Shown in pieces: positions 1 to 37,884 of a stretch of DNA of 37,884 nt. Under the pieces are notes generated by a model. The model was not told where the DNA came from. It was given only the letters and a program-made list of their open reading frames with translations, and searched no databases. A program made the position numbers and the translations under genes. The stretch is from the NCBI GenBank assembly GCA_029821755.1, contig JALGSV010000033.1, positions 1 to 37,884 of the forward strand, given 5' to 3'. Within the stretch, counting starts at the first letter, position 1. Each line of letters opens with the position of its first letter. The DNA is from Candidatus Zipacnadum vermilionense. GTDB taxonomy: Bacteria > Armatimonadota > Zipacnadia > Zipacnadales > Zipacnadaceae.

Positions 1-1041
<1,041 letters not shown>

Positions 1042-1097
1042 CCTTAGCTCCAACCCAGGCGGGGCCGCATACCCTTTGGGGAAGCCAGGGGGCAGCC

Positions 1098-1117
1098 GGG
1101 GGCAGGGGGTGAGGCTC
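1098..1117 (+). repeat. Family A repeat, right half only
   Basis: The segment GGGGGCAGGGGGTGAGGCTC, 57 bases after the hslU stop, equals the right half of the palindromic element found complete at 7758, 16608, 18378 and 24512. The left arm is degenerate here. Seen directly; that it is a decayed copy is inference. Confidence 0.7.
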
Positions 1118-1128
1118 TGCGCCCGCCG

Positions 1129-1158
1129 TTGCGCCCCTACCCTCCCCTGTGCTACAAT
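1129..1158 (+). promoter_or_regulatory. Putative sigma-70-type promoter for gmk
   Basis: TTGCGC (1129-1134) and TACAAT (1153-1158) are separated by 18 bases, a consistent -35/-10 arrangement upstream of gmk. Transcription would begin near 1165, giving a leader of about 58 nt that contains the hairpin at 1179-1200. Prediction from motif only. Confidence 0.4.
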
Positions 1159-1178
1159 TCCCCTGTTGACTGCTTCGG

Positions 1179-1200
1179 GGACGGGCTGCGCAGCCCGTCC
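1179..1200 (+). repeat. Perfect 11-bp palindrome in gmk leader
   Basis: GGACGGGCTGC is followed directly by its exact reverse complement GCAGCCCGTCC, 22 bases upstream of the gmk start. A related hairpin (GGACGGGC ... GCCCGTCC) lies at 12315-12336, so it may be another dispersed palindromic repeat rather than a dedicated regulator. Confidence 0.6.
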
Positions 1201-1222
1201 TCTCGTGCCTTGGTCCCTGCTG

Positions 1223-1897
1223 ATGCAACTCTCCCGTCGCGGCATATTGCTGGTCGTCTCCGGGCCCTCCGGTGTGGGCAAGGGGACCCTGATCAAGGGG
1301 GTACGCGTCAAGTACCCCGCTATCCGGCTGTCCGTTTCCTGCACCACCCGCGACTCCCGGCCGGGCGAGCGCGAGGGCGAGGACTACTTCTTCGTCTCTC
1401 TGGACGAGTTCGCCCGCATGCGGGAGGCCGGCGAGCTGCTGGAGTGGGCCGAGGTCTACCCCGGCCTCAACTACGGCACCCCGCGCGGCCCCGTTGAGGA
1501 GGCCCTGGCCCGCGGCGAGGACATCGTCCTGGAGATAGATGACCAGGGGGCGCGCCAGGTCCGGCGGGTCATGGGCGAGCGGGCGGTGCTGGTCTTCGTC
1601 GCGCCGCCCAGTTTCGCTGAACTCCATCGACGTCTGGCCGACCGCGGCACCGAGTCTCCCGAGCAGCTCCGCGCCCGCCTGACTACCGCCCGCACCGAGA
1701 TCGCCAACCTCGGCGCGTACGACTATGTTATCGTCAACGACCAGATTGAGCCGGCCACCCAGCGCCTCGAGGCGGTACTCCTCGCCGAGCAGTCCGCCCC
1801 TCGCGCGGTGGACTGGGAGGCCCTCCGGTCCGCCCTACTCGCGGAGGCCGACCAAGTCCTCGGCCAGGTCGCCACGGAGGTGAGCACAGATGGCTGA
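1223..1897 (+). CDS. gmk: Guanylate kinase
   Basis: Phosphorylates GMP (and dGMP) to GDP with ATP in the cytoplasm. The product of 224 residues has the P-loop GPSGVGKGT at residues 14-22. It also has the GMP-binding stretch SVSCTTRDSRPGEREGEDYFFVS and the later DYVIVND motif, all typical of bacterial Gmk, and its length fits the family (about 200-220). The ATG at 1223 is chosen because the family N-terminus (RRGILLVVSGPSG) begins here. The frame stays open upstream to 1076, but that part covers repeat DNA. No clear ribosome-binding site is visible. The 3' end overlaps coaBC by 8 nt, so the two are translationally coupled. Confidence 0.95.
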   Translation: MQLSRRGILLVVSGPSGVGKGTLIKGVRVKYPAIRLSVSCTTRDSRPGEREGEDYFFVSLDEFARMREAGELLEWAEVYPGLNYGTPRGPVEEALARGEDIVLEIDDQGARQVRRVMGERAVLVFVAPPSFAELHRRLADRGTESPEQLRARLTTARTEIANLGAYDYVIVNDQIEPATQRLEAVLLAEQSAPRAVDWEALRSALLAEADQVLGQVATEVSTDG

Positions 1898-3119
1898 GCC
1901 TTGCCCCACCCCCCTACTGGGCCGCCGGGTTGTCGTCGCCGTCAGCGGCGGCGTGGCTGCCTACAAGATCGCGGCCCTGGTCAGCCGCCTGGTTCAGGAT
2001 GGCGCCGAGGTCCGCGTGGCCATGACCGAAGCGGCGCAGCGCTTCATCGGCCCCGTCACCTTCCGCGGGCTGACCAACCGCCCGGTGGCCGTGGACATGT
2101 GGGCCGACCTGCCCGAGCCCGAGGCCTACGAGCATATCGCCCTGGCCCGCTTTGCCGAACTGCTGGTGCTGGCCCCCGCCACGGCCAATACCCTGGCCAA
2201 GCTCGCCCACGGTCTGGCCGACAACCTGGTAACCACTACCCTCCTGGCCACCCAGGCGCCGATCCTGCTGGCCCCGGCGATGAACGCCGCCATGTGGGAG
2301 AACCCCCTGACCCAGGCCAACGTGGCGCGCTTGCGGGAGGCTGGCTTCCACTTCGTCGGTCCCGAGACTGGCCGCCTGGGCTGCGGTGAGACCGGCGCCG
2401 GGCGCATGTCCGAGCCGGAGGACATCCGCGCCGTCGTTCTAGCCCTGCTTTCGCCCGAGAACGGCCCCCTGGCCGGTCGGCGCGTCCTGATTACCGCTGG
2501 CCCGACCCGCGAATGGCTCGACCCGGTGCGCTTCCTCAGCAACCCTTCTACCGGCAAGATGGGCCTGGCCCTCGCCCAGGAGGCCGCCGCCCGTGGCGCG
2601 CAGGTAACGGTCGTCCTCGGCCCCACTACTGAATCCGTCCCGCCCGGCGTAGAGGCCGTTCGCGTGGACACTGCCAAGCAGATGCGCCAAGCCGTCGCCG
2701 CGCGCCTCGCGGGAATCGACGTTTTCATCGGCGCTGCCGCGGTGGCCGATTACCGCCCGGAGGCCTCTGCCGAGCAGAAGCTGAAGAAGACCGGCGCGCC
2801 CGTGGAGGTCTCCCTCCAGCCTACGGTGGACATTATCGCCGAGGTAGCCGTGAGTCCCGACCGCCCCACGGTAGTGGTAGGGTTCGCCGCCGAATCCCAG
2901 GACCTCGAGTCCCAAGCTGCCGCCAAGCTGGAGCGTAAGGGTCTGGACCTGATCGTCGCCAACGACATCACCCAACCCGGTTCCGGCTTCGGGACCGATA
3001 CGAACGAGGTTCTCCTCCTCGACCACACGGGCAAACGGGAGCAACTCGCGCGGATGCCGAAGCGAACGGTGGCCGAGAGAATCTGGGAGCGCGTCGAGGA
3101 GTTGTTGGGGAATCGATAG
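1890..3119 (+). CDS. coaBC: Bifunctional phosphopantothenoylcysteine decarboxylase / phosphopantothenate-cysteine ligase
   Basis: Two consecutive steps of coenzyme A synthesis: CoaB couples cysteine to 4'-phosphopantothenate, and CoaC (FMN-dependent) decarboxylates the product. The 409-residue protein shows the N-terminal flavoprotein half with VSGGVAAYK, the catalytic-His segment YEHIALAR, the PAMNAAMW motif and the active-site Cys loop GCGETGAGRM. The C-terminal CoaB half starts near GRRVLITAGPTREWLDPVRFLSNPSTGKMG and carries KLKKTG and IVANDI. A strong ribosome-binding site GGAGGTGA (1876-1883) lies 6 nt before the ATG. The gene follows gmk directly. The omega subunit gene rpoZ, often found between these two, is absent. 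Confidence 0.96.
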   Translation: MAEPCPTPLLGRRVVVAVSGGVAAYKIAALVSRLVQDGAEVRVAMTEAAQRFIGPVTFRGLTNRPVAVDMWADLPEPEAYEHIALARFAELLVLAPATANTLAKLAHGLADNLVTTTLLATQAPILLAPAMNAAMWENPLTQANVARLREAGFHFVGPETGRLGCGETGAGRMSEPEDIRAVVLALLSPENGPLAGRRVLITAGPTREWLDPVRFLSNPSTGKMGLALAQEAAARGAQVTVVLGPTTESVPPGVEAVRVDTAKQMRQAVAARLAGIDVFIGAAAVADYRPEASAEQKLKKTGAPVEVSLQPTVDIIAEVAVSPDRPTVVVGFAAESQDLESQAAAKLERKGLDLIVANDITQPGSGFGTDTNEVLLLDHTGKREQLARMPKRTVAERIWERVEELLGNR

Positions 3120-3240
3120 TCAGGGACCGACCGTTACCCTCCCCGATGATAGGTTATTGATTGTCGTTTATAGATTCGCTGTGGCCGCGTACTGGCCGTA
3201 GGGGATGGGGATTGCAGCCCCTCGTGGGTCCGCTTAGCCC

Positions 3241-3265
3241 GCACCGGCGAGATGCCGGTGCCACC
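3241..3265 (-). repeat. Family B palindromic repeat (inverted orientation)
   Basis: An 8-bp perfect stem GCACCGGC/GCCGGTGC with a 5-base loop, followed by CACC, lies in the 205-nt coaBC-metK gap. The reverse complement matches the copy at 22646-22670, and partial copies occur at 14102-14164 and 36212-36230. It sits inside a larger possible stem (GCCCGC ... GCGGGC). Confidence 0.65.
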
Positions 3266-3324
3266 GGTGCAGCGGGCCAGCCCGAGGTGTGGTCCATGGG
3301 TATTCTTGCGATGGAGGTAGTATC

Positions 3325-4473
3325 TTGCCAGACAGAACGTATCTGCTTACGTCGGAATCGGTGACCGAGGGCCATCCGGACAAGGTCTGTGACCAGATTT
3401 CCGATGCAATCGTGGATTGGGTGATGAAGGATGACCCCATGGGCCGCGTGGCCGTGGAATGCTTGGTCACCACCGGCACCTGCGTGGTCGCCGGCGAGAT
3501 GTGCACGACAACTTATGTACCTGTTGATGAAGTGGCGCGCCAGACGGTCAACGACATCGGCTACACCCGCGCCAAATACGGCTTTGACTTCGAGACTATG
3601 GGGGTATTTTCCGCTATCCACGAGCAGAGCCCCGAGATCGCCCAGGGCGTCCACGTCGGCGGCGCCGGCGACCAAGGCATGATGTTCGGCTACGCCAGCA
3701 ATGAGACCCCCGAGTACATGCCCATGCCCATCGTGCTGGCCCACAAGCTGGCCGCCAAGATGGCGGAGGTGCGCAAGAACGGCACCCTCCCCTATCTGCG
3801 CCCCGACGGCAAGACCCAGGTCACCGTCCGCTATGAGGACGACCAGCCGCGCGAGGTCGTCAAGGTCCTGCTCGCCGCTCAGCACCGCCCCGGTGTAGAC
3901 CAGGAGCAGATGCGCGAGGATCTCATCCAGCATGTGGTCAACCCCATAGTCGCTGCCGACCTGCAGGCCCCGGATATGCAGGTCCTGCTCAACCGCACTG
4001 GGTCCTTCTCGGTAGGCGGTCCCCAGGCTGACACCGGTCTCACCGGTCGCAAGATCATCGTGGACACCTACGGTGGCCTGGCCCGCCACGGCGGCGGCGC
4101 CTTCAGCGGCAAGGACCCCACCAAGGTCGACCGCAGCGGCGCCTATATGATGCGCTACATCGCCAAGAACGTGGTCGCCGCCGGCCTGGCTGGCAAATGC
4201 GAGTTGCAGGTGGCCTACGCCATTGGCGACGCCGAGCCCTTCTCGGTCGCCGCCTGGACCTTCGGCACCAACCAGCTCCCCGAGGAGGAGATCTCGCGGA
4301 TCATCACCAAGGTATTCGACCTCACCCCGCACGGGATGATCGAGCACCTGGACCTGCGTCGGCCCATCTACCGCAAGACCGCTTCCTACGGTCACTTCGG
4401 CCGCAGCGATCCCGACTTCACCTGGGAGAAGCTGGACGCGGTAGACGCTATCCGCGCCGAGGCGGGGATGTAA
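3325..4473 (+). CDS. metK: S-adenosylmethionine synthase
   Basis: Makes S-adenosylmethionine from methionine and ATP, releasing phosphate and diphosphate, in the cytoplasm. Family motifs are all present: the N-terminal [12 protein letters not shown] with ATP-binding His17, [12 protein letters not shown] at about residue 113, and the phosphate loop [19 protein letters not shown] at about residue 256. The TTG at 3325 is chosen as the start. A perfect GGAGGT (3313-3318) lies 6 nt before it, and the resulting 382 residues match the usual length (about 384). An in-frame ATG at 3289 would add a non-family leader. The gene lies between coaBC and priA, an insertion relative to the common coaBC-priA order. 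No convincing SAM riboswitch was seen upstream. Confidence 0.96.
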
Positions 4474-4483
4474 AAGACGTGGC

Positions 4484-4511
4484 GAGTGGCAAGTCGCGAA
4501 TGGCAAGTGAG
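4484..4511 (+). repeat. Degenerate heptanucleotide tandem repeat
   Basis: Four 7-base units GAGTGGC-AAGTCGC-GAATGGC-AAGTGAG run in register across the beginning of priA. They span the ATG at 4500 and encode the first residues if the GTG at 4479 is used instead. Seen directly; significance unknown. Confidence 0.45.
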
Positions 4512-7088
4512 AAAGGGGAAGAGCGCCTAACGCTGTTCCCCGAGGAGCCACCTGCCGCCACGCCGGAGACAACGCCCCCGACTCCCCCTCTCCCCAGCGC
4601 CCCGCGCTGGGAGAGGGGACCGGGGGGTGAGGCGTCCCACTATGCCGAGATCGTCGTAGACCAGCCCGGTGGCGGGTTGGAGCGCACCTTCACATACACC
4701 ATTCCGGAACGCCTGGCTGACCGGATAGCCCTCGGTTCCTACGTCCGCGTTCCCTTCGGCCGTCAGCGCTTGGCCGGCTACGTCGTCGGCCTCCCCGACG
4801 AGGCTCCCCCGGTCAGGCTCCGCGACCTGGACGATCTCCTGCTCGACGACCCGGTCTTTGGCCCGGAGGCGCTGGCCCTGGCCCGGCGGGTCGCGGAGGC
4901 CTACTTCTGCCCCCTCGCCCCCGCCCTGCGCCTGATCCTCCCGCCCGGGGCGGCCCGCAAGCCGGAACAGATCGTCGTCCTGACCGAGCCGGGCCAGCTG
5001 GCCCTCCAATCGGGCGAGTTGACTCGCGCTCCCCGGCAACTCGCTGCCCTGCAGGCGCTGGAGGCGGCGGGCGGGGAACTGCCGCGCCCCAAGCTGGACC
5101 GTGCGGCAGGTCTCGGCTCGGGAGCCGCAGGCATGCTGCGCAGCCTGGAAGAACGCGGCCTTATACGCCTCCGGCGCCGCCTGCGCCGGTCGGGAGCCGG
5201 CCCCGTGTCGCGCCGCTCCGTCCGGCTGCGCCTCGCCCCCGCTCAGGTGGAGGAGACGGCCAAGTCCCTCGCGCGCTTGGCCCCCCGCCAGGCTGCCATC
5301 CTAAGGGACCTGGCCGCGCGGGGCCCCCAGCCTCTGGCGACGTTGCCCCGTGCCTCGGTCCTGGGCCTGGAAGAACGCGGACTGGTAGAGATCCACGATC
5401 AGCCCCGGCGGCGCAAGCCTGTCGACCAGTCCTACGAGCAGCCCACCGCGCGCCCGGTACCCACCGCCGCCCAGGCCGCCGCGCTGGAGTCGGTGGAGGC
5501 GGCCCTGGAGCGTCACCAGTACTGGGGCGCGCTCCTGCACGGTGTCACCGGCAGCGGCAAGACCGAGGTCTACCTCGTGGCCATCGAGCGCGCCCTGGCT
5601 CGCGGCCGTGGCGCCATTGTCCTGGTCCCGGAGATCTCGCTCACTCCGCAGACCGTGGGCCGCTTCGCCGCCCGCTTCGGCGACCAGATCGCCATTCTGC
5701 ACAGCAGTCTGGGCGCCGGCGAGCGCTACGACGAGTGGGAGCGCGCCCGCACCGGCCAGGCCCGCGTGGTCATCGGCGCCCGCTCCGCGCTATTCGCTCC
5801 GGTCAGCGACTTGGGCATCATCATCGTGGATGAGGAGCACGAGCCCTCCTACAAGCAGGACGCCGTGCCCCGCTACAACGCCATCACCGTCGCCCAGTGG
5901 CGCGCGGAGCAGTCCGGCGCAGTACTGCTCCTGGGTAGCGCCACGCCCGCACTGGAGCACTACTGGGCCGCCTGCCGGCCCGACGACCCCAGCCTGGCGC
6001 TGCTGGAGCTGCCCGAGCGCATCGGCGAGCGGCCGCTGCCCGAGGTGGTCACGCTCGACCTACGCGGCGAGACGGCCCTCGGCCCCCACAGCACCCTGGC
6101 CGAGGCCATGCGCGAGGCCCTCGCCGACCGCCTAGAGCGCGGCGAGCAGGTCATGCTCTTTCTGAACCGCCGGGGCTACTCGACCTTCGTAATATGCAGG
6201 GACTGCGGTTTCGTCCTGCAGTGCCCCGACTGCGCCGTCGCGCTCATCTACCATCGCGAGAGCGCGACGATGCGCTGCCATCACTGCGACCATACCCGGC
6301 TCGTGCCGGATCAGTGCCCCAATTGCGAGGGCTACGACATCGGCTTCCACGGCCTGGGGACCGAACGGGTGGCCGACCAGATCGACCGCCAGTTCCCGAA
6401 CCATACGGTCCTGCGTCTGGATCGAGATACCGCCGTGGCCAAGGGCGCCTACGCCCGCATCCTGGGTCAGTTCGCCCGCGGCGAGGCGCAGATTCTCATC
6501 GGCACCCAGATGATCGCCAAAGGCCACGACTTCCCCGGCGTGACGCTGGTCGGCGTGATCAACGCCGATGTAGGGCTGCACCGCCCGGACTTCCGGGCCG
6601 CCGAACGCACCTTTCAATTGCTGACCCAGGTCTCCGGCCGCGCGGGTCGCGCCGACAAGCTCGGCCAGGTCTACGTCCAGACCTACAACCCGGACCACTA
6701 CGCGGTGCAGGCTGCCGCCGGGCACGACTACACTTCCTTCTACCAAGTGGAGATTGCCGCCCGCCGCACGCTGCTCTACCCACCTTTCACCAAGCTGGCC
6801 AACCTGGTCTTCTCCCACCCGGAGGAGAAGGTAGCCCTGGAGGCGACCCGCCGCGCGGCCGTCCTCCTGCAGGACCAGGGCCTGGAGCACATGCGGGGCC
6901 CCGCGCAGTTCGTCGGCCCCGGCTCCTGCCCCTTGCACAAGTTGCGCGGCCGCTTCCGTTATCAGATACTGCTCAAAGCGCCGGACTACGCCAACCTGAC
7001 TCGTACTCTCCGCGACCTCCTAACCCACCTGGAGCGTCCGGAGGACCTGCGGATAACGGTCGATGTGGACCCGGCGGATATGATGTAA
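4500..7088 (+). CDS. priA: Primosomal protein N' (replication restart helicase PriA)
   Basis: A 3'-5' DNA helicase that recognises stalled forks and reloads the replicative helicase. The 862-residue product has the N-terminal DNA-binding domain from about residue 45 (SHYAEIVVDQPGG), Walker A GVTGSGKT at 348-355 and DEEH at 444-447. Eight zinc-binding cysteines in CxxC pairs lie between C566 and C609, followed by helicase motifs GTQMIAKGHDFPGV and QVSGRAGR. The start is uncertain: ATG 4500 or GTG 4479, neither with a clear ribosome-binding site. Residues about 27-45 are encoded by a family A palindromic repeat and precede the conserved core, so they look like an acquired, dispensable extension. 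It follows metK by 26 nt and is followed closely by def. Confidence 0.95.
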   Translation: MASEKGEERLTLFPEEPPAATPETTPPTPPLPSAPRWERGPGGEASHYAEIVVDQPGGGLERTFTYTIPERLADRIALGSYVRVPFGRQRLAGYVVGLPDEAPPVRLRDLDDLLLDDPVFGPEALALARRVAEAYFCPLAPALRLILPPGAARKPEQIVVLTEPGQLALQSGELTRAPRQLAALQALEAAGGELPRPKLDRAAGLGSGAAGMLRSLEERGLIRLRRRLRRSGAGPVSRRSVRLRLAPAQVEETAKSLARLAPRQAAILRDLAARGPQPLATLPRASVLGLEERGLVEIHDQPRRRKPVDQSYEQPTARPVPTAAQAAALESVEAALERHQYWGALLHGVTGSGKTEVYLVAIERALARGRGAIVLVPEISLTPQTVGRFAARFGDQIAILHSSLGAGERYDEWERARTGQARVVIGARSALFAPVSDLGIIIVDEEHEPSYKQDAVPRYNAITVAQWRAEQSGAVLLLGSATPALEHYWAACRPDDPSLALLELPERIGERPLPEVVTLDLRGETALGPHSTLAEAMREALADRLERGEQVMLFLNRRGYSTFVICRDCGFVLQCPDCAVALIYHRESATMRCHHCDHTRLVPDQCPNCEGYDIGFHGLGTERVADQIDRQFPNHTVLRLDRDTAVAKGAYARILGQFARGEAQILIGTQMIAKGHDFPGVTLVGVINADVGLHRPDFRAAERTFQLLTQVSGRAGRADKLGQVYVQTYNPDHYAVQAAAGHDYTSFYQVEIAARRTLLYPPFTKLANLVFSHPEEKVALEATRRAAVLLQDQGLEHMRGPAQFVGPGSCPLHKLRGRFRYQILLKAPDYANLTRTLRDLLTHLERPEDLRITVDVDPADMM
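4584..4633 (+). repeat. Family A palindromic repeat inside priA
   Basis: A ~15-bp stem (CCCCTCTCC, one bulged C, CAGCGC paired with GCGCTGGGAGAGGGG) is followed by the family tail ACCGGGGGGTGAGG. It lies in frame within the 5' end of priA and encodes LPSAPRWERGPGGE-like residues. Same orientation as the other family A copies. Confidence 0.7.
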
Positions 7089-7100
7089 AGAGTGACCCCC

Positions 7101-7688
7101 ATGCACAAACGTGACCTGATGATCTACGGCGAGCCGGTGCTGCGCAAGAAGGCGCGGTCGGTTCGCGATTTTGGCGAGTACCTGGACGAGCTTTTCCAGG
7201 ACATGATCGAGACGCTCATCGAGGAAGTGGGCTTGGGCCTGGCCGCGCCGCAGGTCGGCGAATCGGTGCAGGCCCTCGTCGTCCGCGCGGGCGCCGGCTC
7301 CGAGGAGACCATCCACCGCCTCCTCAACCCCCGCGTGACCGTCCTCGCAGACGAGGAGAGCTGCGTTCGCGAGGGCTGCCTGAGCCTGCCCACCCTCCGC
7401 GCCGACGTGGTCCGTCCCGCCCGTGTAGCCGTCCGGGGCGTCGATCCCCAGGGCCGGCCCGTCGAGTTCGAGGCGGACGATATACTGGCCCGCGCCCTGC
7501 AGCACGAGATTGACCACCTCCGCGGCGTACTCTTCACCGACCGCGCCGACCCGGGCAGTCTAGTCTGGATGGTCCCGGACGAGGAGGACGAGGAAGGCTT
7601 CCGCTACGAGCCCACCACCCTCCCCGAGGCCGAGCAAGCCTTCGAACGCCTCCGCCGCCGCCGAGCGGCGAAGAAACAACAAGCCTAA
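7101..7688 (+). CDS. def: Peptide deformylase
   Basis: A metalloenzyme that removes the formyl group from N-terminal formylmethionine of nascent proteins. All three family motifs are present: GLGLAAPQVG at residues 44-53, EGCLSLP at 91-97 with metal ligand C93, and QHEIDHL at 134-140 with ligands H135 and H139 and catalytic E136. The length of 195 residues is slightly long because of a charged C-terminal tail rich in Glu and Arg. The ATG at 7101 is preferred over the in-frame GTG at 7092 because AAAGAG at 7087-7092 is then at normal spacing. It begins 12 nt after priA, and its functional partner fmt follows. Confidence 0.96.
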   Translation: MHKRDLMIYGEPVLRKKARSVRDFGEYLDELFQDMIETLIEEVGLGLAAPQVGESVQALVVRAGAGSEETIHRLLNPRVTVLADEESCVREGCLSLPTLRADVVRPARVAVRGVDPQGRPVEFEADDILARALQHEIDHLRGVLFTDRADPGSLVWMVPDEEDEEGFRYEPTTLPEAEQAFERLRRRRAAKKQQA

Positions 7689-7757
7689 GCCGATCGTCGC
7701 GAACACCAACTCATGCCCATGCTCATCCTACCTCACCGAACCCCATCTCTGCTCTTT

Positions 7758-7797
7758 CCCCCCTCCCCTGCAAGGGGAGGGGGCAGGGGGTGAGGCC
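7758..7797 (+). repeat. Family A palindromic repeat abutting fmt
   Basis: A stem of CCCCCTCCCCT/AGGGGAGGGGG with a minimal loop is followed by CAGGGGGTGAGG. The terminal GAGG (7792-7795) is 7 nt from the fmt ATG, so the repeat appears to supply the ribosome-binding site. The rest of the def-fmt gap (7689-7757) shows nothing else. Confidence 0.75.
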
Positions 7798-7802
7798 CTC
7801 CC

Positions 7803-8738
7803 ATGCGCCTCGTCTTCTTCGGCACCCCTACCGTCGCCGTTCCCTATCTCCAGCGCCTCGCCTTGGAGCATGAGGTCCTGGCCGTAGTCACCCAGCCCGA
7901 CTGCCCCCGGGGGCGCGGCCGGCGTCTGGAGGAATCCCCGGTCAAACAGGAGTCTCTCCGCCTGGGGATCCCGGTCCTCCAGCCCCGCCGCGTCCGGCGC
8001 GGGCGCGTCTGCGACCTTGCTCCGCTCCGCGCCGCCCAGGTCACGGTGGTGGTCGCCTACGGTCAAATCCTCCCGGCGGAACTGTGCGCAACCGGCGAGC
8101 GACCCGCGCTCAACGTCCACTATTCGTTGCTTCCCGACCTCCGCGGAGCCGCTCCCGTACAAAGAGCCCTCCTGGGGGGTAGGCAAACGACTGGAGTTAC
8201 GGTACAATACGTTGCGAAAGAATTGGACAGCGGGGATGTGATCCTGCAGCGGGAGGTGAACATCCAGCCAGACGACGACGCCGGGGCTCTCTTTGCTCGG
8301 CTGAACGAGGCGGGAATGCCTTTGCTTAGCCGAGCTCTTAGTCTGCTCGAATGCGGCCAAGCGCCGCGCATGCCCCAGGACCCCAGCCGGGCTACCTATG
8401 CCCCACCTCTGCAGCCGCGGGAGGCCGCGACGGACTGGCGACGGCCCGCGCGGGAAATCGCCAACCAGATCCGGGCCCTCAGCCCCCAACCGGGAGCCTT
8501 TTGCCATCATCTAGGCGTTAGATTGAAGTTATACGCGCCGGTCTGGGTGGAGAGGTCGGAGCTAGGCGTCGTACCGGGGCAGATCACGGAGCTCAGTTCC
8601 GCTGGTCTGCAAGTGCAAACGGGAGAGGTTCAGGTACTGATCCGGGAGGTGCAACCCGCCGGACGACGAAGGATGCCTGCGGCCGATTACGCCCGCGGCG
8701 CCCGTCTCGAATCCGGCGTAGTCCTGGAAAACGGCTGA
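7803..8738 (+). CDS. fmt: Methionyl-tRNA formyltransferase
   Basis: Transfers the formyl group from 10-formyltetrahydrofolate to initiator Met-tRNA. The 311-residue product opens with MRLVFFGTPTVAVPYL. It keeps the catalytic residues N104 and H106 (LNVHYSLLPDLRGAAP) and D142 (ELDSGDVI), matching the N-H-D triad of the family, and its C-terminal domain is about residues 205-311. The presumed ribosome-binding GAGG comes from the repeat directly upstream. Pairing with def is the classical arrangement. Confidence 0.95.
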   Translation: MRLVFFGTPTVAVPYLQRLALEHEVLAVVTQPDCPRGRGRRLEESPVKQESLRLGIPVLQPRRVRRGRVCDLAPLRAAQVTVVVAYGQILPAELCATGERPALNVHYSLLPDLRGAAPVQRALLGGRQTTGVTVQYVAKELDSGDVILQREVNIQPDDDAGALFARLNEAGMPLLSRALSLLECGQAPRMPQDPSRATYAPPLQPREAATDWRRPAREIANQIRALSPQPGAFCHHLGVRLKLYAPVWVERSELGVVPGQITELSSAGLQVQTGEVQVLIREVQPAGRRRMPAADYARGARLESGVVLENG

Positions 8739-8818
8739 CCCATGTAGAGGCGGCTATCGCCGCTTAGCAGCCGCGAAAGCCACTCCTTACCCCTCCCGCA
8801 CCACCGGGGTGTCCCGCT

Positions 8819-9163
8819 ATGAGCCAACTGTTGGAGCAAGCCCATGCCCATCGCCTCCGCGGCGAATACGCCGAGGCCGAGGCCCTCTACCGCCAAGTCG
8901 TGGCGGAGGGTGACAACGCCGCCGCCTACTGGGGCCTGGGGCATACCATGATGAATGAGGGCGACTTCGACGGCTGCGTCGAGTTCTTCGAGCGCGCCAT
9001 CGCCCTCGAACCCACCAACGCCCTGTATGTTCTCGACCTGGCCAAGTTCTTCGCCATGCTCGGCGAAGACGAACGTGCCAAGCAGATGTTCACCCGCGTC
9101 CTGGACATCGGCGGCGACGAAAAATATGCAAGCGAGGCGAAAAAGCAGCTCCTCTACTATTGA
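8819..9163 (+). CDS. Small tetratricopeptide-repeat protein
   Basis: A 114-residue protein made of about three TPR helical pairs: AHRLRGEYAEAEALYRQVV, AYWGLGHTMMNEGDFDGCVEFFERAIALEP, and ALYVLDLAKFFAMLGEDERAKQMFTRVLDI. There is no signal peptide, so it is probably a cytoplasmic protein-protein adaptor. It lies 13 nt upstream of the ASKHA ferredoxin gene and is probably co-transcribed with it. That suggests, without proving, a role linked to corrinoid-protein activation. Specific function is unknown. No strong ribosome-binding site is visible. The 80-nt gap after fmt holds only a weak GC stem near 8751-8776. Confidence 0.85.
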   Translation: MSQLLEQAHAHRLRGEYAEAEALYRQVVAEGDNAAAYWGLGHTMMNEGDFDGCVEFFERAIALEPTNALYVLDLAKFFAMLGEDERAKQMFTRVLDIGGDEKYASEAKKQLLYY

Positions 9164-9176
9164 GTCTGCAGTTCTG

Positions 9177-11018
9177 ATGTCAAACCAGCGTAAAATTGAA
9201 GTTACCTTCCTGCCGGGTGGCGAGAAAGTGACGGCAGAGGCAGGGGTTACGGTAAGCAAAGCGGCAGCGCTGGCAGCGGTGCCCCTTGCGCTTCCCTGTG
9301 GCGGTAAGGGCAACTGCGGCAACTGCCGCGTGGTTATCCAGGACGGCGCGACCGCCGAGCCTACCGCCGCCGAACTCCGCCTCCTCACCCCCGCCCAGCG
9401 CGGCCAGGGCGTGCGCCTGGCCTGCCAATGCCGCCTGGAGAGTGACGCTCTCGTCCAGGTCCCGCCCGCCTCCCGCGTGGTGGGCCAGAAGGACCTGCGC
9501 CAGGTGCAGCTGCGCGAGGTCCCGCTCGATGCCAACGTCAAGCGCTACCACCTCGAGCTTTCCCCGCCCAGTTTGGAGGACCAGCGCAGCGACTTCCGCC
9601 GTCTGAAGGAGGCCGTGCAGGACCGCTGCCCCGAGCTGACCGGATTCGCCGACGCTCTGCGTGCCCTGCCCGCCGCCTTGCGGGCCGACAACTACCGCGT
9701 GGGCGTCACCGCCGTCGGCCGCCGCATGGCCGACGTGCACCCGGAGTACGCGACACCCGCCTGCCTGGGGCTGGCCGTGGACATCGGCACCTCCACCGTT
9801 GTCGCCTACATCGTGGACCTGGAGACCGGCCGGCCCCTGAGCACGGCCGCCGAGCACAATCCACAGATTCGCCACGGCGCCGACGTCATCTCCCGCGTGG
9901 AGTACGCCAATACCCACCTGGCCGGGCTACCCACCCTCCGCCAGGAAGTCACGCACGTCATCAACGCCATCACCAAGGCGGCCTTGGACCAGATTGGCGC
10001 CGACGCGCGCTGGATCTACGAGGCGGCTATCGTCGGCAACACCTGCATGCACCACCTCTTCCTGGGCCTGGACCCGCGCCATCTAGCCGAGGCCCCCTAC
10101 GTGCCCGTAACCAACGAAGCGGTGGACGCCCGCCCGGCCGCGGTCGGCCTGGAGATGAATCCGCGGGGCAACGTACACTGCCTGCCCTGCATCGCCGGCT
10201 TTGTGGGCGCGGATACCGTTGCCGTGATCACCGCAGAAGAGATGACCCGCCAGCCCTACCCCGTGCTGGCCGTGGATATCGGCACCAATGGGGAGATTGC
10301 GCTGTGGTCGGGCGAGAAACTCTACGTCGCCTCTTGCGCCGCCGGGCCCGCTTTCGAGGGCTCCCAGATCGAGCGCGGCATGAGAGCCGGACCGGGCGCC
10401 GTCGACCGCGTGGACCTGGACACTGACGACCTTACCTTCACCACCATCCGCGAGGCTGACCCGGTCGGTATCTGCGGATCGGGTCTCTTTGACATCATGG
10501 CCGTGGCCCTGGAGAGCGGTGCCGTGACCGCCTCCGGCCGCATGGCCGACGCGGCCCAGGCCGAGCCCCTGCTCCCCGGCCTCCGCGCGCGTTTGATCGG
10601 CGAAGGCAACGACCGCCGCCTGGTACTGGCCGGCGACGCCTCCAATGGCGGCGGCGTGTACCTCTCCCAGCGCGACGTCCGGGAGATCCAGCTCGCCAAG
10701 GGCGCCGTCCGCGCCACCCTCGAGATGATGCTGGAGCACGCCGGCTTGCGTGTCGAAGACCTGCACGAGGTGCTCCTGGCCGGCGCTTTCGGCAACTATA
10801 TCCGCCCGGAGAGCGCCCTACGCATGGGCCTGCTGCCCCCGATGCCCGTCGAGAAGATCCGCGGCGTCGGCAACGCCGCCGGCAGCGGCGCCATTCTCGC
10901 CCTGCTTTCCCGGGCCGAGCGTCTCTATGCCCAACAGGTCGCTCGTGAGGCCGAGCACCTGGAACTTTTCCGAGCGCGAGATTTTCAGAATAGATTTGCC
11001 GAAACGATGATGTTCTAG
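9177..11018 (+). CDS. 2Fe-2S ferredoxin / ASKHA-domain protein (corrinoid-protein reductive activator, RACo/RamA-like)
   Basis: A 613-residue protein with an N-terminal plant-type ferredoxin domain: C41, C47, C50 and C83 in PCGGKGNCGNC and LACQC. A linker follows, then a large actin-like ATPase domain (formerly DUF4445) that starts at about residue 196 with LGLAVDIGTSTVVAYIVDLETG. That domain also has AVDIGTNGEIALW, GPAFEGSQIERGM, PVGICGSGLFDI and the closing LLAGAFGNYI and GNAAGSGA motifs. Known family members use ATP to re-reduce inactive Co(II) corrinoid proteins. The start ATG at 9177 is the first codon giving the ferredoxin fold; the frame stays open upstream only as a shadow of the TPR gene. 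The corrinoid protein gene follows directly. Confidence 0.92.
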   Translation: MSNQRKIEVTFLPGGEKVTAEAGVTVSKAAALAAVPLALPCGGKGNCGNCRVVIQDGATAEPTAAELRLLTPAQRGQGVRLACQCRLESDALVQVPPASRVVGQKDLRQVQLREVPLDANVKRYHLELSPPSLEDQRSDFRRLKEAVQDRCPELTGFADALRALPAALRADNYRVGVTAVGRRMADVHPEYATPACLGLAVDIGTSTVVAYIVDLETGRPLSTAAEHNPQIRHGADVISRVEYANTHLAGLPTLRQEVTHVINAITKAALDQIGADARWIYEAAIVGNTCMHHLFLGLDPRHLAEAPYVPVTNEAVDARPAAVGLEMNPRGNVHCLPCIAGFVGADTVAVITAEEMTRQPYPVLAVDIGTNGEIALWSGEKLYVASCAAGPAFEGSQIERGMRAGPGAVDRVDLDTDDLTFTTIREADPVGICGSGLFDIMAVALESGAVTASGRMADAAQAEPLLPGLRARLIGEGNDRRLVLAGDASNGGGVYLSQRDVREIQLAKGAVRATLEMMLEHAGLRVEDLHEVLLAGAFGNYIRPESALRMGLLPPMPVEKIRGVGNAAGSGAILALLSRAERLYAQQVAREAEHLELFRARDFQNRFAETMMF

Positions 11019-11118
11019 CAGGTAACTCCCCCCAAGGGAGAGAATAGGCGTCAAGCCACCCGGGTGGGGCCATACCGATCGGGGTGCGCCGAACCAACGA
11101 TAAACAGGAGGTCGTAAA

Positions 11119-11754
11119 ATGGCGGATCTGCAGAAAATCGCGGATGCCGTGATCGCTGGCAACCGAGAAGAGGTTGCGCAACTCACTCAGGCGGCGGTAG
11201 GCGAGGGCGTCGGACCCTCCGACGTCATCAACCAGGGCCTGATCGCCGGTATGGCGGTGGTCGGAGTCAAGTTCAAGGCCAACGAGTTCTACGTGCCGGA
11301 GGTACTCATCGCCGCGCGCGCCATGCACGCCGGGATGGACATCGTCAAGCCGCTCTTGGCCGAGACCGGCGCCAAGCCGCGGGGCATCGTGGTCATTGGC
11401 ACGGTCAAGGGCGACCTGCATGACATCGGCAAGAACCTGGTGTCCATGATGCTTGAGGGCGGCGGCTGGGAGGTCATCGACCTCGACGTCGACGTGGCTC
11501 CCGAGAAGTTCGTGGAAGTAATCTCCCAGGGAAAGGCGCAGCTCGTGGCTCTCTCCGCGCTGCTCACCACCACCATGCCTTCCATGAAGGATACCATCGA
11601 CGCCATGTCGGCCGCCGGTGTCCGGGACTCGATTAAGGTCTTCATCGGTGGCGCTCCGGTTACCCAAGAGTACGCCGATGAGATCGGCGCCGACGGCTAC
11701 GCGCCCGACGCCGCCTCCGCGGTGGACAAGGCCAACGAACTCATCCCGGCCTAG
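11119..11754 (+). CDS. Corrinoid (B12)-binding protein of methyltransferase systems (MtaC/MttC-like)
   Basis: A 211-residue cytoplasmic methyl carrier with an N-terminal helical B12-binding cap (about residues 1-85) and a Rossmann-like B12-binding domain. The cobalt-ligand motif D99-L-H101-D-I-G104 lies in GTVKGDLHDIGKN, and the SALLTTTMPSMK loop follows. Such proteins carry methyl groups between a substrate-specific methyltransferase and an acceptor. A strong ribosome-binding site AGGAGGT (11106-11112) lies 6 nt upstream. It is located directly after its likely activator, but no methyltransferase (MtaB, MttB, MtrH or MetH type) is in the window. The 100-nt gap before it shows only a small CTCCC/GGGAG stem. 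Confidence 0.94.
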   Translation: MADLQKIADAVIAGNREEVAQLTQAAVGEGVGPSDVINQGLIAGMAVVGVKFKANEFYVPEVLIAARAMHAGMDIVKPLLAETGAKPRGIVVIGTVKGDLHDIGKNLVSMMLEGGGWEVIDLDVDVAPEKFVEVISQGKAQLVALSALLTTTMPSMKDTIDAMSAAGVRDSIKVFIGGAPVTQEYADEIGADGYAPDAASAVDKANELIPA

Positions 11755-11787
11755 TTCGAACCGCACCGGCTCTCAGCAGGATAGCAA

Positions 11788-11819
11788 GCCGCAGCCCCGA
11801 CCCAGTCTGGGGCTGCGGC
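11788..11819 (+). terminator. Strong hairpin after the corrinoid-protein gene
   Basis: A perfect 11-bp stem GCCGCAGCCCC/GGGGCTGCGGC with a 10-base loop lies 33 nt after the stop codon and is followed by AATTGTTACT. The T-tract is weak, so it is a likely rather than certain intrinsic terminator. It separates the corrinoid genes from the next gene. Confidence 0.6.
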
Positions 11820-11889
11820 AATTGTTACTCGGATTATGGCCACACTGAACCCCTCGGTAACTCCCGGGAGAAACAGGAGGACGGTTTGG

Positions 11890-12315
11890 ATGGCGGTAGC
11901 GATCCTGCTTTTCGCTATCTTGTTAGGCGCGATGGGCCAGATCCTGCTCAAGTCGGGGCTGAGCCAGTTGGGTAGCCATCCCCCTCCCATGCAGGTCCTG
12001 GGCACCATCTTCACGAATATCCGCGTCTTTGGCGGCTTCTTCTGCTATGCCGTCAGTTCTCTCTTCTACCTTCTGGCCCTCTCCCGTCTCGACCTGAGCT
12101 ACGCCTACCCCATGATCGCCCTCGGTTACGTCCTGGTTACCTTCCTCTCCTGGCAGTTCCTTGGCGAGCGCGTCCCCGGCATGCGCATTCTGGGCCTGGG
12201 CATCATCATTCTTGGCGTGGTCGTCATGGCCCTCACCTACGGCCAGACCCACGCCGACGTCGCCCCTTCCGCACCCGCGGCCGCGGCAGCCCAACCCGCG
12301 CCCCCTCCGAGGTAG
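11890..12315 (+). CDS. Small EamA/SMR-like four-helix membrane transporter
   Basis: A product of 141 residues with four predicted membrane helices: AVAILLFAILLGAMGQILL, GGFFCYAVSSLFYLLALS, AYPMIALGYVLVTFLSW and MRILGLGIIILGVVVMALT. An Ala/Pro-rich cytoplasmic tail follows. The pattern QILLKSGL ... LSYAYPMIALGYVLV ... FLGERV ... GLGIIILGVVVM is that of half-size drug/metabolite transporters (EamA, SMR, ArnE/F-like). These usually act as dimers. Substrate is unknown. The ATG at 11890 is preferred because AGGAGG (11875-11880) is 9 nt upstream. An in-frame ATG at 11836 would add 18 hydrophilic residues. Confidence 0.8.
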   Translation: MAVAILLFAILLGAMGQILLKSGLSQLGSHPPPMQVLGTIFTNIRVFGGFFCYAVSSLFYLLALSRLDLSYAYPMIALGYVLVTFLSWQFLGERVPGMRILGLGIIILGVVVMALTYGQTHADVAPSAPAAAAAQPAPPPR

Positions 12316-12336
12316 GACGGGCGTCCTTGCCCGTCC
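12315..12336 (+). repeat. Hairpin directly after the transporter stop codon
   Basis: GGACGGGC and GCCCGTCC form an 8-bp stem with a 6-base loop that starts on the last base of the stop codon. It resembles the palindrome at 1179-1200. It could act as a terminator, but no T-run follows. The remaining gap to 12467 shows nothing but a ribosome-binding site. Confidence 0.5.
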
Positions 12337-12467
12337 CTTACGCTACCTTCCTCGCGCCTCAGTGGTACCACTCTCCAAACCGGCATCCGCTCCGTTTCTC
12401 CGCAAAGGAAATCCTCCCTCCCCCGTCCAACTATACCCCCGCCGCAATCCAACGGAGGAACACCACC

Positions 12468-13139
12468 ATGCCTGTTTCAGCCGGCGCCCCCCGCATCGCC
12501 GTCATCACCGGCGGCCACTCTTACGACGTTCCGGGCTTCCACCAACTCTGGCGCGCGCTCGGAAACGACCTGAACGTCTACATCCAGCACCTCGAGGACT
12601 TCGCCTCCTCGCCTTTGGAGGTCCGCCAGGCCTACGACGCCGTCGTCTTCTACATCATGATGATGGACGGCCCTACTGACGAGGGGCTCCCCTGGTATGC
12701 TGGCCAGCCCCGTACCGCGCTGGAGCAACTGGGCGGGACTGACCAGGGAATCGTGATCCTGCACCACGCCCTGCTCGCTTACCCGCAGTGGGAGCTGTGG
12801 TCCGAGATCGTCGGCATCACCGCCCGCACCTTCGGATTCTACCACGCCGAGACGGTGGGGAGTCAGATCGCCAACCCCGATCACCCTATCACGCGCGGCC
12901 TGGCCCCCTGGACGATGATCGACGAGACCTACACCATGGCCGACGCCGGCCCCGACAGCGACGTGCTGATCACCTACGACCACCCCCGCTCCATGCGCAC
13001 CATTGCCTGGACGCGCCAGTTCCGCCAATCCCGCGTCTTCTGCTACGAGGCCGGGCATGACAACGACACCTGGTCCGACCCTAACTTCCAGGAGGTGCTC
13101 CGCCGCGGCGTGCTCTGGTCTGCGGGCCGCCTCGGCTAA
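12468..13139 (+). CDS. ThuA-like (type 1 glutamine amidotransferase-fold) protein
   Basis: A 223-residue cytoplasmic protein with the ThuA pattern. It has IAVITGGHSYDVPGFHQLW near the N-terminus, AYDAVVFYIMMMDG, the GIVILHHALLAYPQWELWSEIVG segment and NPDHPITRGL ... DETY in the C-terminal half. ThuA family members are linked to sugar (trehalose-type) utilisation and often neighbour oxidoreductases, but their chemistry is poorly defined. The ATG at 12468 has GGAGG (12454-12458) 9 nt upstream; the frame upstream is non-coding. The dehydrogenase gene starts 5 nt after its stop, so the two are almost certainly one operon. Confidence 0.88.
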   Translation: MPVSAGAPRIAVITGGHSYDVPGFHQLWRALGNDLNVYIQHLEDFASSPLEVRQAYDAVVFYIMMMDGPTDEGLPWYAGQPRTALEQLGGTDQGIVILHHALLAYPQWELWSEIVGITARTFGFYHAETVGSQIANPDHPITRGLAPWTMIDETYTMADAGPDSDVLITYDHPRSMRTIAWTRQFRQSRVFCYEAGHDNDTWSDPNFQEVLRRGVLWSAGRLG

Positions 13140-13144
13140 CCACC

Positions 13145-14089
13145 ATGAAGGGCGTCATCTTCCCCGGGAAGGGCCTGGCAGTTCTGCAGGAGGAACCGCC
13201 CCCCACCTGCGCGCCGGACACGGTGCTGCTCAAGACCCTTTACTCCGGCCTCACCAACGGCACCGAGCGCAATGTCTTGCTGGGCGGCAACTACGGCGGC
13301 ACCTTTCCCGCCCGCTGCGGCTACCAGCTAGTCTCGCGCGTGGTGGAGGTCGGGGAACAGATTACCCAGTTCCAGGAGGGCGATGTCGTCTTCACCGGGA
13401 CTTTCTCTGGCCACGTCGAGTTCCACACCGCCCAGGAGACCGACCTGATCCTCAAGCTCCCCCCGGGCCTCGACTCCCAGGAGGCCGCCTTGCTCGGTGT
13501 CGCCTCAGTTCCCCTGCACGACCTCCGCCGGGCCTCCACTGGCGTGGAGGACAACGTCTTGGTCATGGGCGCCGGCCTCGTCGGCCAGTTTGCCGCCCAG
13601 GTTGCTCGCATACTGGGTGCCCGCGTCACCGTCGCTGACCTCGACGACCACCGTCTCTCCCTGGCCCGCTTCTTTGGCGCCGACCAGATCGCCAATACCG
13701 CCGGGGAGTCCGGCCGCGAAATATTGGACGAGCTCAAGCCCTTCTCGGTCGTAGTGGAGGTCTCCGGCGCCGACGTGCTGGACCAGATCATCGGCACCAC
13801 CTGGGGGGACGGTCTCCTCGGCCACCGCGCGCGGGTCCTGATGATCGGCGGCCGCGACCAGGTAGCCTACAATTTCAACGCCGCGCAGGACCATGAGGTA
13901 GCTGTCCTGCATGCGGGCCATTTCGACCAGAGCGACCTGGAGATCGTCGTGCACCACGTGCTCAAGGATGACCTCCGCCTGCGCCCGGCCGTCCAGAGCG
14001 TGGTCTCCATCGACGATGCCCCCCGCATTTACGAGACCCTTCGCGACGACCCAAACCGCCTGCTCGGGGTGGTTTTCGTCTGGGGATAG
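13145..14089 (+). CDS. Medium-chain dehydrogenase/reductase without zinc ligands
   Basis: A 314-residue NAD(P)-dependent oxidoreductase of the MDR fold. The GroES-like catalytic domain covers about residues 1-125. A Rossmann domain follows with VLVMGAGLVGQFAAQVARILGARVTVADLDDHR, where the acidic residues after the second strand suggest NAD. The usual catalytic Cys is replaced (SGLTNGTERN), and the GHE motif and structural four-Cys loop are missing, so it should not bind zinc. The SGxxxGTE motif recalls BchC-like members of the superfamily. It follows the ThuA-like gene by 5 nt, suggesting a joint role in sugar or polyol oxidation (inference). Substrate is unknown. Confidence 0.85.
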   Translation: MKGVIFPGKGLAVLQEEPPPTCAPDTVLLKTLYSGLTNGTERNVLLGGNYGGTFPARCGYQLVSRVVEVGEQITQFQEGDVVFTGTFSGHVEFHTAQETDLILKLPPGLDSQEAALLGVASVPLHDLRRASTGVEDNVLVMGAGLVGQFAAQVARILGARVTVADLDDHRLSLARFFGADQIANTAGESGREILDELKPFSVVVEVSGADVLDQIIGTTWGDGLLGHRARVLMIGGRDQVAYNFNAAQDHEVAVLHAGHFDQSDLEIVVHHVLKDDLRLRPAVQSVVSIDDAPRIYETLRDDPNRLLGVVFVWG

Positions 14090-14101
14090 GCCCTCTCTCC
14101 C

Positions 14102-14164
14102 GGTGGCACCGGCGTCCGCTGCGGCAGGCTCGGCGCCCCGAGCGGAGCCGAGGGGTCGCCGGTG
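14102..14164 (+). repeat. Family B repeat with expanded centre
   Basis: GGTGGCACCGGCGTC and GTCGCCGGTGC, the two arms of family B, are here separated by about 37 bases that themselves form a GC stem (GGCTCGGCGCCCCGAGC). Seen directly; likely an elaborated copy. Confidence 0.55.
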
Positions 14165-14169
14165 CTCCC

Positions 14170-14243
14170 CGTGGCGCGGGCTTTCTAGCCCGCGTCCGAT
14201 AAATCATGCGGCCCGGAGGGCGGGCTAGAAAGCCCGCCCCACG
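14170..14243. repeat. Family C MITE-like inverted-repeat element, intergenic copy
   Basis: Two arms of about 25 bp in inverted orientation, CGTGGCGCGGGCTTTCTAGC and GCGGGCTAGAAAGCCCGCC plus CCACG, flank a 25-base centre. Each arm is also palindromic around CTAG. Total 74 bp. A second copy of 75 bp lies inside the next gene at 14896-14970. The remaining gap to 14326 holds nothing recognisable. Confidence 0.7.
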
Positions 14244-14326
14244 CGGAGGCGACGTCCGGAACACCTCCCTCGTACCGCGTCCCGCCGCTTGCCCTGCGCT
14301 GCCCAATCCAGATAGTCAACGAACTC

Positions 14327-16561
14327 ATGACCCGCTCCCGACCCCTCATACCGCTGCTCGTGCTCGCCGCCACCTCCGTCCTCTTCTGGTGGCCCTGCCT
14401 GCTCGGCGGCAAGGTCCCCGTCACCGCCGTCTACCAGCAGCAGATGTCCCCCTTCGGTGCGCCGCAGTCACCCCCGCCTCGCGCCTGGGACGCCCTGCTC
14501 TGGGACTCTATGGCCCAGTTCTACCCCTGGCGCGTCCTGCTCCAGCGTGGCCTACGCAGCGGCGAGCTTCCCCTTTGGAACCCGCACCAGTACTGCGGCT
14601 ACCCCTTCGTCGGCAACGGCCAGTCCGCCCTCTTCTACCCACCCAACTGGCTGCTGCTCATCGTCGACGCCAAGTACTTCCTCGGCCTCAGCCTCGCTCT
14701 GCACTGGTTTCTGGCCGGGGTACTGACCTTCTTCCTCGCGCGCACCCTCCGCCTGCGCCCCGCCGCCGCCCTGGTCGCCGGCCTCCTCTACCAGTCTAGC
14801 GGCTTCATGATCGCTTGGGCGGAACTCCCCACGGTGGTCAACACGATGGCCTGGCTCCCCGGCGCCTGGCTGGGCGTAGAGTTGCTCTTCCGTTCGCGTG
14901 GCACGGGCTTTCTATCCCGCGCTCCCCGGCGGCAACCGGAACCGGGCGGGCTAGAAAGCCCGCCCCACGCCGGCCTCGCCCTCCTCTCCACCTCCCTCGG
15001 CCTTTCCCTCCTCGCCGGGCACCTCCAATTCGCCGCCTATGTCTGGCTCACCACCGCCCTCTACGCCCTCGCCCGCGCCACCTACCGTTGGGCCACCCGC
15101 CGTCCGGCTCCTGTCGCTCCTCTTGTCCTGTCCGTCCTCCTCGGCCTCGGGATCGGCCTCCCCCAGGTCCTCCCCTCCTTGGAGCTGGGCCGCTACTCCC
15201 CCCGCGGCGAGACGAAAGTCTCCGCCGAGGGCTGGCGCTTCCAGCAGCGGCGCGCCCTACAGCCTATCGAGCTGCTCACCTTCGCCTGGCCCGAGGCCCT
15301 CGGCGACCCGGTGACTGGTACCTACCCCGGTATTAGCTACACCGAGCACTGCGGCTACGCCGGCGTCCTCGCTCTGATCCTGGCCGCTCTCGGCGTAGCC
15401 CTCCGCCGCGACCGCTGGGCCATCTTCTACGCCCTGGGCACCGTCGCCGCCGTCGCCATAGCTATGGCCGGCCCGCTTGCCTGGCTGCTCTACTACGGTC
15501 TCCCCAAGCTCGGGCTCGCTGGCGGCTTTGCCCGTATCCTCGGCGTCTACACGCTCTTGCTCGCTGTCCTAGCGGGCATGGGTCTCGACGCTCTCCTCGC
15601 CGCGCTCACCCACCGCAGCCGACCCGCTCCCCCGGAGGGGCCGCATGGGTGGCTCGCGGCGTCGTCTGCCGCGAGACGGGCCCCATCCGGCCCCGGCCAC
15701 CGCGAACCGATCACCGGCAAGCCCTCCTCCCTCCCCACCCTCGTCGCCGGGGTCACCCTCTTCCTCATCGCCGCCGAGCTTTTCCTCTGGGGCTGGCGCT
15801 TCCTCCCTCTCGCTCCCCAGGAGCAGGTCTACCCCGACACCGCCCTTACCCGTCTCCTCACGGAGAAATCCGCCGACCCCAACTACCGCGTCCTGTGCAT
15901 CACCCCGCGCAACAACTGGACCATCGACCGGCTCCCTAACGCCCTCCTCCCGCCCAACGCTGCCACGGTCTACGGATGGTACAGCCCACAGGGATATGAC
16001 TCCCTCTCACTGGCGACGTACCGGGCCTGGATAGAGCGGGGAGAGCGAGCCGATGTGTCGCCGCTGACGAACGGCAACATGATGCTCTTGAACCGCGCGG
16101 ACTCGGCGGAACTCAACCTCGCGGCGGTCAAGTGGCTCGCCACACTGGCGCCGCTAACCGCGCCGAGCCTCCGGCTGCAGCGTCTGGAAAGCGGAGCATA
16201 CCTCTACGAGCGGGGCGGGCTCGGCTACAGTCTGGTCCACACCTTCCCCCGCGAGGGTTCAGCCCTTCTCGTCGGCCGCAGCCTCAACACCCTCACGGTG
16301 GAGACCACCGACGATGCTACCTACCTGCGTGTCGCGCAGCCGTGGTATCCCGGCTGGCGCGCCTACACCGACGGCCGCCTGTCCCAGCGCGGCCCTCAAG
16401 CGGATGGCTCTCTCCTGGCAGTGCCGATTTCCCCGGGCACCCACGACCTCTGGCTCGCCTTCTACCCCGCCTCTCTCGTCGTCGGCCTCTTCCTCGGCCT
16501 CCTCAGTCTCGCCCTTCTCGCCGGCCTTCTCACCGCCACCCGCAGGAGCCTCCGCCGATGA
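14327..16561 (+). CDS. YfhO-family polytopic membrane protein
   Basis: A 744-residue integral membrane protein of the YfhO type (GT-C-like fold). The N-terminal helix LIPLLVLAATSVLFWWPCLL is followed by the family pattern DALLWDSMAQFYPWRVLLQRGLRSGELPLWNPHQYCGYPFVGNGQSALFYPPNW. About ten hydrophobic segments follow, then a soluble C-terminal beta domain (VETTDDATYLRVAQPWYPGWRAYTDGR) and a last helix. Family members are implicated in glycosylating lipids or cell-envelope polymers. Two palindromic elements are translated in frame, at about residues 190-215 and 437-456. Both map to hydrophilic loops between helices. It overlaps the next membrane-protein gene by 4 nt (ATGA). No ribosome-binding site is apparent. 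Confidence 0.88.
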   Translation: MTRSRPLIPLLVLAATSVLFWWPCLLGGKVPVTAVYQQQMSPFGAPQSPPPRAWDALLWDSMAQFYPWRVLLQRGLRSGELPLWNPHQYCGYPFVGNGQSALFYPPNWLLLIVDAKYFLGLSLALHWFLAGVLTFFLARTLRLRPAAALVAGLLYQSSGFMIAWAELPTVVNTMAWLPGAWLGVELLFRSRGTGFLSRAPRRQPEPGGLESPPHAGLALLSTSLGLSLLAGHLQFAAYVWLTTALYALARATYRWATRRPAPVAPLVLSVLLGLGIGLPQVLPSLELGRYSPRGETKVSAEGWRFQQRRALQPIELLTFAWPEALGDPVTGTYPGISYTEHCGYAGVLALILAALGVALRRDRWAIFYALGTVAAVAIAMAGPLAWLLYYGLPKLGLAGGFARILGVYTLLLAVLAGMGLDALLAALTHRSRPAPPEGPHGWLAASSAARRAPSGPGHREPITGKPSSLPTLVAGVTLFLIAAELFLWGWRFLPLAPQEQVYPDTALTRLLTEKSADPNYRVLCITPRNNWTIDRLPNALLPPNAATVYGWYSPQGYDSLSLATYRAWIERGERADVSPLTNGNMMLLNRADSAELNLAAVKWLATLAPLTAPSLRLQRLESGAYLYERGGLGYSLVHTFPREGSALLVGRSLNTLTVETTDDATYLRVAQPWYPGWRAYTDGRLSQRGPQADGSLLAVPISPGTHDLWLAFYPASLVVGLFLGLLSLALLAGLLTATRRSLRR
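14896..14970. repeat. Family C MITE-like element inserted in frame in the YfhO gene
   Basis: A 75-bp copy with arms GCGTGGCACGGGCTTTCTAT and GCGGGCTAGAAAGCCCGCC plus CCACGC around a short centre. Its length is exactly 25 codons, so the reading frame survives. Encodes RGTGFLSRAPRRQPEPGG and neighbours in a loop. Confidence 0.75.
15637..15694. repeat. Imperfect palindrome in the YfhO gene
   Basis: CTCGCGGC and GCCGCGAG form an 8-bp inner stem. Outer arms GGGGCCGCATGGG and CCCCATCCGGCCCC extend it imperfectly to about 58 bp. It encodes a Gly/Pro/Ala/Arg-rich loop that does not resemble YfhO sequence, so it is probably another inserted repeat type. Confidence 0.5.
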
Positions 16562-18357
16562 GCCGCCCCGATACCTCTCACCGTTCTCCCAGCCCGCCCC
16601 CTCAGAACCCCCTCTCCTGCAAGGAGAGGGGGCAGGGGGTGAGGCTCCCTGTCCTCCTCGCCGCCCTCGGCGTCATGCTCCTCACCTGCGTCCCCTACCT
16701 GATCGCCTCCCTTCCCGGCTTCGCCGGTCCCGGCCAGCACTTCCAGGGCCTGCTCTGGGGTGTTGACGACGGCAACGTCTACCGCTCCTATATCCGCCAG
16801 CACGCAAGCGGCCATTTCTTCGCCTTCAATCAGTACAGCACCGAACCCCAGAATCCGCACTTCGTCAACCTACTCTTCCTCGGCATGGGCCTGGTCTGCC
16901 GTCTCACTGGCGCGTCTTCGGTCCTCGTCTACCACCTCTTCCGCGTCGCCGGCGGAGTGATCTTGCTCTACCTGATCTATCTACTCGCCGCCGAGATCGG
17001 TCTCGGCCGCCGCGGCCGCTGGGCCGCCTTCCTACTCGCTTCCTTCTCCTCCGGACTGGGCTGGGTCATCTACCGCGGCGTCACCGAGGGCACTATCTCG
17101 CCCGCGACCGGTACCCGTCTCGCCCCTCTGGACGTCGCCTTCGGCTGGGTGGCTATGCCCGAGGCCGTCACCTTCCTCTCCCTGCTGACCAACGCCCTCT
17201 TCGTCACCGGCCTGGCGCTCATGGCCGCCATCGTCCTCTGGGGCCTCCGCGCCGCCCGCGAGCCCGGCTGGCACGCCACCTTGATCACCGGTGCCCTCCT
17301 CCTCCTGCTGGGCAATGTCCACTCCTACGACGTGGTCGTGCTCTACGCCCTGCTTGGCGTTCTCTTCCTCGCGCGTGCGTTCACCCGCACCCTCCCCTGG
17401 CCCCAGGCCCTCGCCCGCTACGCCGTTCTGGGGCTCATGGGCCTCCCCACCCTCGCCTGGCAGTACTATGTCCAGTCGGTTGACGCCATCTGGGCCGCCA
17501 AGTACCTCATCCCCAAGACCTCCCCGCCGCTGAGCGGCTACCTGCTCGGCTACGGCCTCCCGCTCCTCGTCGCCGTGATTGGCGCGGTTCTCGCCGTCCA
17601 CCACCGCCGCGCTTTCTCTGCCTCCGAGCCGGACCAGCCCCGCCTGCCCAGCGCCCTCCTCCCGGTCGTCTGGCTGGTGCTCGGCTTCGCCCTGGTCTAC
17701 GCCCCGCTCAACTTCCAGCGCAAGCTCGCCGAGGGCCTCCACCTCCCTCTCTGCCTCCTCGCCGCCCTGGCCCTGGAGCAACTCAGCCGTCGCTTGACCG
17801 CCTCTTCCTACCGCGCGGTCTTCGCCCTCTTCCTGGTCGTCGCCCTGCCCTCCAATCTCTACTACGTCGCCGACGGCCTGGCCCACGCCCGCGTCAATAA
17901 CCTCGACCTCGCGCCCGTCAACTACCCGCCCGCCTACCTCACCACCGACGAAATGGCCGCCCTCCGCTGGCTGGGCGCGAACACCTCCCGGCAGGACGTC
18001 GTCCTCTCCTCGGTCTACACCGGCAACCACGTCCCCCCGAGCGCCCCCTGCCGTGTTGTTGCCGGCCACTGGGACGAGACCGTGCACTTCGGCAAGTATC
18101 TGGCGCTCACTCAGCGCTTCTACGCTCCCCTTACCCCGCCCGAGGTCCGCCGTTATACCCTAACCCAGTCCGGCGCCAACCTCATCGTCTACGGCCCCCA
18201 GGAGCGCCTCCTGCAGCGACTGCTCACCGCCCTCGACCCCGGCGGGATGAGAACCGCCGACCTCACCGAGAATCTGCCCGAACTACGCCCGGCCTTCCAC
18301 CAGGGCGAGGTAACTATCTACCGCGTCCAGGGCGCGGTCGTCCCTCCGGTCGGCTGA
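16558..18357 (+). CDS. GT-C-like polytopic membrane protein
   Basis: A 599-residue membrane protein with about a dozen hydrophobic helices. The first luminal loop carries acidic DDGNVYRSYIRQHASGHFF followed by FNQYSTEPQNPHFVNLLFLGMGLV. A soluble tail (from about residue 505) contains LTTDEMAALRWLGANTSRQDVVLSS and LIVYGPQERLL. This layout is that of dolichyl-phosphate-mannose-type or DUF2298-like glycosyltransferases; the donor and acceptor are unknown. The ATG at 16558 is chosen because it overlaps the preceding stop by 4 nt and gives a sensible N-terminus. Residues 17-30 (NPLSCKERGQGVRL) come from a family A repeat lying just before the first helix. It probably acts with the upstream YfhO-type protein in envelope glycan assembly (inference). 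Confidence 0.82.
   Translation: MSRPDTSHRSPSPPPQNPLSCKERGQGVRLPVLLAALGVMLLTCVPYLIASLPGFAGPGQHFQGLLWGVDDGNVYRSYIRQHASGHFFAFNQYSTEPQNPHFVNLLFLGMGLVCRLTGASSVLVYHLFRVAGGVILLYLIYLLAAEIGLGRRGRWAAFLLASFSSGLGWVIYRGVTEGTISPATGTRLAPLDVAFGWVAMPEAVTFLSLLTNALFVTGLALMAAIVLWGLRAAREPGWHATLITGALLLLLGNVHSYDVVVLYALLGVLFLARAFTRTLPWPQALARYAVLGLMGLPTLAWQYYVQSVDAIWAAKYLIPKTSPPLSGYLLGYGLPLLVAVIGAVLAVHHRRAFSASEPDQPRLPSALLPVVWLVLGFALVYAPLNFQRKLAEGLHLPLCLLAALALEQLSRRLTASSYRAVFALFLVVALPSNLYYVADGLAHARVNNLDLAPVNYPPAYLTTDEMAALRWLGANTSRQDVVLSSVYTGNHVPPSAPCRVVAGHWDETVHFGKYLALTQRFYAPLTPPEVRRYTLTQSGANLIVYGPQERLLQRLLTALDPGGMRTADLTENLPELRPAFHQGEVTIYRVQGAVVPPVG
16608..16647 (+). repeat. Family A palindromic repeat inside the GT-C-like gene
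   Basis: A complete copy: CCCCCTCTCCT, loop GCA, AGGAGAGGGGG, then CAGGGGGTGAGGCTC. It is translated in frame as NPLSCKERGQGVRL. Confidence 0.85.
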
Positions 18358-18377
18358 CCCTAGAGAGGCTTGATTCT

Positions 18378-18418
18378 CCCCCCTCTCCTGCAAGGAGAGG
18401 GGGCAGGGGGTGAGGCTC
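18378..18418 (+). repeat. Family A palindromic repeat, intergenic
   Basis: A complete copy with the same stem and tail as at 16608, starting 20 nt after the GT-C-like stop codon. It may serve as a transcript-end hairpin, but no T-run follows. Apart from this, the gap 18358-18529 contains only a possible weak -10 (TATACA, 18506-18511). Confidence 0.85.
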
Positions 18419-18529
18419 GGTGGCCAGCTACCAGCTTGTCGACATGCGGTAGTGGGCAGGGCATGAGCCTAGGTTCCGGGAACTTTCCCCTCCCCCAGGC
18501 GTCTTTATACACAGAAAGCGCACTTGAAG

Positions 18530-20050
18530 ATGCACACATACCGGCGATTCCACGCGTTCTGGCTCAGTCTCGCGGCGGCCTTTCTTTTGGCCGTCGGCTC
18601 CGCCTATGCCGCTCCCTACAGCCCCGAATACGAGGCCCGCATCGGCAAGGAGACCATCGAGCAGGTCAAGAAGCAGTATACGGTCTACGAGGACCCCGTC
18701 CAGCTCCAGCGCCTCCAGACCATGGTGGACACGCTCAAGGCCGTCAGCCAGCGCCCGGACGTGAACTACCAGATCTTCCTGCTCGACACCGAGGAGGAGA
18801 ACGCCTTCAGCATCCCCGGCGGCTACATCTGCTTCACCAAGCAGTTGCTGGCCAACATCGAGTCCGACGACCAGTTAGCCGGCATACTCGCCCACGAAAT
18901 GGGCCACAACTGCACCTACGACGCGCTGACGGAGGCTGACAAGGCCCAGAAGCTCTCCCTGCCCGTCCTCGCCGCGGTCATCGCCGCCATAGTCACCGGC
19001 AAGAGCAGCGACGCTATTAGTTCCACCCTCGCCGCCGGCCTGTACGTAGTGCACAGCGTCCTCTCCACCTACTCGGTAAAGATCGAGACGCGCGCCGACC
19101 GCAACGGCGTGGATTACCTGATCAAGTCGGGCAAGTACGACCCCACTGGCCTGCTCACCTTCATGGAGCACCTGGCGGTTCAGGAGCGCACCCGGCCGCC
19201 CCTCAATCTCGGCATTTTCAAGACCCACCCCTTCTCCACCGCCCGTGTCGCCGCCATCTACAAGCAAATCTCGGCCGCCGATCTCGACATCAACCGCCGG
19301 GCTGTGACCAAGTGGGACCCACCGGTGCTCGTCCCCGGCAAGAGCGGCGACCACGACGTGCAAACCCTGAGCCTGTGGGAATATCCTCTGCTGTCCTTCA
19401 ACTATGCCTTGCCCGGCACCGACGTGAGCGCCCGCGGCGCGGCCATGGTCCAGGCCCTAACCGAGGCCCTGGCCGCCGGCGCGCAGATGGGTGACTTCAG
19501 CGTGGAGTCGCGGAACCATCTTCCCAGCATCAAAGCCCTGGGGCGCCTGATCGTCACCATTTACCCCGAGGACGCCCAGTTGAACCAGACAACGCCGGAC
19601 GACCTAGCGGCCCGGACCATGGCCGGAGTAAAGGCCGCTCTCTACGCCGAGACCTTGACCCGCCTATACGGCCCCAGGCCCGCGCCTCCCGCCCCACCCG
19701 TCGAGACTCCCCCACCCGTCGAGACTCCCCCACCCGCCGAGACTCCTCCACCCGCCGAGACTCCTCCACCCGCCGAGACTCCTCCACCCGCCGAGACTCC
19801 TCCACCCGCCGAGACTCCTCCACCCGTCGAGACTCCTCCACCCGTCGAGACTCCTCCACCCGTCGAGACTCCTCCACTCGCCGAGACTCCTCCACTCGCC
19901 GAGACTCCTCCACCCGTCGAGACTCCCCCACCCGTCGAGACTCCTCCACCCGCCGAGACTCCTCCACCCGCCGAGACTCCTCCACCCGCCGAGACTCCTC
20001 CACCCGCCGAGACTCCTCCACCCGCCGAGACTCCTCCACCGCCCCACTAG
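18530..20050 (+). CDS. Secreted M48-family zinc metalloprotease with Pro-rich repeat tail
   Basis: A 506-residue exported protein with a signal peptide FHAFWLSLAAAFLLAVGSAYA cleaved before APYSPEY. The M48 catalytic domain shows FSIPGGYICFTKQLL, the zinc motif H122-E-M-G-H126 and the downstream ligand E186 in IETRADRNGVDYL. This is the BepA/LoiP-like arrangement of periplasmic proteases in envelope protein quality control. After about residue 385 the chain becomes 19 units of six residues (PPPAET, PPPVET, PPLAET). Such a tail is probably extended and may span or attach to the cell wall. The ATG at 18530 is preferred; a TTG at 18524 is possible. No strong ribosome-binding site is visible. Confidence 0.9.
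   Translation: MHTYRRFHAFWLSLAAAFLLAVGSAYAAPYSPEYEARIGKETIEQVKKQYTVYEDPVQLQRLQTMVDTLKAVSQRPDVNYQIFLLDTEEENAFSIPGGYICFTKQLLANIESDDQLAGILAHEMGHNCTYDALTEADKAQKLSLPVLAAVIAAIVTGKSSDAISSTLAAGLYVVHSVLSTYSVKIETRADRNGVDYLIKSGKYDPTGLLTFMEHLAVQERTRPPLNLGIFKTHPFSTARVAAIYKQISAADLDINRRAVTKWDPPVLVPGKSGDHDVQTLSLWEYPLLSFNYALPGTDVSARGAAMVQALTEALAAGAQMGDFSVESRNHLPSIKALGRLIVTIYPEDAQLNQTTPDDLAARTMAGVKAALYAETLTRLYGPRPAPPAPPVETPPPVETPPPAETPPPAETPPPAETPPPAETPPPAETPPPVETPPPVETPPPVETPPLAETPPLAETPPPVETPPPVETPPPAETPPPAETPPPAETPPPAETPPPAETPPPPH
19696..20040 (+). repeat. 18-bp tandem repeat, about 19 units, coding
   Basis: Units of the type GAGACTCCTCCACCCGCC encode six-residue Pro-Ala-Glu-Thr repeats. Unit order by the variable residue is VV-AAAAA-VVV-LA-LA-VV-AAAAA, so the block VVAAAAA occurs twice. 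All three minus-strand frames also stay open over much of it; these are shadows. Confidence 0.92.
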
Positions 20051-20228
20051 GCTACGCACCCAACCGGACGCCCTCCCAGAGGCAGGTAACCCTCTCCTCC
20101 TAACCGCGCACTCCCTGCGTTATCATTCACTCCTGTCTTGCGGCGGAGCCATTTCGTCGCGGCAATAGGGCTCGGTTTTATCTCTGGACCCGATTCTCGG
20201 TCTCTGGAACCCGATTTGCGCTTTTCTC

Positions 20229-20249
20229 GCCCTCCCGCTTCGGGAGGGC
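20229..20249. repeat. Perfect 9-bp hairpin
   Basis: GCCCTCCCG and CGGGAGGGC with a CTT loop. A T-rich stretch precedes rather than follows it on the + strand, so it is not a classical intrinsic terminator for the M48 gene. Confidence 0.55.
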
Positions 20250-20340
20250 CGACGTGCGCGCCGTGTGCGTGCGTCGGGGTAGGCGCTGTGGCCGCGGACT
20301 GGAACCCCCTTCGTTCTCTCCAAACCCCATCTCTTCTTTA

Positions 20341-20398
20341 CCCCCTCTCCTGCTTGCCCACCTGTGGTGCGCAGAGTGGGGGCACGGGGTGAGGCTCC
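20341..20398 (+). repeat. Family A repeat with expanded loop
   Basis: The left arm CCCCCTCTCCTGC and right part GTGGGGGCACGGGGTGAGGCTCC are separated by about 20 extra bases. Same orientation as the other copies. Confidence 0.65.
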
Positions 20399-20403
20399 CC
20401 GCC

Positions 20404-20432
20404 GTGACTTTCCCCTTCTCCTCCTGTATAAT
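20404..20432 (+). promoter_or_regulatory. Promoter for leaderless relA/spoT transcript
   Basis: GTGACT (20404-20409), a 17-base spacer and a perfect TATAAT (20427-20432). Only 7 bases separate the -10 from the ATG at 20440, so transcription should start at or within a base or two of the start codon. There is no Shine-Dalgarno sequence, consistent with a leaderless mRNA. Confidence 0.65.
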
Positions 20433-20439
20433 CCCCTCA

Positions 20440-22605
20440 ATGGCGGCTGAAATCGACACTGTCGTGGAATCGCTCCTCTCCTACTGGCCCGGGGCGGACC
20501 GGCAGTTGGTGCAGCGCGCCTACGAGTTTGCCGAGACCGCCCACCGCGACCAGAAGCGCCTCACCGGCGAGCCCTACATCACCCATCCCCTCGAAGTCGC
20601 CCGCATCCTCACTAGCATCCAGGCCGATCCCGCCACCCTGGCCGCCGCCCTGCTCCACGACACCGTCGAGGACACCGGCACGACCCTCGCCGATATCCGC
20701 AAGCTCTTCGGCCTCACGGTCACCACCCTCGTGCAGGGCATGACCAACCTGCGCCGCCTGGACTTCACTAGCCGCCAGGAGGAACAGGCCCGCAACCTGC
20801 GCAAGATGCTCCTGGCCATGTCCGAGGACGTCCGCGTGCTCATCATCAAGCTCGCCGACCGCCTCCACAACCTCCAGACCCTCGACCCTCTGCCGCCCGA
20901 CCGCCAGCGCGCCATCGCCCAAGAGACCCTCCATATCTACGCCCCCCTCGCCCACCGCTTGGGCATCTGGCGTCTCAAATGGCAGCTGGAGGACCTCTCC
21001 CTCAAGTATCTCGAATCCGAGGCCTTCTTCGGGATCGCCGAGAAACTGGGCCACAGCCGCACCGACCGCGAGACGCTCACTGAGCAGGTCCGCTGCCAGC
21101 TTGAGGAGTTCCTCAGCCGCGCCGGCATCCGTGCCACCCTCTTCGGCCGCGCCAAGCACATCTTCAGCATCTACAACAAGATGCGGGAGCAGGATCTGGA
21201 GTTCTCCGACATCGGCGACCTCATTGCCCTGCGCGTGGTCACCGACACCGTCGCCGACTGCTACGCCGCACTAGGCCTAGTTCACTCCCTCTGGATGCCC
21301 CTCCCCGGCATGTTCACCGACTACATCGCCATGCCCAAGCCCAACGGCTACCAGTCCCTGCACACCAAGGTCATGGGCCCCAGCAGCATGGTGATGGAGA
21401 TCCAGATCCGCACCTGGGAGATGCACCGCACCGCCGAGTACGGCGTCGCCGCCCACTGGAGCTACAAGGAGGGCCGCACCGATCCCAAGGTAGACCGCCA
21501 GGTCTCCTGGCTCCGCCAGATCCTCGATCTAGAGACCGACGTCAAGGAGAGTCACGAGTTCCTCGAGCTACTGCAACTCGACCTCTTCAAGGACCAAGTC
21601 TTCGTCTTCACGCCGGACGGCGACGTCATTGACCTCCCGCGCGGCGCCGGGCCTATTGACTTCGCCTACCGCATCCACACCGAGGTCGGCCACCACACGG
21701 TCGGGGCCAAGGTCAACGGGCGCCTGGTCTCGCTCGACTACCAGTTCCAGAACGGGGATATCTGCGAGATCGCCACCTCCGACCGCGCCCAGCCCAGCCC
21801 CGACTGGCTCAAGCTCATCCAGAGCAGCCGGGCCAAGGCCAAGGTGCGCCGGTACCTGCGGGAGGCCATGCGGGAGGAGAACGTGCAGCGGGGCCGGGAG
21901 GAGTTGGAGGCGGCGCTGCGCCATCAGCCGGAGACCGTGCGAGAGCTGTATACAAACCAGCGTCTGGAGGAGATTGCCGAGCGGTTATACTACCAGGACG
22001 GGGAGGACCTGCTGGCGGCGGTGGGCTACGGAGATGTAGAGCCCTCCACGCTCATCCAGCACCTCATCCGCGACTACCAGCCGGCGCGGCGGCTGAGCGA
22101 GGAAGTGCGGCTCCTGCTGCCCCTGGAGACTACGGAGGCCCCCGCCCCGCGCCCCCTGGCGGTCAGCGCCACCGGCATCGCCGGCTTGCAGAGCCGCCTC
22201 TCCAAGTGCTGCAACCCTCTCCCCGGCGACCAGATCATGGGCTACATCACGCGCGGCCAGGGCATCGCCGTCCACCGCGCCACCTGTAAGAACCTGATTT
22301 ACCGCACCAAGCAAGAGCCCGAACGCGTCCTGCCGCTCTCGTGGGGGGATCAGGAGGGGTCCAAGGGCCGCGCCGCCCTGGAGGTAGTCGCCGCCGACCG
22401 CGTCGGCCTGCTTTCCCACCTCACGGCCATCGTCAGCGACTGCGACGTCAACATCACCGGCGCCACGGTCGAGGCGGAGACCGGTCGCTTTGCTCGTCTG
22501 GTTCTCACCCTCGGCGTCCAGAACCGCGACCAGTTAAACCGCGTAGTTCAGCGCCTCTCCCAGCTAATCGACGTAATCTCCGTCCGCCAGATCCGCGGGA
22601 AGTAG
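20440..22605 (+). CDS. relA: RelA/SpoT-homologue (p)ppGpp synthetase/hydrolase
   Basis: A stringent-response enzyme of 721 residues. The hydrolase domain keeps the metal ligands H49, H73, D74 and D140 (ITHPLEVA, LLHDTVEDTG, KLADRLHNL). The synthetase domain has GRAKHIFSIYNKM, DLIALRVV and the substrate loop MPKPNGYQSLHTKV, with EIQIRTWEMHRTAEYGVAAHWSYK. TGS (DQVFVFTPDGDVIDLPRGAGPIDFAY), a Cys-containing module (LSKCCNPLPGD) and a C-terminal ACT domain follow. The loop motif that is usually RxKD in bifunctional enzymes or ExDD in RelA reads MFTD at 291-294. The ATG at 20440 is set by family N-terminus and promoter; upstream open frame to 20254 covers repeat DNA. Probably bifunctional. Confidence 0.94.
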   Translation: MAAEIDTVVESLLSYWPGADRQLVQRAYEFAETAHRDQKRLTGEPYITHPLEVARILTSIQADPATLAAALLHDTVEDTGTTLADIRKLFGLTVTTLVQGMTNLRRLDFTSRQEEQARNLRKMLLAMSEDVRVLIIKLADRLHNLQTLDPLPPDRQRAIAQETLHIYAPLAHRLGIWRLKWQLEDLSLKYLESEAFFGIAEKLGHSRTDRETLTEQVRCQLEEFLSRAGIRATLFGRAKHIFSIYNKMREQDLEFSDIGDLIALRVVTDTVADCYAALGLVHSLWMPLPGMFTDYIAMPKPNGYQSLHTKVMGPSSMVMEIQIRTWEMHRTAEYGVAAHWSYKEGRTDPKVDRQVSWLRQILDLETDVKESHEFLELLQLDLFKDQVFVFTPDGDVIDLPRGAGPIDFAYRIHTEVGHHTVGAKVNGRLVSLDYQFQNGDICEIATSDRAQPSPDWLKLIQSSRAKAKVRRYLREAMREENVQRGREELEAALRHQPETVRELYTNQRLEEIAERLYYQDGEDLLAAVGYGDVEPSTLIQHLIRDYQPARRLSEEVRLLLPLETTEAPAPRPLAVSATGIAGLQSRLSKCCNPLPGDQIMGYITRGQGIAVHRATCKNLIYRTKQEPERVLPLSWGDQEGSKGRAALEVVAADRVGLLSHLTAIVSDCDVNITGATVEAETGRFARLVLTLGVQNRDQLNRVVQRLSQLIDVISVRQIRGK

Positions 22606-22645
22606 CGCCACTGGCCGGGTAGCGCAGGCCTCAAGTCGGCGTCCC

Positions 22646-22670
22646 GGTGGCATCGGCGTCTCGCCGGTGC
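22646..22670 (+). repeat. Family B palindromic repeat
   Basis: GGTGGCATCGGCGTC followed by TCGCCGGTGC, about 40 nt after the relA stop. The reverse complement matches 3241-3265. Confidence 0.7.
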
Positions 22671-22703
22671 GGGGTGGCGCCCCTTACCTGACTGCTCTGC
22701 TTA

Positions 22704-22760
22704 CCCCCTCTCCTGCTGAGCGCCAGGAACGTGCGCCGGAGGGGACAGGGAGTGAGGCTC
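22704..22760 (+). repeat. Family A repeat with expanded loop, between convergent genes
   Basis: The left arm CCCCCTCTCCTGCTGAGCGC and right part GGAGGGGACAGGGAGTGAGGCTCC are separated by a short extra segment. It lies in the convergent gap between relA and the beta-propeller gene and could help end both transcripts. Confidence 0.65.
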
Positions 22761-22784
22761 CGCGGCCAGCACTGCCCCTTCCCG

Positions 22785-23975
22785 CTACCCTCCCACGCAA
22801 TACAGCTTGCCATCGTTCGCCCCTACGTACAACCTCCCCCCGCTCACCGCTGGCGAGGAGTAGACCTTCGTCGCCAGCTCTACCTGCCCCACCGGCCGCC
22901 CCGTCCGGCGCGCCAGAATGTGCAGCGCCCCGTCGCCCGCCCCGAAGTACAGGTAGTCCCCCGCCACCACCGGCGAGGAGGCCACCACGTTGCGGCCCAT
23001 AGGGCGCTTCCACAACTCGCTCCCGTCGGTCAAGTTCACCGCCAGCACCTTGGTATCCGACAGGTACCCTTCCACCGTGGCGAAATATCCCACCCCCTCC
23101 GCCAGGGCCGGCGTCGTCAACACTGAGATGACGCCGTTCAGCGCCCACAGGCGATTGCCCGTCGCCCCGTCGTAGGCCACCAGGTAGTCCACCTTCGCCG
23201 GGGTCAGCGCGGTGAAGCTCATGTGGGGCACCAATAGCAGGCTGCCGGCCAGGCTGGGGCTCGCCACCACCGGCGACTTCGAGGCTGCCTCCCAGACCTG
23301 CTTGCCGACCTCCGCCTGCCGCGCCCGCACCGTTCCCGAGCGGTCCCCATAGAACACCCATCCGTTGGCCACTACCGGCGCGCAACTGATCCCCGCCGGG
23401 TCCTGCACCTGCCAGCGCACCTCGCCTTTCTCCAGCCCCAGCGCCGTCAGCGTGCCGTCAATGCTCCCAGTGTAGACCATTCCCTCCGCCACCGTCGGCG
23501 GCGCGGTCACCGGCCTCCAGGTGCGGTACTTCCACAGCAGCTTCCCGTCCGCTGCTCCCAGACAGTAGACGAAACGATCCGCTGATCCAAATACCACGCG
23601 GTCCCCCTCCACCGCCGGTGAGCTTACCACTGCCCCGCCGGTCGGGAAGCGCCATAGCAGCCTGCCCTCGTCCGCGCTCACGGCGCACATGTCACCGTCG
23701 GCCGTTCCCACGAACACCCGGCCGTCAACCACCGCCGGCGACGAGTCCACGCTCGATCCCAGTGCCAGGCTCCACACCACCGCCGCCCCCGGCCCCGGTC
23801 CCCACTCCGCCTCCCCCGTGTGCAGTGGCCCCCCGCCAAACATCGGCCAGTCGGCCCATGCCGTCCCCATACCAAGCGCCAGCACCAGACCTACCAGCGT
23901 ACTGCTGACGAATCCGCAAAACAAATGCCGCCCCCAGGACGCGGGGCGGCATTCACGCATGTCTATGCTGTTCAT
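22785..23975 (-). CDS. Exported PQQ-type beta-propeller repeat protein
   Basis: A 396-residue secreted protein with a signal peptide (hydrophobic stretch GFVSSTLVGLVLALGMGTAWA) followed by DWPMFGGGPLHTG. At least seven WD-like blades of about 40-45 residues follow, each with the pattern SSPAVVDGRVFVGTADGDMCAVSADEGRLLWRF. Such propellers resemble PQQ-dehydrogenase and BamB folds. Nothing here proves PQQ binding or catalysis, and a scaffold or ligand-binding role is equally likely. It is the last of three co-directional genes, starting 24 nt after the lipoprotein stop, so probably in an operon. An alternative ATG five codons in is possible. Confidence 0.88.
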   Translation of the reverse strand: MNSIDMRECRPASWGRHLFCGFVSSTLVGLVLALGMGTAWADWPMFGGGPLHTGEAEWGPGPGAAVVWSLALGSSVDSSPAVVDGRVFVGTADGDMCAVSADEGRLLWRFPTGGAVVSSPAVEGDRVVFGSADRFVYCLGAADGKLLWKYRTWRPVTAPPTVAEGMVYTGSIDGTLTALGLEKGEVRWQVQDPAGISCAPVVANGWVFYGDRSGTVRARQAEVGKQVWEAASKSPVVASPSLAGSLLLVPHMSFTALTPAKVDYLVAYDGATGNRLWALNGVISVLTTPALAEGVGYFATVEGYLSDTKVLAVNLTDGSELWKRPMGRNVVASSPVVAGDYLYFGAGDGALHILARRTGRPVGQVELATKVYSSPAVSGGRLYVGANDGKLYCVGG

Positions 23976-23999
23976 ACTGGCCTGCTTCTCCGCCCCGGC

Positions 24000-24380
24000 C
24001 TAAGGCGCGGGCGGGAGGTTGCGGTAGTCGATCACCAGGACGGTCCCGACCTCGGTCACCTGACCGGCGCCCACGGTAACCTGCGGCGCGGGTCCCGGCA
24101 CCGCCACGAAGGTCCCCCCGGGCTGCACGGTGAGTGCATAGGTCCCCGGGTCCAGACCGCCGATCTCGAAGCGCCCCTCGGGAGTCTTGGAGGTGCCCGA
24201 CTGACCTCCGGCCATCACCACCACGTTCCCAATCCCCAGACCCGTGGTAACGTCGACGATGTAGCCGGCCACGGAGGTTTGCACCCCCGCTCCGCCGCCT
24301 CCGCACCCACTCACCAGTATGCCCAAGAGCGCCGCGGTAATCAGACCAATCACGGTGAGCCACACTCTGCGCCGATTCAT
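24000..24380 (-). CDS. Small lipoprotein with carboxypeptidase-regulatory-like domain
   Basis: A 126-residue protein. The N-terminal lipoprotein signal RRRVWLTVIGLITAALLGILVSGC has a lipobox ending at about Cys26, followed by Gly-rich GGGG. The rest is one beta-sandwich domain of the CarboxypepD_reg type: VAGYIVDVTTGLGIGNVVVMAGGQSGTSKTPEGRFEIGGLDPGTYALTVQPGG. The same fold occurs twice near the end of the giant protein encoded just upstream. It would sit on a membrane surface as a binding or anchoring module. Specific function is unknown. It is followed at 24 nt by the beta-propeller gene. Confidence 0.85.
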   Translation of the reverse strand: MNRRRVWLTVIGLITAALLGILVSGCGGGGAGVQTSVAGYIVDVTTGLGIGNVVVMAGGQSGTSKTPEGRFEIGGLDPGTYALTVQPGGTFVAVPGPAPQVTVGAGQVTEVGTVLVIDYRNLPPAP

Positions 24381-24468
24381 GCAGTATTCACGCTCCGTCT
24401 GTAGTTGTGATGGTCGCTCTCGACCCCGTCCCGCTCCGTCCGCGCACCCGCGCCATCTTCTCGTCGCC

Positions 24469-24497
24469 TGTCCTGCCTGGAGACCAGGCAGGGGACA
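24469..24497. repeat. Hairpin between giant-protein and lipoprotein genes
   Basis: TGTCCTGCCTGG, loop AGA, then CCAGGCAGGGGACA: a nearly perfect stem of about 11 bp. It lies 15 bp from a family A repeat in the 175-nt gap. Together these could attenuate read-through into the two downstream genes. Confidence 0.6.
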
Positions 24498-24511
24498 CGG
24501 CTCCCCCTCTC

Positions 24512-24552
24512 CCCCCTCTCCTGCAAGGAGAGGGGGCAGGGGGGTGAGGCTC
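24512..24552 (+). repeat. Family A palindromic repeat beside the giant-gene stop codon
   Basis: A complete copy (CCCCCTCTCCT-GCA-AGGAGAGGGGG plus tail), ending 3 nt from the stop of the minus-strand giant gene. Its orientation on the + strand is the same as all other family A copies even though the flanking genes are reversed. Confidence 0.85.
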
Positions 24553-24555
24553 CGC

Positions 24556-27500
24556 TCATCTCTGCACGTTCACCTGCGTGACCGCCTGCACCCGCTGGCC
24601 GGTGTCAACGACGGCTTGGACTCGCACCAGATAAGTGCCCGAGGGCACCGCCGAGCCGCTCTCGGCCCGCAGGTTCCACCTCTGGGTATTGACTCCGGCG
24701 GCCACCACATTGCCTCTGCTCAGCCGCCGTATGACGCGCCCCGCGACGTTAAGCACCTCGACTGACACCTGGCACGACGAACTCACGCTGTAGGTGACGA
24801 CCACGGTCGTGCCGGCCTGCTGCGCCGAGGCCGCGGTGATTACCAGGTTGTCGGTTCCACGTGGCGCCACCTCCAGCCGGAAGTGCCGCACCGCGCCCGC
24901 CGCGCCGGTCCGGAAGGTGTACTGCGGGGTCGTCCGCATGTACACGCTTCGCCCGCCGTCCTCATCCACCAGCGTCACCGACAGGTCGTTCGGCACCTGC
25001 GACAGGTCGGGTAGGCCGATAGTGACCTCGGTCTTGGCCAGATCCGTGGCGACCACGAACTCCCACGACTGGGGACCCGCGCCCGCCGGCTTGAGCTGCT
25101 GGGCCAGTGCGTTGCCGGCCTCGTCCACGAAGTACAGGTCCACACTCCCGGGCATGGTCGGCGGATTGGCGACCTCGTAGGCGCCCTCAGAGCGCACCCC
25201 GGCCGCGCTGCACAGGTCCGCCCGGTTTCCGGCCCGCGCCGTCACCGGGATCACGTAGCCGCCCTCGCCGAGCGCCAGGCTCTGCGGTTCGACCTGTTCC
25301 GCGGCGCTGGCCACGGCCGGCGCCATCGCGGAGATCGAGGTGACGCCCACCAGGCTCCGGATCCAAGCGCCCTCCCACGGTCTCACGAACGTCCGGGCCA
25401 CGTTTATCCCCGGCATGCTGGCCACGAACAGGTAGCTGCCGGTGTCGTGGTCATAGACGAATACGTACGGATCGGTCCCGTTGGCGATAGCCGGCCGCAG
25501 ATTGGCTACAGGCAGGTCCACCGGGAACGGATTGCCCATCATGTTCCACGTCGGCCCCAGGGAGATCGCGAAGGGCGCCGTAGTGGATACCGACATGCCG
25601 GATCCAGTCAGAGTGTACGGCGCGGGGTAAGACACGAAGTAACCCTTGCCCGGCCGCACGTCCAGCACACTCGCAGCCCCCGCATCGCCCGGTCCCATGT
25701 ACCCCGGAGGCGAAGCCATCGGGCTCCACCGCCGAACCGCGGCGGTCCCGAATACGGTAGTCACTGTGCGGTCCAGCGGATCGAACGGCACTCCTACCAT
25801 GCTGATGCCCGCGGGGAAAGTAGTGGCGAAGGCCCGGTAGGCCGTGAAGTCCAGCGAAGTCGCGGTCGGCACCGTCGCCGTCCGGTTGGTGGGCACGAAG
25901 GCCCAATCGGTGCTCGTGGGGGTGACCGTTACGTCCCCCGGTAGCAGCCCGCTGATGTCGTACCGTCCCTGCGCATTGGTGGTAGCGGTATGCGTACCGT
26001 CACTGACCTGCACGCCCGGTACCGGGTTGCCCACTGAGTCGAGAATGAAGCCACTGACGCTGTAGGTCATCGGCGCGGCTACGAAATCCACACCGTTCAC
26101 CGAAGCGTCACTGACCACCACCCGCCGATTGCCCGGGGTGAAGCTGAAGAACTCCAAGCCCGGCACTACCGTATAGGTCCCGTTCGCTACGCCTAGCAGC
26201 GAGTAGCGCCCGTCTGCCCCGGTAGTGGCGGTGACCACTCCATTGGTCACCGCTACGCCCGGCTTGCCCGAACCATCCCCCATCATCACCCGCCCATTGA
26301 TGGCGAACAGCGTGGTGAAGGTCCAGTCGAACGTGGGCATGGCGTTGCCCGCTCGGTCACTGGCGTCGACCCGTAGCGTGGTGAGAACCCCCGCGGGCAG
26401 CCCGCCTGCCGGTCCGTACGTCACGACGACGTCGTTGAGGTCCGCCGAGTTGATCTGCAGGTCCGCCGCCGGCACTTGCACCCCGTTGACTCGCAGCTCG
26501 ATGCTGCTCACGTCCACGCCCGAGACATCATCTCTTACGTGGAAGCTGATCGGGTTGCCCGGCGACACCCCTGTCGCCCCCTGAGGCGGTGACAGGTCGG
26601 TCACCCGCGGCGGGGTCACGTCGGCGACGGTCCAGAAGCGCCAGGTCTGGTCGCTCTGATTGGCCAGTGTATCCCGCGACACCACCCGCACCCGAACCAC
26701 CTGGTTCCAGACGAACGCGCCCTGGTAGGTGATCGTGACGGTGTTCGGTGTCCCCGTCGCCGGCTGCATGGTGGCCCTGCTGGTCACGTCCCTGCTGCGG
26801 ACGAACACCTGGATACTGCTCAGGTCAATGCCGGACGGGTCCGTCAGATCAAACGAGATGCTCGAACCCAGCGGCACTTCTGTCGCGTTCGGCACCGGCG
26901 ACTCGTTCACCGCGTCCGGCCCATTTGCGTCTATCGTCATCGCCGACTTGGACTGGACATTCTTGTTCTCGTTCGGTATCTCATCGAAGCCCGTTACGGC
27001 CGCATAGTAGGTGGTCTGGGTCTGTAGGCCTGTGACCTCGTAGGAGGTAACCGTCGGCCCTAACGTGGCCACCGGCGTCATTCCCACTACCGTCGTGAAT
27101 GCCGTGTCGGACAGCCAGACGTGGTACCCGGCGATGTCATCGGGCGCCGGGTAGGTTCCCCAGTCCAGCAGGATGCTAGTGCCCTGCGTCCCGCTTTGTA
27201 CCGTCAGGAAGGGCCGCACCGACGGCGGCGCCGTGCTGTCCACAATCAGGACCTCTGCCGACGAGACATCCGGGCTCGGGCTGCTTGCCATATCCGGATC
27301 GTCATACGTAGCCGTCACCGTTATGCCCGTCGGCCCCGGCTGCACATTCAGCTCTCCGTCGTTGGAGGCCCCCGACTTGCCCACGGTCGGTAGCGCCTGA
27401 CGGAACACGCCCAGCACGGGATCGAAGGAGTTGAGCGTTACCGTCTCGCTCTCCCCGACCAAGGACACGGTCACCTCCACCGACGGCTCACCGGCCTTGT

Positions 27501-30500
27501 CGGGATCGGTGACCTGCAGGTAGAGCGTGGAGCCCTCCTCCGCCTGAGTAATCTGCGTCCAGGTGCTATCGTTGATCGTCAACGTCGAGGGGTCGTCCAC
27601 CCACGGTCCCACCGAGGCCGCGGACTCCCCATCCGGCCAGGACACGGCCCCGGTATAGAAGCGATACTCATGCTCCCCGTAGCCCAGCGCCGTGGAATCC
27701 CCACGCAGGTCGATGTAGTAGGTCACACCCGCCACGTAGTCGTTGTCGGCCGGGTTGAGCTTGCTCAGTTGCGTCGGGTGCAGATTGCCGTCAATCTCCA
27801 CGTACACGCCGCTCACCGGCGCTATGTTGTCGACGTTCGAGTAGACGATGGAGTAGCGGAAGATCGTGCTCAGGTCCCCGACCAGCGGGGTGAGCGTCTG
27901 CGTCGGATCGCCGTTCGGCGGGGCCAGCACGCCCGGAGCCCGGTTCAGGTCTACCATGAACTCCTGCACGCCGCTCCATTCCGACAGCGCCCCCAGCGTA
28001 TCCTCGCTCTTCACCCGCCACGACCAAAGGGTCAGATCGACTAGCGCGTCGGTCACCGTGACCTGGTTGCTCGTGTTCGTGTACTGGAAGTCATACGCCC
28101 CACCGGCGAAGCCGTCCTTGCTGAGCTGGATGGTGTAGCGCACCACCCGGTCCCCTGGGTCGGGATCCTTCGCCGGATTCCAGCGCAGCACCGGGTTGGC
28201 CACGCTCACGATTTCCCGTTGCGACGGGGAGAACCCGGTCTCCGGCGGGAATGGCGGATGGTTCACAATTACCACCGGCCCCGGCGCCGGTTCGCCAGTG
28301 CTGACCGCCGGGCCGAACCAGTCGTTCGCGGTTGCCCCGCCGGCGGCCCAGATGCTGCCGTCGTTGGCCTGCACCCGAATCCAGTGCTGTCCCGGTGGGC
28401 GAGATACCGTACGGGCGGTTTGGTACTCCACGCCCGCCACGTAGTTGCCGTCCGTCGCCGTGACCTTGACCATGTCGAAGACGGCGTCCGGACTGTCTGC
28501 CGGCTGCGTCAATGACGAGTACAGCCCCACTCGGATGGACCCCGGGGGCGTGTTGTCCGGGTCCCTATACGTCGCGAAGATCAGGAATTCCGTCGCCGGC
28601 GTCCCGTCGAAGGTGACGCTCGGGTCGGGGTGATACCCGCCCGACAAACCCTGGTCCGGCGAATAGGCGTCAAAGACCCGGAAGGTATCTCCCAGCACCA
28701 CCCGGTCGGCCACCAGGTCGCCCGTGCCACTCACCTTATGCACGGTCATGGTGCTCGTGGTGTTGGCATCGATCTCATACACCCGCAACTTCGCCAGCCC
28801 CGTGCGGAACTGTAGGAACTTCCCGACCAGACTACCGTCCTCGTAGGCCGTCCGCCCCAGCGGCCGGATGTAGTCCAGGTGGGTCTCGTCGATCACTCTG
28901 ATCAGCGTATCCGCCGCCGGTGGCGTGAAGTAGATCGCGCTCATCTTCGGCGCGCGGTTGCCGATCACCAGCGGCCCCTCGTAGTAGCTGTTGGGGCTGG
29001 ACGGTAGCCGGGTCATCTCCCCCTCGACCTTCAAGTCGGTCGGGGTCGAGCCAGCACTCATGAAGTACTGCTCCCAGTTGACCCAGTACGCCCAGTTGTC
29101 CCAGAACTCAAAGTAGTAGTTGTGTAGGCCCGGATCCAGTTGCACCCCGGCCCGCGCCGTATCGAACACGAAGTCGGCCCCGTCGAAGTAGTTGGTGTCG
29201 CCCGCCACAGCCGGGTCCATGGTAGCGCCAAACCAATCTACCACCTGGAACCTGTCCCCCACCTGGATCCCGGCGGGCAGAGCCCCGCTGACGGTGATGG
29301 TCCCCTGACCCGCACCCACGGTGTTGCCGGTGATGACCAGTTCCTGTGAGGAGACAGCTCCCGTCTGGAAATGCACCTTCATGGCCGGCCTGCCTGCCGG
29401 GTTGAAGGCGCCCACCGGGTAGGGACTGCCGCCCCCGGCGGGGACCGGCGTCAGAAACTCGTAGGTGATAGTGCTGCCCGCCAGGCTCTTGACCTGCATC
29501 TGCCCCTGCACATCGCCGAACAGGTCGATCCAGATGAGAGCCTTGAAGGGCCGGTCGCCCTGCGGGTTGGCGTCCCGCACCATCCCGTCCTTGTCCGTGT
29601 ACCGGGTCTTGAACACGAAGTCCTGCCCCTGCGTACCCGAGGCCGGCGTAAGCCCTTGGTTGTCCAGCACCGGCTTGTTGTTCACCCGGAACCAGTAGTA
29701 GTTGTTAGCGCCGGGCGGGACCCCCAAGTACCCCGGGTCGTCGTTCGGCCGGGAGGGGTAGATCGCGGTGCCAGTGCCGTCGCTGAAGGAGAAGTAGTAC
29801 TGGTAGTCGCCGGCGCCGCCCCCGCCGGGGAGAGAAACCGCGGCCGCCTGGTAGTAGTACACGCAGCCGTCGGTGTAGTTCGTGTCCGCCGGGTAGACCT
29901 TCTGCATACTGAACCCCTGCCAGCCCGTCGTCGGCGTCCCCGACGCATCGGTCTTGCGGATGAAGACCTGGGTCGCCTGAGGCGCCGTATTGTCGGACTG
30001 CCAGTAGTTGATGCGGAACACGAAATTGGTGTCGGTGGTCCACTTGCCGCCTCGATAGGCCGAGCGCTGGCTAATGTCCGGATTGTAGGCCACCGTCTCG
30101 TTGGAGATATTCGCATAGTTGGGCGAGATTGTATCCTCGTTGGTGAAGCGATGCGAGGACAGGCCGTTGGTGCTGTAGCCACCCAGGCCCGCGCCGATAT
30201 TGGCGGTCGGTCCCGCCACCGGCTCCCAGGGCTCGCCCGTGTCCGCCAAGGGGTTGAAGGGATTGGGCCGGGTTCCCCCCACCGCGGGGCCCAGCGCGTT
30301 CAGATACTGCCCCGGCGTGGGGAAGCCCCGCTCGACCGCGTTCAGCGGTCCCTCTTCGAAGTACGGATGCGCCGTCAACACGGGGTTAACCTTGGGGTAA
30401 GTCAGGCTGCTGAAGGGATACCCATAGCCACCCGCTTCCAAGTCTCGCTGCCAGGGCCACTCGCCACCAATTGCCTTGATGTACCTGCGATTGCTGTTGG

Positions 30501-32859
30501 TGGGTCCGTCGTTGACCATGACCTTCGTAGTCAGCGCGTCGCCGGGCCTGCCCTGCAGCACGACGCACATGGGGCCCACCCGTTGCGTACCGGTGGAGTC
30601 ATTCAGCTCCCAGATAGGCGGATCCCAGTCCCGACAGGTCAGGAATTGATAGCTATGGGAGCCGGCGCGCATCGCCGCGTACGCGTTGGAGGTCGGCCTC
30701 CCGACCAATCCCGAGAAAGCCGTGTCCCAAGTATCTTGGCCGAGGGGGTCGTACGCGAAGAGAAACGCGTTGTGCAGCATCTGCAGGTAGTTGGTCGGTG
30801 CGATGTCATACTTGTAGATCACGCCTGTCCGCAGAGTGCCGTTATCCGGCTCCATGTAGTAGGGCCGGTCCACCGCCTCATCGATCACGAGAACGGCGTG
30901 GGGATCGCTGCCGCCCGCCCCCGCGTCCCCCGTCAGGTCCAGGTGGGGGTCCTGTTGGCTGCCATACATCCAGGCCCTTTCGGCGCTGTCACCGGCGACC
31001 GATTTGTTGTCGTGGTCCACGATGCCGTTCTTGATGACATCGTAGCTAAAGAAGTTGAAATCCACGAAGTTGCCGTTCTCTCCGAATTCCGAAGTGGGCG
31101 TGGCGTAGCTTTGCCAGGCGCTACGCAGTTCGGGCCAGCCCGACAGCCCACTGAAGTACTTGAGCCGGAAGGTGTAAGCATCGCCGCCCGCTCCGTTGTC
31201 CGGTTCCGTCGCGGCCCCCGTCACGGCGCGAGTAACCGACAGCGGGTCGACGCCGGTGGCTTGGCCCGAGTACCAGGCTTGCATCTCCCCGCTGGCCGAG
31301 ATGAAATTGCCGACAGCACTGTGCAGGGCCAGCGGCACGGTGGTCTGAGTGCCCGTCCAAATGATGGGAGGCTGCCCCTGATAGTAGCCCCCTGCTGGAT
31401 ACTCCTCATCGCTCACCCAACTGCTCCAAAACATGGTGAACCTGAAGGTCGAGCTCCCCCCAGGAACGGTACCGACCAGCCAGTCTGAGTGGAATCCAGA
31501 GAACGGGCCTACGGTAATCCAGGAAAACAGTCCGGAGGGGCTCCAGGAGACGCCAAAATGCTGCGGCAAATCGTTGGCGTGGACCGCATCAAAGAGTTGG
31601 GCGGGATCCATGACGTGCGCTTGATCCTGTATCTCGAAGAGGTCGCGCAGGTGGAAATGATCGGCGGCGGCCAGTCCCGCCGGGAGATCCTCGATCGTGG
31701 TCACGAAGGTGCCGCCGCCGTCCTGGCCGTTGCTGTCCACCGTCAGGACGGTGTTGGCGGCGAGGCCGTCGGTGATCTCCAGGGTCAGAACGTCCAGCGA
31801 ACCGGCGGCGTACACGTTGCCGGTGTAGTAGATCTTCTTGGCCGCGGTCGCGGTTACCGTCAGTTGCTTGAGCAGAGTCAGCGGCAGCGGGGTAGTCGTT
31901 GTAATCCACGTGGCGCCGCTAGCCAAGTCGGTGCCATTGCCCAGGATCCGTATAGTTTGAGAAGCCGTAGGGGCTGTGAGGAACTTCATGCGTTGACCGG
32001 CCAGGGAACCGGGCCCAAAGGCACCGCCGATGTAGTAGAACTTGGTGGTGGTCGGAATCGACACTACCGTGCGAATCGGCAAGAGGCCGAAGGGCAGGTC
32101 ATCATCGGTATCGATAAAGTAGCCGGTGGCATCGCTGCTGTTCGACTCGATGAGGAAGTTCTGCCCGGCGGCCACCCCTCGGGTGAACCGCAAGGTCTCC
32201 CCAAACAAGGAACCCGTCAGATATTGCGCCAAAGTGACAACGCCCTCATAGTAGACAAGGTCGGGGGCGGGGTTCGCATAAATGTCCAGGTTAGCGCAGA
32301 CGCGGGCGTCCAGGGCTGTGGCCAAGGTGATGTAGGTGCCGATGGTGTCAGAGTCGTTGGTGAGCACGGTGTATGGCCCGAACTGGCCCAGCGGGTTGTT
32401 GACTACGAGGTCGTAGGCGCCGAGAGCCCCCGGGGCAAACGGCTGCCAAGAGACGAAGTAGATCTTCTTGCGGTCAGGGCTCGGATTATACAAGCGGATG
32501 TTCCATGTGCCGGTGGCGACAGCGCGGCCGGCCGTCCACATGCCACCGGCCAGGGTCAGGGCTTTGCTGTAGGAAGCGCCGCTGGGGGCGGCCGGTTTGG
32601 TGCTGTAGCTGACTCCGCTCAGAAACAGGCCGTCCACACGCTCCTGGGGGACGCCGTCGTCGTTGATCTCATAGTCCCACTCCGGTTTGGCCCGGAACCA
32701 GCGTTGGGAGTTGGCCGTCGCTTCCCTCGGCCATACGCCCTCTCCACCGTAGCCGACTATAAGGTCCGCCGCTTGGACCGAGGGCAGCAGCAAGGTGGCG
32801 GTGAGAGCAACGAGGACAGTGAGAAGGGCAACACTGCGGAAGGGGATTCGGGTCTTCAT
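24556..32859 (-). CDS. Giant modular exported surface protein (about 2767 residues)
   Basis: A very large secreted beta-rich protein with signal peptide RSVALLTVLVALTATLLLPSVQA. The ATG at 32859 is chosen because GGAGG (32867-32871) sits 7 nt upstream; an in-frame ATG at 32904 lacks this. Modules by residue: three tandem copies of a ~55-residue LxFxTG...LPxGL...GDxFxV-type unit (about 215-405), and a unique Trp/Tyr-rich region (about 420-930). Four DxDN/YYF surface-type repeats follow (about 944-1750), with two further LxFxTG units nested at about 1154-1208 and 1341-1396. Then come fibronectin-like (1531-1650, 1875-1975) and Ig-like (1978-2180) domains, two carboxypeptidase-regulatory-like domains (2185-2340) and a FlgD/sorting-like C-terminus (2670-2767, ending SGTYLVRVQAVVDTGQ). 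Function is unknown; adhesion or glycan binding is inference. Confidence 0.9.
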   Translation of the reverse strand: MKTRIPFRSVALLTVLVALTATLLLPSVQAADLIVGYGGEGVWPREATANSQRWFRAKPEWDYEINDDGVPQERVDGLFLSGVSYSTKPAAPSGASYSKALTLAGGMWTAGRAVATGTWNIRLYNPSPDRKKIYFVSWQPFAPGALGAYDLVVNNPLGQFGPYTVLTNDSDTIGTYITLATALDARVCANLDIYANPAPDLVYYEGVVTLAQYLTGSLFGETLRFTRGVAAGQNFLIESNSSDATGYFIDTDDDLPFGLLPIRTVVSIPTTTKFYYIGGAFGPGSLAGQRMKFLTAPTASQTIRILGNGTDLASGATWITTTTPLPLTLLKQLTVTATAAKKIYYTGNVYAAGSLDVLTLEITDGLAANTVLTVDSNGQDGGGTFVTTIEDLPAGLAAADHFHLRDLFEIQDQAHVMDPAQLFDAVHANDLPQHFGVSWSPSGLFSWITVGPFSGFHSDWLVGTVPGGSSTFRFTMFWSSWVSDEEYPAGGYYQGQPPIIWTGTQTTVPLALHSAVGNFISASGEMQAWYSGQATGVDPLSVTRAVTGAATEPDNGAGGDAYTFRLKYFSGLSGWPELRSAWQSYATPTSEFGENGNFVDFNFFSYDVIKNGIVDHDNKSVAGDSAERAWMYGSQQDPHLDLTGDAGAGGSDPHAVLVIDEAVDRPYYMEPDNGTLRTGVIYKYDIAPTNYLQMLHNAFLFAYDPLGQDTWDTAFSGLVGRPTSNAYAAMRAGSHSYQFLTCRDWDPPIWELNDSTGTQRVGPMCVVLQGRPGDALTTKVMVNDGPTNSNRRYIKAIGGEWPWQRDLEAGGYGYPFSSLTYPKVNPVLTAHPYFEEGPLNAVERGFPTPGQYLNALGPAVGGTRPNPFNPLADTGEPWEPVAGPTANIGAGLGGYSTNGLSSHRFTNEDTISPNYANISNETVAYNPDISQRSAYRGGKWTTDTNFVFRINYWQSDNTAPQATQVFIRKTDASGTPTTGWQGFSMQKVYPADTNYTDGCVYYYQAAAVSLPGGGGAGDYQYYFSFSDGTGTAIYPSRPNDDPGYLGVPPGANNYYWFRVNNKPVLDNQGLTPASGTQGQDFVFKTRYTDKDGMVRDANPQGDRPFKALIWIDLFGDVQGQMQVKSLAGSTITYEFLTPVPAGGGSPYPVGAFNPAGRPAMKVHFQTGAVSSQELVITGNTVGAGQGTITVSGALPAGIQVGDRFQVVDWFGATMDPAVAGDTNYFDGADFVFDTARAGVQLDPGLHNYYFEFWDNWAYWVNWEQYFMSAGSTPTDLKVEGEMTRLPSSPNSYYEGPLVIGNRAPKMSAIYFTPPAADTLIRVIDETHLDYIRPLGRTAYEDGSLVGKFLQFRTGLAKLRVYEIDANTTSTMTVHKVSGTGDLVADRVVLGDTFRVFDAYSPDQGLSGGYHPDPSVTFDGTPATEFLIFATYRDPDNTPPGSIRVGLYSSLTQPADSPDAVFDMVKVTATDGNYVAGVEYQTARTVSRPPGQHWIRVQANDGSIWAAGGATANDWFGPAVSTGEPAPGPVVIVNHPPFPPETGFSPSQREIVSVANPVLRWNPAKDPDPGDRVVRYTIQLSKDGFAGGAYDFQYTNTSNQVTVTDALVDLTLWSWRVKSEDTLGALSEWSGVQEFMVDLNRAPGVLAPPNGDPTQTLTPLVGDLSTIFRYSIVYSNVDNIAPVSGVYVEIDGNLHPTQLSKLNPADNDYVAGVTYYIDLRGDSTALGYGEHEYRFYTGAVSWPDGESAASVGPWVDDPSTLTINDSTWTQITQAEEGSTLYLQVTDPDKAGEPSVEVTVSLVGESETVTLNSFDPVLGVFRQALPTVGKSGASNDGELNVQPGPTGITVTATYDDPDMASSPSPDVSSAEVLIVDSTAPPSVRPFLTVQSGTQGTSILLDWGTYPAPDDIAGYHVWLSDTAFTTVVGMTPVATLGPTVTSYEVTGLQTQTTYYAAVTGFDEIPNENKNVQSKSAMTIDANGPDAVNESPVPNATEVPLGSSISFDLTDPSGIDLSSIQVFVRSRDVTSRATMQPATGTPNTVTITYQGAFVWNQVVRVRVVSRDTLANQSDQTWRFWTVADVTPPRVTDLSPPQGATGVSPGNPISFHVRDDVSGVDVSSIELRVNGVQVPAADLQINSADLNDVVVTYGPAGGLPAGVLTTLRVDASDRAGNAMPTFDWTFTTLFAINGRVMMGDGSGKPGVAVTNGVVTATTGADGRYSLLGVANGTYTVVPGLEFFSFTPGNRRVVVSDASVNGVDFVAAPMTYSVSGFILDSVGNPVPGVQVSDGTHTATTNAQGRYDISGLLPGDVTVTPTSTDWAFVPTNRTATVPTATSLDFTAYRAFATTFPAGISMVGVPFDPLDRTVTTVFGTAAVRRWSPMASPPGYMGPGDAGAASVLDVRPGKGYFVSYPAPYTLTGSGMSVSTTAPFAISLGPTWNMMGNPFPVDLPVANLRPAIANGTDPYVFVYDHDTGSYLFVASMPGINVARTFVRPWEGAWIRSLVGVTSISAMAPAVASAAEQVEPQSLALGEGGYVIPVTARAGNRADLCSAAGVRSEGAYEVANPPTMPGSVDLYFVDEAGNALAQQLKPAGAGPQSWEFVVATDLAKTEVTIGLPDLSQVPNDLSVTLVDEDGGRSVYMRTTPQYTFRTGAAGAVRHFRLEVAPRGTDNLVITAASAQQAGTTVVVTYSVSSSCQVSVEVLNVAGRVIRRLSRGNVVAAGVNTQRWNLRAESGSAVPSGTYLVRVQAVVDTGQRVQAVTQVNVQR

Positions 32860-33080
32860 CTGAGTTCCTCCGAGCGCTAGGTTGACGGCGGTTGCATTGG
32901 TCATATTGCCGGATGGAGACCGGGCCTGGACCCGGCCCGCCCGAGAGGTCCGACATGCGCCCTCCCGGGCAACGACACCAGGCCCTGCCCCCAGCGAGGG
33001 GGCGGCTCGACAAGCCTCTTTCCTCCCTGGCGCCGCACACCCCGAACGGCCCGTCCCCGGGCAGGGAGAACACAGGGTAC
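32860..33080 (-). promoter_or_regulatory. Long GC-rich 5' leader of the giant gene
   Basis: About 220 nt lie between the predicted transcription start and the ATG. Several GC stems are visible (for example CCGGG-CCTGGA-CCCGG near 32930-32945). I could not match it to a known riboswitch class, and no gene is supported here. Confidence 0.35.
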
Positions 33081-33085
33081 AACGT

Positions 33086-33115
33086 ATTCTATACCAAACA
33101 GCGCCTGCAAGTCAA
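33086..33115 (-). promoter_or_regulatory. Promoter of the giant-gene operon
   Basis: On the minus strand TTGACT (33115-33110) is followed by TAGAAT (33091-33086) at 18-base spacing, or TATAGA (33093-33088) at 16. It lies in the most AT-rich patch of this region. Good sigma-70-type match; transcription would start near 33080. Confidence 0.6.
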
Positions 33116-33256
33116 TTGTAATCCAGAGCGGTTCTTGCGACTGTCCCAAACGCCGGGAGCCGCACCTTCCTGCCCTGCCCGCTCTCCCGCCCGCGCCGCC
33201 GCCGGAGCGCTACTAGCGCCTGTCGTAGTCCGGGTCATATACTCAAATGCCCACCC

Positions 33257-33411
33257 TCAATGCGCGGTCTCCGCGCCTTCGCCCTCCGCGAGAGCTTCCC
33301 TCGCATGACCTAAGACGCACGGAAGCGGCTCGCGAATCCCTACCTCTCGCTCTATGTCCAGCAGCATTCTCTTCATCTCCAGCCCTCCCCCAAACCCTCC
33401 CAGCCCTCCCC
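33257..33411 (-). pseudogene. Frame-displaced C-terminus of the alkyltransferase
   Basis: In the frame next to that of the alkyltransferase, this stretch encodes [24 protein letters not shown], the expected family C-terminus, and then runs about 25 further residues to a stop at 33257. It joins the upstream frame if one G is added to the G4 run (minus strand) at 33408-33411. Confidence 0.75.
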
Positions 33412-33846
33412 GGAGGCCACGACCCGGTGGCACGGCACAATCAGCGGCACCGGATTGCGCCCCAGCGCCTGTCCCACCGCCCGCGCCGCTCCCGGTGACC
33501 CCACCAACCGTGCCAACTCCCCGTAGCTTACCGTTTCCCCATACGGCACCTGCGCGCACGCCTCCAGCACCTGCCTGGTGAACCCTCTTAGCCGATCCCA
33601 GTCGACCGGCACGCTAAAGTCCCGCCGCTGCCTGGCCAGGTACTCGGCAACCTCCCCCAGCGATCGCCCCGCCATCTGCGCCGCTGCCGCCGACACCTGC
33701 GGCCCCTGCGGCCCCTCCTCCGCCCACTCCTCCTGTGGCCACTCGACCGCCCATACCCCCTTGTCACTAGCCCACACCCGCAGCCACCCACCCTCCACCC
33801 GTCCCGCCGCCATCGCCAGTCCTCCCGCCCGTTGGCTCCTGCTCAT
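33373..33846 (-). CDS. ogt: Methylated-DNA-[protein]-cysteine S-methyltransferase, C-terminally frameshifted
   Basis: A suicide DNA-repair protein that moves alkyl groups from O6-alkylguanine to its own cysteine. Visible are the helix-turn-helix region ([49 protein letters not shown]) and the active-site motif PCHRV. After VVAS the frame reads [12 protein letters not shown] and stops. The expected family ending [14 protein letters not shown] is encoded one frame over. So this is a single-base indel in a G-run, either a sequencing or assembly error or a real mutation. The active-site Cys is retained but the C-terminal helix is lost. The gene is divergent from rodA, with its start codon 5 bp from the rodA -35 region. 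Confidence 0.88.
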
Positions 33847-33850
33847 CGGC

Positions 33851-33879
33851 TTCCGCCCCTCCCGCGTTTGTGATATACT
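33851..33879 (+). promoter_or_regulatory. Putative rodA promoter
   Basis: TTCCGC (33851-33856), a 17-base spacer and TATACT (33874-33879) in the ogt-rodA divergent gap. The -10 is good, the -35 weak. It would leave a leader of about 115 nt ending in a strong ribosome-binding site. Confidence 0.4.
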
Positions 33880-33999
33880 GGATACGTCTTTTCAGTGCCT
33901 TGTGTCCGGCTCCGCGTCCTGCATCCCTCGGAGCCCTGTCAGGACCTTTACACCAGCCGTTCCGCAGTCGTTCGGCTTCCTCCAGAGGAGGCTCGCGTC

Positions 34000-35121
34000 G
34001 TGCTCAAGCGCCTCTTCGTACGCGCTGACTTTATTCTGTTAGTCGTGGTCATCGTCCTTTCCTGCTTCGGGGCGGTCATGGTAGCCAGCGCCACCAAGCA
34101 CCTGACTACCGGTAGCGCCAGCGGTGCTTCCACCAAGCTAATTGTACAGCTCGTCTCGCTGGGCTTGGGGCTGGGCCTCACGTTCCTGCTGATGAGCATT
34201 GACTACTCCAAGCTCTTGCACATGGCGCCCCTCATCATGGGCGTCTGCCTCCTGCTCGTGCTCGTTACCTTGGTCCTGGGCCACGCCATCCGTGGCAGCG
34301 CCCGCTGGATTAGTCTGGGCCCCATCCATCTGCAGCCCTCCGAGTTCGCCAAGATCGCCGTCATCGTCGCCCTGGCCTTCTACCTAAGCCTACGCGCCGA
34401 GGACATGGACCTCTCCAGTCTGCGCGTCTTCTTGCAGGCCCTGGCGCTCGCCCTCGGCCCCGCCTGTCTCATCCTGCTCCAGCCCGACCTGGGCACGCCG
34501 CTGGTGCTCTTCTTCGTAAGCCTGACCGTCCTCTTCGCCCTTGGCACCCGCCCCATCTTTGTCGGCGGCGCCGTTCTGGCCGCGGCCCTCTTACTGACCG
34601 TCGCCTGGCACGCCAACATCCTTAAGCCCTACCAGAAGGACCGCATTCTCGTCTTCCTCAACCCTGGTGCCGACCCCCAGGGCGCCGGCTACAACCTCAA
34701 CCAGTCCCTCATCGCCGTCGGCTCCGGCCATCTGATCGGCAAGGGCCTCTTTCAGGGCACCCAGAGCAATCTGGCCTTCCTTCCCGAGCAAGAGACCGAC
34801 TTCATCTTTGCCGTCGTCGGCGAGGAGATGGGCTTCCTGGGCAGTGTAGCGCTCCTCTCGCTACTGGGTATTCTGGTCTGGCGCTGTTTCGCAATCGCCG
34901 CCGAGTCCAAGGACGCCGGCGGCCGCGCTCTAGCCGTAGGCGTCGGCGCTATGTTCGTCATCCAGATAACGGTGAATGTCGGTATGGTCCTGGGGATGAT
35001 GCCCGTCAAGGGCCTCCCCCTGCCCTTCCTGTCCTACGGCGGCAGCGCCATGCTGGCCAACTGCGTCGCCGTAGGCATAGTAGAATCCGTCTATATGCGC
35101 CGCCACAAGATCGCTTTCTAA
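34000..35121 (+). CDS. rodA: Rod-shape-determining peptidoglycan polymerase RodA
   Basis: An SEDS-family glycosyltransferase that polymerises peptidoglycan glycan strands from lipid II with a class B PBP. The 373-residue product has about ten membrane helices, starting ADFILLVVVIVLSCFGAVMVASA. SEDS signatures are GSARWISLGPIHLQPSEFAKIAVI and GKGLFQGTQSNLAFLPEQETDFIFAVVGEEMGFLGS, followed by GMMPVKGLPLPFLSYGGSAM. The GTQ-x-x-L-x-FLPE form favours RodA over FtsW. The GTG at 34000 is chosen because AGAGGAGG (33984-33991) is 8 nt upstream and the length is typical. An in-frame GTG at 33895 would add 35 unrelated residues. mreBCD and the partner PBP are not in the window. Confidence 0.93.
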   Translation: MLKRLFVRADFILLVVVIVLSCFGAVMVASATKHLTTGSASGASTKLIVQLVSLGLGLGLTFLLMSIDYSKLLHMAPLIMGVCLLLVLVTLVLGHAIRGSARWISLGPIHLQPSEFAKIAVIVALAFYLSLRAEDMDLSSLRVFLQALALALGPACLILLQPDLGTPLVLFFVSLTVLFALGTRPIFVGGAVLAAALLLTVAWHANILKPYQKDRILVFLNPGADPQGAGYNLNQSLIAVGSGHLIGKGLFQGTQSNLAFLPEQETDFIFAVVGEEMGFLGSVALLSLLGILVWRCFAIAAESKDAGGRALAVGVGAMFVIQITVNVGMVLGMMPVKGLPLPFLSYGGSAMLANCVAVGIVESVYMRRHKIAF

Positions 35122-35211
35122 CCAGCCCTAATCCCGCCGGGGCCGCCTACGAGGACGGCGTATGTCTGCACGCCACGCCAAGTATCCCGCCCCCGCACCC
35201 CACTAAACCCT

Positions 35212-36156
35212 ATGTCTTCACCCTCCGACACTCCCCAACCCGATCAGATCCTTGGCTGGCAGGGCCTCACCTTCACCGTTCCCTCCGACTGGAGCGTCGG
35301 CGCTGTCAGCGGCGACAAGACCGAGGGCTACCTGCGCGTGGACAGCCCTGACGCCCCTCGCTTGGAGATCCGCTGGAACGAATCCAAGAGCCCCCCGGAA
35401 CTAACTAAGACCGTCCGGCGTTACCTGACTTCCTTACAGCGCGACAAGAAACAGCCGGAACCGGTCGAGGTAGACGCCGACTCCCGCTTTATCAGCAAGC
35501 GCAAGGTCAACAAAGACGACATGCGTGCCTTCAGTTGGCAGGGCAAGGGGGCGGGCTACGGCGTCGCCTGGTACTGCAAGCAGTGCAGCCGGGTCGTCAT
35601 CGCCCAAGTCCTGGGCCGCCCCGACGAGAAACACCTTGAGGCCAACGCCGTCCGCTTGCTGTCGGGCATCGACGACCATCCGCGGGGCGACTGGACCACC
35701 TGGGCCCTCTACGACCTACACACGGAAGTCCCGATCAGCTTCGACCACGCTGGCGTCAACCTCCGGGCCGGCCTGACCGAGCTAGCCTTCAAGCGCGACA
35801 CGGAAAAAGTGGTAGTAGCCCGCTGGGGCATGGCCGGGATCGCCCGTGGCGACCAGTCGTTGGACGCCTGGGCCCGCCGCCAGTTCCGCAAGCAGTGGCA
35901 GTCCTTCCACCCGACCAGCGAGGAGGCCGTATTCCGCGGCCACGAGGCGGTCACCGTCACCGGCCAGAGCGTACAGCCCTTCGGCCTGGTCGTACGCCTC
36001 GGTCGCCACGTCGCCCACAAGGACCATGCTGACCAGTTAGTGGCTCATATCTGGCACTGCGAGCCCACCAACCGCTTGTACGTAGTCTACGGCATCGTAG
36101 ACGTAATGCACCGCGACCTTCTAGTCGAGATCCGCGACCGGACGAGGTGTCACTGA
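35212..36156 (+). CDS. Uncharacterised 314-residue protein
   Basis: Not recognised as any family. There is no signal peptide or membrane segment. The N-terminal half starts GWQGLTFTVPSDWSVGAVSGDKTEGYLRVDSPDAPRLEIRW and contains a CxxC pair (WYCKQCSRVVIAQVLG). The second half repeats a similar pattern (VPISFDHAGVNLRAGLTELAFKRDTEKVVVARWGM, later HIWHCEPTNRLYVVYGIVD). It may therefore be two copies of one alpha/beta fold, loosely like DcrB/PsbP-type domains; this is inference from pattern only. No ribosome-binding site is visible. It lies between rodA and a lipoprotein protease gene, all on the same strand. The 90-nt gap before it shows nothing. Confidence 0.75.
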   Translation: MSSPSDTPQPDQILGWQGLTFTVPSDWSVGAVSGDKTEGYLRVDSPDAPRLEIRWNESKSPPELTKTVRRYLTSLQRDKKQPEPVEVDADSRFISKRKVNKDDMRAFSWQGKGAGYGVAWYCKQCSRVVIAQVLGRPDEKHLEANAVRLLSGIDDHPRGDWTTWALYDLHTEVPISFDHAGVNLRAGLTELAFKRDTEKVVVARWGMAGIARGDQSLDAWARRQFRKQWQSFHPTSEEAVFRGHEAVTVTGQSVQPFGLVVRLGRHVAHKDHADQLVAHIWHCEPTNRLYVVYGIVDVMHRDLLVEIRDRTRCH

Positions 36157-36180
36157 CCCCGGTGTGGGGTGCCTTTCTCC

Positions 36181-36230
36181 GCGTGGGGCGGCCCTTCCAG
36201 CCTGCCCTCCCGGCGGCACCGGCGTCTCGC
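36181..36230. repeat. Degenerate family C and family B repeat remnants
   Basis: GCGTGGGGCGGCCCTTCCAG resembles one arm of family C. It is directly followed at 36212-36230 by GGCGGCACCGGCGTCTCGC, a partial family B copy. The same C/B adjacency (in the other order) occurs at 14102-14243. Confidence 0.5.
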
Positions 36231-36256
36231 GTCCGCGCCCCGGGAGGCGACCCAGC

Positions 36257-37884
36257 TTGTCCCGCCTGACAATCTCCCTTCTCTTTCTCACCGCCTTGTC
36301 CCTAGCTGCCTGTAGCGCCGTCTCCGCCGACCGCGCCCAGGCCCAGGCGCTGCTCGCCCAGGCTCGCGACCTGACGGACCAGGGCAAGTACGACGAGGCC
36401 CGCCCCTTGCTGGAGCAGGCCCTCCAGGTCGACCCTCGCTACCCCGAAGCCTGGGTCCATCTCGGCTATCTCGAGGAACTCCAGGGGCATATCGAACCCG
36501 CCCTCGCCGGCTACGGCCAGGCCCTGACCCTCTCCCCCCTCCAGACCTACGCCCTGGAGCACTTCCGCGCCCTTTTCTACGGCCGTCGCTTCCCCCGGGA
36601 AATCCCCTTGGACCAGCTCCCGCTCGTCCCCGTCCCCATAACCACCGACCAGGCCCATGCCGCCACCTCCATGCCCCCGGGAGCGATCATCCGCAACGAG
36701 CGTCTGGCCTACACCACCGGCCTCCTCTACCCCGACCAGATGCGCGAGAAGGGTTCTCTACTCACCGTCCCCCTCCCTGGTGCCGGGGCGGCTGCCGGCC
36801 GCAAGCTCACCTTCAACCGCGTCTGCTACGGTTACACCGGAGCTCCCGACTCCAGCGCCCTGGTCATGCGCGTGGCGGTCTACTATCCCTCCGCCATCCT
36901 CACCGAGGAGGGCACTGACTACGCCGCCCTCGCCGTCCGTCTGACCCACTGGCTCACCCGCCTCTTCGCCTACTACGAGCTGCACCTGGGCGCCACCTTG
37001 CCCCCCGAGCCCACACCCATCTACCTCTGCGAGCGGGGGCCTGCTAACGAGATGGCCGGTGGCGAGACCTATGACAAAGCCATCTACTTCTACCACCTGG
37101 CCAAGGACCGCCTCCCCCTGGAGTGGTTGCGCGAGGCCGCCCACGAGACCGGCCACCTGCTCCTCCCGCAGATGGGCCGCTTCCCCACCTTCCGCGAGCC
37201 CTGGGCCAACGGTGACGCCGGCGAGCGCCTGGCTTTCCAGTGGCTCGCCCAGGAAGCCGGCCTGGTCGCCGGCGAGCCCTGGCCCTCCCCCACGGCCCAG
37301 GACAGGCTCCGGGGCCTCTGGCCCGGCGCCCCTCTCCCCCTCGGAGATTACCTGGGCAAGCGCTGCCGCACCCTCCTCGACACCTGGAACCAGGCCGGCC
37401 CCGCCTCCCCGCAGCTAGCCCAGGACAACGAGGCCGGTGTCTACTACCTCCTCGGCTTCCTACTCTGGGTCCAGGCGGCGCATGACGACGCCCTCCTGGC
37501 CGCCACGCTCCAGAAGACCGCCGGCACCAACCCCACCGACTTCCTCCAATCCTACCAGGAAGCCGTCCAGGCCCGTCTCGAGGCCAGCCAGGGCGCTTAC
37601 CTCCCCCTCTGGGCCGGTGCGCTCAACCTCCCGGCGAGCAAGCTCACCACCCCGCCCCTCGAGGGCGCCCTGCGCCGCGAGCAGGTCACTCTCTCCGCCG
37701 GCGACCAGGCCCAGTACCGCCTCTACCTCCCCGCGGGCGCCTGGCGCGTAGTAATAGTAGCCGCCCCCGGCGCGAACCTAACGGTAAAGCTGGACGACGA
37801 CGACGCCCTGATCCCCACCCAGTCCGACAAGCACACCCAGTTCACCCTAACCACCCAGGACCCGGCCTGGCACACCCTAACCCT
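36257..37884 (+). CDS. TPR lipoprotein with HETGH zinc-protease motif (3' partial)
   Basis: An open frame of 542 codons begins at TTG 36257, with GGGAGG (36242-36247) 9 nt upstream, and runs off the window end without a stop. The N-terminus RLTISLLFLTALSLAAC is a lipoprotein signal with the lipobox Cys at residue 19. Two TPR-like units follow (AQALLAQARDLTDQGKYDEARPLLEQALQVDP; AWVHLGYLEELQGHIEPALAGYGQALTLSP). The zinc motif lies in LEWLREAAHETGHLLLP (nt 37142-37156), with candidate downstream acidic ligands in GDAGERLAFQWLAQEAG. The end (LSAGDQAQYRLYLPAGAWRVVIVAAPGANLTVKL) looks like a pre-peptidase C-terminal-type beta domain. Likely a surface gluzincin; substrate is unknown. Confidence 0.82.
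   Translation, partial: MSRLTISLLFLTALSLAACSAVSADRAQAQALLAQARDLTDQGKYDEARPLLEQALQVDPRYPEAWVHLGYLEELQGHIEPALAGYGQALTLSPLQTYALEHFRALFYGRRFPREIPLDQLPLVPVPITTDQAHAATSMPPGAIIRNERLAYTTGLLYPDQMREKGSLLTVPLPGAGAAAGRKLTFNRVCYGYTGAPDSSALVMRVAVYYPSAILTEEGTDYAALAVRLTHWLTRLFAYYELHLGATLPPEPTPIYLCERGPANEMAGGETYDKAIYFYHLAKDRLPLEWLREAAHETGHLLLPQMGRFPTFREPWANGDAGERLAFQWLAQEAGLVAGEPWPSPTAQDRLRGLWPGAPLPLGDYLGKRCRTLLDTWNQAGPASPQLAQDNEAGVYYLLGFLLWVQAAHDDALLAATLQKTAGTNPTDFLQSYQEAVQARLEASQGAYLPLWAGALNLPASKLTTPPLEGALRREQVTLSAGDQAQYRLYLPAGAWRVVIVAAPGANLTVKLDDDDALIPTQSDKHTQFTLTTQDPAWHTLT

Follow-up and report, generated by a model that had tools for sequence, protein, structure and literature searches.

A phage hub-type beta-barrel module, in tandem and nested, in a giant exported protein of an uncultured Armatimonadota bacterium

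Results

A giant exported protein with a module array and nested modules

The window (the whole stretch of DNA analysed, 37,884 nucleotides) is a single contig of a 4.39 Mb MAG from Zipacnadia/WS1 (Armatimonadota), an uncultured sediment bacterium whose close relatives are named Candidatus Zipacnadia or candidate division WS1, phylum Armatimonadota (PMC10290634). Its main feature is one very large gene, with a distinct region at its C-terminal end:

24556..32904, minus strand: giant exported protein, 2782 aa (2767 counted from Met16)
24559..25845, minus strand: C-terminal region, residues 2354-2782, ending in FlgD_ig; candidate surface sorting/anchor region

From its N-terminus, the protein consists of a signal peptide, an N-terminal domain with a module array and an unassigned stretch (residues 460-940), followed by Ig-like repeats in which modules are nested, fn3/Big_5, two CarboxypepD_reg domains and, at the C-terminal end, FlgD_ig. 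A Pfam scan of the protein placed all the fn3, Big_5, carboxypeptidase-regulatory and FlgD_ig domains in the C-terminal half and returned zero matches in the N-terminal half. The C-terminal ~430 residues, a candidate region for surface sorting or anchoring, are common to five other large proteins (contigs C38 and C86), and a sixth (contig C43) has part of them; FlgD_ig matches in the genome number 25. The neighbouring genes serve ordinary housekeeping and membrane functions (FtsW, RelA/SpoT, PriA and others), and no phage genes were recognised among them. Elsewhere in the window, positions 14001-18000 show strong GC and AT skew over two large ORFs, which match YfhO and, weakly, DUF6541 membrane proteins.

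Six copies of one module

The first-pass annotation, whose residue numbers begin at Met16 of the 2782-residue ORF, had described five copies of a ~55-residue unit in this protein, three of them in tandem near the N-terminus. All five segments were found where it had placed them, but its total was too low, since a sixth copy (c0, at residues 147-212) precedes the tandem three; the protein thus contains six copies, four in a tandem array and two nested in Ig-like repeats. The unit is also longer than had been proposed, ~65-75 residues once the first strand (xxFYY / xxITYEF) is included.

32269..32466, minus strand: module copy c0, residues 147-212; AF2 pLDDT about 84-93 over most of it
32056..32256, minus strand: module copy c1, residues 217-283
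31852..32043, minus strand: module copy c2, residues 288-351
31621..31836, minus strand: module copy c3, residues 357-428
29227..29508, minus strand: module copy c4, core 1163-1226, preceded by hairpin strands that start at about 1133
28663..28917, minus strand: module copy c5, residues 1330-1414, nested behind the next Ig-like repeat's first strand

The five segments first described align with one another: in leave-one-out HMM searches, c1, c2, c3 and c5 scored far higher than any of 300 shuffled proteins and c4 was borderline (5.7 bits versus 4.3 for the best of the shuffled proteins), and all pairwise Smith-Waterman comparisons among c1-c5 outscored at least 498 of 500 shuffles. Because each copy scores 43-62 bits once ortholog copies join the HMM, c4 is secure. 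Copy c0 is weak alone (1.2 bits in the leave-one-out HMM); the c0-c3 similarity was matched by none of 500 shuffles, orthologous copies of c0 are present in six relatives, and it is backed by an in-register DNA repeat. Identity between copies falls to 25-46%, with N as the sole near-invariant residue. Examination of the DNA repeats revealed neither transposon-like ends nor a mobile-element DNA signature, and a genome-wide search identified the giant protein as the only module carrier in this genome.

AF2 models of residues 46-560 and 1070-1560 had mean pLDDT values of 78.5 and 81.6, respectively, and within them the modules mostly reached 75-93, with about five strands each. Each copy is predicted to be a self-contained five-stranded beta-barrel.

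Two modules interrupt Ig-like domains

In the Ig-like repeat that holds c4, the WIDLFG strand precedes the module and the TM..DTNY strand follows it; the domains that host c4 and c5 are the following:

29050..29679, minus strand: host Ig-like domain of c4, about residues 1076-1285
28261..28959, minus strand: host Ig-like domain of c5, about residues 1316-1548

The c4 host matches the N-terminal domain of TVA I, which is contiguous there (residues 4-123) and interrupted here. The c5 host superposes on xanthanase 6fhn 817-920 (Z 13.4, rmsd 1.7 A, 103 residues), and spans 233 residues here versus the 103 aligned. Both modules are thus nested in their hosts, Ig domains whose folds run unbroken in solved structures and are interrupted in this protein. 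With an Ig HMM made from empty-site relatives, the c4 host appeared as two pieces in the presence of the module and as a single continuous domain once the module was excised, in agreement with the first-pass observation of a repeat whose IWIDLFG and DTNYFDG parts are separated by a copy; likewise, the first-strand piece of the c5 host joined the remainder upon excision. The module is not a variant of the repeats that harbour it: its HHalign probability to the host Ig repeats, themselves Ig-like, was only 0.1%.

Four insertion sites across the ortholog family

Among orthologs drawn from 61 genomes plus genome contigs, modules occupy four separate sites. The first is that of the tandem array:

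31621..32466, minus strand: insertion site 1, four-module array in the N-terminal region, between AAPSG..Y and HFGV..TVGPF

Site 1 contains three copies in L022, L028, L029 and L030, four in the window protein and L021, and five in L031, and is a short connector only in L023, L024, L026, L027 and the order-level proteins. In a tree built on the array-free core protein, every array-bearer fell within one clade (97/98), of which L023, sister to a bearer (100/100), is the sole array-less member. This pattern needs a minimum of two changes and would most simply reflect one gain and one loss, the latter in L023. Copies 4 and 5 of L031 share 82% DNA identity, a degree of likeness that marks them as a recent tandem duplication. 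The core tree also groups array-bearers of three genera together, apart from the array-less proteins of the same genera; because genera are mixed in this way, whole-gene paralogy or transfer is likely.

Site 2 (c4) is filled in most orthologs, including the phylum-level L046. Site 3 (c5) is filled in most family members and in L035, is empty in every other sampled outer family, and is empty in ten order-level orthologs, in which the sequence runs straight through (NTPPVLSNFRFTPDAA..DGTTATAF). Site 4, a linker between Ig repeats before GPKVAANTPP, is filled only in the order-level family f6 (clearly in L042 and L043, and by alignment only in L039).

More widely, a sample of 251 genomes of the phylum included 51 with the module, and the c4-type Ig loop is used repeatedly in other Armatimonadota giants; it is an insertion hotspot in L074 and L075. 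These two Armatimonadota giants (L074, L075; G097) have 4 and 7 module hits, several of them in c4's Ig-repeat loop.

Kinship with the barrel of phage and GTA hubs

No single module reached a Pfam or NCBIfam curated cut-off, and to that extent the first-pass view that this is no named domain was correct; its kinship with part of TIGR02597, and with the hub domains PF09356/TIGR02218, is nonetheless recognisable. The TIGR02597 part (TIGR02597 being an NCBIfam paralog family) is the closest named match, found at E <= 0.1 for 19 of the 48 module copies (best 9.6e-6); its scores, over about 50-100 positions, peaked at 24.8 bits for single modules and at 24.2 bits in genomes, against a cut-off of 50 bits. 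PF09356 matched four of the 48 copies (best E 0.0044) and phrog_778 (tail assembly protein) three; the cut-offs of PF09356 (22.9 bits) and TIGR02218 (80.5 bits, best seen 14.2 bits) were unmet. PHROGs scans with single copies gave nothing below E 0.1, a tblastn search of phages and plasmids with one module gave nothing useful, and paper searches on TIGR02597 and BR0599 turned up nothing about the module. A VDAC match in a PDB hmmsearch with the module profile (E 0.01) was judged a chance hit with wrongly placed segments. Foldseek, run on a 515-residue multi-domain model, returned meaningless whole-chain alignments (DSIF etc., TM about 0.06), unlike VIA and BFVD, which resolved single modules.

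The top structure match of the array model in VIA was the Rhodobacter GTA hub 6tba_7A (Z 11.1, 97 residues, 3.0 A), followed by the hub of phage R4C (8gtc_P, Z 10.7); the hubs of Chi (8vjh_D, 8.8) and JBD30 (8rk3_O, 8.0) were also among the top hits. These same four entries are independently selected in the PDB by a BR0599 hub-domain HMM derived from phages. EF-Tu domain II-type barrels also matched the array model, below the top hubs, and since their Z of 7-8 indicates that the barrel shape is common, homology could not be established from the fold by itself. When profiles of the modules and of the hub domains were compared, HHalign gave a probability of 94.6%, compared with at most 6.5% for 100 column-shuffled versions and 0.6% for a reversed control. 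Because the viral rows had been recovered with an artificial consensus query, which biases them towards resemblance to the module, the comparison was repeated without one viral hub sequence found with a module-like query, and the probability was 94.2%. In BFVD, an uncultured Caudovirales tail protein matched at 1.8 A over 78 columns. The beta-barrel ('oligosaccharide-binding') domain of phage/GTA baseplate hubs of the BR0599 type is thus a homologue of the module, whose likeness to phage modules, noted in the first-pass annotation, is now traced by profiles and structure alike to tail-tip hub domains.

Proteins of viral contigs that carry the module include a hub, an esterase and a baseplate wedge protein of gp8 type, and Pseudanabaena phage Pam2 (L073, ON014754) has several tandem-like copies within one protein. 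The wedge protein, of T4 gp8 type, lies at 2257-4347 of viral contig L063 and has the module mid-protein. The multi-module Pam2 protein is annotated as a 'flagellar hook-length control protein' and many BR0599 hub proteins in phage records as 'FAD/FMN-containing dehydrogenase', both of which are likely misannotations. The hub family PF09356 was not found in the 61 relatives searched, so that no resident GTA or prophage source was seen.

Discussion

These data make it highly probable that an autonomous hub-type barrel has been inserted into surface loops at four sites across the orthologs and, at one of these, gave rise to a tandem array. The filled and empty orthologous sites, together with the nesting revealed by fold comparison, support the original proposal that the module spreads within the protein by entering permissive loops. 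Mechanistically, a barrel whose N- and C-termini are adjacent, as is presumed here, could be accepted in a loop with the host fold undisturbed, and unequal recombination, the putative route, would amplify the module in such loops. Tolerance of the barrel in loops would explain both tandem growth and nesting.

As to function, the modules most likely serve as small decorating domains on a filament or layer at the cell surface, acting either in binding, possibly of glycans, or as spacers. Sugar binding may be suggested by the name of the hub domain, a label that is itself based on structural similarity (PMC7296036; PMC10276861). That the modules are instead pure length spacers or stabilisers without a ligand is a serious alternative, to which we give slightly less than an even chance: tandem copy number varies freely, and the copies, at 25-46% identity, hold nothing invariant beyond the nearly invariant N, but the nested c4 and c5 add side lobes, not length. 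A broader scheme, in which phage tail tips and giant surface proteins of bacteria exchange one barrel family that recognises cell-surface glycans and enters loops in both, is tentative and on balance unlikely.

The distribution of filled sites could also stem from loss rather than gain, starting from an ancestral protein with modules at all sites that were later deleted in different lineages. Loss does occur, as L023 dropped its array within an array-bearing clade, and c4 is old, given its presence in most orthologs; yet site 1 is filled in one supported clade only (97/98) and site 4 in family f6 only, and at site 3, which among the sampled outer families is filled in L035 alone, ten clean deletions, each restoring a contiguous Ig domain, would be less economical than one insertion. 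We therefore regard general loss as improbable. Least probable of all is convergence of module and hub on a common small beta-barrel with a G-x-x-L..TG..GQ..I..N..I.V rhythm, for although the module is short and EF-Tu domain II and other barrels also match (Z 6-8), hub domains outrank all other barrels by structure, the independent profile match (94%) far exceeds the 100 column-shuffled controls (<=6.5%), and intermediate sequences exist in phage and viral contig proteins.

Insertion of a hub-type barrel, the reading we prefer, turns this family into a natural record of domain spread inside one protein, with filled and empty sites, an array that grew in tandem, a single loss and a duplicate of recent date. 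It also connects modules that lack annotation in giant surface proteins of bacteria with a tail-tip domain of phages and GTAs. Since no Pfam cut-off catches the domain, one new profile could annotate many such proteins, and would also let the 'oligosaccharide-binding' label be tested.

Comparison with known systems

TIGR02597 shares the ITANT..GDxFxI core of the module, within positions 81-130 covered by the matches inspected, but most of its 363-position model is without a match to the module. The beta-barrel insertion domain of the LKA1 gp49 tailspike, likened here by description, is likewise small and breaks up a host fold; the GTA study compares its hub domain with this barrel (PMC7296036), and the LKA1 paper calls its in vitro role unclear. 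Tandem TGAGQ modules in Pseudanabaena phage Pam2 gp66 and viral contig L061 are also arrayed in tandem and gave an HHalign probability of 96.9% with the module, a value biased by rows found with a module-like query; unlike the module described here, they sit in phage proteins.

Closest in kind is the hub barrel of RcGTA, R4C, Chi and JBD30 (PF09356 Phage_BR0599, TIGR02218, phrog_778), which resembles the module in sequence rhythm and barrel fold and, like it, is inserted inside another domain. Hub residues 168-249 have been called an oligosaccharide-binding domain, located between two halves of an ion-binding domain (PMC7296036; PMC10276861), and in the GTA and R4C hubs the barrel is described as lying within the iron-sulfur domain, with one segment of that domain on either side; horizontal transfer is put forward by the R4C authors as a possible origin of the oligosaccharide-binding domain (PMC10276861). 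BR0599-type hubs have a GCDK..TC iron-sulfur segment and a PF09931 attachment domain, and the module protein is without both: the Cys-containing GCDK..TC..KF segment is absent from the sequence after all six module copies, and the Pfam scan found no PF09931 match in the giant protein, whereas hub L064 has PF09931. The module further differs from the hub barrel in its tandem and multi-site copies and in its residence in a bacterial surface protein. The domain thus belongs to a known phage-type family and is not categorically new; its novelty lies in its setting and in the insertion record that it has left.
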